45,685 nucleotides of DNA from a virus, in IMG/VR virus record IMGVR_UViG_3300032954_000743, positions 1-45,685 of that record, one strand, 5' to 3'. Every line of letters begins with the position of its first letter. Within the stretch, counting starts at the first letter, position 1. The notes beneath the pieces are model-generated. The model was not told where the DNA came from. It searched no databases and worked only from the letters and a program-made list of their open reading frames with translations. Positions 1 through 45,685 of this stretch are shown piece after piece. Position numbers and translations under genes: made by a program.

Positions 1-213
1 CTAGTTGGCCCGCTTGATTGCGTCCACGATCAGCGCGATAGGCATCGTTGCAGCGATCTGCGACGGCTCCCATTCGCCGCGTCCTATCTGCTCGATCAGC
101 TGCAAGGCCGCGAACTCCCGGTCCATCGCTTCAACGTTCCGTCTCGAGACCATCGCCGCGACCTCTTCTTCGGCCTGGAGCTCTTGGCTGCGTCGTTTCC
201 AGTGGTTGAACAT
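1..213 (-). CDS. Small hypothetical protein (70 aa)
   Basis: The leftward reading frame begins MFNHWKRRSQELQ and ends with TAG at the window edge. The ATG at 213 is chosen over upstream starts because GGAGGT lies just before it. The protein is charged and probably helical (QAEEEV, MVSRRNVEAMDREF), with no recognised domain. A GTTATCA half-site, like one arm of the palindrome at 1020-1034, lies upstream at about 233. Function unknown. Confidence 0.6.
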   Translation of the reverse strand: MFNHWKRRSQELQAEEEVAAMVSRRNVEAMDREFAALQLIEQIGRGEWEPSQIAATMPIALIVDAIKRAN

Positions 214-292
214 CGAACCTCCATTCGATTGATAACGAACTTGTATTCGCCGTATCGGACGAGATCCCTCCAAGCTTGAAAGGATTGGACGA

Positions 293-472
293 ATGATCGA
301 AGAACTGACCGTGCGCCTACGCTTTGGCCGCCTAGCCGACAAGCAGGGCCAGATCATCCGGCCAGTCAATAAGGAACGGTTCGACAAAGACGAGATTGCC
401 TTCCTCCATGCTTGGGTCAACGCCAAATCGATCCTGAAAGCGCCGAGCTCGCCGCCGGCCTTGAGCGAATAG
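293..472 (+). CDS. Small hypothetical protein (59 aa)
   Basis: This short rightward frame begins MIEELTVRLRFGRLADKQG and ends with TAG at 470-472. AAAGGA lies about 8 nt before the ATG. Amino-acid composition is normal and the alternating hydrophobic pattern (ELTVRLRFG) suggests a beta strand. It is divergent from the gene at 1-213. No domain is recognised. The longer antisense frames across this stretch are rich in Arg and Ser and look like shadows. Confidence 0.45.
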   Translation: MIEELTVRLRFGRLADKQGQIIRPVNKERFDKDEIAFLHAWVNAKSILKAPSSPPALSE

Positions 473-590
473 CCGCTCCCTTCCCTCAGAGCCAAACCCC
501 AGCAAACACGGGCTCTCGAGGATGATGGATCGTAAAGGCCCCAAATCCAAGAGCCTTAGATCGCCCGCAAATGGCTCTCTGGAAAGCGAA

Positions 591-612
591 AAGCCCGCCA
601 GATGACGGGCTT
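591..612 (-). terminator. Terminator-like hairpin after the 638-979 gene
   Basis: A 7-bp stem (AAGCCCG/CGGGCTT) encloses an 8-nt loop. Read leftward, it is followed by a T-rich stretch (TTTTCGCTTTCC), as expected for a rho-independent terminator just downstream of the leftward gene. Confidence 0.55.
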
Positions 613-637
613 GACGCTCTTGGAGGTGTTCTCGAGG

Positions 638-979
638 TTAGGCCGAGGCGACCTCCGAAGACTCTTGGATCATGTTGGAGGCAATTTCGCGCCAGTCCAC
701 GTCGCTGAGTCCAGCGTAGATCAGCTGCGCCGCCATCATGGAAGGATCCTCAATGCCGAGTCCGGAGCCAAAACCGCATAGCTCCTCGGTGAAGTCTTTG
801 AGAAACACGGCCACTTCACCCTCCAGTGTTTCCCGGTTGATGGCTGCGTCCACTTCCTCCCGGATCGCCTCGATGCGCTCCCGGACGTACTCCTGGGAGC
901 CTTGGTCGTTGTTGATAACCAGAGCCACGCCCCATGTTGCGTAGTTCGCCCAGCCGTTGTATGTCGTGTCGTTGCTCAT
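638..979 (-). CDS. YNGWxNYxTW-motif phage protein (113 aa)
   Basis: The N-terminus carries the motif YNGWANYATWGVALVINND. This is typical of a small protein family common in phages and plasmids whose function is unknown; family assignment is from memory of the motif. The rest is acidic and helical, with FLKDFTEELCGFGSGLG in the middle. The ATG is preceded by AGGAG. It has its own promoter with an operator-like palindrome upstream and a terminator downstream, so it appears to be a single-gene unit. Confidence 0.75.
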   Translation of the reverse strand: MSNDTTYNGWANYATWGVALVINNDQGSQEYVRERIEAIREEVDAAINRETLEGEVAVFLKDFTEELCGFGSGLGIEDPSMMAAQLIYAGLSDVDWREIASNMIQESSEVASA

Positions 980-1017
980 TGCTCAACTCCTAACCAGTTG
1001 ACGATTGACAATGCATA

Positions 1018-1046
1018 CTGATAACAGAGTTATCGGATGATGTCAA
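1018..1046 (-). promoter_or_regulatory. Leftward promoter with operator-like palindrome
   Basis: Read leftward there is TTGACA (1046-1041), a 17-nt spacer and TATCAG (1023-1018), about 40 nt before the ATG at 979. A perfect 15-bp inverted repeat, GATAAC-AGA-GTTATC (1020-1034), covers the -10 box and half the spacer, a placement suited to repression. No repressor is identified. Confidence 0.55.
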
Positions 1047-1459
1047 GGGCAACTGGAGGACAAAACCGCTAGAGCCAGCCAAAGACCGAGAACAAGGCGG
1101 AGCGAAGCCACCCGCTAATCCCACGCCGAGCGCCGGCCTCGCCCGCTTCTGGACCTACACCAGCGCCCCATAATCGCCGCCTACGCTCCCTCAAAGCCAA
1201 GAGGCCATAACCCCTTATCCCCCGTATCCATTGGCCTTACACGCCATTCTAGGGTGGTCTGAGCTGACATTAGCCCCCGCTCCTTCACGCGCATATGGGA
1301 GAGGCTCCAAGAGGCCAGGGTGACAAGGCTGGCAATGGCAAAAGGCCTAGCAATAGGGCAGGGGGTGGAGGTCGATCGGGGTTGTGAGTACTCCCATTGG
1401 AGCCGGAGTCCCACAGGCCCGAGGCATCTCGCGGGCTTTTCGTAGGGGAAGTCCCATGG
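1047..1459. other. Intergenic region before the late operon
   Basis: No convincing large gene or tRNA is seen in this gap between the 638-979 gene and the first late gene. Read leftward, a 29-codon frame (1270-1181, start MSAQTTLEW) has AAGGAG 9 nt before its ATG and might be a microprotein, but its codon pattern is weak. The region ends with a hairpin at 1417-1440. It could also hold a packaging site, which cannot be seen directly. Confidence 0.4.
1417..1440 (+). terminator. Hairpin followed by TTTT
   Basis: GCCCG pairs with CGGGC, with an inner AG/CT extension that needs a 2-nt bulge, and TTTT follows at 1437-1440. It may insulate the HNH gene and late operon from upstream transcription. 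Confidence 0.4.
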
Positions 1460-1471
1460 TAGACTCTGCCC
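1457..1471 (+). promoter_or_regulatory. Extended -10 promoter placed for a leaderless mRNA
   Basis: TGG-TAGACT is an extended -10 box with the hexamer at 1460-1465. It ends exactly 6 nt before the ATG at 1472. No Shine-Dalgarno sequence precedes that ATG. Transcription would start at or next to the start codon. The -35 match is poor. Confidence 0.5.
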
Positions 1472-1987
1472 ATGAAATGCATCTGGTGTGGAGGGGCGAT
1501 GCCGCCGAAGGATCCGCATGTCCGGGGTCGGCAGCGTCGGTACTGCTCGACTAGGTGCCGTTCGGCTGCTCAGTGGGCTCGGGAGCGTGGGCGGTCTGCT
1601 CCCTTCCCAAAACGTGAGTGTCTTGCCTGCGGGAAGTCTTTTCAGCCAAGGCAGGAGAATCATCGGTGCTGCTCGCCGGCGTGTGGGAAGCGCCACGAGA
1701 ACCAGCAGCGGTACGGTCGGGCGGGGAACTCGAACTATTACCGGACGGCGTTCCTAGAAGAGCGTGGGGGGGTCTGTGAGCGGTGCGGAGTCCCGGACGG
1801 GCTGGAGATCCATCATCGGGTTGCGGTGACCGCAGGCGGCTCTAACAGGGCCTCTAATCTGGTTGTGCTCTGTGGCGGCTGCCATCTAGGCGAGCATGGG
1901 CGGAGTCCCAAACCCGAGCCGGAATCCTACGTGAGTCCGTTTGTGGGCCCGGGCGCTAAGGCGTCGAACTTGAGGGATGTGATCTGA
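1472..1987 (+). CDS. HNH endonuclease with zinc ribbons (171 aa)
   Basis: The N-terminal half has three Cys clusters (CIWCGG, YCSTRC, CLACGKSF/CCSPAC) typical of zinc-binding regions. The C-terminal half is an HNH fold: CERC (102-105), then LEIHHRV (His114-115), Asn129 and CGGCH (134-138). HNH proteins next to terminase genes can assist packaging, and free-standing ones can be homing endonucleases. The leaderless-type promoter shared with other HNH genes here favours an autonomous homing gene. The next gene overlaps its stop by one base. Confidence 0.85.
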   Translation: MKCIWCGGAMPPKDPHVRGRQRRYCSTRCRSAAQWARERGRSAPFPKRECLACGKSFQPRQENHRCCSPACGKRHENQQRYGRAGNSNYYRTAFLEERGGVCERCGVPDGLEIHHRVAVTAGGSNRASNLVVLCGGCHLGEHGRSPKPEPESYVSPFVGPGAKASNLRDVI

Positions 1988-2367
1988 TGCCGTTCCAGAG
2001 CCAGGCCCAGCGGGCCTTCATGTACGCCAGGCACCCGCAGATAGCTAGGCGGTGGGAGTCCCTGACCCCGAAAGGGCAGAAACTCCCTGAGCACGTTTCG
2101 GGCCATGGGACCTCGAGCGAGGAGTCTCCGAACCCTGGGATCCAGAAGCTGCCGCGTAAGAGCGGAGCGAAGCGGGACTTTGGGAATCTGCATCCGGGGC
2201 CCATTGCCAGGATGAAGATCTCGAAGTCGGCGTCGGAGCCCGAGGCGATGGCTGAAAAACCTTCGGAAGCCCATACGAAGGGGGAACGGGGGAAGATGAG
2301 CTTGAAGTACCATGACGAAAGCCGGCTTCAGGGCCGGGACATCAAGGTCGCAGCTAGGAGGCCGTAA
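1987..2367 (+). CDS. SxAQRxFMxAxHP-motif phage protein (126 aa)
   Basis: The N-terminus MPFQSQAQRAFMYARHPQ matches a short motif seen in many phage genomes near structural or packaging genes, with no assigned function. The remainder is basic and low in complexity (about 80 residues rich in Lys, Pro and Ser), probably disordered and possibly nucleic-acid binding. It shares one base with the preceding stop and its own stop overlaps the next start (TAATG). Confidence 0.7.
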   Translation: MPFQSQAQRAFMYARHPQIARRWESLTPKGQKLPEHVSGHGTSSEESPNPGIQKLPRKSGAKRDFGNLHPGPIARMKISKSASEPEAMAEKPSEAHTKGERGKMSLKYHDESRLQGRDIKVAARRP

Positions 2368-2756
2368 TGGCTGAAACTGAATGGACGGTCTTCTGGGGTC
2401 AGAGGGATGCGGGTAACCAGAAACCGATCACGGGCTGGACGACGGGCGAATTGAAGGTCGCGAAAATCGGGGCTGGTACGGAACTGAAAAAAAACAAACC
2501 GGCTCCGAACCGTGAAACCGCGGCGTCGGTGGCGTCTTGCACGGTCCAGCAGGCGTATTTCGCGACGGTGATCGCGGAATCCGCCGAAGAAGCTTGTCTG
2601 GTGGTGGACAAGATGCTGGCCCTCGGTGCCGATCTGAGCAAAGAACAGTTGGAATCGGTTGGTGGTGGTGGCCCGAGCATCAAACCGTTTGTGAACAGCT
2701 CGGGTAAAGCGTTTGCGGCGAAAACGTCCAACATCGAAGAAGTGGCGGTGCTCTGA
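2367..2756 (+). CDS. Small virion-type protein, paralogue family member 1 (129 aa)
   Basis: This is the first of four small proteins in the window with the same plan: an N-terminal strand (EWTVFWGQRDAG), then a strand-helix unit (YFATVIAESAEEACLVVDKM). Lys and Glu codons are almost all AAA and GAA, unlike the terminase. It is coupled to the next gene by CTGATGG. Such a codon pattern suggests high expression, and a capsid or tail decoration role is an inference only. Confidence 0.7.
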   Translation: MAETEWTVFWGQRDAGNQKPITGWTTGELKVAKIGAGTELKKNKPAPNRETAASVASCTVQQAYFATVIAESAEEACLVVDKMLALGADLSKEQLESVGGGGPSIKPFVNSSGKAFAAKTSNIEEVAVL

Positions 2757-3091
2757 TGGCTGAAGAAGCGTACATCGTCGCGTTTGGGACGAAACAGGCC
2801 GGGTCGGGCTTCCAGTTCGCGAAAAACAGCATCCGGGAACCTACGAAAACGGCTGGCGTGGGGTTGAACAAAAAAACGACGATCGGCTATGACGTCGAGG
2901 AAACGGGGGGGCTCGCTGAAAAGGAGGAAATCGACGGTGGTGGGGTGGCCCAGTGCTACCTGATCGAAGTGAAGTCGGAATCCGCGGCGGAAGCGATCGA
3001 AGCGGTCAGGGAATACTTCCCGACGTTGGCGAAAAACACGGTTTGTAGGGCGGTCGTGAAACCGAACACGAACTTCAAAGCGGTGGCCTAG
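2756..3091 (+). CDS. Small virion-type protein, paralogue family member 2 (111 aa)
   Basis: It begins MAEEAYIVAFGTKQAGSG and carries CYLIEVKSESAAEAIEAVRE, the clearest copy of the strand-helix motif shared with the genes at 2367, 3092 and 7463. Codon use is strongly GAA/AAA. The start overlaps the previous stop and the next gene starts directly after its TAG. Function unknown. Confidence 0.7.
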   Translation: MAEEAYIVAFGTKQAGSGFQFAKNSIREPTKTAGVGLNKKTTIGYDVEETGGLAEKEEIDGGGVAQCYLIEVKSESAAEAIEAVREYFPTLAKNTVCRAVVKPNTNFKAVA

Positions 3092-3361
3092 ATGGCTGTC
3101 TCGGAATATCTCGTCGCGAGTCCCGCGGGCGACGGGCACCAGGGGGTCCCTACGGGCCCCGGGACCACGGAAGGTTTGATCCAGTGGAATGGTGCGCCCG
3201 CGAAATGCGGGATCAGCTATGAAGGCGCGAACCTTGGGCAGATCCTGATCGTGAAAGCGGAAAGCACCACGGAAGCCGTCTCGGGGTTCAGGCAACTGTA
3301 CCCTGGGGATTACAACGGCAAGTGCTACGTGGTGTTGAAGTCCAGCGTCGAAGAAAAGTAG
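3092..3361 (+). CDS. Small virion-type protein, paralogue family member 3 (89 aa)
   Basis: It begins MAVSEYLVASPAGDG and contains ILIVKAESTTEAVSGFRQLYP, again the strand-helix family motif. It is the shortest member and lacks the insert seen in members 1 and 2. The ATG abuts the previous TAG. Its position directly before the terminase places it in the packaging and morphogenesis block. Confidence 0.7.
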   Translation: MAVSEYLVASPAGDGHQGVPTGPGTTEGLIQWNGAPAKCGISYEGANLGQILIVKAESTTEAVSGFRQLYPGDYNGKCYVVLKSSVEEK

Positions 3362-3364
3362 CTT

Positions 3365-4891
3365 GTGCTTCGTGTTGACCGGGACGCGCTAGCGGCGCTC
3401 CCGGCCTCCCAGCAGGCCGAAGCCGCCGCCCTGCTGGAGTCCTATGAGGAGCAGCTGAAGAACAATCCGCTGCTGGGCTACCAGCCGCATCCGAAGCAGG
3501 TGGAGTTTCATTCCTCAAGGCTGCCGTTGAAGGCGTTCCTCGGAGGGAACCGCTCCGGGAAGACGACTGCTGGGATCCTGGATGATCTGATCCAGGCTGT
3601 CGATATGGAGTGCCTCCCGGAGCACCTGAGGCCGTTCAAGCACTATGAGCCCCCGTTTCATTGCAGGATCGTCGCGCCGGATTTCACGAGCACGATGGAG
3701 GGGGTGATCTTCCATAAGCTCCGGGAATGGGCCCCTAAGAGCCAGCTACGGGGCGGCAGGTTCGACAAGGCTTACGACAAGGCGCTACGGAAGATGAGCT
3801 TCGCGAACGGGTCCACGATCGATTTCTTGACGTTTGAGCAGGATCTGGACAAGTTCGGGGGCGCGGCGAAGCACCGGATCCACTATGACGAGGAGCCGCC
3901 CGCGAACATCCGCCGTGAGGGCCTGATGCGCCTCATCGACTATGGCGGGGATGAGTTGTTCACGATGACCCCGCTTCATGGCATGAGCTGGATGTACGAC
4001 GAGATCTGGGAGCCCTGGACGCGGGGGAGGCTCGAGGAAGGGCTCGTGACTCTCGTGGACATGGACGACAACCCGTATCTGGATGAGAAGACGAAGAAAC
4101 GCGTCCTACGAGGATTGTCCAGGGAGGAGCGGGAGGCCCGGAAGTCTGGCCGGTTCGTGCATTTCGCGGGGATGATCTACGACGAGTTCAACCGCAACTT
4201 TCATGTCATCCCGGAGGTCCGTGAGGTAACCTCCGGCTCACGCGTGTATGTGGGGATAGACCCGGGGATGAGGCATATGGCCGCCGTCGTCTGGACGTAT
4301 CTGACCCCTGAGGACACGCTGGTTGTGTTCGATGAGCTCGCCCTTCAGGGCCATACGGTGAAGCAGGTCGCTACCGCGATCAAGGAAATCAACATGAAGT
4401 GGGGGCAGAGGACTGAGACGGGTGCCATCGTTTCGCTACATCCCGACTGGTATGTCATTGACCCTTCGGCTCGCAACATCGTCCATCAGACCGGAAGGTC
4501 GGACCAAATGGAGTTCACAGATCAGGGAATCGTCACCATACTTGGACAAAACTCTGTTACGGCAGGTATCAACCGCGTCAAGGAGCGCCTCCAAGCGAAC
4601 AGGCTGCTCGTGACCGCGAACTGCCAGACGTTGGTCGGCCAGTTCCGCAAGTACCGCTGGGCGACCCCCACGAGATCCGAGGATGATCCAAAGGAGAAGC
4701 CCGTCAAGAGCGACGACCATCTCCTGGACGCTCTCCGCTACGTGGTCGCCTCGAGGCCTTATACGCCAAAGGAAGAGGAGGGTTGGGGTCCGATGAACGA
4801 GTTTGAGAAACGAGCGAGAGAAGAGATGACCGGCAAAACGTACAACAAGAGGAAGGTCGCGGTCACGCCAATGGGGGGGATCTTTGCGTGA
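3365..4891 (+). CDS. terL: Terminase large subunit
   Basis: This is the DNA-packaging motor with ATPase and nuclease domains. Visible motifs are Walker A GGNRSGKTT (60-68), Walker B IHYDEE (172-177), the nuclease Asp in VGIDPG (Asp299) and the distal acidic motif SDDHLLDALRY (Asp450/451/455). The length of 508 aa is usual for the family. A GTG start four bases after the previous TAG is used. The stop overlaps the GTG of the HNH gene. Codon use is GAG/AAG-rich, unlike the small proteins just upstream. Confidence 0.95.
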   Translation: MLRVDRDALAALPASQQAEAAALLESYEEQLKNNPLLGYQPHPKQVEFHSSRLPLKAFLGGNRSGKTTAGILDDLIQAVDMECLPEHLRPFKHYEPPFHCRIVAPDFTSTMEGVIFHKLREWAPKSQLRGGRFDKAYDKALRKMSFANGSTIDFLTFEQDLDKFGGAAKHRIHYDEEPPANIRREGLMRLIDYGGDELFTMTPLHGMSWMYDEIWEPWTRGRLEEGLVTLVDMDDNPYLDEKTKKRVLRGLSREEREARKSGRFVHFAGMIYDEFNRNFHVIPEVREVTSGSRVYVGIDPGMRHMAAVVWTYLTPEDTLVVFDELALQGHTVKQVATAIKEINMKWGQRTETGAIVSLHPDWYVIDPSARNIVHQTGRSDQMEFTDQGIVTILGQNSVTAGINRVKERLQANRLLVTANCQTLVGQFRKYRWATPTRSEDDPKEKPVKSDDHLLDALRYVVASRPYTPKEEEGWGPMNEFEKRAREEMTGKTYNKRKVAVTPMGGIFA

Positions 4892-5238
4892 AGCGAGATA
4901 AACGGTCAGCTAGGACGTGTCAGTGTGGCGAGCCGCTTGGCTATTACCGTCAGAAATGCGATCGCTGCAAGACGGTTGCCCAGTATCGGTATAGGAAGCG
5001 TGGGCGTATGGGAAGACGCGCTCTCGTAGATGCCCTGAAGATGGATGTCGGGTGCGCTAAGTGTCCTCCTGGGACGGTATGGCCAGCGCAGGTTTTGGAG
5101 TGGCATCATGTTGGTCCAAAGACAGCCTGCGTTTCCGAAATGTTGGCTTTGGAGGTCAGCATCAAGCGACTACAGGCCGAGATCAACGAGTGCGTTTGTC
5201 TTTGCGCCAATCACCACAGAATGGAGACATTCGCATGA
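4888..5238 (+). CDS. HNH homing-type endonuclease (116 aa)
   Basis: Zinc ribbons CQCG and CDRCK near the N-terminus are followed by CAKC and an HNH core: LEWHHV, then CLCANHHR at the C-terminus, a layout common in small phage homing endonucleases. The GTG start overlaps the terL stop, and its own TGA overlaps the next ATG. Insertion between two coupled genes without loss of coupling fits a free-standing homing gene. Confidence 0.85.
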   Translation: MKRDKRSARTCQCGEPLGYYRQKCDRCKTVAQYRYRKRGRMGRRALVDALKMDVGCAKCPPGTVWPAQVLEWHHVGPKTACVSEMLALEVSIKRLQAEINECVCLCANHHRMETFA

Positions 5239-5615
5239 CGATCCATCTGGCTGACATGCCGATGTACTGCGCCGGCTGCCACAACCAAGACCCCTCCCTC
5301 AGACATGTTGACATGGACTCCGCGCTCGACAGGGGCTATGGGAAAGTCGAGACTATCCAGGTCGCCTACGATGACGCGATCTTCTGCGAGAACTGCGTGA
5401 AAGAGGGCGCGCATCTCTTGGGGATGATCGAGGCTGACCAATGGCAGGCGGAGAAGATGAACCTCGAGAAGCAGCTCACCATGGAGCGCAAGCTCCGCGA
5501 ACAGGCCCAGCGCTATGCGGACACACTCGAGGATGCTGTTTCTCACCGTCCGGAGCCGATCAAGCTGGATCATCGTAAGAAGCCCCGCCAACTTCGGGAG
5601 GAGCAAGTTGCCTAA
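5235..5615 (+). CDS. Zinc-ribbon coiled-coil protein (126 aa)
   Basis: The chosen ATG overlaps the HNH stop (ATGA); longer in-frame starts lie within the HNH gene. The first 60 residues carry two Cys pairs (CAGC and CENC), probably one zinc site. Residues 70-115 are highly charged and heptad-like (MNLEKQLTMERKLREQAQ). It may be a regulatory or assembly protein; no family is recognised. Confidence 0.65.
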   Translation: MTIHLADMPMYCAGCHNQDPSLRHVDMDSALDRGYGKVETIQVAYDDAIFCENCVKEGAHLLGMIEADQWQAEKMNLEKQLTMERKLREQAQRYADTLEDAVSHRPEPIKLDHRKKPRQLREEQVA

Positions 5616-5955
5616 AGGAACCGCATTCGATCTCGAAGCTCTTGCGACCTGGGAAGAAAAAGAAGTCAAAAAAGTCGGGGAAGAAGCCCATGCGGTGATC
5701 TTTACGCCTGCGTCGAACAAGCGGTTCCGGCTGAGTGCATTCTGGATCTGGGTAAGTACTGCGGAAACGATTTTCACCCTGGAGGACGGCACGACGGCGT
5801 TCTTCAACGGGGTGGCGCCCAAAACGACACCTGTGTACGTTCCGCTCCCGGGGCAGGGTTATTTGGGTGGTTTGGGGAACAAACTCCAGATCAAAATGCA
5901 GGCGACGCAGACTAAAGTTGTCGCCACCTGGTACGGCATCGAAGACGTGACGTGA
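5608..5955 (+). CDS. Small beta-rich virion protein (115 aa)
   Basis: The TTG at 5608 is chosen because GGGAGGAGC precedes it; it overlaps the previous stop. The sequence is mostly strands (RFRLSAFWIWVS, TIFTLEDGTTAFF, KLQIKMQATQTKVVATWYG), which suggests a small beta-sandwich. It resembles the general plan of the protein at 11978. A capsid or fibre accessory role is inferred from composition and context. Confidence 0.6.
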   Translation: MPKGTAFDLEALATWEEKEVKKVGEEAHAVIFTPASNKRFRLSAFWIWVSTAETIFTLEDGTTAFFNGVAPKTTPVYVPLPGQGYLGGLGNKLQIKMQATQTKVVATWYGIEDVT

Positions 5956-6344
5956 GTGAGCTCGACGACCTGTATGTCCGGACCCGCCTGCTATGGGAGC
6001 AGGATCCGGAGAAGTTCGAGCGCGACCAGCCGCTCCTAGCGCGTGCCTTTAGTGCCCAGCAGGTGGATCAGGCGCCCGCACGGGCTGTCTTCGATGCCCA
6101 CCTGCGTAAGCTCGAGGGGGACCTGAAAGCCGCCCAGGGGGCTCTTGAGGACGCGCATCTCGCTATCAAGGTCCGGGAAGGCCAGCTTCAGCAGGAGATC
6201 GAGCGTCTAAGGCGCTCTGAGGCGGTCCTGGCGGACAGGGTTGCCCAACAGGAGCAGACCATCGAGGATCTTCAGCGTGAGCCTCTCGTGGCCCCTGATG
6301 AGGCGGAGAGGCTGGCCGGTCTTGGCTGGCGTAAGGGGGCCTGA
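5952..6344 (+). CDS. Coiled-coil protein (130 aa)
   Basis: A GTG start overlaps the previous TGA. The first 50 residues are helical. Residues 50-115 form a long coiled coil rich in Glu, Gln and Arg (EGQLQQEIERLRRSEAVL). No enzyme motif is present. It sits between small virion proteins and probably assists assembly. Confidence 0.6.
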   Translation: MSELDDLYVRTRLLWEQDPEKFERDQPLLARAFSAQQVDQAPARAVFDAHLRKLEGDLKAAQGALEDAHLAIKVREGQLQQEIERLRRSEAVLADRVAQQEQTIEDLQREPLVAPDEAERLAGLGWRKGA

Positions 6345-7207
6345 TGCCCACGATCGAAGTTATCCGCCCCTTGCGGCTTTCCCCTACGGGCGGCACGGAA
6401 CTCACGATCGTCAACCGGACAACCACGAACGTGTACTACGGGCTGACCCCGACAGTCAACAAAGTCAACAAGATCGGGACGCTGAATCTGAACGAAAGCT
6501 TGACGCTCACGAAGGGGTTTGTGTGGGTTGTCGCGGAGAGCACCAGCGAACAGCTCGGCGGGAAACGCTTCCAGCAGCCAGCGATCCTCGATCTGCATGA
6601 AGAAGAGATCGAGAGCACCCTGATAAAAAACGGGGAACTGGAAGGGCCCCTCACGATCAGCCCGGGGGCGCTGATAGTCCAGTCGGGTGCCAGTGCGGAA
6701 GCGGTCAGGGCGGAAGGGGAATCCACAACCCATCACGCCGCGACCGCGATCCAGAAAGCCAAAACGGGGACCGGGGCGGCGCTGAACATCGTCAGCGAAA
6801 ACAAAGAATTCAGCGCCTCGGAGATCACGGGCACAGAGTCATCCCACGGGACACTGAAGATTTCGCATCTGAACCCGGGTGCGACCGCCGCATCCGACCA
6901 GAACGCGGCAGCGATCAGCATCGACCTCCAGGGATTGAACGGGGAAGCGGGGGAAGAAACGGGCTGCCAGGGGATCTTCATGACGAGCACCACGACCGAA
7001 GAACACTTTTCGGGGTCGTGGTTCTCGGTCAGGAACACCGCGAAAGCGATCATCAACCGGATGAAATCCACCGGGGTCTGGGAATACCGTGAAGCGCCCG
7101 GAACACCTACGGGTGTCGAACCGGAATGCTGGGCACTGTATGCGAAAGAAGAAAAACTGTTCATCAAATTCGGCTCCGCTGCCGCTAAAGAAATCCAGAT
7201 CCCATGA
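6344..7207 (+). CDS. Beta-rich virion or fibre protein (287 aa)
   Basis: It starts at ATG overlapping the previous TGA. The N-terminal 70 residues look like a small beta domain (TELTIVNRTTTNVYYGL). The middle resembles a beta-helix fibre segment with many Thr, Ser and Gly, and the C-terminus is WALYAKEEKLFIKFGSAAA, a hairpin ending seen in phage fibres. Codon use is GAA/AAA-rich. It is probably a tail fibre or head fibre. Confidence 0.6.
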   Translation: MPTIEVIRPLRLSPTGGTELTIVNRTTTNVYYGLTPTVNKVNKIGTLNLNESLTLTKGFVWVVAESTSEQLGGKRFQQPAILDLHEEEIESTLIKNGELEGPLTISPGALIVQSGASAEAVRAEGESTTHHAATAIQKAKTGTGAALNIVSENKEFSASEITGTESSHGTLKISHLNPGATAASDQNAAAISIDLQGLNGEAGEETGCQGIFMTSTTTEEHFSGSWFSVRNTAKAIINRMKSTGVWEYREAPGTPTGVEPECWALYAKEEKLFIKFGSAAAKEIQIP

Positions 7208-7473
7208 CGATCATCGCCGGCCTTCTCGTTGTTGCCCTCATCGCCCAGCAGTTCCTCCACCGCCGCCACATGGAAAACGTGGAGGCCCGCAACACGCTCG
7301 AGCGGCAAAAGCTCCTCGAACGTATCCAGCATCCCGAGATCCGCCCGATTGTCCCCTCAGAGCCTGTTGAGTATGAGATGCCGAAAGATGAGGCTGAGCT
7401 CGCCCAGGTAGGGCTCATTGTCCCCGAGTTCGTCCAGGTGGGCGAGAACCAAGGAGAAGCAAATGTCAATTGA
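7204..7473 (+). CDS. Single-pass membrane protein (89 aa)
   Basis: Residues 3-17 (IIAGLLVVALIAQQF) form a membrane segment at the N-terminus. A basic turn (HRRH) and a charged helix follow, then a Pro-rich tail. The ATG overlaps the previous TGA (ATGA). The N-out or N-in orientation is not clear. It may assist entry or lysis. Confidence 0.6.
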   Translation: MTIIAGLLVVALIAQQFLHRRHMENVEARNTLERQKLLERIQHPEIRPIVPSEPVEYEMPKDEAELAQVGLIVPEFVQVGENQGEANVN

Positions 7474-7735
7474 AAACTGGCTGGTGATCTTCGACACGCA
7501 GAATGCCGGTGGTGGTACCGCGGGCTACAAGTTCAGCAACTACGCCGGTGTGGTAGAAGCAGCGAATCTCGTCACGAATCCGGGCTACCCGGTCGAAAGT
7601 GCCCGGATCGTCGAAGTGTCCGCGGAAGGCGCCCAGGCTGCCGCTACCGGGGTCCGCAGGGCCTATGGGGACAGCATGGTTGGTGGGTCGATGAAAGTCC
7701 TGAAAGCGTCCTCCTACTCGACGGTGACCGCATGA
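7463..7735 (+). CDS. Small virion-type protein, paralogue family member 4 (90 aa)
   Basis: The ATG at 7463 has AAGGAG 7 nt upstream. The protein begins MSIENWLVIFDTQNAGG and contains ARIVEVSAEGAQAAATGVRRAYG, the strand-helix motif of the genes at 2367-3361. It is separated from them by the terminase and six other genes, so the family has dispersed. Confidence 0.7.
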   Translation: MSIENWLVIFDTQNAGGGTAGYKFSNYAGVVEAANLVTNPGYPVESARIVEVSAEGAQAAATGVRRAYGDSMVGGSMKVLKASSYSTVTA

Positions 7736-8544
7736 GCCCTAACCCGCCCGAATTCATTCCTCCGAAGGTCACGGTTGAAGAACTGGAAGACGGTTCTGTC
7801 ACGGAGGCAAAGATCGCGAAAGATGCCGTCACGGAAGAAAAGATCAAAAATGAAGCGGTTGCGGTGGCGAAGATCGAAACGGATGCTGTTTCCGAACGCC
7901 AGTCGGTAAAACCCGCAGAAGCCAGCAAAAGTAATGTAGTTCTTGGATTGAAAACGGGAGAAGCCCTCGAAGGAAAAGGCGAAGCGAACGTCCTTATCGG
8001 TGAAGAAGCTGGCGAAGATATTACGACCGGCTCTCAAAATGTGTGTGTTGGTACATCGGCTGGTGAACACTTGAAAACGGGTGGTTTGAATGTGTTCGTT
8101 GGTTGTGATGCCGGGGAGGAAGCGACCACAGCAGAAGGGAACGTAGTAATCGGCTTTGGAGCTGCTGGATCCGGCGAAGTAGGGAACTTCACTGGTAAAG
8201 ATAACGTGATTGTTGGTGCCGCTGCTTCACAGACGATTACGACGGGTAGTAAAAATGTAGTAATTGGCTATGCGGGGGGTGTCAATGCGCCTACCACTGG
8301 TAGTGGGAACATTATCATTGGCTATGAAGTAAACGCCGTGAATAACGGATCAAACAAACTGCTGATCGGAAACAATAAAGAAACAAATCTAATACAGGGC
8401 GTCATGTCCGAAACGGCTGCCTCCCAGGAACTCGGGTTCTTCGGGACTGCCCCGCACGCCCAGCCCGAAGTGACGGGCGGCACGGTGACCGCGAAACAGC
8501 TGGCGGAAGCCCTCGCCCTCATCGGCCTCATCAAAGTCAACTAG
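7732..8544 (+). CDS. Tail fibre with YadA-like head repeats (270 aa)
   Basis: Residues 12-60 have short DAVTEEKI-type repeats seen in trimeric fibres. Residues 65-210 carry the pattern N-V-x-I/V-G-x-x-A-G (for example NVLIGEEAGE, NVFVGCDAGE, NVVIGFGAAG, NIIIGYEVN), typical of trimeric beta-roll adhesin heads. The C-terminal 45 residues (HAQPEVTGGTVTAKQLAEAL) match the helical ends of phage fibres. It is probably a receptor-binding fibre. Confidence 0.8.
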   Translation: MSPNPPEFIPPKVTVEELEDGSVTEAKIAKDAVTEEKIKNEAVAVAKIETDAVSERQSVKPAEASKSNVVLGLKTGEALEGKGEANVLIGEEAGEDITTGSQNVCVGTSAGEHLKTGGLNVFVGCDAGEEATTAEGNVVIGFGAAGSGEVGNFTGKDNVIVGAAASQTITTGSKNVVIGYAGGVNAPTTGSGNIIIGYEVNAVNNGSNKLLIGNNKETNLIQGVMSETAASQELGFFGTAPHAQPEVTGGTVTAKQLAEALALIGLIKVN

Positions 8545-8634
8545 ATGGCCGAACTCTCCGTTCCTGCCAGCAATCAGACGCGGTTATACTTTTTCCGGTT
8601 GCAGGAAGGATGTGACGGCTGGACGTTGATGTAG
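8545..8634 (+). pseudogene. Displaced copy of the portal gene 5' end
   Basis: The ATG directly follows the fibre gene TAG and encodes MAELSVPASNQ. These same eleven residues begin the portal frame at 9165. The two 33-nt copies differ at six positions and every difference is synonymous. After codon 11 (8577) the frame runs into the HNH insert and stops at 8632-8634, giving a 29-residue peptide. This appears to be the original portal start, cut off by the HNH insertion. Confidence 0.7.
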
Positions 8635-9128
8635 CCGTGCATCCCGCCACGGGAAAGCGGCTTGACGTGGTCCACGTCAAAAGGTCCGTCGATAAACTCG
8701 CCGCAGATCCCGCAGCGTCCACCGTGCATCGTGTAGACCGTAGTTCGATCAACGTCCTCAATAAACTGGCCCAGCTTGCGAGCGCGTCGCGACATAGCCC
8801 ATATGGAACTTTGCTTTCGTCCCTGTGGTGTCTGGTCGCGCTCCTTCTTCTTGGCTAGGACGTGTTCTTTTTGCCGCTCATAGCGCGCTGCACTTTTAGT
8901 AAGCAGCTCGGCTTTGTTCTGCCGATGATGGTCCGCCTGATACGCGCTCCACGCGGAACGACAGGCATCGCAGCGACATTTGAAGTTTGTGTAGCCCGAT
9001 AGAGTGCCGTGCTTGCAACGGCTCATGTCCTTCAGACGTTTGCGGTACTCACGTTGATATTCGCGGGTGCCAAGCTTACAAACATCGCAGCGGCATCCCC
9101 TGACGTATCCCCCGTAACCATGAACCAT
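8574..9128 (-). CDS. Antisense HNH endonuclease inserted at the portal start (184 aa)
   Basis: Zinc-type Cys clusters occupy the N-terminal 60 residues (CRCDVC, CRCDAC), followed by a basic helical linker. The C-terminal HNH core is CGICGEF, FDVDHVKPLSRGG and HPSCNRKK. The stop codon lies inside the upstream portal copy. The gene is opposite to all its neighbours and has its own leaderless-type promoter, as expected of a mobile homing gene. Confidence 0.85.
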   Translation of the reverse strand: MVHGYGGYVRGCRCDVCKLGTREYQREYRKRLKDMSRCKHGTLSGYTNFKCRCDACRSAWSAYQADHHRQNKAELLTKSAARYERQKEHVLAKKKERDQTPQGRKQSSIWAMSRRARKLGQFIEDVDRTTVYTMHGGRCGICGEFIDGPFDVDHVKPLSRGGMHGYINVQPSHPSCNRKKYNRV

Positions 9129-9144
9129 CTAAAGTAGTATAGCA
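9129..9144 (-). promoter_or_regulatory. Extended -10 promoter placed for a leaderless mRNA
   Basis: Read leftward, TGC-TATACT (hexamer 9141-9136) is followed by exactly 7 nt and the ATG at 9128. There is no ribosome binding site. The -35 region is weak, which the TGn extension may offset. Confidence 0.55.
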
Positions 9145-9164
9145 GAGGAGGTGAGGCGAATAGT

Positions 9165-9308
9165 ATGGCGGAATTGTCCGTACCCGCGAGCAATCAGCTC
9201 GATTACAAAGACATGACGGTACAGGATCTCGACAAGCTCCTGAGCATGGCGAGGGGTGCCCGCAGTCGGTTTGAACCGACTTGGCATCTCAATTACGCCT
9301 ACTATTGA
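9165..9308 (+). pseudogene. N-terminal part of the portal gene, ended by in-frame UGA
   Basis: The frame starts MAELSVPASNQLDYKDMTVQ after AGGAGGTGAGG and runs to HLNYAYY, then TGA at 9306-9308. The same frame continues without another stop through PFFGEQWLFWNRGRLDRP into the long portal frame, and that stretch has portal-like residues. The full frame 9165-11156 would encode 663 residues if the UGA is an error, a point mutation or read through (the context is UGA-C). Confidence 0.65.
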
Positions 9309-9434
9309 CCATTCTTCGGGGAACAGTGGCTCTTCTGGAACCGAGGACGCCTAGACCGCCCACGCCTCGACCCGCACCGGGTTACCCTGACCGATAACCG
9401 GATCATCGGGATCGTCCGCACGGAGCTTGCGAAG

Positions 9435-11156
9435 ATGACTAAGAGCAAGCCGTCCTTCCAAGTGGTCCCGACGACCCCGGAAGACTCGGATGTTCAGGCG
9501 AGCATCATGGCGGAGAAGATCCTGGACTACCTGTGGCGCAAGGAGCATTTACGCAACAAGCTCGTGGATGCGCTCCTTTGGTCCCGGATTACGGGTTCGG
9601 GGTTCTGGAAGATCGTGTGGGACAACAGTAAGGGCAAGAAAGTCCAGGTTCTCGCGGACAACGAAGGTAAGCCGGTCCTCCATGCCGAAACGGGTGCGCC
9701 GATGAAACCCGAAGCGGTACAGGACGAAGAAGGCAAGCTCCCGGAAGGGCTCCAGTCGAAAGTGATTGCGACGGGGGATGTGCATGTCGAAACGGTCGCC
9801 CCGTTCGAATTCCTCGCCGATCCGATCGCGAAGCGTATAGAGGATGCGGAGTGGTGCATCCAGGAGAACGTCAAGAGCCAGGAATACGTCCGCCAGCACT
9901 ACGGGGTGGTTGTCCCGACCGACACGGACATTATGCCTGGGCCCACCGAAGCCCGAATGTTCCCGTCCTACCAGATGGGCGGCACCAGCAACTACAAGGG
10001 CGTGAAGGTCCACGAGTATTGGTGTAAGCCGAACATGACGCACCCTGAAGGCCGCCGTGCGGTCTGGAGCAAAGGCAAAATGCTCTTCGAAGGCCCGAAC
10101 CCCTACGGCTGTCTTCCCTACGTGATGTTTACGGGGATCCCGATCCCGGGACGCTTCTGGCCGACGAGCACCGTGGAGCAGCTGCGCTACCCGCAGACGG
10201 AGCTCAACAAGATCCGATCCCAGATCCTCGAGTCCGCGCAGCGTACGGGGAACCCGGCGTTCATGTCCAGCCGCCAAGCCAACATCTCCTACAGCGGTGT
10301 TCCGGGTGAGCGGATCGACTATGACGACACGACCCTGAACTCGATCCCGTCCTACCTTCAGCCGCCCCCGATGCCTGCCTATGTGCTCCAGCAGCAGGAA
10401 CGCATCGAACAGTCGATGCAAGACATCTCGGGCCAGCACGAGGTTTCCAACGCCCAAGTTCCGGCGGGGGTCAAGGCTGCATCCGCGATCAATCTGCTCC
10501 AGGAAGCCGATGACACGCGGCTCGGGCCGAATATCTATGACATGGAGGAAACGCTCGGGGTCGCCGGCTCGATGCTTCTGAAGCTCGTCGCGAAGTATTG
10601 GACGGATGAACGGACGATCATCATCGCCGGGAAGGACCATGCGCTCGACAGCATGGTCTTCAAGGGCGCCGCGTTGAAGGAGAACACGGAGGTCGAAGTC
10701 CAGGCGGGATCCCAGTTCCCGAAGAGCAAGGCCGCGAAGCAGGCCGCGATACAGGACATGCTGAACCTGTACTTCCAGTACCAGGGCCAGCAGCCGATGA
10801 ACAAGCGCATGATCGGGAAGGTTCTGGAAGACATGGAGGCCGGGGCGCTCGCGAAGCTCTTCGGTGACGTGTCTGTGGACGAGTCACAGATCAACCGGGA
10901 GAACCAGCAGATCAGCCAGGGTATGCCGATCCAGATCAACGCGTTCGACAATCACGAGGCGCACATAGAAGGCCACGAGGAATTCCAGAAGGGCCCGACG
11001 TACTTGGGGCTTGGGCCCCTTATAGCCCAGGTGATGGAAAACCATGTCAACGAACACCGGGCGCAGTTGATGGCGCAGATGGCGCCGATGGTCCAGCAAC
11101 AGGAAAACGGAGCATCCGCTCCTACACCAGCAGGAGGTTCTAATGGGAGCGCATGA
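9435..11156 (+). CDS. Portal protein (main open frame, 573 aa)
   Basis: This is the dodecameric head-tail connector through which DNA passes. Family features are an N-terminal LTDNRIIGIVRTELAKMTK segment, a wing with YWCKP and MLFEGPNPYG, and the conserved stem PFEFLADP/GVKAASAINLLQEADD followed by long helices. The Gln/Met-rich tail is typical of podoviral portals. Coding potential extends upstream of ATG 9435 to 9309, so the true protein is longer unless initiation occurs here; GGAG 9 nt upstream could support restart. Confidence 0.85.
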   Translation: MTKSKPSFQVVPTTPEDSDVQASIMAEKILDYLWRKEHLRNKLVDALLWSRITGSGFWKIVWDNSKGKKVQVLADNEGKPVLHAETGAPMKPEAVQDEEGKLPEGLQSKVIATGDVHVETVAPFEFLADPIAKRIEDAEWCIQENVKSQEYVRQHYGVVVPTDTDIMPGPTEARMFPSYQMGGTSNYKGVKVHEYWCKPNMTHPEGRRAVWSKGKMLFEGPNPYGCLPYVMFTGIPIPGRFWPTSTVEQLRYPQTELNKIRSQILESAQRTGNPAFMSSRQANISYSGVPGERIDYDDTTLNSIPSYLQPPPMPAYVLQQQERIEQSMQDISGQHEVSNAQVPAGVKAASAINLLQEADDTRLGPNIYDMEETLGVAGSMLLKLVAKYWTDERTIIIAGKDHALDSMVFKGAALKENTEVEVQAGSQFPKSKAAKQAAIQDMLNLYFQYQGQQPMNKRMIGKVLEDMEAGALAKLFGDVSVDESQINRENQQISQGMPIQINAFDNHEAHIEGHEEFQKGPTYLGLGPLIAQVMENHVNEHRAQLMAQMAPMVQQQENGASAPTPAGGSNGSA

Positions 11157-11721
11157 GGAGGCCATTGCTCTGATGGAGCGGGCCAAGAAGGAACTCGAAC
11201 GAGGCCGCGGCCAGTCCGGGGAGATCACCGCATCCCCCGGCGAGAAAGAGGCCCGTATGGCTGCCGAGCAGGGGCATGACGGTGGCGCCGGGAACAAGAC
11301 GAGCAACAAGCCTGGCTCCGCAGGCGCCCCGGACAGGGCTGCCGATAGCGCGGAGGAGTCCAGGGGCTCCCAGAACCTCACAGGACATGGACCCGTCCCG
11401 TCTGCGGGGAATCGCAGGAGCGCGCTCGCAGGACCCGCTGCGGCGTCCGGTGAGCTTGCGGACATTCGCCGCCAGGCCGCCCTGAAAGAGCTTGAGAAGG
11501 AGCGCTCCAGCGAGGGCAACAAGGAGTCCGTGGCTCCCGCACCTGCCGCCGAGGGCGAGGGCAGGATCGGAGAGGTCAAAGCCCCCGCGAAAGGCCCGCC
11601 GGACCGGAACAAGAAAGCGGAATTCGAGGGCGTCCCGCCGTTCGCGAAAGAGCCGTTGGGTGGGGATGGCTGGGGCAAAGCCGCCCAGAAGGCCCGCGAG
11701 ATGTTCGCCGCGAAGAAGTAA
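11143..11721 (+). CDS. Charged, probably disordered protein (192 aa)
   Basis: It starts inside the portal 3' end (ATG 14 nt before the portal stop is complete) after AGGAGG. The sequence is rich in Glu, Lys, Ala and Gly with long low-complexity stretches, and the C-terminus GWGKAAQKAREMFAAKK is basic and helical. It could be a head assembly or scaffold-like factor. No family is recognised. Confidence 0.6.
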   Translation: MGAHEEAIALMERAKKELERGRGQSGEITASPGEKEARMAAEQGHDGGAGNKTSNKPGSAGAPDRAADSAEESRGSQNLTGHGPVPSAGNRRSALAGPAAASGELADIRRQAALKELEKERSSEGNKESVAPAPAAEGEGRIGEVKAPAKGPPDRNKKAEFEGVPPFAKEPLGGDGWGKAAQKAREMFAAKK

Positions 11722-11978
11722 TGGGCCTGTACATCGCGGGGGAAGAAAACGCCTGCGCGAAGGTCCTTCTCGCCGCTATCGAGAACTGCGAGCGGGCATG
11801 GACCGGGGACAGGGCCTACCGGGACATCCTGTTCAAGCTGGATCAGGTGGAGCAGGAACTTAGTATCCTGACCGCCTCAGCGGGCCATAGGGCTGCCCTG
11901 AGGGCCCAGGGGCCGAACATGGCTGGTCAGATACCTGAGGAGCGCTCCGAGGCTCCCAGTGAGGCCCAGAGAGGCTAA
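11721..11978 (+). CDS. Small helical protein (85 aa)
   Basis: The ATG shares a base with the preceding TAA. Residues 8-52 are helical (AKVLLAAIENCERAW, DILFKLDQVEQELSIL) and the tail is polar. No domain is recognised. Its stop overlaps the next ATG (TAATG). Confidence 0.6.
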   Translation: MGLYIAGEENACAKVLLAAIENCERAWTGDRAYRDILFKLDQVEQELSILTASAGHRAALRAQGPNMAGQIPEERSEAPSEAQRG

Positions 11979-12364
11979 TGCCGGGGTATGATGACGCCCG
12001 GGGCGAGTTCAGGTGGGTCCAGCGGGGGATCACGAACCGTTTCGCGGGCGAAAAGCTGTCCGTGGCGACCACGGTTGAAGCTGGCGGGGAAACTACTCTC
12101 CGGGAACCGGAAGCGGGCAAGCAGATCACTCTGTATTGGGTCGCCTTGTCCTCGAGCCAGGAAAACACCGGGGAGGTGCTCGCGTCGGTGAAGCTCGGGA
12201 CGGAAACGATCTACGAGTGGTATCTCGGGAACCCGGGGGCGTTCATGCACTGGGAGCCCGTGGTGGGTGCCGTGAACGCGAAACTCATCCTGAACCTGTC
12301 TGGTGCCCAGAAAACCGCTGTGAACTTCACGTACACCGAATCATTACCGGGAGCGCTTAGCTGA
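11978..12364 (+). CDS. Small beta-sandwich virion protein (128 aa)
   Basis: It has regular strands: KQITLYWVALSSSQ, EVLASVKLGTETIYEWYLG and AKLILNLSGAQKTAVNFTYTE. The layout resembles small head-decoration or fibre-tip proteins in other phages of high-GC hosts; this assignment rests on pattern only. It is coupled at both ends by one-base overlaps. Confidence 0.6.
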   Translation: MPGYDDARGEFRWVQRGITNRFAGEKLSVATTVEAGGETTLREPEAGKQITLYWVALSSSQENTGEVLASVKLGTETIYEWYLGNPGAFMHWEPVVGAVNAKLILNLSGAQKTAVNFTYTESLPGALS

Positions 12365-12831
12365 TGGCCGGCTCACTGTACCTCGAGGAAACCGCCCTCG
12401 AATACATTCTCCAGAAAAAAACGCCTACCGCGATCACGAAAGTTTACCTCGGGCTCTCGTCCTACACGGCGGCGGAACTGACGAAAAAAATCAAAGGGAA
12501 AGAATTCGGGGAACACGAACCTACCTCTGGGAACGGGTGGGCGCGCGTGGAAGTTTCGGGCTCGGAAAAACCCGGCTGGACGGTGACGAAAGAAGAAGGC
12601 GAAAAAGGCTTCACGAAATTCGAAAACAAAAATGCGATCAAAACGGGCACGGAAGCGTTCGAATTCAAAAAAGTCACAGGTGGGGAAGTGACGTGTCGTA
12701 CGTTCGGGATCTTTGACGCGTCCACGGAAGGGAACGCGCTCGCGTTCGGCACCCTCGAAGTGCCTGTCCTCGTGACTTCCGCGGTGACGTTGGAAATCGC
12801 GGCGAAAGCTCTGAAATTCGAATGCGAATGA
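12364..12831 (+). CDS. Phage tail fibre-like or decoration protein (155 aa)
   Basis: The motifs ITKVYLGLSS, NGWARVEVSGS and CRTFGIFDASTEGNALAFGTL follow the order seen in a family of small phage fibre/decoration proteins (A-x-YLALST, G-YARV, hvgiFDA-GG-ll). All 17 Lys codons are AAA and 20 of 21 Glu codons are GAA, an extreme bias compared with the terminase. This suggests strong expression as a structural protein. Confidence 0.7.
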   Translation: MAGSLYLEETALEYILQKKTPTAITKVYLGLSSYTAAELTKKIKGKEFGEHEPTSGNGWARVEVSGSEKPGWTVTKEEGEKGFTKFENKNAIKTGTEAFEFKKVTGGEVTCRTFGIFDASTEGNALAFGTLEVPVLVTSAVTLEIAAKALKFECE

Positions 12832-12834
12832 TCG

Positions 12835-14343
12835 GTGGCCGCGAAAGAATTCAATAAATCGAGCGGGAAATGGACGACTTCTTCGGCGTGGACACCGTCG
12901 GGGAAACCTACGGCGGCTGATGATGTGACGATCCCGACTAGCAGCAAAGTCGAAATCAACGAAGCGGCGGAATGCCGGAGCATTACGACTGTCGGGAAAG
13001 CGGAAGTCAAACAGACCGCGAACCTGTCGGTCGGGAACAGCGAAAAACCCGCGTCGAGCGTCGCGGTGAAACTCTCGACGGAATCGACATGGACCCGGAC
13101 TGGCGGGACCGTGAAACTGGTTTCGACGTATACGACGGAAGCGTTGAAGCTGTACTTTGGGGAAGTGTCGGGGTTCAAGAAAGCCCCGCTGGAAATGAAA
13201 CACGGCTCGCGGTATGTCCTTGAAGAAGCGTGGGAATACGCATCGGAAGTAGAAGCCGCGAAAGTGTTGGGGGAACTGGAAACGAACGGGAAGGCCGTGA
13301 CCGCCAAAGACGGCCGCATCGAATTCGGGGAAGAATCGAACGTCAGGTTCGGTAAATCGGTAATAAAGGGCGTTAGCACCGTTGCGGTTAGCCCGATCAC
13401 ACTCACGGCTGGCGCGACTCTAAGTGCGAGCGAAGCGACGCTGGAACTGGAAACGTCCGGGGAAAACGAATGTAGCATCGCGCGTTTTCACGGCACTTGG
13501 AAGAAGATCGTCCTCACGGGGACGAACAACAAAGCGAAACTGGAAATCAATTCTTCGGGTGGTGGCGCGTCCTGGTCGGTCGGGACCATCGAAATGAACA
13601 CGGCGGGGGCGAAAGAAACCGTCATCACGATGAGCGCCGGCCAGAAAATGACGGTCACGGAATCCTGGACGACGAACAGCAAAGCCGGGAGCGTCCTCGT
13701 CCTGAAAGGGTCCACCTGGACGGTCGTGAATAGTACGGGCGCGTCGATCAGCCTCGACTACCTCGAACTCTCCCGCAGTACCGCTGAAGGCGCGAACCAC
13801 TGCTACTACGGGACGCATTCGACGATCGGTGCGGAAGTCGTCGGCTGGCTCGAAAAAGAAGAAGGTGTCACAACCCTCAAAGGCATCGCGAAAATCAGTT
13901 TCTTCGCGAAAGGCGAAGCAAAAGCCGCTACGACCCTCGAAGGAAAAAGCCGGGTAACGTTCGCTGATACCGCAAAAATGAGTGTCGCCGCGAAACTCGA
14001 AGGCAAAACCCAGATCACGTTCACGGTCCCGGCGCTCGCCTACCACGAGAAGGCCCTGTTGGAAGGCAAAAGCCAGATCCGGTTCGCTGCCACCAGCACC
14101 GTCCGCTCACCGACGGTCACGCTGGAAGGAACAAGCAAACTCCGGTTCGCTACGCAGGAGTCCCTTAGTGCCAAAGTCCCGCTGGAAGGATCCTCAAGGA
14201 TCAGGTTCGCAACCAGTGGCGCCTCGACAGCCGCGATCGGCCTCGCTGGGAAAACACAGATCCGGTTCTTCGCCAGGGGATCCGTCACCGAAGAAGGAAA
14301 GAAACCCTCACGCCGGATCGTGCTTTACATCTTCGAAGACTGA
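12835..14343 (+). CDS. Large beta-helix virion protein with C-terminal repeats (502 aa)
   Basis: A GTG start lies three bases after the previous stop. The N-terminus (SAWTPSGKPTAADDVTIPTS) resembles the entry to right-handed beta-helix domains. Residues 60-345 are strand-rich, with many Thr, Ser and Lys. Residues 347-482 hold seven repeats of 20-21 aa with core LEGxSxIRFA. It ends RRIVLYIFED. It is probably a fibre or head-surface protein with a solenoid stalk. Confidence 0.65.
   Translation: MAAKEFNKSSGKWTTSSAWTPSGKPTAADDVTIPTSSKVEINEAAECRSITTVGKAEVKQTANLSVGNSEKPASSVAVKLSTESTWTRTGGTVKLVSTYTTEALKLYFGEVSGFKKAPLEMKHGSRYVLEEAWEYASEVEAAKVLGELETNGKAVTAKDGRIEFGEESNVRFGKSVIKGVSTVAVSPITLTAGATLSASEATLELETSGENECSIARFHGTWKKIVLTGTNNKAKLEINSSGGGASWSVGTIEMNTAGAKETVITMSAGQKMTVTESWTTNSKAGSVLVLKGSTWTVVNSTGASISLDYLELSRSTAEGANHCYYGTHSTIGAEVVGWLEKEEGVTTLKGIAKISFFAKGEAKAATTLEGKSRVTFADTAKMSVAAKLEGKTQITFTVPALAYHEKALLEGKSQIRFAATSTVRSPTVTLEGTSKLRFATQESLSAKVPLEGSSRIRFATSGASTAAIGLAGKTQIRFFARGSVTEEGKKPSRRIVLYIFED
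13873..14280 (+). repeat. Seven tandem LEGxSxIRFA repeats
   Basis: The encoded units start at TLKGIAKISF, TLEGKSRVTF, KLEGKTQITF, LLEGKSQIRF, TLEGTSKLRF, PLEGSSRIRF and GLAGKTQIRF, spaced 20-21 codons. The hydrophobic alternation suggests a beta-solenoid or stacked hairpins. DNA identity between units is moderate, so the repeats are not recent. Confidence 0.8.
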
Positions 14344-14687
14344 AGCTAGACGCCCTCTACGCCAAGCTCCCCCCGTTCCAATGCAAAGGGGAGTGCTGGC
14401 GCATCTGTCAAACCCGGATTGCGTGCTCGGATCTTGAGCGCCAGCGGGTAGAGCAGGCCGCAGGGAAGCCGCTCAAACAAGAACGCTCCGGGTTTTGCAG
14501 CATGTTCGAGAAGGGCCGCTGCACCGTCCACGAGCACCGTCCGATGATCTGCCGTCTGTGGGGCCTCGAGGAGTCCATGAGATGCCCCTACGGATGCGAG
14601 CCGCGCCTGACCGAGACCCAAGCCATCGCGTTCCTACGCGAAGCTGTGCGGATCGGTGGCGGCGATTACGAGCTTCGACCCGAATAG
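14340..14687 (+). CDS. YkgJ-type cysteine-cluster protein (115 aa, CTG start)
   Basis: Cys residues occur in the order CKGECWRIC...C, then C (FCSMFEKGRC), then RPMICRLWGL and CPYGC, the pattern of the YkgJ zinc- or iron-chelating family. The cluster starts well before the first ATG (14502), so the gene must begin upstream. The only plausible codon is CTG at 14340, which overlaps the previous TGA as CTGA, like the ATGA and GTGA couplings elsewhere. Related proteins occur near head genes of actinobacterial phages; role unknown. Confidence 0.7.
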   Translation: MKLDALYAKLPPFQCKGECWRICQTRIACSDLERQRVEQAAGKPLKQERSGFCSMFEKGRCTVHEHRPMICRLWGLEESMRCPYGCEPRLTETQAIAFLREAVRIGGGDYELRPE

Positions 14688-14765
14688 GCGGGTCCAAGAA
14701 GAAGCGCCAAGGGCAGCCCAAGGCCGCACGGTACAGGCACCGCTACAGCGCAGAGGAGAAGTACC

Positions 14766-15581
14766 ATGCCAGACGACGTACAGCCCCAGGATGGGGGCCA
14801 GGGCGCCGAGGCTACAACGGGTATCTTCGATACCTACCTCAGTGCCGTTCCCGAGGACGCCCGCGATACCGTCGCGAGCTACCTCAAAGACGCAGAGAAG
14901 AACGTCAACGGCCGCTTGGAACAGGCGGCTGCGCTCGAGAAGCAGTTCGGGTCCTTCAAAGACGTGGACCTGTCCGGCTACGAGCCCGAAGACCTCTCGC
15001 AGCTGATCGCGTGGCACCAGCAGGTGACATCCTCCGAGGACGCCTTCAAAGCGTGGTTGGAGAGCGCGGCAGCAGAAGCGGGATTGACCCAGAAACAAGA
15101 GGACGAACTCGACCAGGCTGAGGCCACGGGCGAGCTCACCCGTGAGGAGATCCAGAACCTGATTGCGCAGGCCGCCGACCAGCGGCTCAGCCCGGTCCAG
15201 GAACAGCTTTCCTCGCTTGAACAGGAAAAAGCGATCGACCTTGAAGAGAAGGCGATCGGCCTCGCGTTCGAAGAGATCCAGAAAGAACACAAGCTGGACC
15301 TCTCCAAAGACCAGCGGGAAGCGGTTCTCCGTCTCGGTGCGGATTTCGCGTATGACGAGAAGGGGAACGATCTCCCGATGGGCGACGCGTCATGGGTCAA
15401 GAAGGGCTTCGAGGACCTCCAGCAGATCACCGCAGGCGCACAGAGGGCCTTTGTCGAAGAGAAGGCCGCGGCACCGGCGGGTGGTTTGGCGACTGGCGGT
15501 ACGCCTCAGGCGAGTCCGATCACGGACTTCAAGGAGGCGGGGGACGCTCTGCGGGAACGGTTGCGCGAAGGCAGACTGTAA
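14766..15581 (+). CDS. Scaffold / capsid assembly protein (271 aa)
   Basis: It lies just before the major capsid gene. The sequence is acidic and Gln/Glu-rich with helical segments (YLKDAEKNVNGRLEQAAALE, TREEIQNLIAQAADQR) and a disordered N-terminus. The C-terminus (FKEAGDALRERLREGRL) is a basic helix, as in scaffolds that bind the capsid through their C-terminus. GAGGAG precedes the ATG. Confidence 0.75.
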   Translation: MPDDVQPQDGGQGAEATTGIFDTYLSAVPEDARDTVASYLKDAEKNVNGRLEQAAALEKQFGSFKDVDLSGYEPEDLSQLIAWHQQVTSSEDAFKAWLESAAAEAGLTQKQEDELDQAEATGELTREEIQNLIAQAADQRLSPVQEQLSSLEQEKAIDLEEKAIGLAFEEIQKEHKLDLSKDQREAVLRLGADFAYDEKGNDLPMGDASWVKKGFEDLQQITAGAQRAFVEEKAAAPAGGLATGGTPQASPITDFKEAGDALRERLREGRL

Positions 15582-15603
15582 CCAACCCAAGAAAGGCCAT
15601 TAG

Positions 15604-15677
15604 ATGGCTACTCAAACACTGGCATCCTTTGATGCCGCACTGAAGGATCTGTACGTAGGACCCATAGTCGAGCAGCT
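15604..15677 (+). CDS. Major capsid protein, exon 1
   Basis: It begins MATQTLASFDAALKDLYVG and continues to VEQ plus two bases of a Leu codon. Unspliced, the frame hits TGA at 15679-15681. The last base is U, as needed at a group I 5' splice site. Joining to 16338 gives EQL-NQKTYLL, and the total coding length of 1269 nt is a whole number of codons (422 aa). AAAGG lies upstream of the ATG. Confidence 0.8.
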
Positions 15678-15899
15678 TTGAGCAAACTGGGCTTCTCGTA
15701 AAACAACTCGGCTATATGCTGGGACCTCCGAGTATCCGGTACGCCGCAAGGTATCCGGTGCGGACAATCAGCAGGGAAGGCCCCGCAAGGGGAACCCTCA
15801 GAGGCCACACGCCGAGCCCCCGGAAGGGGTGAAGATATGGTCCGACCCCTACGGCGACGTAGGGAGCTAGGCGGACTAGAAACGACCTAGCCTATCCGG

Positions 15900-15912
15900 T
15901 AAGATACATCCT
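15900..15912 (+). promoter_or_regulatory. -10 box placed for a leaderless intron HNH mRNA
   Basis: TAAGAT (15900-15905) is followed by exactly 7 nt and the ATG at 15913. No ribosome binding site is present. A weak -35-like TAGAAA lies 17 nt upstream. This would let the HNH gene be transcribed apart from the capsid mRNA. Confidence 0.45.
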
Positions 15913-16326
15913 ATGACTTCCATAGGAGAACGTATCAGTGAAGGAAAGAAGCCCGGGTCGGTGGCGATGAAACGCAAGGTGCATGCCCTCTACCAAAAGG
16001 GATACACACCGGGCCAGATCGCAACCAAAACGGGCATCTCGAAGGCTACGATCAAAGTGTGGATCGTGCCCCTCGAGAAACACTCGACGGGCTTCAGCCA
16101 GCGTCCCTACGGGCAGGCCGCCGCAAGGGTGGCCCGGCTCACGGGACAACCCGGCGAGCGTATTCGTCAGGAAATGGAGGGGAAGGCAAATGACCCCTGC
16201 ATCTTCTGTGGTTCCTTGATCGTCGAGGCTAAGGGCTGGTCCGGACCCGCTTTTCATCACTATGAGGATGGAAGTGTGGATCGGGCGCATAAGGGCTGCA
16301 ATGCGGTCCGTAGGCATACCGGGTAG
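15913..16326 (+). CDS. Intron-encoded HNH endonuclease (137 aa)
   Basis: The N-terminal half holds a helix-turn-helix (YTPGQIATKTGISKATIKVW) that probably binds the target. The C-terminal half is an HNH-type core: CIFCGSL, FHHYEDG and HKGCNAVRR. It lies wholly inside the group I intron and stops 11 nt before the 3' splice site. The expected role is homing of the intron into intron-less capsid genes. Confidence 0.85.
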   Translation: MTSIGERISEGKKPGSVAMKRKVHALYQKGYTPGQIATKTGISKATIKVWIVPLEKHSTGFSQRPYGQAAARVARLTGQPGERIRQEMEGKANDPCIFCGSLIVEAKGWSGPAFHHYEDGSVDRAHKGCNAVRRHTG

Positions 16327-16337
16327 TAACAAACGTG

Positions 16338-17532
16338 CAACCAGAAGACCTACCTGCTCGACCAGATCGAGCGGGACGCGGACCACATCGACCACACGGG
16401 CCGCCGCGCGGTTGTGCCGCTGCACAAGAACCGTAACCGTGGCCGGAAAAGCATCGCTGATGGTGGCACGCTGCCCTCGGCGGGCGCCCAGGTGTACCTG
16501 GACGCCATCGTCCCGCTGCGCTACCACACCTACGGGATCGAGCTCACTGACCAGGTGATCGAGGCTTCCAAGACGAACGAGGGCGCTTTCGTGTCCGCGA
16601 TCGAAGTGGAGTCCAAGGGCGTCGCGGTGGATATGCGCAAGGATGTCAACCGGCAGGCGTTCGGGACCGGCAACGGCGCGCTCGCCCAGAAGGTCTCCAG
16701 CACGGTCGGCGTGGACAAAACCTCCAAGGAAACGAAACTGAAGGTCCTGACCGCGAACGACATGCAGTACATCCACGTCGGGGATGTGGTGGATGTCATC
16801 AAAGAAGCAACCGGGGAACTCGGGGAAGGCGTCGAAGGCTCCGAAATCACCGAAGTCAAAGAAAAAGAAGCGATCCTCTCCAAAGCGCTGAAAGGCGAAC
16901 TCGCGGCGGAAACCTACCAGGTGTATGTGTCCGGGAACCGCAACCAGGAGATGGACGGTCTGCGGAACATCACCGAAAACGAACGAGTCCTGCACTCCGT
17001 CAACTCAGGGACCGCAGGGAACGCGTTCTGGAAAGGCAACACGGTCACCGCCGGTACGTCCCTTACCGCCACCGCGGTAGCGGGAGAGTCGCTGTTCGAG
17101 CAGCTCGCGGACAACGTTGGCGCGCAGGGTAACGGTGACGTGGAGGTCTTCCTCACGACCCGTGGTATCCGTCGCAGGCTGGCGGACTCCTACCAGTCCC
17201 AGAAGCGTTTCAACGACGCGAAAGCCGTGGATGTTCACGGTGGCTACAGCGCGATCATGGTCAACGAGATCCCTGTTGTGGCCGACGACGACGCCCCGAA
17301 GGGGTTCGCGTTCGGCTTCAACAAGTCCGCTCTGAAGTGGTTCGAGCAGACGAAGCCGGGGTGGCTGGAACGCGAGAACGGCGGGATCTTCCACCTGAAG
17401 ACCGCAGGTACGGGGACGTATGCCGCGATCTGGCAGGCATGGTTCCGCTGGTATGCGGCTCTTGGCTGTGTCGCGCCTAACAGGACGGGCAGGATCGAAT
17501 TCTGCACCGATGACAAACCGCTGCTGTTCTAG
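16338..17532 (+). CDS. Major capsid protein, exon 2
   Basis: The coding frame resumes in the middle of a codon at 16338 and reads NQKTYLLDQIERDADHIDHT. It continues through an HK97-like plan: an N-arm, E-loop (HKNRNRGRKSIADGG), LRYHTYGIELTDQVIEAS and a P-domain, ending WYAALGCVAPNRT...LLF. Starting at the internal ATG 16414 would remove the N-arm. Family assignment as phage major capsid rests on layout, position after the scaffold, and the strong terminator that follows. Confidence 0.88.
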
Positions 17533-17546
17533 GACCTGAACCCTTG

Positions 17547-17580
17547 GCCCCCCACCGCGCCGGGTGGGGGGCTTTCTACT
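17547..17580 (+). terminator. Strong rho-independent terminator after the capsid gene
   Basis: A perfect 10-bp GC stem (GCCCCCCACC/GGTGGGGGGC) with a 6-nt loop is followed by TTTCTACTTCT. It sits between the capsid gene and the next coupled gene, so partial termination would raise the ratio of capsid to tail mRNA. Confidence 0.85.
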
Positions 17581-17594
17581 TCTAAGGAGCCTCA

Positions 17595-18071
17595 ATGGGC
17601 GAACTCAAAGCATCAGAAGTCAAATATGGACAGCCTTTGGTCACTAAGCTCGGCCCGCTGCTGTTCACGGCAACCCAGATCGAATTCCCCGCATCGGCGG
17701 AATCCATCACGGGCGGCATCGAACTGAACCTCGCGAAGCTGGGCCTCACGGACGAAGCTGTCCTTGGGAATGCTGCGGTTGCCGGTCCAGAAGGTGCAGT
17801 CGGAGAAGTTGCGTCAACAACCCAGCTGCCTATTGCGGCATGGACATCCGGCGTAGCTTTTGAAGCGAAAACAGCCGGGGAATCCGCGAAACAGATTGCG
17901 AAGGCGACTCCTGTGTCGATCTCAATCAACGCCAACAAACTGTTCCTGCGGTTCTACGTGCTGTTCAAAGCGACCGCTGCGGAAGTTCTGTTGGAAGAGG
18001 GCACAACCGCCAACAAAGCGAAAAACACGGTAGGTGGTTGGGCAACGACCATCTTCTGCATCGGCAAGTAG
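17595..18071 (+). CDS. Virion protein downstream of capsid (158 aa)
   Basis: The ATG follows TAAGGAG with good spacing. The protein is Ala/Thr-rich and strand-rich (GPLLFTATQIEFPAS, PVSISINANKLFLRFYVLF). It could be a head decoration or neck protein. No specific family is recognised; position after the terminator suggests a structural role. Confidence 0.55.
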   Translation: MGELKASEVKYGQPLVTKLGPLLFTATQIEFPASAESITGGIELNLAKLGLTDEAVLGNAAVAGPEGAVGEVASTTQLPIAAWTSGVAFEAKTAGESAKQIAKATPVSISINANKLFLRFYVLFKATAAEVLLEEGTTANKAKNTVGGWATTIFCIGK

Positions 18072-18506
18072 ATGGAGCTCCAGCCCGCATCCATAGCCCA
18101 GGTCCGCCAGGGCAAAAAACGCCGGATCACCGTCACCGAGGATGTGGGCAATGTCGTAAGGCAGATCAAGGAGATCGACTCGCGCCTTGGGGTGATCTGG
18201 GATGATGACGGGGAGTTCTTCGCGGTGGTGGAACAGGACGGCCCGAAGCAGCGGATCGTCCTCACCGCCCAAGAACTCGACCACAGGGTCCTTCATCGCC
18301 TGTTGGAGATCAGTAGCCCCGACTACGACTATGTAGGGGAGATGGACCGCATGGACGCACAGGCCGACAAAGAAAAGGATCACCGCTTCAGCCAGGAAGT
18401 GGGCGAAAACGCGGAAGTGATGGCCCACGCCCTACGGACGGATCTGAAACGGGATCATGGCTGGTCGGGCGGGAAAATCTTCATCCCGGACTGGGTGAGG
18501 TGGTAG
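18072..18506 (+). CDS. Hypothetical structural-module protein (144 aa)
   Basis: The ATG abuts the previous TAG. The N-terminal half has alternating strands (RRITVTEDVGN, LGVIWDDDGEFFAVVEQDG, QRIVLTAQELD), the C-terminal half is helical and charged, and it ends KIFIPDWVRW. It lies between capsid and adaptor, where head-completion proteins are common. Function unknown. Confidence 0.6.
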   Translation: MELQPASIAQVRQGKKRRITVTEDVGNVVRQIKEIDSRLGVIWDDDGEFFAVVEQDGPKQRIVLTAQELDHRVLHRLLEISSPDYDYVGEMDRMDAQADKEKDHRFSQEVGENAEVMAHALRTDLKRDHGWSGGKIFIPDWVRW

Positions 18507-19157
18507 ATGCTAGAAACATTCGTAGAAATCGTCAACGAAGTTCTCAACTTCGGCTTCAACGATGGCCCTCAGGTCAACCGCAAACGAATCGAAAGCTGGG
18601 TCAACGAGGCCCAGTTCCAGATCGCCCGTGAGGTTGAGGCATCCGAATTCCAAGAAACCGAAGTCATCACGCTCGTCCAGGGGCAGTTCAAGTATCCGCT
18701 CCCGGAAGACTTCCTGCGGGTACAGGACATCTACTACCCGGAACTCGTAGCGCGCCTAAAGCCCCTGGATCTTCAGCAGTACGACATGACCGCGCCCGCG
18801 AAGTTCGAAGGGCCACCGGAGAACTACACGCTCTACGGGAATGAACTATGGGTGTTCCCGACCCCGAACAACAGCACTGACACCCTAGAACTCAGGTACA
18901 TCAAGAACGCGCCTGCCCTGAAAGCGGAAGGTGATGTTCCGCTTCTGGACAAAAACTATCTGCATCTCCTCGTTGACTATGCCCTCGTCCGGGCATATGA
19001 AGCGGAAGACGACAACGAAATGGCCCAGGCCCACAAAAATCGTTGGAAGGAAGATCTGGACGCGTACGCTTCGGATAAGCAGTGGCGTAACGTTGACCGT
19101 CCCCGCATCCTCGAAGGATCCTGGACAGGTAGCGGTTATGGGGGTCGTGTGATCTAG
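18507..19157 (+). CDS. Head-tail adaptor protein (216 aa)
   Basis: The helical N-terminus (VNRKRIESWVNEAQFQIAREV) is followed by YPLPEDFLRVQDIYY, a pattern common in podoviral adaptor/connector proteins (P22 gp4-like role). The beta segment ENYTLYGNELWVFPTPN and a helical C-terminus (LLVDYALVRAYEAEDD) also fit. Adaptors join portal to tail. The ATG abuts the previous TAG. Confidence 0.75.
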   Translation: MLETFVEIVNEVLNFGFNDGPQVNRKRIESWVNEAQFQIAREVEASEFQETEVITLVQGQFKYPLPEDFLRVQDIYYPELVARLKPLDLQQYDMTAPAKFEGPPENYTLYGNELWVFPTPNNSTDTLELRYIKNAPALKAEGDVPLLDKNYLHLLVDYALVRAYEAEDDNEMAQAHKNRWKEDLDAYASDKQWRNVDRPRILEGSWTGSGYGGRVI

Positions 19158-19378
19158 TGCCGCCGGCACCGAAGCCTCCGAACTACCGCAAGGGTACATC
19201 CGAGGAGCATTGCGGGAACTGCCGTATGTACGACAGGGGCAAGTGTTGGGGCTACGGGAATGTCCCTGTGGCGAAAGATGCGGTCTGTGACTCTTGGGCC
19301 AGCACGGACGTGAAGCAGGCCGCGAGAGACCTCTGGAAAGCCCACAGGAAGGCTCTAGCTAACTCAAAGGAGGTCTGA
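19157..19378 (+). CDS. Small Cys-rich phage protein (73 aa)
   Basis: A GTG start overlaps the previous TAG. The pattern HCGNCRMYDRGKCWGYGNVP followed by VCDSW matches a small Cys-rich protein frequently found in phage structural modules; four Cys could bind a metal. The C-terminus is a basic helix. Function unknown. Confidence 0.7.
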   Translation: MPPAPKPPNYRKGTSEEHCGNCRMYDRGKCWGYGNVPVAKDAVCDSWASTDVKQAARDLWKAHRKALANSKEV

Positions 19379-19554
19379 TGGCTTACATCGGTTTCAAAGC
19401 CCTAGAGGGCAAACTTTCGGGGAAGGTCTCCAACCCGGGTGCCGTGGCTGCCGCCATAGGCAGGAAGAAGTATGGGGCGAAAGCGTTCAACAAAGCTGCG
19501 GCTTCGCACACGTCGCTGCGGAAAGCAGCCGCCGCCAAAGCCGTCCGTAAATAG
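19378..19554 (+). CDS. Small basic GRKKYG-motif phage protein (58 aa)
   Basis: The ATG overlaps the previous TGA and follows AAAGGAGG with good spacing. The protein contains NPGAVAAAIGRKKYGAKAFN, a motif common in short phage proteins of structural modules. It is rich in Lys and Ala and may bind DNA or act as an assembly peptide. Confidence 0.7.
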   Translation: MAYIGFKALEGKLSGKVSNPGAVAAAIGRKKYGAKAFNKAAASHTSLRKAAAAKAVRK

Positions 19555-19587
19555 GGGGCGAGTCCGATCAGGGGCACACCCTTTCTT

Positions 19588-21456
19588 ATGGAGGGCTGGA
19601 CGGCGGGGCTGAACACCATCAGCGCCCCGTACCAGGTCGAGCAGGCCGAGAGCCGGGACTGCCTGAACGTCGTCAGCACTGAGCGTGGCGCGATCCGCAA
19701 GCGCTACGGGTCTACGCAGTTCATGAAAAGCGCGGAAATCCCGAACGTCGAACTGACGTCGATGTTTGCCTGCCAGATCGGCAGCGAACAGTACGTGCTC
19801 GTCAGCAATGGGGCGAAAATCTGGTCGGTGACGAGCGCCGGCGCGGTCGCGGAAATCGGCTCGGGGTTCACGGAAGGCACCCGTTGGAGCATGGTGCAGG
19901 CTCCCAAATCGACCGCCGTGTCCTCCCAAGGGCCGATCTACATGGTCAATGGCGTGGACAAACCCCAGTTCTGGACGGGGGCCACGGCTTCCACGAGTGT
20001 CGCTGTGTGGAAAGGGATCTCGGCAGCTCCGAAACCGAAAGACGGGGCGATCGTCCAGGGCACGAACCGGATCAAATCCACCGAAGCGGGGTTTTTCCCG
20101 GGGGATGTCGGGATCGTCCTGAAATTCGGTGCTCTGAAAGTCAAGGCTGAAGAAGGCGAAGTCGAAATCACCCAGGCGGTCATTTCGGGGGTCACGCAGA
20201 CCAATGAAGCGGAACTCGAACTGCCCGGGGAATACGGCTGGGCGGAATCGAAAACCGGGATCGAATTCACGATCGAACGCGCCTACTACGAAAAAGAAGA
20301 ACACGTCCCGAACGGCCAGTACATGGTGTTCTTCGGGAACCGGATCTGGATGACCGGGATCAAAGCGGACCCGTCAGCGGTCTGGTTCAGCGAACTCGTG
20401 TCCATCGGGGAAGGAGGATCCCAGGCGGACCCGGCGCAGTGGCCGACGTTCAACGTGGTCCGGTTCGACTCGAGCGACGGGAAGGAAATCACCGGGATCG
20501 GCACCGTAGGCCCCTACGTGCTGCTGTTCAAGGAGTTCAAGACCTGGGTCATCCATGATGTCAACACCGGGGCGAACAGGCGTATCGCCCAGAACGTGGG
20601 CTGTGTGGCCCACCGGAGCATCGTGGAGTCCGGCGAGGGCACGTTCTTCCTCACCGCCGACCAGGGCGTCTATCTCACGAACGGCTCCACGGTCAAGGAG
20701 ATGTCCTACAACATCCGCCCAACGATCCTCAGCATCAACGGAGCCCAGCGCGCGAACGCCGCGGGCGCCTACTACAACAACCACTACTACCTGAGCTTCG
20801 CCACGGGTGCGGAAACGAAACCGAACCGGACGATCGACTACGACCTTGTCCTGAAATCATGGTGGCTACATGACCTGACGGGGAACGCGTGGACCCGTGC
20901 GGAGCCGGAAACGGGGAAGGTTGTCCTCCTGAGTCTGCGCCCCGAAACGAAAGCCGGGATCGCCAAGAGCTTCGTGGAAGGCATCTACACGGACCTCGGG
21001 GCAGTCTATACGGGCAAAGAAGGGCTCTGCGCGTACTTCCTGACGAACTGGGAACCGTTCGCCTACTACATCTTCCGTCACCGCGTCAAAGCCCCGTTTT
21101 TGAAGAAGCGGATCCGCCAGATCTTCTTCAATGGGGAAGGCAGCATAACCCCGATCGTCTACAAGGACTTCGGCCAGGGGGGACGTCAGGAAGCTGGCGT
21201 GTCTGGGAGCAACGAACAGTGGACGAAGGAATTCCCGATCAACTTCGCCGCCTCGGAAGAAAAATGGGGGGAAGGCTCGGGGTCCTGGGCTACGGAAGGC
21301 GGGGAAGTCCTGTGGGGCGGCGAAATGGCTGTCGGGCAGGCGAGGATCTACAGTCCGGGGGTCGCGTTCACTTGGAGCGTTGGCTGGGGGAACAACAGCG
21401 CAGAGCCGTTTGTGGTTGACGCGTTCACGTACATGGCTCAGTTCCGCAAGTCCTAG
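19588..21456 (+). CDS. Tail nozzle/hub-like protein (622 aa)
   Basis: The N-terminus (ESRDCLNVVSTERGAIRKRYG) fits large podoviral tail proteins that begin with a conserved D-x-x-N-V-x-x-x-x-G-x-I-x-x-R-x-G pattern. Repeated WD/beta-strand segments (FACQIGSEQYVLVSNGAKIW, GPYVLLFKEFKTWVIHD, GTFFLTADQGVYLTNGSTV) suggest a beta-propeller, as in P22 gp10-like proteins. Near the C-terminus EKWGEGSGSWATEGG matches a WG segment of the protein at 22199. Confidence 0.7.
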   Translation: MEGWTAGLNTISAPYQVEQAESRDCLNVVSTERGAIRKRYGSTQFMKSAEIPNVELTSMFACQIGSEQYVLVSNGAKIWSVTSAGAVAEIGSGFTEGTRWSMVQAPKSTAVSSQGPIYMVNGVDKPQFWTGATASTSVAVWKGISAAPKPKDGAIVQGTNRIKSTEAGFFPGDVGIVLKFGALKVKAEEGEVEITQAVISGVTQTNEAELELPGEYGWAESKTGIEFTIERAYYEKEEHVPNGQYMVFFGNRIWMTGIKADPSAVWFSELVSIGEGGSQADPAQWPTFNVVRFDSSDGKEITGIGTVGPYVLLFKEFKTWVIHDVNTGANRRIAQNVGCVAHRSIVESGEGTFFLTADQGVYLTNGSTVKEMSYNIRPTILSINGAQRANAAGAYYNNHYYLSFATGAETKPNRTIDYDLVLKSWWLHDLTGNAWTRAEPETGKVVLLSLRPETKAGIAKSFVEGIYTDLGAVYTGKEGLCAYFLTNWEPFAYYIFRHRVKAPFLKKRIRQIFFNGEGSITPIVYKDFGQGGRQEAGVSGSNEQWTKEFPINFAASEEKWGEGSGSWATEGGEVLWGGEMAVGQARIYSPGVAFTWSVGWGNNSAEPFVVDAFTYMAQFRKS

Positions 21457-21464
21457 GAGGACAG

Positions 21465-22199
21465 ATGACGAGCATCAGTCTTGAAATCCCTACCGTGGGG
21501 GAAAAAAACACGGTCGCTGAGCCGAAGGTCGGGAACAGCATCAAAAAAGTCGAAGAATTCCTGAACAGCAACAAACTCGACGGCGCGACGAACATCAAAT
21601 CGGAATCGATCAAAGAATCGAATCTCGAAACGACGCTCCAGGAAGCGATCAACAAAGCGTTCGCCGGCCTGACCTTCGAACAGAAGAACGCGAGCTTCAC
21701 GGCGGTCAGCGGGAAACTGTACGAACAGATCAAAAACTCATCGACGGTCACGCTGCCCGCTCCTACCGCGAACCGCTATATCGGGATCTTTGTCGGCTCG
21801 GGGACTACTGGGGTCAAAGTCAAATGCGAATCCGGGAAACTCTATGGGGATGCTGTGGTGGGCGCCACGGAAGTCGCGCTTGCCGGGAACCAGCATCTTC
21901 TTGTGGAGGCGAATGGGACGAACTGGCTGATCCTCGCGGGCGAAGTGATGTCCGAAGCGAAATATGTGGCGATCAAAACGCTCACGAAAGTCGAAGCGGA
22001 AGCGGAAGTCGAAGTGTCCGCGAGCCGTCCCGCGCAGGTGCAGCTGATCCCGAAGGAAAACTCTTGCGCGGTCGAAGTGAGCGGCATCAGCTTGGGGACC
22101 TTCACCGGGAACAGCGCGACGCAGTTGACGTTCCGTCTGAACCCGGGGCAGAAATTCAAAGCTAACAAGGAATGCTTCTATTCCTACATCCTGCTCTGA
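21465..22199 (+). CDS. Tail fibre-type protein (244 aa)
   Basis: AGGAGG precedes the ATG. The first 70 residues are helical and polar, then come strands typical of fibre shafts (SSTVTLPAPTANRYIGIFVGS, HLLVEANGTNWLILAGEV). The C-terminal 70 residues form a likely beta-sandwich ending CFYSYILL. Codon use is GAA/AAA-rich. It may be a fibre or a receptor-binding tip. Confidence 0.65.
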   Translation: MTSISLEIPTVGEKNTVAEPKVGNSIKKVEEFLNSNKLDGATNIKSESIKESNLETTLQEAINKAFAGLTFEQKNASFTAVSGKLYEQIKNSSTVTLPAPTANRYIGIFVGSGTTGVKVKCESGKLYGDAVVGATEVALAGNQHLLVEANGTNWLILAGEVMSEAKYVAIKTLTKVEAEAEVEVSASRPAQVQLIPKENSCAVEVSGISLGTFTGNSATQLTFRLNPGQKFKANKECFYSYILL

Positions 22200-22642
22200 T
22201 GTCTTTTCGGCACCTTCCGGTGCTGTCTCTGGAGGACGCCACAAAAAACTTTGAACAGCTCGGTCATGTCCCCCACCTGCCCGTTCTTTCGTTGGAGGAT
22301 GTGACCCGGAACTTCGAGGCGCTTGGTGTCCATGTGCCGCATCTGCCGGTGACGAGCCTGCTGGATGCGACCCGGGATTTCGAGATGTTCACGGTCGTCG
22401 TGCCTCAGCAGCGTCCCGTCCATGAGAACGTGTTCCCTGGTGGGGAAGGCTTCTGGGGCTTGGGCTCTGAAAAATGGGGCGAAGGGGCGGGCATCTGGGG
22501 CGAAGCGGAAGAAGGCACCAAACTGGCTGTTGCCGGTCGGTCGATGATGCGGCTTCGGGCCCGGGCGACGATCACGGTGACGGGCGCTTGGGGGATCGAG
22601 TCTGGTTCTTGGGGTACTGGTAAAGGAAAATGGGGTGAATAG
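22199..22642 (+). CDS. LPVxSLxDAT repeat protein with WG segment (147 aa)
   Basis: The ATG overlaps the previous stop (TGATG). Three tandem units of about 21-23 aa with core LPVLSLEDATKNFEQLG make up residues 5-65. The C-terminal half has EKWGEGAGIWGEAEEG and AWGIESGSWGTGKGKWGE, a Trp-Gly rich pattern that also occurs in the 622-aa tail protein. A fibre-attachment role is possible. Confidence 0.65.
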   Translation: MSFRHLPVLSLEDATKNFEQLGHVPHLPVLSLEDVTRNFEALGVHVPHLPVTSLLDATRDFEMFTVVVPQQRPVHENVFPGGEGFWGLGSEKWGEGAGIWGEAEEGTKLAVAGRSMMRLRARATITVTGAWGIESGSWGTGKGKWGE

Positions 22643-23250
22643 TGGCTGAAAGTACGTTTACCCCCGGCGAAACCTCGGGTGGTCTCGGGGCGAGCCTGAA
22701 CCCGGCCACGGCTGGCCTGTATTACGCCACGATGGCGAAACTCAACTTCTCCGTTGCGAGAGCGCAGGCTGAAGGCAAACAGGCCCTAGCGAACCTGAAC
22801 AGCGCCTATGAATTCAACCGTGGGAATGCGCTACGACAGGAGCCGATCCGCTTTCAGCAGCTCCGTAACCAGGCGAACAGCCAAGGGCTTGCGGAATCCG
22901 GGATCGCGGCACAGGCCGCCCAGCGGGCCGCTACGGGGTTCGCTGAGAAAGCACAGGCGCTATCCCAGCAGCGCGCGCAGGCCGCCCAGAAAGTCCGTAC
23001 GGGCCTCTATAACGCCGAACGGGAAGGCACGCTCGGCAAGGAAGAAGACATCGCGAGGGCCGGGAAAGAACAGGCCGAATACATCGCGGCGAACACGATC
23101 GCTCCTGTCCCTTCGGTGACGCCTTCGAATGCTGCGAAACCGGCGCCTGTTGCGACGGTGGTCGCGAGCAAACCGCAGCCGTCTTCTCCTTCGGGGCAGG
23201 CGCGTAAGGCGGCGGTCGGGAAAATCAAGAAAGGCTGGGGCGTTGGCTGA
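22642..23250 (+). CDS. Internal virion protein, helical (202 aa)
   Basis: A GTG start overlaps the previous TAG. Residues 15-125 are Ala/Gln/Arg-rich helices (YYATMAKLNFSVARAQAEG, AAQAAQRAATGFAEKAQALS) and the tail is Pro/Ser-rich and basic. This composition is common in small podoviral ejection proteins. It precedes two other candidates for internal virion proteins. Confidence 0.65.
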   Translation: MAESTFTPGETSGGLGASLNPATAGLYYATMAKLNFSVARAQAEGKQALANLNSAYEFNRGNALRQEPIRFQQLRNQANSQGLAESGIAAQAAQRAATGFAEKAQALSQQRAQAAQKVRTGLYNAEREGTLGKEEDIARAGKEQAEYIAANTIAPVPSVTPSNAAKPAPVATVVASKPQPSSPSGQARKAAVGKIKKGWGVG

Positions 23251-23395
23251 CGTAACGAACAGCTCGAACCCGACAGCCGGCGGTCAGCTTTCGGGCGAGA
23301 CGGCCCGGTTGTGGGCTGTGAAACGGCTGAAGAAACTCGAAGGGCAACCCCCGTCGCAGGTCTCGCAGCCTCCGGGGATAGGGAAAGGCGGCTAG
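23243..23395 (+). CDS. Small protein (50 aa, TTG start)
   Basis: The frame starts at TTG 23243, overlapping the end of the previous gene, and runs to a TAG that abuts the next ATG. It begins with Ser/Asn-rich sequence, contains LSGETARLWAVKRLKKLEG, and ends Pro/Gly-rich. It fills the gap exactly between two coupled genes, which supports it being real. Function unknown. Confidence 0.55.
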   Translation: MADVTNSSNPTAGGQLSGETARLWAVKRLKKLEGQPPSQVSQPPGIGKGG

Positions 23396-24673
23396 ATGGC
23401 TTCATTCCTCCCCCCGGCGGTGCGTGCTGGCATGAACGCCGCGAACAAGGCTGCGAAGCCAAACGCAGGGCCTCGTCAGAGCGCCGTTGCGGGGCATCTG
23501 GGGGCACCAAAGGCCCAGCCTAAGGCCAAGCCCCCTGCGAAGCCTGTGGTGCATCCTCAGGGCGTTTCTAAGCCTCAGGGTTTCCAGCCGGGTCAGCTAC
23601 CGAACAAAGGCCAGATCCACAACGAAGCGGTCACGCAGGCACGCCTCGAACGTCGCGCTCTCCTGTCGCCGCTTGAAGGCCAGCAGCGTCAGATCCAGGC
23701 GAATGAAGCGTCCGCCCAGCAGCAGTACGGGAAACTCCTTGGGGCTGAGAACGAACAGTTCCAGAAACTGGGCGAAGGCGCAGCTGCTAGCGCGAAGACG
23801 TTCGAGAACAACACGGCGGAGCAGGCGCTCCAGCAAGCGAAGGCGATCGAAACGACTGGGCAGACCCAGGCCACGATGACCGGCGGTTACGCCTCACCTG
23901 AACTGCGGGCCCAGCTCGCGGCGGGGACGCAGGATATCGCCTCCCAGGCGGGTGCTCAGAGCCAGTTCGCTCAGAACCTTGCTACGGCTGGGCAGAACGA
24001 GATCGCTCAGATGCGGGGTGCTGCCGCCCTGAAGGGTTTGGGTGGGAGCCAGGCGTTGACGAACGCGTTCCAGAAACAGTCCGCGAAAGTCGGGGAAGAA
24101 ATCGGGGCGGCAAACGCGAAGACGGCTGGGCTCCAGTCGAAAATCCAGAACGAACTCGCCCAGAAATACTTCACGGACTATGCGACCGCTCAGGGCCTCG
24201 GGCTCAAACAGCTCGAGTCCCAGCAGAAAGCCAGGGAAACGTCAGCGAAAATCAACGCTACCCGGGCTGGGCAGAAAGAAGCCGTCGCCCAGCGAGAAAC
24301 GGCCAGTCGGCGGACCGCTGAACAGAAAGAAACCGCAAGCCTACGTGGTCTGCAATGGAAAGAAACGCATCCGACCGGCAAATCCACGAACGCGCCGAAA
24401 GCGCCAAGTCCCGCCGAAGGACGCAAGTACATGGGCAACGTTTCGAAAGCCCAGGCCCTCGCGCTCCAGCAGGGGATCAGCTCCAAGACCGACTCCAAGC
24501 GCCTCCTCGAAGTCAGGAAGTACCTTCAGGGGTTGGGCTACAACGGCGACGAGGTCTCCGCCGCTATGAACCTTGCCTACTACGGGGTGCTCGGTCCGAA
24601 CGACCGCAGGACCGCCGAAGCGTACGGGTTGACCAAGAAGATGCGTCCCGAGTGGTTCAAGCCGCACAAGTAG
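23396..24673 (+). CDS. Internal virion / ejection protein, coiled coil (425 aa)
   Basis: A basic Pro/Gln N-terminus is followed by about 220 residues of Ala/Gln/Glu-rich helix (QQRQIQANEASAQQQYGKLL, KVGEEIGAANAKTAGLQSK). The C-terminal domain (RLLEVRKYLQGLGYNGDEVS) looks globular and helical. The order small-medium-very large helical proteins is typical of podoviral ejection proteins that travel with DNA into the host. Confidence 0.65.
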   Translation: MASFLPPAVRAGMNAANKAAKPNAGPRQSAVAGHLGAPKAQPKAKPPAKPVVHPQGVSKPQGFQPGQLPNKGQIHNEAVTQARLERRALLSPLEGQQRQIQANEASAQQQYGKLLGAENEQFQKLGEGAAASAKTFENNTAEQALQQAKAIETTGQTQATMTGGYASPELRAQLAAGTQDIASQAGAQSQFAQNLATAGQNEIAQMRGAAALKGLGGSQALTNAFQKQSAKVGEEIGAANAKTAGLQSKIQNELAQKYFTDYATAQGLGLKQLESQQKARETSAKINATRAGQKEAVAQRETASRRTAEQKETASLRGLQWKETHPTGKSTNAPKAPSPAEGRKYMGNVSKAQALALQQGISSKTDSKRLLEVRKYLQGLGYNGDEVSAAMNLAYYGVLGPNDRRTAEAYGLTKKMRPEWFKPHK

Positions 24674-27600
24674 ATGCCTGCCCTCGGTAACCGCGGCCCC
24701 ATGCCGGGGGCAAAACTCCCCATCCCGAAGCCCACAAAGACGCCCAGCCTCAAGGGGGTCACAGGGACCACGAAAGCTCCCGGTAAGCCCGCTGGTGGCG
24801 TCAAGGGTGCTGCCAAGGTTCCGGTCCAGCACGGCCACGCTCTTCTCAGTGCTCATACGTTAGGCGAAGCCGCTGGTGCGGTAGGCCACGCGGTAGGAGG
24901 CGCGCTGCACGCAGCCTATGGCGGGAAACGCACGCCGTATGCGGGCGGGACGGGTAATGCTCCTCCTGGTCTCGCGGTAGCGCGTCCTGTCTCCCCGAGT
25001 TTCGCGAAAGCCACCTCGAGGGATGTTGCGACGATGGGCGAGTTCCCATTCGTCGGGGGCTGGAAGGCCGCCCAGGCGACGGCTGCTCTAGCCAAAGGGG
25101 AAACGAAGCCCGCCAAAGAACTCGGCACGGGCCTGGTCGAAGGGTTGAAGCACGGGGCACTCGGGGAACTCGCACAGGGGCATCTGGAAGGCGCCGAGAG
25201 AGCCGCGCAGGAACATCCCGGGATGACGCTCGCTGAAACCGCAGGTGCCGTCAGCGCCGTTGGCCGTGGCGCCGGCGCTCTATCTCGTGCGGCGAAAATG
25301 GGTATCGGGCAGCGCATACGGTCCCCGATAGCGCTTGAGCCGCATATCAGCCCGGAGACCGCGATGCGTGGGGAAGCGCTGAAGTACCGGACGTTCTCCG
25401 GGGACTTGACACGCAAGGCTGTGCAGGTGCGGGCTGATCTTGCCCGGGAGCCGCTGCGGGACTCCAATGGGCATATCGTGACCATCAAAGACCGCGGTCG
25501 TAGCGTGCCGGTGTTGCTGCCGACTGCCAAGGAGGCTAAACGCCTTCAGGAGCAGCGGGCAAACTTCGCTTCCGCCCGGGCCGTTGGGATGCAGCGTGCT
25601 GCCCGTGAGGAAGCCGCCCACGCTGCGCTACAAGCCTCAACGGCACCAGGGCGTCTCCCGCTCGCCCTCAGGGCCCATATCAAACCAACGATCAGGGGCG
25701 CCTTGCGCCCGGTGCATGTGCAGGGGAAGATCATCCCGCTCTCAGCCCAGAATGTGGGCGAGCATCTGGCGCAGCTTGTCGCGTCCGGGACGATCCGGCC
25801 TAAGCACTTCGCTGAGGACCTCCAGGCCCACATCGATCGTATTCGTACAGCCGTCAACAACCCGAGCATGTTCCGCCACCGTGGGGAGCTAGCGGCAGCG
25901 GAAGGTAACCTGTCGCTTCTCGAGGCTGCCGCCTCTCATCCGTCCGTGATGGACCAGGCCGAGCGGATAGCGAAACAGGGGCGGATGCACGGGCGCCAGC
26001 TGAATGCCTACGACAAGAAGCTTGCTGAGAACCAGGTGTACCCGGCGGAGCAGCTCGAGCGGGCGAGACTTTCGGAGTACGCGCTGGCGCACATGGATGC
26101 TCGTCACAGCGATGCCGGATTCGTGGACCGGGACGGCAAACTGATTACCAATGCGGAGATCAAGGCCCACATGCGGGCACACGGTGTCAACCCCTCCGAG
26201 GTTGCCTATCTCCCCCACCGCATGGTGACCGCAGAGGCCAAAAAGTCCTTTTATAAGCCGTTTGTCCCAGGACGCCGACTGGTTGGGAACGAGCCCAAGC
26301 GGACAGGTGCGCTTTACAAGCGTGGTGCCACAGCGATGACGACCACGATGTTGCATGAGGAGCTCGCGAACAAAGCGACGACCCTTGCGAACGTCCACCA
26401 GTTCGACCGGATGGTTCGCGACCAGGGCAGGCTCCATCCGGCGATGGAAAAGGCCGCGATGGGCGAGCCTCTAACCCCCGCCGAGCAGGAGATCGTGAAA
26501 GGCGGAGGCTACTTCAACGCGAAGGAAGCCGGCCAGTGGGCCGACAAACTGGAGGAAGAAGGCTTCGGCCGGTATGTGCCAATGCGGGCCTTTGCCTCAA
26601 AGCTCAGCGCCGACGCCCAGAAGGGAGTCATGGAGGCTCAGGCACCCTCGGCGCTGGAGGATGTCCGATCCAAAATGCTGAATGACCGCATCGTCCATGA
26701 GGGCGACACGTCCACGGCCAGGAACGTTGTGTTGGTTCCCGAGGACTACGCCAATCGGCTCATGGCTCAGGCAGCCCCGGTCAACTACCAGCCCGTGCGA
26801 ATGCTCCAGATGCTGAACAACCCGTTCCGCATGGCGGTATTGGCGCAGCCACGATGGCTGACAGGGAACTTCATCGAGCCGTATTTCGTGAGGCTCCCGC
26901 TATCAGGGTCCGGGGTCAATATCCCCGGGCTGGCGATGGACCTCCGGGCGGGTACGAAAGTCATGAAAGAGCTCGAGAAGCAAGACCCGAAGGCTGCCGC
27001 GGAGGTCCGCAGCATCTTCTTCTCAGGGCGATTCCTTGGCGGTAAGCAGGCGACGGTAAGACGTACGACCTACGATGTGCCGGCTACCGCGTTCATGCGA
27101 AAGCTCCCGGTCGTCAAACAGCTCGGACACCTCATCGCTTTCTATCCGAAGCTGTTCTTCGCGTTCAACCGGGTAGCGATCGAGGATCCGACCGCTCTCG
27201 CCGCCTTGGGCAAACAGGCTCGCCATGACATTCAGGCCGCGACGGGACACTGGACGGAAACTGTGAAGCTTGGGGACGCGGCTGTAAAAGACGCTGCAAA
27301 AGGTCTTGTCAACACGGCAAACCAGCATCGGTACGCCGAGTACTACTGGGAACTGCTCGGCCAGTACGACGGGTTCAAACCCGCGCTAAAACAACTGATC
27401 CAGACCGCCACGCCCTTCCTGCCGTGGACCCTCGCGTCGTTGAGATTCGTCTACTGGACACTGCCGGCGCATCACACGGTTGCGTTTGCAGGGCTCATGA
27501 AGACCGCGCAGTCCGTCATCAAGGAATGGGAAGCCGAACACAAGGACTTCGGGAAACCATCTCCAGGGGAATTGGCGCTCTACCCGAGAAGCAAGAAGGG

Positions 27601-28114
27601 CGGCTACATCCCGGTGCCACGGTACACACCGTTCGGCATCTCGATCCCCGTGAGCCAGGGTCCTGCGAAGGCAATCAGCCAGGTTGAGGAAACCTTCCTG
27701 CCGCAAGTGTCGGGCTCGATAGAAGCATTCGCTGGTCGTGACCCGTTCGGGCGCCCGTTGCAGGTGCCGAAAACCAAGACCAATCCCAAAGGCGAACCGA
27801 CTGAAGCGCAGAAGACGGAGGCCGGTCTTTACTCGCTCGGAGAGGCACTGGTACCGATGGTCTCCCAGATACGAAGGCTGCGGGAGAAAGGCGGCACCGC
27901 GTATGGAACCTCCACGGTCTGGAATCCGCAGGTCAAGCCGGGTACCAACACGGGCATGAGCGCTTTTGAACGGACGTTCAACCCGTTCCGGCCGACCTAT
28001 CTGAAACCGCCGAAGGGCTCAAAGCCAAAGAAAACGCCACGGGCGAAGCTTGGCCCGGCGGGTGGTGCCAGTCTTGGCCCGAGTGGCGGGAGTGGCCTTG
28101 GGCCTAGCCGCTAG
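24674..28114 (+). CDS. Large internal virion / ejection protein (1146 aa)
   Basis: The ATG abuts the previous TAG. The N-terminal 150 residues are Gly/Ala/Pro/Lys-rich with amphipathic segments (LGEAAGAVGHAVGGALHAAY). Long helical regions follow to about residue 700. Around residues 720-980 there are hydrophobic stretches (NPFRMAVLAQPRWLTGNFIE, HLIAFYPKLFFAFNRVAIE, ATPFLPWTLASLRFVYWTL) that may enter the membrane. The tail is Pro/Lys/Gly-rich. No enzymatic motif is seen; a role in DNA ejection is inferred. Confidence 0.65.
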   Translation: MPALGNRGPMPGAKLPIPKPTKTPSLKGVTGTTKAPGKPAGGVKGAAKVPVQHGHALLSAHTLGEAAGAVGHAVGGALHAAYGGKRTPYAGGTGNAPPGLAVARPVSPSFAKATSRDVATMGEFPFVGGWKAAQATAALAKGETKPAKELGTGLVEGLKHGALGELAQGHLEGAERAAQEHPGMTLAETAGAVSAVGRGAGALSRAAKMGIGQRIRSPIALEPHISPETAMRGEALKYRTFSGDLTRKAVQVRADLAREPLRDSNGHIVTIKDRGRSVPVLLPTAKEAKRLQEQRANFASARAVGMQRAAREEAAHAALQASTAPGRLPLALRAHIKPTIRGALRPVHVQGKIIPLSAQNVGEHLAQLVASGTIRPKHFAEDLQAHIDRIRTAVNNPSMFRHRGELAAAEGNLSLLEAAASHPSVMDQAERIAKQGRMHGRQLNAYDKKLAENQVYPAEQLERARLSEYALAHMDARHSDAGFVDRDGKLITNAEIKAHMRAHGVNPSEVAYLPHRMVTAEAKKSFYKPFVPGRRLVGNEPKRTGALYKRGATAMTTTMLHEELANKATTLANVHQFDRMVRDQGRLHPAMEKAAMGEPLTPAEQEIVKGGGYFNAKEAGQWADKLEEEGFGRYVPMRAFASKLSADAQKGVMEAQAPSALEDVRSKMLNDRIVHEGDTSTARNVVLVPEDYANRLMAQAAPVNYQPVRMLQMLNNPFRMAVLAQPRWLTGNFIEPYFVRLPLSGSGVNIPGLAMDLRAGTKVMKELEKQDPKAAAEVRSIFFSGRFLGGKQATVRRTTYDVPATAFMRKLPVVKQLGHLIAFYPKLFFAFNRVAIEDPTALAALGKQARHDIQAATGHWTETVKLGDAAVKDAAKGLVNTANQHRYAEYYWELLGQYDGFKPALKQLIQTATPFLPWTLASLRFVYWTLPAHHTVAFAGLMKTAQSVIKEWEAEHKDFGKPSPGELALYPRSKKGGYIPVPRYTPFGISIPVSQGPAKAISQVEETFLPQVSGSIEAFAGRDPFGRPLQVPKTKTNPKGEPTEAQKTEAGLYSLGEALVPMVSQIRRLREKGGTAYGTSTVWNPQVKPGTNTGMSAFERTFNPFRPTYLKPPKGSKPKKTPRAKLGPAGGASLGPSGGSGLGPSR

Positions 28115-28203
28115 ATGCCGCCCGCAAGGACCACGAGGATCACTATTGCGAGGATGCCTCCGACGATGCCAAGGGCAAAGTAGTACTTCTCGGGCTCGGT
28201 CAT
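28112..28203 (-). CDS. Antisense single-transmembrane micro-ORF (30 aa)
   Basis: Read leftward, the gap between the two flanking genes encodes MTEPEKYYFALG followed by the strongly hydrophobic IVGGILAIVILVVLAGG, then TAG. Its stop shares the CTAG that ends the gene at 24674, and its ATG overlaps the CATG that starts the gene at 28202. Third codon positions are mostly G or C. No good Shine-Dalgarno is seen. The rightward frames in the gap give nothing similar. Confidence 0.45.
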
Positions 28204-29218
28204 GGCTCTAGATAAGCAGATTGTTGGCGAAGCCGCACGCAAGTACGGGATCGACCCCAAGATCCTCTGGGGCCTCTACGGGACTGAGACCAGCTTCGGC
28301 AAAAACGTCTCCACCTCAAGCGCCGGCGCGGTCGGCCCGTTTCAGTTCGAGCCCGCAACCGCAAAGAGCATGGGCGTCAACCCGTATGACTTCAAGAGTG
28401 CAGCCTTCGGAGCGGCACGCTACCTGAGCCAATATAAGGGCAGGGGAATCGGCGGGATGCTCTCTGCGTACAACGCTGGCCCTGCGGGGGGCTACCAGTC
28501 TGGGTACGTGAACACGACCCTCCAGAACGCGAAGACCTATGGGGGGGCGACTCCTAGCCCGATCCCTCAGGCGAAGCCCGTAGGAGCGCCTACAGCGGCC
28601 TCTACAAAGACGGAAGAAGTGGAAGCTCCGCACGCGAAGGGCTTCGAACAGCTCGGGAAGCTCCTAAAAGCCGAAGGTGCGCCTGCCCCGCTGACGGGCT
28701 TGATCCAGGCGAAAACGGAACCCGTCACCCGGACTATCCCCAGCACTGTCCCGAAGGCCAGCCCGCAGGACGAACCGCATCTCGCTTCGATCATCCAGGA
28801 GGCGGATCACATCAGCGAAGCGCACGTCCCGTACCTGTGGGGTGGCGGTCATGCGGCAAGGGTCCTGCCGGGCGGGAAGGTCACGCCCCTGGATTGTTCC
28901 GGTGCCGTTTCAGCGGCGTTGGGGATCAACCCGAAAGTCGCGAGCGAATTCGAGTCGTGGGGTGCGCCCGGGAAGGGCCCGCATTTGACGATCTGGGCGA
29001 AGAGTACGCATGTGTTGATGGAAGTGGACGGGAAATTCTGGGGCACGTCGGCATCGAACCCGGGTGGTGGCGCGGGCTGGATCAAACCGGGTGTCATCAC
29101 CCCGGAGTACCTGAAAGGTTTCACGCCCCGCCATCCTGCCTCAGAACAGGCCACGCCTACCAATGGAGGGAATGTCGTGAAACTCCCGTTGAGATCGGTG
29201 TTCGTACCTCATGGCTGA
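28202..29218 (+). CDS. Virion lysin: SLT transglycosylase plus NlpC/P60-like domain (338 aa)
   Basis: Residues 1-115 are a lytic transglycosylase domain: catalytic Glu29 in GTETSFG, then SAGAVGPFQFEPATAKSMGV and LSAYNAGPAGG. A Pro/Ala linker follows. Residues 195-310 resemble an NlpC/P60 peptidase: YLWGGGH, catalytic Cys232 in LDCSGAV and His270 in STHVLMEV. The pair would cut glycan strands and peptide stems during entry. The next gene overlaps its end. Confidence 0.85.
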   Translation: MALDKQIVGEAARKYGIDPKILWGLYGTETSFGKNVSTSSAGAVGPFQFEPATAKSMGVNPYDFKSAAFGAARYLSQYKGRGIGGMLSAYNAGPAGGYQSGYVNTTLQNAKTYGGATPSPIPQAKPVGAPTAASTKTEEVEAPHAKGFEQLGKLLKAEGAPAPLTGLIQAKTEPVTRTIPSTVPKASPQDEPHLASIIQEADHISEAHVPYLWGGGHAARVLPGGKVTPLDCSGAVSAALGINPKVASEFESWGAPGKGPHLTIWAKSTHVLMEVDGKFWGTSASNPGGGAGWIKPGVITPEYLKGFTPRHPASEQATPTNGGNVVKLPLRSVFVPHG

Positions 29219-29744
29219 GTACATGAAGAAATTCGCGTGGAAAGACGACGTGAGCGTGGACATGGCGATGACCGCTCTCGTCGCCTACCCGGACCTGAAC
29301 GATGCTGTGGAGTTCATGGCCGAACAGGGGTTCAGTATCAGCCCGCAGAACATGAACGCGATACGCAACCGCTGCATAGCCCCAGGTAGCCCGGTGCATC
29401 AGAAGTTCGTGGATCGCCAGAAAGAACTAGCCCCGCAGCTGGAGAAGCTGTATGCGGACAGGCTTCTGGATCAGGCGCGGATGAGTACCGCTGTCGCGGC
29501 GCTCGCGGTCGAACAGACCCGGGAACGCCTAGAACGCGGGCAGATACAGGATCCTTCACGGGTGGCTAGGGATTTGCAGCAGGTGGCTTCCCAGGCGGTC
29601 GATAAGCGTCTGACGTTGGAAGAGCGCCCGACGCAAATCGTTGAGCGCAGGACCCCGGATGAGATCCTCGCGAAGCTAGAGGCGATGGGTGTAGCGAAAC
29701 GTGTGGAGCTCGATGTGCCGGAAGCGGAGGTTGTGGAGGACTAA
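29211..29744 (+). CDS. Candidate terminase small subunit (177 aa)
   Basis: The N-terminus may form a helix-turn-helix (DLNDAVEFMAEQGFSISPQN, then MNAIRNRC). The middle (LYADRLLDQARMSTAVAALA) is helical, as in TerS oligomerisation domains, and the C-terminus RPTQIVERRTPDEILAKLEA matches tails seen in some TerS proteins. Its position 24 kb from TerL is unusual. An alternative is a DNA-binding regulator. Confidence 0.45.
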   Translation: MAEYMKKFAWKDDVSVDMAMTALVAYPDLNDAVEFMAEQGFSISPQNMNAIRNRCIAPGSPVHQKFVDRQKELAPQLEKLYADRLLDQARMSTAVAALAVEQTRERLERGQIQDPSRVARDLQQVASQAVDKRLTLEERPTQIVERRTPDEILAKLEAMGVAKRVELDVPEAEVVED

Positions 29745-29758
29745 GCCAAGGAGGCGGT

Positions 29759-30220
29759 ATGCCCGAGAACGGGACACATCATGCATCCAAAGGCGAGCGG
29801 ATAGCGCGCCTAGAGGCGAAGCTCGAGGATGCCGAAACGCTCGAGTCCCAGCTACAAGCCCAGTTAGACCGGCGCCTGAGCGCCTCAGAGAAGCTTGTGG
29901 ACGAGAAGCTTCTGGGGGATCGCAGGGAGGCCGACGCGATCCATAACAGTCTCAAGGAGGCGATCAGCAAGGTCGAAGAGGTCACGGACCGCCGCTTCGA
30001 GACCGCCGCGCAACAAGCGGAGCGCCGCGAGGGGCTCTTGGGTAGCCGTGTGGACACCCTGGATGCGCGCATACAGGCCCTCGAGAGGGGCGACGCGGGC
30101 TCCCGTGGGGTCAGACAAGGGATCACGGAGCTCAAGGCTTCTACGGTGGCGTGGGTGGGTGCTATCGCCGCGGTTGGGCTTGTGCTCCTGAGTGCCCTCA
30201 CGACCCATGTACTCGGATGA
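29759..30220 (+). CDS. Coiled-coil protein with C-terminal membrane anchor (153 aa)
   Basis: Residues 10-115 form a long charged coiled coil. Residues 128-150 (TVAWVGAIAAVGLVLLSALT) are a membrane segment near the C-terminus. The layout is common beside holins and endolysins of phages of high-GC Gram-positive hosts, so a lysis role is likely. AAGGAGG precedes the ATG. Confidence 0.65.
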   Translation: MPENGTHHASKGERIARLEAKLEDAETLESQLQAQLDRRLSASEKLVDEKLLGDRREADAIHNSLKEAISKVEEVTDRRFETAAQQAERREGLLGSRVDTLDARIQALERGDAGSRGVRQGITELKASTVAWVGAIAAVGLVLLSALTTHVLG

Positions 30221-30531
30221 TCCGGTTCCTCGAAACGATGTACGCGGGGCACCCGTGGTATACGGGCGGGGTGTGGGGGAACGTGTTTGTGATCCCTATC
30301 GCTGCGGGTCTCGGCTGGCTATGGTCCAGGACGAAGTTCTGGCCGCTACGGCCGATCAAACATGGCCTCGAGCATCTGCATGTGAAGGTTGACGAGTTCC
30401 GCCAGGAGCATCGTGAGGCGCACGAGAAGCTGCATCGTAAGCTTGACCGGCACGCGGAACTACACCGTGCGCACAGGGACGAGTTCAAGACGGTTCATGA
30501 GAAGCTCGACAAGCTATTGGAGGACAAGTGA
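30217..30531 (+). CDS. Holin-like membrane protein with coiled-coil tail (104 aa)
   Basis: The ATG overlaps the previous TGA (ATGA). Residues 17-38 (GGVWGNVFVIPIAAGLGWLW) are a membrane segment. Residues 50-104 are a His/Glu/Lys-rich coiled coil (EHREAHEKLHRKLDRH). The position just before the endolysin supports a lysis role. Confidence 0.65.
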   Translation: MIRFLETMYAGHPWYTGGVWGNVFVIPIAAGLGWLWSRTKFWPLRPIKHGLEHLHVKVDEFRQEHREAHEKLHRKLDRHAELHRAHRDEFKTVHEKLDKLLEDK

Positions 30532-30620
30532 GCGAAGAACTACCGATCCCCGATGAGCCTGCTCCGGGGACGGAATCACCCGAAGAACACGAGGGCGAGG
30601 ATGGCAAGGATGTCCGTTAG
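30528..30620 (+). CDS. Acidic micro-ORF before the endolysin (30 aa)
   Basis: GTG overlaps the previous TGA (GTGA), with TTGGAGG just upstream. It encodes SEELPIPDEPAPGTESPEEH and ends DGKDVR, with nearly one third acidic residues. It overlaps the endolysin start. It may serve mainly to couple translation, or be an acidic peptide with an unknown role. Confidence 0.4.
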   Translation: MSEELPIPDEPAPGTESPEEHEGEDGKDVR

Positions 30621-31089
30621 CGGCCTGAGTCCTGGGCATTGCAAGACCGCGACGAACCTCGCGCTCCAAGCGGCCGTCCTTGGCTACCACCAGAAAGCCC
30701 ACATCCACTACACGCAGGGCTCCCAACGCTGGGACGGGATCGAACACAAGCGCCTCGCGTGGAAGGGCGAGTACCCGCACTGGGCAGACTGCTCAGCCTA
30801 CGTGACATGGTGCATCTGGTGCGGGACCGGGAGGCATTTCGGGACCCGGGACATCGTGAACGGCGAACACTGGCGGGACGGGTACACGGGGACGATGCTC
30901 CAGCACGGCCGGCACGTCTCAAAGCCATTCCCCGGAACGGCGATCATTTATGGCCCTGGGACAGGCGAGCACACGGCGCTCTACACGGGCGGGGGTCTGG
31001 TTGTGAGCCACGGGAATGAGGCTGGCCCGCAGCTGATCCCGTGGAACTACCGCAGCGACATCCATTCGATCCGCAGCTACATCTACTGA
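30601..31089 (+). CDS. Endolysin, CHAP/NlpC-P60-type cysteine amidase (162 aa)
   Basis: The ATG at 30601 has GAGGG 5 nt upstream; longer in-frame starts lie in the acidic micro-ORF. The catalytic Cys64 is in HWADCSAYVTW, and His124 in GTGEHTALYTGGG. The N-terminal 55 residues may bind substrate. There is no signal peptide, so it depends on the holin-like proteins. It would cleave peptidoglycan peptide links during lysis. Confidence 0.8.
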   Translation: MARMSVSGLSPGHCKTATNLALQAAVLGYHQKAHIHYTQGSQRWDGIEHKRLAWKGEYPHWADCSAYVTWCIWCGTGRHFGTRDIVNGEHWRDGYTGTMLQHGRHVSKPFPGTAIIYGPGTGEHTALYTGGGLVVSHGNEAGPQLIPWNYRSDIHSIRSYIY

Positions 31090-31098
31090 GGAGGAGCA

Positions 31099-31344
31099 AT
31101 GAAGGTATCTGTCGGTGTGACATCTGTGATTGGCTGGCTCACCGCTCTACTGGGGTGCTTGCCGATCATCATCAAAAGCGTCGAAGAAGGCGCGGTCGCG
31201 TTCAACGGCCCCGAAAAATACCTGGCGATCCTCGGTATCGCCGCTGGGCTGGTGACCCAGATCGGCAGGTACTTCCAGGCGCATGCTCAGATCCGCTCAG
31301 CGGCGCCTAAAGCGGCTTCTACGGCCAAAACAAAACTCGGATGA
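31099..31344 (+). CDS. Holin-like membrane protein (81 aa)
   Basis: GAGGAGGAG precedes the ATG. A first membrane segment covers residues 9-28 (SVIGWLTALLGCLPIIIKSV) and a second, weaker one residues 43-56 (LAILGIAAGLVTQI). The C-terminus is basic and Ala/Lys-rich. Short length, two hydrophobic segments and position after the endolysin fit a holin. Confidence 0.7.
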   Translation: MKVSVGVTSVIGWLTALLGCLPIIIKSVEEGAVAFNGPEKYLAILGIAAGLVTQIGRYFQAHAQIRSAAPKAASTAKTKLG

Positions 31345-31640
31345 CCTACAGGCCAGCCCAACGCTGGAACCGACGCAGCACCCGCAGGATCCTCATTGAC
31401 ATCGACAGGAAGGTAGACCGGATCATGACAACCGTCGCTGAAGTCCAGGAAGCTATCGCCACGTTGACCGCCGACCTCGAAGCCGACTCGGCTGCTGCGG
31501 TCGCGGAGTTCGCGAAACTCGAGAAAGAGGTCGAAGAAGGCAAGCCCGCTACCGGGGAAGATCTCACGCCGCTGAAGGAAGCTATCGAAGCTCTCGATGC
31601 GCGCGTAAAGTCGGCTGCGTCTTCGATCCCAACCGAGTAG
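31341..31640 (+). CDS. Coiled-coil protein (99 aa)
   Basis: The ATG overlaps the previous TGA (ATGA). A basic N-terminus (RRSTRRILIDIDRKVDRI) is followed by an Ala/Glu-rich coiled coil with heptads (EVQEAIATLTADLEADSAAA). Similar small proteins occur at the ends of phage lysis modules. Function unknown. Confidence 0.55.
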   Translation: MTYRPAQRWNRRSTRRILIDIDRKVDRIMTTVAEVQEAIATLTADLEADSAAAVAEFAKLEKEVEEGKPATGEDLTPLKEAIEALDARVKSAASSIPTE

Positions 31641-31652
31641 CCCACCAGGGCG

Positions 31653-31928
31653 ATGCGTGGCCTGACAGCGGTCCAGTATGAGGTCGCTAGGCGTTGCGCT
31701 GCGGGGGAAACGTCCCGACAGGTAGGCTTGGCGATGTTCATGGCTCCCTCGAGCGTCAGGACGGTCCTCAGCGAAACGTACACGAAGCTCGGGATCGAAC
31801 ACAACCGGGACGCCTTGAGGGAGTTCTTGGAGGGGATCGGTGACCCGGAGGAGCGTATCCGGGAGTTTGAGCGGGAGCATGGGTCCCCTGAGGGCGCGGG
31901 GGATGTTCTTCTACTACTGGGGTTCTGA
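31653..31928 (+). CDS. LuxR/GerE-type HTH regulator (91 aa)
   Basis: Residues 4-60 show the GerE helix-turn-helix order: LTAVQYEVARRCAAGETSRQ, then FMAPSSVRTVLSETYTKLGI and NRDALREFL. There is no sensor domain. As the last full gene of the late operon it may adjust phage or host transcription late in infection. The C-terminal 25 residues are acidic. Confidence 0.7.
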   Translation: MRGLTAVQYEVARRCAAGETSRQVGLAMFMAPSSVRTVLSETYTKLGIEHNRDALREFLEGIGDPEERIREFEREHGSPEGAGDVLLLLGF

Positions 31929-31929
31929 G

Positions 31930-32007
31930 GTGGCTATGAGGAAGGAATGGAAGGGGCCGCTGGTGCGGCAGGTCAGGGAAGCTGGGTGGGAAGGCTCACT
32001 CGGGTAG
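31930..32007 (+). CDS. Truncated HicA-like N-terminus (25 aa)
   Basis: A GTG start follows the previous stop and gives MAMRKEWKGPLVRQVREAGW, then EGSLG and TAG. The run K-x-WKxxLxxxVxxAGW matches the start of HicA-like and small phage proteins that normally go on to a GHxK core. Here the frame stops, so it appears to be a remnant. It overlaps the end of the convergent gene on the other strand. Confidence 0.35.
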   Translation: MAMRKEWKGPLVRQVREAGWEGSLG

Positions 32008-32421
32008 CCTCCCGGACGACCGAAGGAACGACTGCATCTCTCGGGAAAGCGGACCAAGAACCGGATGCTCCCCGGCACCCGACCAGTGCTTGACTTCGCA
32101 GGCTGGCGCGGCCTTCTCGATCAGGTCTAGGGCTTCTTGTAGCTGGGACTCGGCACGCACAAGATCAGCCTCAAGCTGGTCGTTGGTTTCCTTGGCCGCG
32201 ACCATGAAGTGCTCACGTTCCCTCTCTGCTTCTTCTCGGGCGAGAACGGCAGCCGTAAGGGCGGATTTCTCAACGACCTCGACCCGCTGGGTGCCCGCGA
32301 CATGACCCGGATCCTCGCCAGTCCCGATCTCCACGGCGTAGGGACGCAGGCCCGTCTCCTGATCGACAATCAGCGTCCACTCCCTTGTGTCTTCGGCGGG
32401 AGCTACACGATCAGGAGACAC
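31996..32421 (-). CDS. Coiled-coil protein (141 aa)
   Basis: The GTG at 32421 is chosen because AGAGG precedes it and it overlaps the upstream gene stop. The N-terminal 50 residues are probably strands (WTLIVDQETGLRPYAVEIG). Residues 55-110 form a coiled coil with many Ala and Glu. It is last in the leftward operon. Function unknown. Confidence 0.55.
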   Translation of the reverse strand: MSPDRVAPAEDTREWTLIVDQETGLRPYAVEIGTGEDPGHVAGTQRVEVVEKSALTAAVLAREEAEREREHFMVAAKETNDQLEADLVRAESQLQEALDLIEKAAPACEVKHWSGAGEHPVLGPLSREMQSFLRSSGRLPE

Positions 32422-32671
32422 GGGGAACCTCTTTTTCCTTTTTCCGGCACTGCGCGAGCTTCGCTTCAAGCCCCGGAACCTCGGCCGCGCGTTCGCGGGC
32501 ATACTCAAGCTGACGCTCAAGGATGCAGACCTCGCACCACGGGCTGCCGTAGTTGCCGTGAACCCAATCAATCGCGCTCAGGTCCTCCCCGAAGCGGTTC
32601 GTCGCCTCGCGGACGCGACAGTTCTCGCATAGCGTTCCCGTCGCAATCTCCCAAGGCCGTTCGTCGCTCAT
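32411..32671 (-). CDS. Two-CxxC zinc-type protein (86 aa)
   Basis: CENC and CEVC, spaced about 30 residues apart, probably form one zinc site, followed by a helix (LERQLEYARERAAEVPGLE). ATG overlaps the upstream stop (ATGA). No known family is recognised. Confidence 0.6.
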   Translation of the reverse strand: MSDERPWEIATGTLCENCRVREATNRFGEDLSAIDWVHGNYGSPWCEVCILERQLEYARERAAEVPGLEAKLAQCRKKEKEVPRVS

Positions 32672-33081
32672 CGCTCCTCCGTTGGCTCTGAGGAAGAAAG
32701 AACACGGGCGGCTTCGGCCAGCGTCTCGTCCCAGTTGCGTACCGGCTTGCCTTCGGTCAGGCGCTCGGCTCCGTGAAGTAGCTCGCTGAGCGCGACCCGC
32801 GTCTCCCTGAGTGCTACGACCGCCTCGAAGTCAGAAGGCCCGAAATGCTCGGGGTATTCGCGCATTGTCTCCTCGTTGATGAGAAGCCCCATGTCGCGCT
32901 GGACCGCTTTTAGGGCGGCGTACAGGGCCTCGTCCATCGGGTTCTGCGCGGGGCCGCCTTCCTCGGTGCAGTCCGCCCTGTGCCGCTCGATGGCCCGCTC
33001 AAGCCGGTGGTAGGCGTTGGTCCACTTCGCCCGCTTCGCTTCGACCTCGTTGACGCGCTCTTGCTGGTCGTGGACAGTCAC
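32668..33081 (-). CDS. Helical hypothetical protein (137 aa)
   Basis: A GTG start overlaps the upstream stop. It is helical throughout: a basic N-terminal helix (QQERVNEVEAKRAKWTNAYH), then ALYAALKAVQRDMGLL and VALRETRVALSELLHGAERL. No domain is recognised. It is part of a tightly coupled leftward operon. Confidence 0.6.
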   Translation of the reverse strand: MTVHDQQERVNEVEAKRAKWTNAYHRLERAIERHRADCTEEGGPAQNPMDEALYAALKAVQRDMGLLINEETMREYPEHFGPSDFEAVVALRETRVALSELLHGAERLTEGKPVRNWDETLAEAARVLSSSEPTEER

Positions 33082-33368
33082 GGGACAGGGGCCTCCCTCC
33101 CTTTCTCAACTGCGTCAATGAGGGAGTTGCGGGCCGCGTCCAGCATCTTCACGACCGCAGGCGGCATCGTGGAGTCAATTTGGCCGATCCGTTCCTCGGT
33201 GCCCGCGAACCTCACCGCCCAGAACGTCCAGCGGCCCGTCTCGACGCCCCGGCTCAACTCCACGATCAGGTCGCCCACGATCAGGTCGTAGTCCTCGCCG
33301 TCTTCGCCTCGGGCAACCATTTTCCAGTCGCCCGAAAGAAAAGAAGAAGTCTTCTCCCGCTCTCCCAT
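33078..33368 (-). CDS. Hypothetical protein (96 aa)
   Basis: The ATG at 33368 follows AAGGAG with a 5-nt gap. An in-frame TTG at 33395 lies inside a short copy of the MTase-flanking repeat and has no ribosome binding site. The N-terminus KTSSFLSGDWKM resembles the methyltransferase N-terminus (SSSFLLEGD) at both DNA and protein level. The rest is a small alpha/beta protein (YDLIVGDLIVELSRG, WTFWAVRFAG). Confidence 0.55.
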   Translation of the reverse strand: MGEREKTSSFLSGDWKMVARGEDGEDYDLIVGDLIVELSRGVETGRWTFWAVRFAGTEERIGQIDSTMPPAVVKMLDAARNSLIDAVEKGREAPVP

Positions 33369-33400
33369 TCTGTCTCCTTGGTCGTGGTCACTCAACGGGG

Positions 33401-33619
33401 TCACGGGCGGGCCTTCCGCCACGCGCTCTCCTTGATGTACTTCAAGGCATTGAGGGACCAGCGGGCGATGATGAGCCGGTTGATCGTCCCCCAATCCACC
33501 TCGTCCGCGCAGTCCCGAATCCCGAACGCGTAGGTGAGCGCAACGTCGTCTCGGGTCAAGCGCGGATCAGCGATCTCCCGTTCGAGCGTGCCCTGAACAT
33601 CAACCATCGTTACTCGCAT
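33401..33619 (-). CDS. Small hypothetical protein (72 aa)
   Basis: The ATG follows AGGAGGCGAGACA. It contains LTRDDVALTYAFGIRDCADE and a helical C-terminus (LIIARWSLNALKYIKESAWR). It lies between two copies of the TGGTCACTCAACGGG repeat. Function unknown. Confidence 0.55.
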   Translation of the reverse strand: MRVTMVDVQGTLEREIADPRLTRDDVALTYAFGIRDCADEVDWGTINRLIIARWSLNALKYIKESAWRKARP

Positions 33620-33630
33620 TGTCTCGCCTC

Positions 33631-33664
33631 CTGGTCACTCAACGGGGAACCCCCAAAGAAGAAG
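33631..33664. repeat. 34-bp direct repeat, copy A (right end of MTase module)
   Basis: CTGGTCACTCAACGGG plus AACCCCCAAAGAAGAAG occurs here and at 34623-34656 with one mismatch. On the leftward strand this copy encodes the last residues of the methyltransferase (SSLGVPR) and its TGA. The core TGGTCACTCAACGGGG occurs a third time at 33385-33400. Confidence 0.8.
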
Positions 33665-34634
33665 CGTGAGCGTCGAACATCGAAGGTGTCACGCCCGTCA
33701 AGCGCCGTTCAGCGAGCGCGATGTAGTCCGGGTTGAGCTCGATCCCGATGCCGCGCCGGCCGTTCGCCTCGGCCACCTGCAACGTGGTCCCCGAGCCTGC
33801 GAATGGGTCAAGCACCGTCCCGCCTCTCGGGCAGCCTGCGAGCACCATCGGCTCGATCAGCTTCGGCGGGAACGTGGCGAAGTGCGCGTCGGGGTAGGGC
33901 TGGGTGGCTACAGTCCAGACGCTGCGCTTGTTACGGCCTGCGCCGTTTCTACCCTCAGCCGTGCGAATCCCCGCGTGGGGCCCGACGAGGCCGTTGGACG
34001 GCTCTAGGGAGGCTTCTAGGTGGACCGTGCGCGGATGATCGGTGCCAAGGTCGGGTTCCCTGATCGCCTCGCTGTCGTAGTAGTACGACCGGCTCTTGCT
34101 CAACAAGAACACCTGCTCGTGCGCCTTCGTCGGCCGGTCCGTCACACTCTCAGGCATCGGGTTCGGCTTCGCCCAAATAATCTCCGAGCGCAGATACCAG
34201 CCGTCGGCACGGAGGGCGAACGCGACCATCCACGGGATGCCGAGAAGATTCTTGTCCTTGAGGCCCGTGCCCTTCTTCGCGTACTTGATCCGATCCCCGT
34301 TATTGCTGCGCGACTGCTTCGGCCAACGCTCCGGGTCGCGGCTGCCGTTGCCGCCGCCGGCGTAGGAGTCCCCGAGGTTCAGCCAGAGCGTCCCGTCGTC
34401 CCGCAACACCCGTTTGACCTCTGCGAACACGCCGACCAGCCGCGCCACGTACTCGTCAGGGGTCGCCTCCAAGCCGATCTGGCCCTCCTGCCCATAGTCC
34501 CGCAGTCCGAAGTACGGTGGCGAGGTTATGCAGCAATTCACCGCGCCGGCGTCCATCTCGGAGAGCCGTGCGAGCGCATCGCCCTCCAAAAGAAAAGAAG
34601 AAGAAATCCCCGCCTTTGTCCCCTGGTCACTCAA
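33639..34634 (-). CDS. Beta-class DNA methyltransferase (N4-cytosine or N6-adenine), 331 aa
   Basis: Catalytic motif IV TSPPY (37-41) precedes the SAM-binding motif I DPFAGSGTT (276-284), the beta-class order. GWYLRSEIIWAKPNPMP and TDRPTKAHEQVFLLSKS are also typical. No restriction gene is adjacent, so it probably protects phage DNA or marks it. The start is uncertain: TTG at 34634 lies in repeat copy B; ATT or TTG codons further in are alternatives. Confidence 0.88.
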   Translation of the reverse strand: MSDQGTKAGISSSFLLEGDALARLSEMDAGAVNCCITSPPYFGLRDYGQEGQIGLEATPDEYVARLVGVFAEVKRVLRDDGTLWLNLGDSYAGGGNGSRDPERWPKQSRSNNGDRIKYAKKGTGLKDKNLLGIPWMVAFALRADGWYLRSEIIWAKPNPMPESVTDRPTKAHEQVFLLSKSRSYYYDSEAIREPDLGTDHPRTVHLEASLEPSNGLVGPHAGIRTAEGRNGAGRNKRSVWTVATQPYPDAHFATFPPKLIEPMVLAGCPRGGTVLDPFAGSGTTLQVAEANGRRGIGIELNPDYIALAERRLTGVTPSMFDAHASSLGVPR

Positions 34635-34656
34635 CGGGAAACCCCCAAAGAAGAAG
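34623..34656. repeat. 34-bp direct repeat, copy B (left end of MTase module)
   Basis: This copy matches 33631-33664 except for one base. On the leftward strand it carries the likely TTG start of the methyltransferase and also ends a short frame (MSGERVRISSSLGVSR) whose last residues mimic the methyltransferase C-terminus. The two copies bracket the gene at 992-bp spacing. Confidence 0.8.
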
Positions 34657-34677
34657 AAATCCTCACCCGTTCCCCGC

Positions 34678-34914
34678 TCACGACTGCAACCCTCTGCACT
34701 CAGGAGAAGAAGACTCTGAGGAGGAGCCACGCTGGCGAAAGTCAGCGGGCGAGTCAAGCGAAAGCGGCTGCCGATCCCCGGGTTGCACGTCGAAGCACTC
34801 CTGGCAGTAAAGGGCGTGCTCGACAAGCCACTCGCTCCACATGCGGCCTTCAGCGTCGTTGAGCGCACGCCGCGGACGTTCTTCGCAGCCGATGCACATC
34901 TCCTCGCCGCTCAC
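34678..34914 (-). CDS. Two-CxxC small protein (78 aa)
   Basis: GTG at 34914 follows GGAGG and overlaps the HNH stop (GTGA). CIGC and CQEC, about 28 residues apart, probably bind zinc. The C-terminus is Ser/Arg-rich and disordered. It lies between the HNH and methyltransferase genes. Function unknown. Confidence 0.55.
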   Translation of the reverse strand: MSGEEMCIGCEERPRRALNDAEGRMWSEWLVEHALYCQECFDVQPGDRQPLSLDSPADFRQRGSSSESSSPECRGLQS

Positions 34915-35402
34915 GTCCCGCCTCCGCACGAATGCAACGCTGTGCACGTTGTCGCAGCCTCGTTGGTAGTTGGGGAAGGCTCTGAGGGAAGCCGAGCGGC
35001 GCGGCGGCAAACACGACATCCACGCCTCCCATCGGGATAGAAGTAGGTATTACTCTCGTTGTAGGGGTGCCCGCGCTTGCAATGCGTCTTGCGAGCATGT
35101 TTCGCGGCGGGACCGTTTCCCCGCAGGGTATTCTCACGCTGCGTTACGGCCTCTAAATGCACTGGATTGACGCAGAGGGTGTTGCGGCAGAGATGGTCCA
35201 ACGTTAGCCCCTCGGGGATAGATCCGTGGAATTGTTCGTAGGCAAAGCGATGTGCACGAACTACCAGCCCAGTCCTCACGTAGAACTGCCCATAACCCCC
35301 ATCTCGCGGGGGAGATGTCCAGAGCCAGCACTGCCCAAGGTACGGCGAAGGGAGCGGACCAGACTTGCTCACCTTGGTCCAGAACCTCTCTGCGATCTCC
35401 AT
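34911..35402 (-). CDS. HNH endonuclease (163 aa)
   Basis: The ATG at 35402 is set by the promoter 6 nt upstream. The domain order is CWLWTSPP with YGQFYV, then RAHRFAYEQFHGSIPEGLTL, DHLCRNTLCVNPVHLEAVT and a C-terminal zinc region (CKRGHPYNE, GCRVCRRA). It is a typical free-standing phage HNH endonuclease. It is the first gene of the leftward operon, so its promoter may drive the methyltransferase as well. Confidence 0.85.
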   Translation of the reverse strand: MEIAERFWTKVSKSGPLPSPYLGQCWLWTSPPRDGGYGQFYVRTGLVVRAHRFAYEQFHGSIPEGLTLDHLCRNTLCVNPVHLEAVTQRENTLRGNGPAAKHARKTHCKRGHPYNESNTYFYPDGRRGCRVCRRAARLPSEPSPTTNEAATTCTALHSCGGGT

Positions 35403-35437
35403 AACCCCATTATGACCAGTAATCCCCTTGGTGTCAA
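35403..35437 (-). promoter_or_regulatory. Near-consensus promoter, leaderless for the HNH gene
   Basis: Read leftward there is TTGACA (35437-35432), a 17-nt spacer, CATAAT (35414-35409), 6 nt, then the ATG at 35402. It is the strongest sigma-70-like match in the window and the only clear promoter for the whole leftward operon. Confidence 0.8.
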
Positions 35438-35729
35438 GGCTTGGCTGCGCCCTCCGTCTCACTCCGCGCAGCTAGGAGCCCATCGCTTGGGCTTGCGCCC
35501 GTCAGCTTCCCCCCGGCTGGCGGGCGCTTTGTCGTTCAGGAGAGGAAACCCGGGGCGCTTCCCAAAGAATCTCGAACGCGGGAAGCCCAGCTTCGGGCGG
35601 CTGGCCGATCGATCATCCTCTCGCCCCGGGTAGGGCCATGATACGCTCCCCGCTCCCGCATAGCAAGCGGATGACGCCCGCCGAAGCATCCCAAACGGGC
35701 GTGGCCGGCCTCCGTCATGGCGCGGGGGC
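35438..35729. other. Intergenic region between divergent units
   Basis: No gene is clear in this stretch. It holds a strong hairpin (35495-35527), a 7-bp stem ACGCCCG/CGGGCGT with a 15-nt loop (about 35672-35700) and the palindrome GGCCGGCC. A 39-codon frame begins at ATG 35717 (MARGLSEEEVSLDPF) with no ribosome binding site; its internal TTG at 35750 follows GAGGAGG. Confidence 0.4.
35495..35530 (+). terminator. Strong GC hairpin followed by TTT
   Basis: GCGCCCGTCAGC pairs with GCTGGCGGGCGC over 12 bp with one G-T pair, then TTTGTCG. No rightward gene lies upstream. It could insulate the divergent units or be part of a structured leader RNA. Confidence 0.5.
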
Positions 35730-35921
35730 TAAGCGAAGAGGAGGTCTCGTTGGATCCTTTCTACCGCTCTGACAATCGCCGTCCTTGGGTTCGGCGTACA
35801 CGCACCAAAGCACCATCACGCAGGACGCTGTTCTAGGCTCCACGGGGACGCACATTGGGGATGCGTCCACCGATGGCACCCAAAGCGCGTAGAAGCGCCG
35901 CAAGGGACCTCTGAAGCCCTT

Positions 35922-36179
35922 GTGAGCTGGTATGACGACGCGGGGACGACAGCCTCGGGGCGTCACGCGGCCTATGGGTTCGCTACCTGCGGCTCCGGTG
36001 GGGGGCCGTGTCTCCCGTTTGGGACGAAGATCCGGTTCTGTTTCCGTGGGTGTGTGGTGGCGGAAGCAGTCGATCATGGGCCATATGTCGCTGGCCGCTG
36101 GTTTGACCTCGGAGCCTCGACCGCTCATGCGATCGGGTTCGATGGGGTTGACAGAGTGCGGTGGAGCATCGTAGGCTAG
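35922..36179 (+). CDS. RlpA-like double-psi beta-barrel protein
   Basis: The sequence SWYDDAGTTASGRHAAYGFA, LPFGTKIRFCFRG and EAVDHGPYVAGRWFDLGAST matches the RlpA / double-psi beta-barrel pattern (G-x-x-T-A-S-G, LP-x-G-T, V-D-x-G-P-Y-x-x-G-R-x-x-DL). The GTG at 35922 is the first canonical start, but the frame is open back to 35733 and encodes KRRSRWILSTALTIAVLGFG ending VHA, a typical signal peptide. The true product is therefore probably secreted and up to about 149 aa long. It may act on or bind peptidoglycan. Confidence 0.75.
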   Translation: MSWYDDAGTTASGRHAAYGFATCGSGGGPCLPFGTKIRFCFRGCVVAEAVDHGPYVAGRWFDLGASTAHAIGFDGVDRVRWSIVG

Positions 36180-36227
36180 TCCTGCTCCATATCGCATCCC
36201 TCCCCTTGCCACGGGCAGTGGCAGCCG

Positions 36228-36261
36228 ACCCTCGGAGTCCTCCAGCTCCGGGGGTCTTTTT
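36228..36261 (+). terminator. Strong rho-independent terminator after the RlpA-like gene
   Basis: An 11-bp stem GACCCTCGGAG/CTCCGGGGGTC with one G-T pair and a 7-nt loop is followed by TTTTTA. It separates the RlpA-like gene from the early operon promoter. Confidence 0.9.
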
Positions 36262-36274
36262 ACGTTCAGGACCC

Positions 36275-36310
36275 TTGCATCTGTCATAACGGAGTAGTAG
36301 GGTCTATTCC
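36275..36310 (+). promoter_or_regulatory. Early operon promoter, leaderless arrangement
   Basis: TTGCAT (36275-36280), a 17-nt spacer and TAGGGT (36298-36303) end 7 nt before the ATG at 36311. There is no strong ribosome binding site before that ATG. The match is moderate but the spacing equals that of the HNH gene promoters. Confidence 0.5.
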
Positions 36311-36979
36311 ATGACAGACAAAGACGCTCCAAACACGCTGCTGACATCGCTGTTGAACGTCCAGAAGGCCCTCGGGGACCTGAAGCTAGGGCGAGACGCC
36401 GAAGGACAGATCCAGAGCCGTAGCTACAAATACCTGACCTTGGAGAAGATCCATGAGAAGGTGCTGCCGATCCTCTCCTCCTACGGCTTGTGCTGGGTCA
36501 CAATCCCGACAGGCTCTGAGGAGGCGCCCGGGCTTCGCTATCGGCTGATCCATGCAGCTTCAGGAGAAGACATTGGCGGCGTGATGCCGATCTTCCTCGG
36601 CGCTGATCGTACCAGCAAGGCGTACGGCTCCGCGCTCTCCTATGCGGCTCGTTACGCGATCATGCGAATCCTGGGGATCGCCCCTGCCGGGGAAGATGAC
36701 GACGGTGAGGCCGCCAGCAAGCCGTCTAAGGCCCCTGTAAGGCCGTCTAAGCCCCTAGCGCCCATCGTGCCACCCAAGGAAGGCGATGCCTTCCCCACCG
36801 TGGTCAAGGAGGATAACCCCGACAGGCTCCTAGGGGACGAAGAGAAGGCTCTTGTCCAGAAGGCGATCAGGGAGCGCAAACAGCCCGAAGCCCTGATCCT
36901 TGCGTCGGTGGGCGCTGAGAGCCTTGATGATCTGACGGTGGCTCAGGGGCGGGATCTGTTTAGGAGGCTGAACGGATGA
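36311..36979 (+). CDS. erf: ERF-family single-strand annealing protein (222 aa)
   Basis: The core order YKYLTLEKIHEKVLPILSSY, then GLCWVTIP, LRYRLIHAASGEDIGG and YGSALSYAARYAIMRILGI defines the ERF superfamily of phage recombinases. These anneal complementary single strands during recombination. The C-terminal 90 residues include a Lys/Pro linker and a small helical domain. The next gene (exonuclease) overlaps its stop, forming a classical annealase-exonuclease pair. Confidence 0.88.
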   Translation: MTDKDAPNTLLTSLLNVQKALGDLKLGRDAEGQIQSRSYKYLTLEKIHEKVLPILSSYGLCWVTIPTGSEEAPGLRYRLIHAASGEDIGGVMPIFLGADRTSKAYGSALSYAARYAIMRILGIAPAGEDDDGEAASKPSKAPVRPSKPLAPIVPPKEGDAFPTVVKEDNPDRLLGDEEKALVQKAIRERKQPEALILASVGAESLDDLTVAQGRDLFRRLNG

Positions 36980-37755
36980 GCGCAACCACGGATTCAGAAC
37001 TCCAGCTTTACGAGGGCTTCACGGTCGAATACAGGGACGCGTCGCACAGGTATTGGCTGCTTGAGGGCGATGATGGACGCCGCGCTGTCCCCTCAGTGAC
37101 CACGATCCTCGGGATCCTCGACAAGCCCGCCCTAAGGCGCTGGCAGGGCAACCTCGACGCTGCCGCGGTCCTCACGCTCGAGCGGGAAGGGAAGCTTCAG
37201 GGCGTTGACCCGGATGGTGCCGCCCAGATCGCCCGGGAACGCGGACTAGGTGCAGAGGCCCGCAGGGATGCGGCAGGAACCCGCGGAACGGCCATCCACG
37301 ACGCCCTAGAGGCCTATTGCACCGAGGGAAAGGTCCCGGCCCTCGCGGACTTCCCTGAGGACCACAAGGGCTATGTACAGGGCCTCTGCGCATGGCTCTC
37401 AGACGCGAGGCCTGAGCCGCTCATTGTGGAGCGCATCGTGGGCAGCCCAAGGTACGGTTTCGCGGGGCGTTTGGACCTAATCGCGATGGTGGGTGGGAAG
37501 CGGCTGTGTTGTGACCTCAAGACGAACCGCTCTGGCTACTACCCGGAAAGCCACGCGCAGATCGCCGGCTATCGCCTGACGTTCCCTGAGTGCGGGATTG
37601 AGGATGTGGATGGCGGGATGATCGTCCAGGTGGCCGCAGACGGCTCCTACGAGACCGTGGAAGCTGTCGCGGGTCCTGATGCCTTCCTGAGTGTCCTTGG
37701 GTGCTACAGGGCGGTGCAGGACGTGAAAAAGGCTCTGAAGGAGGCTAGGCGGTGA
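36976..37755 (+). CDS. PD-(D/E)XK exonuclease (259 aa)
   Basis: Motifs are VPSVTTILGILDKPAL, GTAIHDALE (104-112), GRLDLIA with Asp167, CDLKTN (Asp180, Lys182) and HAQIAGYRL (Gln195), as in Cas4/RecB-type phage exonucleases. It would resect double-strand ends to give substrate to the ERF protein. ATG overlaps the erf stop (ATGA). Confidence 0.85.
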   Translation: MSATTDSELQLYEGFTVEYRDASHRYWLLEGDDGRRAVPSVTTILGILDKPALRRWQGNLDAAAVLTLEREGKLQGVDPDGAAQIARERGLGAEARRDAAGTRGTAIHDALEAYCTEGKVPALADFPEDHKGYVQGLCAWLSDARPEPLIVERIVGSPRYGFAGRLDLIAMVGGKRLCCDLKTNRSGYYPESHAQIAGYRLTFPECGIEDVDGGMIVQVAADGSYETVEAVAGPDAFLSVLGCYRAVQDVKKALKEARR

Positions 37756-38006
37756 ACAGGCTGCGCGTTCCGGCGCTTTTGGGCGGCGAGGCACATGGCA
37801 TGAGGATGGACTGGCCTGATCCTTGGCCGCTCAACTACCAGCCTGCGAAAGAACACGAACAGACCTACACGCTGTTTATAGCGCACGATCCGAAGCGTGG
37901 CTGGATTGAGTTCTTTGCGCTGGATGGAGCTACGGACGCCATGCGCGAGGGCTGGCTGGATTCTTGGCTTCGTGAGAATCCAGATTGGGGTGTCTCCAAT
38001 GACTGA
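37752..38006 (+). CDS. Hypothetical protein (84 aa)
   Basis: GTG overlaps the exonuclease stop (GTGA). The protein has WPDPWPLNYQPAKEHEQTYT and WIEFFALDGATDAMREGWLD. It is likely a small alpha/beta protein. No family is recognised. Confidence 0.6.
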   Translation: MNRLRVPALLGGEAHGMRMDWPDPWPLNYQPAKEHEQTYTLFIAHDPKRGWIEFFALDGATDAMREGWLDSWLRENPDWGVSND

Positions 38007-38310
38007 CCCCGGCTCCCTCACCGTGAAGCTCGAAGGGATCGAGAACGATCTTGCGGAGCGCCAGAACCGCTATGAGGAAGCCGCCGCCGCCTGGTTCAAG
38101 CTGGTCCCAAGGATCGAGAAGAACCTAGCGATAGCGTACCGGGAAGCACCTGGTGGCCCTACGGACAAAAAGGAAGCCGCGAAGGCCCTGAGGGAGATTG
38201 AAGGTGCTGAGGAGAAGGCTGCGTATGAGGCGCTGCGGGTGGTCGTGAAGGTGCTGGAACAGCGCAGCATGATTCTGATGGCTTTGCTAAAGTCACAAGG
38301 ACACGTATGA
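37999..38310 (+). CDS. Helical hypothetical protein (103 aa)
   Basis: The ATG overlaps the previous gene by 8 nt. The sequence is almost all helix with coiled-coil character (LTVKLEGIENDLAERQNRYE, EAAKALREIEGAEEKAAYEA). Similar small helical proteins accompany phage recombination genes. Its stop overlaps the next ATG. Confidence 0.6.
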   Translation: MTDPGSLTVKLEGIENDLAERQNRYEEAAAAWFKLVPRIEKNLAIAYREAPGGPTDKKEAAKALREIEGAEEKAAYEALRVVVKVLEQRSMILMALLKSQGHV

Positions 38311-38798
38311 GCTTCAAATGCGGCTACTGCGGACGTTCGTTTGAAGGCAAGCGGCGAGGTAGCTTCTCTGTGCGCTACTGCAATCGGACATGTGCTGGAA
38401 GGGCGAAGGGGCGCAGCGCGATCGGCATTGCATCAGATGGCCGGGCCTACATCAGCCTTCGGGATGGCACTCGACGGCATTGGGCTCGATGCCTCATGGA
38501 AGGCTACCTGAAGCGCGAACTAGCCCCCGATGAGATTGTCCACCACATCAACGGCGACCGCTCAGATGATCGCCTAGAGAACCTAGAAGTGTTGAGCAAG
38601 TCTGACCATACACGGCTGCACACGCTTGAGGCATGGTCGAGAGGGCCGCAAGGTCCAGCCAAGCTGACTGCCGAGCAGGTGCGCCTAATTCGCGCCTCCG
38701 ATGAAACGACAGGCGCGGTCCTTGTCCGTAGATTCGGCGTATCGGAAGCGGCCATCAGCATGATCCGCCACGAAAAGACTTGGAAGAACGTTGCCTAG
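38307..38798 (+). CDS. HNH homing endonuclease with C-terminal HTH (163 aa)
   Basis: An N-terminal zinc finger (CGYCGRSFEG, YCNRTCAG) is followed by an HNH core (DEIVHHINGDRSDDRLENLE, SDHTRLH) and a C-terminal DNA-binding segment (KLTAEQVRLIRASDETTGAV then VSEAAISMIRHEKTW). The layout is typical of intron-less phage homing endonucleases. ATGA couples it to the previous gene, and AAGGA lies 5 nt before the ATG. Confidence 0.88.
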   Translation: MSFKCGYCGRSFEGKRRGSFSVRYCNRTCAGRAKGRSAIGIASDGRAYISLRDGTRRHWARCLMEGYLKRELAPDEIVHHINGDRSDDRLENLEVLSKSDHTRLHTLEAWSRGPQGPAKLTAEQVRLIRASDETTGAVLVRRFGVSEAAISMIRHEKTWKNVA

Positions 38799-38816
38799 CT
38801 TGCTAAAGGCGCAGCG

Positions 38817-39017
38817 GTGAGAACTAAGCCCTACATGAAGAAGGTGCGGAACCTTCAGCCCCACTGCGAATGCTACATCAACGGCGAGTGGCAGCCTGTT
38901 ACCCGCGTCGTGATTGTACGTCAGTACAGCTCCGATGAGGTCACGGTGGACTACGGATATGGCTCCGACATGACCCGCCCTGGGGACTTCAAGCTGCGCT
39001 ATCGGGAGTCACGGTGA
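38817..39017 (+). CDS. Small hypothetical protein (66 aa)
   Basis: A GTG start follows AAAGGCGCAGCG. The protein is basic with strands (EWQPVTRVVIVRQYSSDEVT, FKLRYRESR) and may be a small SH3-like or OB-like fold. Two Cys (CEC) occur early. No family is recognised. Confidence 0.6.
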   Translation: MRTKPYMKKVRNLQPHCECYINGEWQPVTRVVIVRQYSSDEVTVDYGYGSDMTRPGDFKLRYRESR

Positions 39018-39298
39018 GATGCCAGATGGCCCCCCTCGATGACCGACCCTGCGAAGGACCGATCCAGAAGGCCCACTGGATCGACAAACAGACCCTGAAG
39101 CGCCGCGCTCCCAACCTCGACCTTTGGGACAGCCGCCTGTGGCGTCCTGTCTGCGAACGCCACCACAACCTTGTGGACCGCCGGCTGCTTGATGTTCCCC
39201 GTGATCTCGTCCCTGAGAGCGTCGAGGGGCTCGCTATGAGTTATGACCTCGGATGGTGGCTGGATAGGCGCTATGGCCCCCCGGTGAGATCGACGTAG
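39014..39298 (+). CDS. HNH-like zinc nuclease-type protein (94 aa)
   Basis: A GTG start (at 39014) overlaps the previous TGA. It has C-x-x-P-x-x-KAHWIDKQTLKRR followed by DSRLWRPVCERHHNLVDRRL, matching small HNH-fold proteins with AH-x-I and C-x-x-HH motifs. Few Cys are present, so metal binding may rely on His. It could be a recombination nuclease or a degenerated HNH. Confidence 0.6.
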   Translation: MRCQMAPLDDRPCEGPIQKAHWIDKQTLKRRAPNLDLWDSRLWRPVCERHHNLVDRRLLDVPRDLVPESVEGLAMSYDLGWWLDRRYGPPVRST

Positions 39299-39312
39299 CG
39301 CCATTCAGGGAG

Positions 39313-39549
39313 ATGGCGGAACGCCGCATCTCCGAAGGCGAGACATGGACAAGTATGTGCCGTCGCATTGGATGGCAGGACCCGGGTAGAAATAAGGCCG
39401 CTATAACCCGCCTCAAGCGTAGGCTGGGAGTAGTCCCACAGCAGCAACGACGAACAAAACGACAGGTCGTGCAACGTCAGGTGACTTACGCGACAGCAGT
39501 CTTGCTTTGTGAGGCCCTAGAGGTCGATCCCGTGGATATGGGGCTATGA
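39313..39549 (+). CDS. Small HTH DNA-binding protein (78 aa)
   Basis: The pattern TWTSMCRRIGWQDPGRNKAA, ITRLKRRLGV and YATAVLLCEALEVDPVDMGL matches the C-terminal domain of the protein at 43365 (ARRVGYERGGRPDTLRVRRV and ALDIDPASVG). Both look like lambda-repressor/XRE-like helix-turn-helix domains. It overlaps the next gene (ATGA). Confidence 0.6.
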   Translation: MAERRISEGETWTSMCRRIGWQDPGRNKAAITRLKRRLGVVPQQQRRTKRQVVQRQVTYATAVLLCEALEVDPVDMGL

Positions 39550-40061
39550 GCGAAGCTCTCCACGCCCTTGAGTTCTGGACGGGCTGGCACCGGGACACGA
39601 TCCCGCTCTGGGTCGATGGGCACCGAGGGGAAGTGCGGCGGCTCCCCCGAAACCTTCCAGCCTCAAGGGAGCTCGCCACCGGAGTCCGAAGCCCGATCGT
39701 CAGCATCCTATGGGCCTGGGTCAACTCTGGCAAGCAGCTCGAGCGGGCCCGCAGGTTCAACCCCGCGCCTTCGCTGGTTCTCCAGCTTGGCCGCACCCTC
39801 GAGCGGTTCCTGCTCTGGCCCCTCGAGGAACCCGCCCTTGACCTGTCGGTGGAGGCGGCCAACAGGCGCATCAGCTACGCCCTGAGAGCCCCATACACGC
39901 GCTCTACGGTGGAGGCTTTGAGGATCCCGTTGCCGGGGTCGATGGTCGGGAAGAAGCTCGTGGGATGTACGCGCTGTGAGGGCGACACGTTCGGCATTGA
40001 CGAGGTCGCGGGCGGTCTACCTGAGCCTCCTGAAAGATCATGGAGCCGCACCGCTTCATAG
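39546..40061 (+). CDS. Hypothetical protein (171 aa)
   Basis: ATG overlaps the previous TGA. It is helical and Arg-rich (FWTGWHRDTIPLWVDGHRGE, LVLQLGRTLERFLLWPLEE). One C-terminal CTRC pair may bind zinc. It could bind nucleic acid. No family is recognised. Confidence 0.6.
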   Translation: MSEALHALEFWTGWHRDTIPLWVDGHRGEVRRLPRNLPASRELATGVRSPIVSILWAWVNSGKQLERARRFNPAPSLVLQLGRTLERFLLWPLEEPALDLSVEAANRRISYALRAPYTRSTVEALRIPLPGSMVGKKLVGCTRCEGDTFGIDEVAGGLPEPPERSWSRTAS

Positions 40062-40246
40062 CCGCTCACGACCCTCGTAACCGGGACTGCATCAAGTGTG
40101 GGCGGCCACGGGAGCATGAGACGCATAAGGAAGGCTCTGAGAAGGAGCCCAAGAAAGACGAAACCCCGCCAGGGTTGACGGGGCTCGCGATGCCGTGTAT
40201 CGTTCGGCGGGAAGATTCAGATGCTCGGAAACCATACCATAATTGA
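40040..40246 (+). CDS. Small CxxC/His protein (68 aa)
   Basis: The start overlaps the end of the previous gene. HRFIAAHDPRNRDCIKCGRP followed by EHETH is a short zinc-type motif seen in small phage proteins. The remaining half is charged and probably disordered. Confidence 0.55.
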   Translation: MEPHRFIAAHDPRNRDCIKCGRPREHETHKEGSEKEPKKDETPPGLTGLAMPCIVRREDSDARKPYHN

Positions 40247-40535
40247 ACCGGTAATGGGACCGCTCGCGCGAGCAGCGATGAGGCTGCCAGTGCGCGGGGA
40301 TAAGCGGCGTAAGACTCTCATTCTCGTTGCGGCCTACCGCGACGCGGGGCAAAAGAATCCGCTCCCGTGCGAGATGATGCAGCGCCTCGGATTCAGCACT
40401 GAGAAGGTCAGGCATGTTCTCGCTGCTCTTGAAGCCGAAGGCTGGCTGCACCACAACCGCAAGAAGCATCGGCTGGTGCTCCACTTTGGACCCGATGGGC
40501 AGCCTGTCGAGTTCAAGGACGGCGCGACCGCCTAG
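40221..40535 (+). CDS. Winged helix-turn-helix protein (104 aa)
   Basis: The motif LPCEMMQRLGFSTEKVRHVL, then AALEAEGWLHHNRKKHRLVL has the helix-turn-helix plus wing order of small DNA-binding proteins. It overlaps the 3' end of the previous gene, with GGGAAGA upstream. It may regulate the early operon or the following promoter. Confidence 0.6.
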   Translation: MLGNHTIIEPVMGPLARAAMRLPVRGDKRRKTLILVAAYRDAGQKNPLPCEMMQRLGFSTEKVRHVLAALEAEGWLHHNRKKHRLVLHFGPDGQPVEFKDGATA

Positions 40536-40812
40536 GTTGCGTGAGCCGACATAACAGGTCCGTAGGGACGCTAGCCAGGCCGGTTCGATGGCAGACGACC
40601 CCGCCAGCATCCTGCGAATGGCAAAGACAGCCGGGAAGGCGCAGTCGGTTCGCAGAGGAGCGGGGGAATCCCGGTGCCGAGGGCTTCACCGCGGATCGTA
40701 GACCTGTGTAGTCGCCTGGCCGCTATCTCTGCCGAGATATCTGGTTGAACTTTTCTCTTGACATCCTGACTACCCCGTTATATGCTCCGTGTCCCAAGCG
40801 AGAGAGGACGAG
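40536..40812 (+). other. Inter-operon region with possible microproteins and a promoter
   Basis: This stretch has no clear gene. Two short frames are possible: GTG 40541-40711 (56 aa, Arg/Pro-rich) and ATG 40588-40701 (37 aa, starting MADDPASILRMAKTAGK). They overlap in different frames, so at most one is likely real. The region then holds an AGATATCT palindrome (about 40734) and a strong promoter. Confidence 0.4.
40758..40786 (+). promoter_or_regulatory. Consensus-like promoter
   Basis: TTGACA (40758-40763), a 17-nt spacer and TATGCT (40781-40786) precede the 40813 gene. The leader would be about 20 nt with GAGAGGACGAG as ribosome binding site, so this unit is leadered, unlike the HNH promoters. 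Confidence 0.85.
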
Positions 40813-41433
40813 ATGATGATCGAGACACCACGCGACACAAGCGCTGATCGGCCGATTACGCAGCTGGCGGGGATGATGGCGCTCGGCAGTGAGGGCTTCA
40901 TCACCGGGCAGGAGGCACAAGGACAGCGGGAATTGGTTGGTTCTGAAACGATTCCGATCGACGGGTCCGAGGCCCTTACTGACCTTGGCTTTGTCCTAGG
41001 CGAACCAGTCGATGATCTGTTCCGTAAGTGTACGCTCCCGGAGGGCTGGTATCGGGAGGCGACCGGGCATTCGATGCATTCGATCATCCGCGATGAGCGC
41101 GGCTACGGGCGCGTGGGGATGTTTTATAAGGCCGCGTTTTACGACCGTCGTGCGGACTGTCGTGTTGTTCGCCTGCCCCGGACGAAGCCGCAGGAGGATG
41201 CCTACGAAACGCTGAGCGTTGAGGTTGATGCCGATGGCCTGTGGATGTATGGCAGAGACCGACGCGAAGGCGAGGATTACGTCTACCAGTGGCGTGGTCG
41301 GTACGGAGATGCTGCCCCTGAGGGCAAGCACGCCTATTCAGACGACGGGCGACGCATTGAGGTCCGAGTGAGTCCCAACGGTGGGATCGTGGCGAAAGAC
41401 GCCTTTACTGCTGAGCCAGAGGATTTGCTATGA
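40813..41433 (+). CDS. Hypothetical early protein (206 aa)
   Basis: The ATG at 40813 is preferred because the in-frame GTG at 40789 lies at or before the predicted transcription start. The protein is acidic and begins MMIETPRDTSADRPITQLAG. The middle is LPEGWYREATGHSMHSIIRD and VGMFYKAAFYDRRADCRVVR, a probable alpha/beta fold. It opens a tightly coupled set with SSB-like and resolvase-like genes. No family is recognised. Confidence 0.7.
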   Translation: MMIETPRDTSADRPITQLAGMMALGSEGFITGQEAQGQRELVGSETIPIDGSEALTDLGFVLGEPVDDLFRKCTLPEGWYREATGHSMHSIIRDERGYGRVGMFYKAAFYDRRADCRVVRLPRTKPQEDAYETLSVEVDADGLWMYGRDRREGEDYVYQWRGRYGDAAPEGKHAYSDDGRRIEVRVSPNGGIVAKDAFTAEPEDLL

Positions 41434-41783
41434 GTCTGAAAGACAAGCTAGACCAGGAGCCCGTGAGAGCGGAGGCGTGGCGCCCTGACGCCGGCCAGGA
41501 GCTCATAGGCCGCATAACCCGCATCAACGACCGTGAGCAGGACGGCCGCGACCCTTATCCGGTCGTGACGGTGGAAGAGCCTGACGGTTCCCTCATTGCT
41601 TTCCATGCGTTCCATACGGTCGCCAAGAACCAGCTGCTGGAGGCTGGCGCCCAGGCGGGGGACGAGATCGCGATCCGTTATCTGGGGAAGAAGGAGGATG
41701 CGGCGCGGCCGTACCATAACTACCGGATCGTGGTGGAGCACGCCGCGAACGGTGCCCCTGCCGATGACGAGGTTCCCTTTTGA
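41430..41783 (+). CDS. SSB-like OB-fold protein (117 aa)
   Basis: ATG overlaps the previous TGA. The middle has ELIGRITRINDREQDGRDPY, then PVVTVEEPDGSLIAFHAFHT and GDEIAIRYLGKKED, an OB-fold strand order. The C-terminus ends DDEVPF, like the acidic tips of bacterial SSB proteins (DDDIPF) that recruit partner enzymes. It would bind single-stranded DNA with ERF and the exonuclease. Confidence 0.65.
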   Translation: MSLKDKLDQEPVRAEAWRPDAGQELIGRITRINDREQDGRDPYPVVTVEEPDGSLIAFHAFHTVAKNQLLEAGAQAGDEIAIRYLGKKEDAARPYHNYRIVVEHAANGAPADDEVPF

Positions 41784-42127
41784 GCACCGCGTCCCGTGGC
41801 TCCGCCCGTGAGCGCCAAGTACGGAAGCTCCTAGAAGCTGAGGGGTGGGCGGTGACGCGCGGCGCTGGCTCAAAGGGCTGTGCCGATCTGTGGGCTGGCC
41901 GCACGGGTCCTTGGTTCGACGGCTTCAACTGGCATGGCGCGGGCGAAAAGACCGTTTTGAGGCTGGTGCAGGTCAAGAGCGATAGATCGGGTCCATACGC
42001 TCATTTCGGGCCGCGAGAACGCCGGGAATTGGCCTCTCTGGCGAAGCAGACGGGCGGGACGGCGGAGCTTTGGCATTGGCCGCCGCATAAGCCCTGCCGT
42101 GTCTACCTTGAGAGCGAATGGCCGTGA
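41780..42127 (+). CDS. Hjc-like Holliday junction resolvase / PD-(D/E)XK nuclease (115 aa)
   Basis: The order SARERQVRKLLEAEGWAVTR, GSKGCADLWAGR, LVQVKSDRSGPYAHFGPRER and GTAELWHWPP matches small Hjc-like nucleases (E at the N-terminus, S-K-G-x-x-D, Q-V-K). It would resolve recombination junctions or branched DNA before packaging. ATG overlaps the previous TGA. Confidence 0.7.
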   Translation: MSTASRGSARERQVRKLLEAEGWAVTRGAGSKGCADLWAGRTGPWFDGFNWHGAGEKTVLRLVQVKSDRSGPYAHFGPRERRELASLAKQTGGTAELWHWPPHKPCRVYLESEWP

Positions 42128-42567
42128 GCCTTGAACTCTGTCCGGTCACGCTTGCTGAGGCAAACGCTTGGGTTGAGCGTCATCATCGGCACCATCAGCC
42201 TGTGGTGGGTCATATCTGCGCCGTGGGTGTGGCTCTCGCGGGCGAAATTGTCGGGGTTGGCATCATGGGTCGCCCCGTGGCCCGAATGGCGCAGGACGGC
42301 TTTACGGCAGAGGTCACGCGCTGCTGTACGGATGGCACCCGTAACGCCCCGTCGATGATCTATCGGGCGCTCTGGCGTGCGGCAAAGGCGCTCGGCTATC
42401 GGAAGCTCATCACCTATACGCTGCCGCAGGAGGGTGGAGCAAGCCTTCGAGCGGCCGGGTTTAGGCTTCTAGGCGAGGCTGGAGGCGGCAGTTGGAACCG
42501 TGCTGGGCGCCCTCGTGTCGATTTACATCCGACCCAAGGGAAGTTGAAGTGGGAGTTGGTCGCGTGA
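42118..42567 (+). CDS. XF1762-like / GNAT-type protein (149 aa)
   Basis: The sequence CPVTLAEANAWVERHHRHHQ, VGHICAVGVALAGEIVGVGI, EVTRCCTDGTRNAPSMIYRA and LITYTLPQEGGASLRAAGF matches a family common in phages and mobile DNA (XF1762 type), an acetyltransferase-like fold whose substrate is unknown. It overlaps genes at both ends. Confidence 0.8.
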   Translation: MAVSLELCPVTLAEANAWVERHHRHHQPVVGHICAVGVALAGEIVGVGIMGRPVARMAQDGFTAEVTRCCTDGTRNAPSMIYRALWRAAKALGYRKLITYTLPQEGGASLRAAGFRLLGEAGGGSWNRAGRPRVDLHPTQGKLKWELVA

Positions 42568-42659
42568 GCCGGAATACCGAACAGCTCATCTGCTGGACGG
42601 CGATGTGGTTCGTGTTCGGCGCAGTATTTGGGGTTGTCTTGATGGAAGTGCTCCGATGA
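42564..42659 (+). CDS. Membrane micro-ORF (31 aa)
   Basis: GTG overlaps the previous TGA (GTGA), and the TGA overlaps the next ATG (ATGA). It begins SRNTEQLICW and carries a hydrophobic stretch (MWFVFGAVFGVVLMEVL). The coupling at both ends supports translation. It is probably a small inner-membrane peptide of unknown role. Confidence 0.6.
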   Translation: MSRNTEQLICWTAMWFVFGAVFGVVLMEVLR

Positions 42660-43018
42660 GTAGCGCTCTCCGGAATATCGGTGTGGCCTATCGGTCTGAC
42701 CAATTCGGCTGTGCTCGATGTGGCGCAAATGAGCATTTGAACTTGCTTTATCAGCCGTTTACGCATCTAGTAGATATGAACGAGGGTTTGGTTGCGACTC
42801 ATTGGGCGATATGTCCGACGAGCGGCGAGCCAATTCTGTTGTGTCAGACCAAAAAAAGGAATCGTCGCCCGTTTCGGCTTGAATGCTTCTACGAAGGGCG
42901 CTGGTCCAGGTGGGCTTCCTATGCCAGCCGTGAGGGTGCGCAAAAAACTGTAGACTACGAGGTGGGGCAGGGATGGCACAAGCCTGAGGATTTTCGTATT
43001 ACGGAGCGATCGAAATGA
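42656..43018 (+). CDS. Small Cys-containing protein, lower GC (120 aa)
   Basis: ATGA overlap sets the start. A CARC pair and later CPTS/LLCQTKK may form a zinc site; the C-terminal half has LECFYEGRWSRWASYASREG. The first 250 nt use more A and T than neighbours (for example TTG, TTT, CTA and GTA codons), which may reflect recent transfer. No family is recognised. Confidence 0.55.
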   Translation: MSSALRNIGVAYRSDQFGCARCGANEHLNLLYQPFTHLVDMNEGLVATHWAICPTSGEPILLCQTKKRNRRPFRLECFYEGRWSRWASYASREGAQKTVDYEVGQGWHKPEDFRITERSK

Positions 43019-43197
43019 GCGTCGTCCCGCCGCTTGTCGGCCTCAGTGATGCTGCCGCGATCCTTGGTGTCCATCGGAGCAACCTGATGACGGTGAAGGG
43101 GCTCCCTGAGCCTGTGCAGCGTGTTTCTAGCGGGCCGTTGTGGTTGCGGAGCGAGATTGAGGCGCTGGCGATCAGGCGGGAGGCGAAGAAGCTGTGA
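43015..43197 (+). CDS. AlpA/MerR-like HTH protein (60 aa)
   Basis: ATGA overlaps the previous gene. LVGLSDAAAILGVHRSNLMT, then GLPEPVQRVSSGPLWLRSEI follows the pattern of AlpA/excisionase-type winged helix-turn-helix domains (helix-turn-helix, wing with G-P-L-W, final helix). It probably binds DNA as a small regulator. Confidence 0.7.
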   Translation: MSVVPPLVGLSDAAAILGVHRSNLMTVKGLPEPVQRVSSGPLWLRSEIEALAIRREAKKL

Positions 43198-43361
43198 TCG
43201 CCGCGGCTGACACCTCAGAGCTTCTTTTGGGGATGGCTAAGGCCTTGAAACGCGAGGCTGAGGAGACCTCGGATGGTCGTGAGATCGAGGCGATGCTTCA
43301 TTGCCTTGCGGCGGTGCTACTGGATGCGTATGAAGCCTGTACCGGGACCGATTGCTCTTGA
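43194..43361 (+). CDS. Small helical protein (55 aa)
   Basis: GTG overlaps the previous TGA (GTGA). Two helices are predicted: TSELLLGMAKALKREAEETS and EIEAMLHCLAAVLLDAYEAC. It ends TGTDCS. The composition and coupling support a real gene. Function unknown. Confidence 0.55.
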   Translation: MIAAADTSELLLGMAKALKREAEETSDGREIEAMLHCLAAVLLDAYEACTGTDCS

Positions 43362-43364
43362 ATC

Positions 43365-43994
43365 GTGGGTGGCGTCAGTCTTGAGAAGCGGACGCGTGTG
43401 CTGTTCGGGAAACCGCAGCGCCTCTGCGGGAAATGCGGAGTTTGGCAGCCGCTCGACCAGTTCAAGGCCAGGTCGGGGATCTGTCGGCTCTGCACGAACG
43501 CGCGGCATCGCCAGCTGTACGCGGAAGGGCGGTTCACGAAGCCTGACCGGCAGCGCGCTAGGGAAAACCAGAAACGGAACCGCGAACAGAACCGGGAGCG
43601 TCGCCGCGAACAGAACCGTCGTTATCGGGAAGGCCTCAAAGCCAACCCGGAGCGGCTGGCGCGCTACAACGAACTGCGCCGTATGGCCTACAGGGAACGG
43701 CTTGAGCAGGAAGGCCGGCCGTTGGATTCGATCAGGCCCATGAAGGCGCAGATGGCTAAGGAACCCGCTAGGCGCGTCGCGCTTGCCCCTTTGCGTGAGG
43801 CGTTTTTGCGTTCTGAGCTGACGCCTTCAGATGTTGCTCGGCGTGTTGGGTATGAGCGTGGTGGGCGCCCGGACACTTTGCGGGTGCGGCGGGTGCTCGG
43901 GCTGACGGATGAACCGAAGTCTGCGGTCAACTACGATGTCGCGATGCTGCTCGTGAGGGCGCTTGACATTGACCCTGCGAGCGTGGGCGTATGA
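43365..43994 (+). CDS. Zinc-finger and HTH DNA-binding protein (209 aa)
   Basis: A GTG start is used. The N-terminus has CGKCGVWQPLDQFKARSGIC and RLCTNARHRQLYAEG, a zinc ribbon like those in phage HNH/recombination endonuclease VII-type proteins, then a long basic Arg-rich helix. The C-terminal 60 residues are an HTH domain like the protein at 39313. No complete HNH active site is seen. Confidence 0.65.
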   Translation: MGGVSLEKRTRVLFGKPQRLCGKCGVWQPLDQFKARSGICRLCTNARHRQLYAEGRFTKPDRQRARENQKRNREQNRERRREQNRRYREGLKANPERLARYNELRRMAYRERLEQEGRPLDSIRPMKAQMAKEPARRVALAPLREAFLRSELTPSDVARRVGYERGGRPDTLRVRRVLGLTDEPKSAVNYDVAMLLVRALDIDPASVGV

Positions 43995-44203
43995 GCGACC
44001 AGGGCTACTTGAACGCCTACGAGAAAGCCATCTGGAGCGCGTACGTCTTGGGGAGGGTGGATGTGAGGGAGGACCGCGCGCGTGGCCTCTCAGAGCTTGA
44101 AAAGGCCGTCTCAGACGAGGATTCGTGGAGGGCTGCTTTGGAGACTGAGAGCGAGCGGTGTGCTAGGCAGATCGCGTTGAGGTGGGCGCTACAGGATGCC
44201 TGA
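43991..44203 (+). CDS. Small helical protein (70 aa)
   Basis: ATGA overlaps the previous stop. The sequence is helical and acidic (LNAYEKAIWSAYVLGRVDVR, WRAALETESERCARQIALRW). No family is recognised. Confidence 0.6.
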   Translation: MSDQGYLNAYEKAIWSAYVLGRVDVREDRARGLSELEKAVSDEDSWRAALETESERCARQIALRWALQDA

Positions 44204-44357
44204 GACAGCGAGAAAGAACATGGCGCGGCTGCTAGAGCGCGTTCGCTACGTGGCCCTATGCGACTACAAGGGCGACGTGTTGGTCAAGATCCCACTCCAA
44301 GGAATCCTCAAACCCGGCGAGACGATCTCTCTGCCACGCGAGCTTGAAATCGAATGA
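44196..44357 (+). CDS. Small basic/beta protein (53 aa)
   Basis: The ATG lies 8 nt before the end of the previous gene. The protein reads ARKNMARLLERVRYVALCDY, then a strand region (DVLVKIPLQGIL, ETISLPRELEIE). Codon positions look coding. Function unknown. Confidence 0.55.
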   Translation: MPETARKNMARLLERVRYVALCDYKGDVLVKIPLQGILKPGETISLPRELEIE

Positions 44358-44363
44358 GGCGAT

Positions 44364-44543
44364 ATGGCTGAATCCGCCCATGACCTGATGCTCCGCATCG
44401 CTTCCCTCAGAGACAGGGCCCTCACGGTCGAGCAGCAGGCCCGTCTGGACGCCGTGAATGCCCGCAATGCCGCTATCCAGGCGATGACCGGGAAGCCTGC
44501 TGATGGTGTTTGTTGGGGCAAGCAGCAGAAGGGGAAGGCGTGA
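44364..44543 (+). CDS. Small helical protein (59 aa)
   Basis: GAGGCGAT precedes the ATG. It is helical (DLMLRIASLRDRALTVEQQA, LDAVNARNAAIQAM) with a basic Gly/Lys end. It overlaps the next GTG (GTGA). Function unknown. Confidence 0.55.
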   Translation: MAESAHDLMLRIASLRDRALTVEQQARLDAVNARNAAIQAMTGKPADGVCWGKQQKGKA

Positions 44544-44722
44544 ACGAGGACCTATTCAAACGCTTCAACACGGACGCCAAGCGTGTCCTTGAGTTGTCCC
44601 TGAGAGAGGCGTTGAGCAAAGGGCATAGCTACATTGGCATTGAGGCGATGGCTGCGGCCGTAGAGAGGGTCCAGCGTGAAGCGAAATGTCCGTGCAAAGA
44701 CCCCCAAGGTGCGGAGCCGTGA
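44540..44722 (+). CDS. Single Clp-N-like domain protein (60 aa)
   Basis: GTG overlaps the previous TGA (GTGA). Residues 2-42 (NEDLFKRFNTDAKRVLELS, then REALSKGHSYIGIEAMAAAV) follow the Clp-N repeat pattern of ClpC/ClpA N-domains (F-x-x-F-T-x-x-A-R-x-V-x-x-x-A-x-x-E-A-x-x-x-x-H-x-Y-I-G-x-E). A Cys pair (CPC) ends the protein. The host ClpC N-domain binds adaptors and substrates, so a decoy or adaptor role is an inference. Confidence 0.55.
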   Translation: MNEDLFKRFNTDAKRVLELSLREALSKGHSYIGIEAMAAAVERVQREAKCPCKDPQGAEP

Positions 44723-44930
44723 AGGCGTGAACCAAGCCCAGCACGACCGCCTCGCCACCCTCACCGCCGACACGAAGGTCATCGGTCTAGACAACGGCTG
44801 CCCAGTCGTGAGATACCCCAACGGCAGGCTAATGAAGGTCGGTAGGACGGGCCGGATGGTCTCGGTGTCTAAACGTGCCGAACAGGAGATCGTGCTGAAA
44901 CAGATCGGGAGGGCTAATGGCCGACGTTGA
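44676..44930 (+). CDS. Small basic protein (84 aa)
   Basis: GTG at 44676 follows AGAGGGTCC; GTG at 44727 is an alternative. The N-terminus is basic (KRNVRAKTPKVRSREG) and the C-terminal part VIGLDNGCPVVRYPNGRLMK is a strand pair common in small phage proteins. It overlaps both neighbours. Confidence 0.5.
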   Translation: MKRNVRAKTPKVRSREGVNQAQHDRLATLTADTKVIGLDNGCPVVRYPNGRLMKVGRTGRMVSVSKRAEQEIVLKQIGRANGRR

Positions 44931-45459
44931 CTGCGAAATGCGCCAGATCCTCGCTGAAATGGAGCTGCTGTCGTATGGCTCTACCGCGAACTGGGAGCCT
45001 GCGACCTCGAGCGGCGAGCGAACCTATGGGATCCCGCCTGGTTGTAGTTTCGCGGCGCATGATCTGTGGCGCCGACGCTACGAATCAGCGACCTATAAGG
45101 CCAGAGTGGTTGAGCGTGCTCGTGAGGCTTTGGAGGCGATGCGTAAGCAGAAGCGGCTGGAGGTTGAGCCTGAGACCGAGGCGGAGCTCGAAGCGCGGAT
45201 CGTCAGTGAAGGTGTTGGCTGGGGGTTGCAGGACATTGCGAATCATTGCCGTGTGACCCCGAAAATGGCGCGTAGGGCCCGTGAACGTCTCAACGTGGAC
45301 GTGGAGACCGGGAAGCCGCTCAAGGCGCCTAGGAGGCCGCCTACGGAGCGCCAGTTGCAGGCTCAGGCGTTGAAGGCGCGTGGTTTGACGTTGAAGCAGA
45401 TCGGGCAGTTCCTGGGCTGCGACGCCGCAACGGTGTCCCGTGACCTTGCAACCGCCTAA
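44917..45459 (+). CDS. Double-HTH DNA-binding protein (180 aa)
   Basis: It has a helical N-terminus and two HTH candidates: GLQDIANHCRVTPKMARRAR (about 110-130) and GLTLKQIGQFLGCDAATVSR (about 155-175). The latter resembles sigma-factor region 4/resolvase-type HTH. It probably regulates the early region. ATG overlaps the previous gene. Confidence 0.65.
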   Translation: MADVDCEMRQILAEMELLSYGSTANWEPATSSGERTYGIPPGCSFAAHDLWRRRYESATYKARVVERAREALEAMRKQKRLEVEPETEAELEARIVSEGVGWGLQDIANHCRVTPKMARRARERLNVDVETGKPLKAPRRPPTERQLQAQALKARGLTLKQIGQFLGCDAATVSRDLATA

Positions 45460-45685
45460 GGATTGTGCTAAGGATTCCTTGCAAGAAGGCGGGAGTCGTG
45501 CGCCTTTTGTCGGGCCTAATCCGATGGCGAAATGCCCGCTATGTGAGCATTACGGGCAAGTCCTTGGGTGCGTTTGGTCCGGGCGGCCCCTCGTCTGCGA
45601 CAATGACTTCGTAGCCATTGGCGTCTGGTTCGAGGCATCCTTGCTCACGAAAGAGCCTTTGCAACTCCACATCGTCAACACGGAT
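45440..45685 (+). CDS. Partial Cys-rich protein running off the window (at least 82 aa)
   Basis: The frame opens at GTG 45440, inside the end of the previous gene, and stays open to the last base. An internal ATG at 45524 is an alternative. MAKCPLCEHYGQVLGCVWSG and LVCDN show two or more Cys pairs, probably a zinc site. The 3' end lies outside the window. Confidence 0.5.
   Translation, partial: MTLQPPKDCAKDSLQEGGSRAPFVGPNPMAKCPLCEHYGQVLGCVWSGRPLVCDNDFVAIGVWFEASLLTKEPLQLHIVNTD

Follow-up and report, generated by a model that had tools for sequence, protein, structure and literature searches.

A predicted mobile group I intron with a putative homing endonuclease gene in the major capsid protein gene of an environmental phage

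The major capsid protein (MCP) gene of the phage represented by virus record IMGVR_UViG_3300032954_000743 (45,685 bases, all of which were analysed and are referred to here as the window) is predicted from its sequence to be interrupted at 15678-16337 by a group I intron. A match to the Rfam model RF00028, the existence of intron-less homologues, and compensatory base changes among four homologous introns uphold the preliminary description of such an intron in this gene. Taken together, the sequence evidence makes it very probable that this is a mobile self-splicing group I intron, inserted after nucleotide 74 of the MCP coding sequence and carrying an open reading frame (ORF) for a probable homing endonuclease. 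The intron is real, well supported and of an already recognised kind. Together with its homologues it adds a well-supported instance of a splicing element placed in the structural gene that phages usually express at the highest level. The parts most worth pursuing are two adjacent insertion sites and an unrecognised endonuclease family.

Table 1. Predicted features of the interrupted MCP gene (window coordinates)
Feature	Position	Strand	Evidence
MCP exon 1 (74 nt; MATQTLASFDAALKDLYVGPIVEQ plus first two bases of a Leu codon)	15604..15677	+	Frame restoration; relatives
Group I intron (660 nt; terminal G, omega-G, at 16337)	15678..16337	+	RF00028; frame restoration; three homologous introns
Internal guide sequence GGCUUCUC (P1 3' strand; pairs with exon 15670-15677)	15690..15697	+	7 of 8 pairs
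P3 5' strand CUCGGC (partner 15811-15816)	15707..15712	+	C-G to G-C in L006
P4 5' strand (partner 15768-15773)	15717..15722	+	U-A to G-C in L006
P5 and extension, capped by GCAA tetraloop 15746-15749	15727..15764	+	P5 C-G to U-A in L006
P6/P6a (GCAA tetraloop 15785-15788)	15774..15798	+	Sequence; RF00028 match
P7 5' strand GGCCA (guanosine-binding helix; partner UGGUC 15838-15842)	15803..15807	+	GACUA/UAGUC in L006 (C-G to U-A, both sides)
P8 hairpin (GGAA loop 15822-15825)	15818..15829	+	Second pair C-G, U-A or A-U across four introns
P9 hairpin	15847..15864	+	Three pairs altered on both sides
P9.1 hairpin	15866..15891	+	U-A to C-G change
Intron ORF (137 aa; probable homing endonuclease)	15913..16326	+	Homologues in L006 (51%) and L021 (62-63%)
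MCP exon 2 (1195 nt)	16338..17532	+	Spliced protein matches phrog_14242

Reconstruction of the capsid protein

Translation bears out the earlier statement that the unspliced frame, which opens at 15604, ends after 25 codons. Exon 1 ends with GAGCAGCT at 15677, and removal of 15678-16337 joins GTC GAG CAG CT to C AAC CAG AAG (EQL-NQKTYLL; predicted DNA junction GAGCAGCU followed by CAACCAG), yielding a protein of 422 residues that matches the major head protein family phrog_14242 over residues 3-412 (E = 3.9e-64). The exon 1 end, the splice from 15677 to 16338, the junction peptide and the product length given in the preliminary description all check against the sequence. The comparison with intron-less capsid genes that it had proposed agrees, with homologues up to 94% identical reading through the junction: the counterparts of the two exons are contiguous in the intron-less loci L002, L003, L005 and L009, the closest of which (L002, 94% identical to the spliced MCP) has no break there. 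The intron-less relatives also have residues 1-50, in conserved form, and the first 22 residues, encoded by exon 1, are 95% identical to their L006 counterparts. Annotation can easily go wrong with MCP genes of this kind, which are readily taken for a truncated protein of 372 residues with a downstream start.

The closest cultured relatives of this MCP (about 31% identity) belong to Arthrobacter, Microbacterium and Cellulosimicrobium phages, and the host of the window phage is therefore likely to be an actinobacterium. Elsewhere in the window, 3365-4891, 9435-11156 and 28202-29218 give matches to terminase large subunit, portal and internal virion protein/transglycosylase.

The predicted ribozyme

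RF00028 matches 15643-15864 with a score of 57.9 bits (E = 3e-12), well beyond chance, and is the sole Rfam family above threshold in the window; a covariance-model search, suggested at the outset as a check, thus exceeds the gathering score of 50 bits. Homologous introns occur in the MCP gene of three other IMG/VR viral contigs, namely L021, L020/L064 (one record) and L006, for which the same model scores 70.6 (L006), 53.5 (L020) and 48.4 (L021, slightly below the cut-off of 50). The guide reported 12 nt into the intron was confirmed to pair with the end of exon 1: GGCTTCTC at 15690-15697 makes seven of eight P1 pairs, with one C-U mismatch and a terminal U-G at the splice site, and the intron-final G checks as well. 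Both the P1 pairing with terminal U-G and the final G recur in L021 and L064, and the L006 intron has U and G at its splice sites, its P1 having been read by eye. P1 is invariant among the three introns that share the window's site, as is to be expected since the guide binds a conserved exon. P10, also read by eye, amounts to only about 2 bp in the window.

The core helices were picked out by hand in the four introns, with the RF00028 score as an independent test. Every checked pair of P3, P4, P5, P7, P8, P9 and P9.1 is kept in all four, and in every helix one or more pairs have changed on both strands, so that the suggested check of the P3-P9 fold found compensatory changes and zero broken pairs. 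The GNRA-capped hairpins described earlier are present, but they number three (two GCAA and one GGAA; Table 1) rather than two.

Homologous introns at two neighbouring sites

The introns of L021 (690 nt, with an ORF) and L064/L020 (265 nt, without an ORF) lie after nucleotide 74 of the coding sequence, as in the window, and that of L006 (699 nt, with an ORF) lies after nucleotide 65, nine bases upstream, in the same phase and three codons away. The L006 boundary was set by the U/G splice rule, a boundary one base later being predicted to give an intron that ends in C. Upstream of P3, the L006 intron differs in having its own guide and an added P2 hairpin. Two neighbouring insertion sites, nine bases apart, in one MCP family are new.

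Pairwise identities among the four ribozyme cores are 76-97%, values inflated by RNA constraint, with L006 at 76-79% to the other three. Against L021 and L064, the window shows 90-93% identity in the core but only 64% in the exons; against L006, the values are 79% for the core and 82% for the exons. The endonuclease ORF of the window is 63.7% identical to that of L021 in DNA, no higher than the exon identity of 63.7%, and the event that links the two lineages is old rather than recent, because the endonucleases are as diverged as the exons. DNA searches of the phage collection returned one unrelated short match for the window intron, none for the L021 intron, and nothing for the L006 intron beyond short core matches in other phage records.

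The intron-encoded protein

The 137-residue product of the intron ORF has an N-terminal helix-turn-helix (HTH) at about residues 20-51 and a C-terminal Cys/His segment predicted to form strand-strand-helix (CxxC at 96-99, HH at 115-116, H126, C129 and N130). The ORF products of the window, L006 and L021 are 50-63% identical in amino acids, with the CxxC, HH, HxxCN and RH residues invariant in all three. HTH models match each of them, the window protein exceeding the Pfam cut-off for a Terminase_5-type HTH. No curated HNH or homing-endonuclease model of Pfam or NCBIfam matched the product, HNH models found nothing in the isolated C-terminal segment, and PHROGs gave matches to the HTH region only, including phrog_20467, which is named "HNH endonuclease" and aligned to the HTH part. 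An AlphaFold model from the three-sequence alignment (mean pLDDT 76.9) places strands at 112-116 and 122-126 and a helix at 127-136, mostly with pLDDT of 70-90. In Foldseek searches with this model, no PDB entry reached E 0.001, and the top match in the viral library (BFVD) was an HNHc protein (E = 2e-3, probability 0.99), with several endonuclease VII proteins scoring more weakly; by eye, the spacing H-x4-G-x-V ... H-x2-C-N resembles that of endonuclease VII.

Motif and model together indicate that the product is probably a homing endonuclease of HNH/endonuclease VII type. The intron's own HNH gene of the preliminary description therefore holds as a real and conserved ORF, but its HNH identity comes from motif and weak fold evidence and not from a family model. 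Searches of IMG/VR and of 50,697 phage records, with single sequences and with an alignment, turned up no ORF relatives outside the capsid introns, and this putative endonuclease family, which the libraries searched do not recognise, is new. The window ORF lacks the first nine residues (MPKG...) of both homologues, and an upstream in-frame start was not seen; the missing N-terminus may be an early sign of decay. At least five other window ORFs match HNH/endonuclease VII families (among 1472-1987, 4888-5238, 8574-9128 on the minus strand, 34911-35462 on the minus strand, 38307-38798 and 43365-43994), and the phage genome is accordingly rich in free-standing nuclease genes.

Distribution and mobility

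Scans of IMG/VR with the MCP as query gave 52 loci in the wider search, with the intron present in four and absent from about 47. A tree of 51 MCPs requires at least three changes of intron state (gains or losses) even when gains are allowed freely, and its starred branches by themselves force three. The intron is absent from the nearest relatives of the window, L022/L002 (94%) and L030/L009 (91%). The window core has its nearest counterparts in L021 and L064, whose MCPs are distant, rather than in L006, the closer host relative. This discordance between core and MCP and the patchy presence fit homing, and we infer that the intron is a mobile element. All three allele types of a homing cycle are represented: empty, endonuclease-bearing and, in L064, endonuclease-less.

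Alternative interpretations and proposed mechanism

An MCP made without exon 1, by initiation inside exon 2 (at GTG 16414, for instance, giving 372 residues), with the 25-codon ORF and the insert as a leader or decayed remnant and an intron that has lost splicing, is highly improbable: an ORF of that length with a possible start does exist, but conservation of residues 1-50 in intron-less relatives, exact restoration of the frame and the intactness of all core helices, with compensatory changes, argue against it. Vertical descent of the window, L021 and L064 introns from an ancient intron of this MCP family, with many losses and no homing, would account for the equal divergence of endonuclease and exon between window and L021, yet it is improbable given an intron in just four of some 50 MCP loci and in none of the window's closest relatives, and given that the tree needs at least three changes even with free gains, and vertical descent would call for many more precise losses.

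Somewhat less improbable, though still unlikely, is a spliceable intron whose ORF encodes no active endonuclease; the product would then be an HTH protein of maturase-like or regulatory kind, or a former endonuclease that has lost its activity. Recognition of the HTH alone by family models, the shortened N-terminus in the window and the intact-looking core of the ORF-less L064 intron are all consistent with this. What points instead to a nuclease is that three ORFs, 50-63% identical overall, have invariant CxxC, HH, H-x-x-C-N and RH residues, that the modelled C-terminus is strand-strand-helix, that HNHc and endonuclease VII proteins are weakly matched in fold, and that the intron is patchily distributed.

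For the self-splicing, mobile intron that we favour, the RNA in a late transcript would adopt the P1-P9.1 anatomy shown with its covariation above, and splicing would proceed by established group I biochemistry. With the end of exon 1 held by the guide GGCUUCUC, an exogenous guanosine in the P7 binding site would attack after U15677; exon 1, once free, would in turn attack after G16337 and so join the exons into the 422-residue MCP frame. The ORF product, which would combine an HTH DNA-binding part with a His-Me-finger nuclease part and is most likely a homing endonuclease, would cleave alleles that lack the intron within the strongly conserved GTCGAGCAGCTCAACCAGAAGAC region, and repair would copy the intron in. 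In another phage, L006, the sequence shows a related intron nine bases upstream in the same gene; its guide is different, and its probable endonuclease is related. The natural series of empty, full, ORF-less and nine-base-shifted alleles provides a test of insertion-site change with the endonuclease lineage kept.

Comparison with other introns

Both RT-PCR and sequencing of the protein demonstrated that the intron in the MCP gene of mycobacteriophage LittleE is spliced (Pope et al. 2013, PMC3706429), which makes splicing within an MCP gene established biology. The LittleE and window introns are both probable group I elements that interrupt the MCP genes of phages of high-GC Gram-positive hosts; in each, exon 1 finishes in U, the intron finishes in G, and the intron has an endonuclease ORF of its own. 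They differ in that the 819-bp LittleE insertion lies well inside its gene, whereas that of the window is at codon 25, and in that the LittleE endonuclease is of the LAGLIDADG type, encoded on the opposite strand, and the MCP is a different one (HK97-like, 478 residues when mature). In lactococcal phage Tuc2009, as cited in PMC3706429, the gene for a capsid subunit contains a group I intron; by that description this intron resembles the window's in the kind of gene interrupted and differs in its low-GC host. Jug phages have thousands of group I introns, many of them in terL, nrdD and DNA polymerase genes (PMC12363816), and capsid genes go unmentioned in papers on Bastillevirinae introns (PMC11878797) and phage group II introns (PMC12350094). 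The view of capsid genes as uncommon hosts needs qualification: the MCP intron is real, but its host gene is not unique, given LittleE, Tuc2009 and an SU10-type MCP with two introns (below). Among known capsid-gene introns, the MCP family of the window is a new host; L021, L020/L064 and L006 share this family, a homologous core and, where present, a homologous ORF.

The core pattern GGCTATATGCNGGNACC..AATCNGCAGG matched four viral contigs, L006, L020/L064, L021 and L078 (IMGVR_UViG_3300024520_000348), and all of the viral host genes in this limited sample were MCP genes. L078 is a different phage with an SU10-type MCP (PF17236, E = 9.5e-78), whose gene has two introns: one carries a LAGLIDADG ORF and the other, further upstream, an HNH-like one. 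A related core pattern in the genome_contigs collection matched three MAG contigs (L074, L075 and L076), all in 23S rRNA genes. Their introns have the P3-P4-P5 motif GGCUAUAUGCNGGNACCUCNGAGUA in common with the window and the other phage MCP introns, and RF00028 matches inside LSU rRNA, but unlike the window intron they occupy an rRNA gene of cellular genomes and have no homologue of the window ORF. These contigs, one of which is titled Candidatus Saccharibacteria, each have two to four group I introns above the Rfam cut-off. We tentatively suggest, as a reading that may well not hold, a group I lineage in MCP genes of environmental phages, with one family at two sites nine bases apart sharing an unrecognised family of HTH and divergent His-Me finger endonucleases, and an intron of similar core in the unrelated SU10-type MCP.

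The SU10-type MCP of L078 and L084 (G001:C1:2600-7600) appears to be interrupted twice, by group I introns that lie about 19 codons from each other. After exon 1 (MAVEPADTYVSYAVTGNREDLTDTIYNVAP) come an intron with a 284-residue HNH-like ORF, a short exon (ATPFITGIAVERATSTKH), an 876-nt intron with a LAGLIDADG ORF and then EWQLDSLAAAA (PF17236); at the second junction, splicing restores the frame, and a 7-bp P1 can be read by eye.
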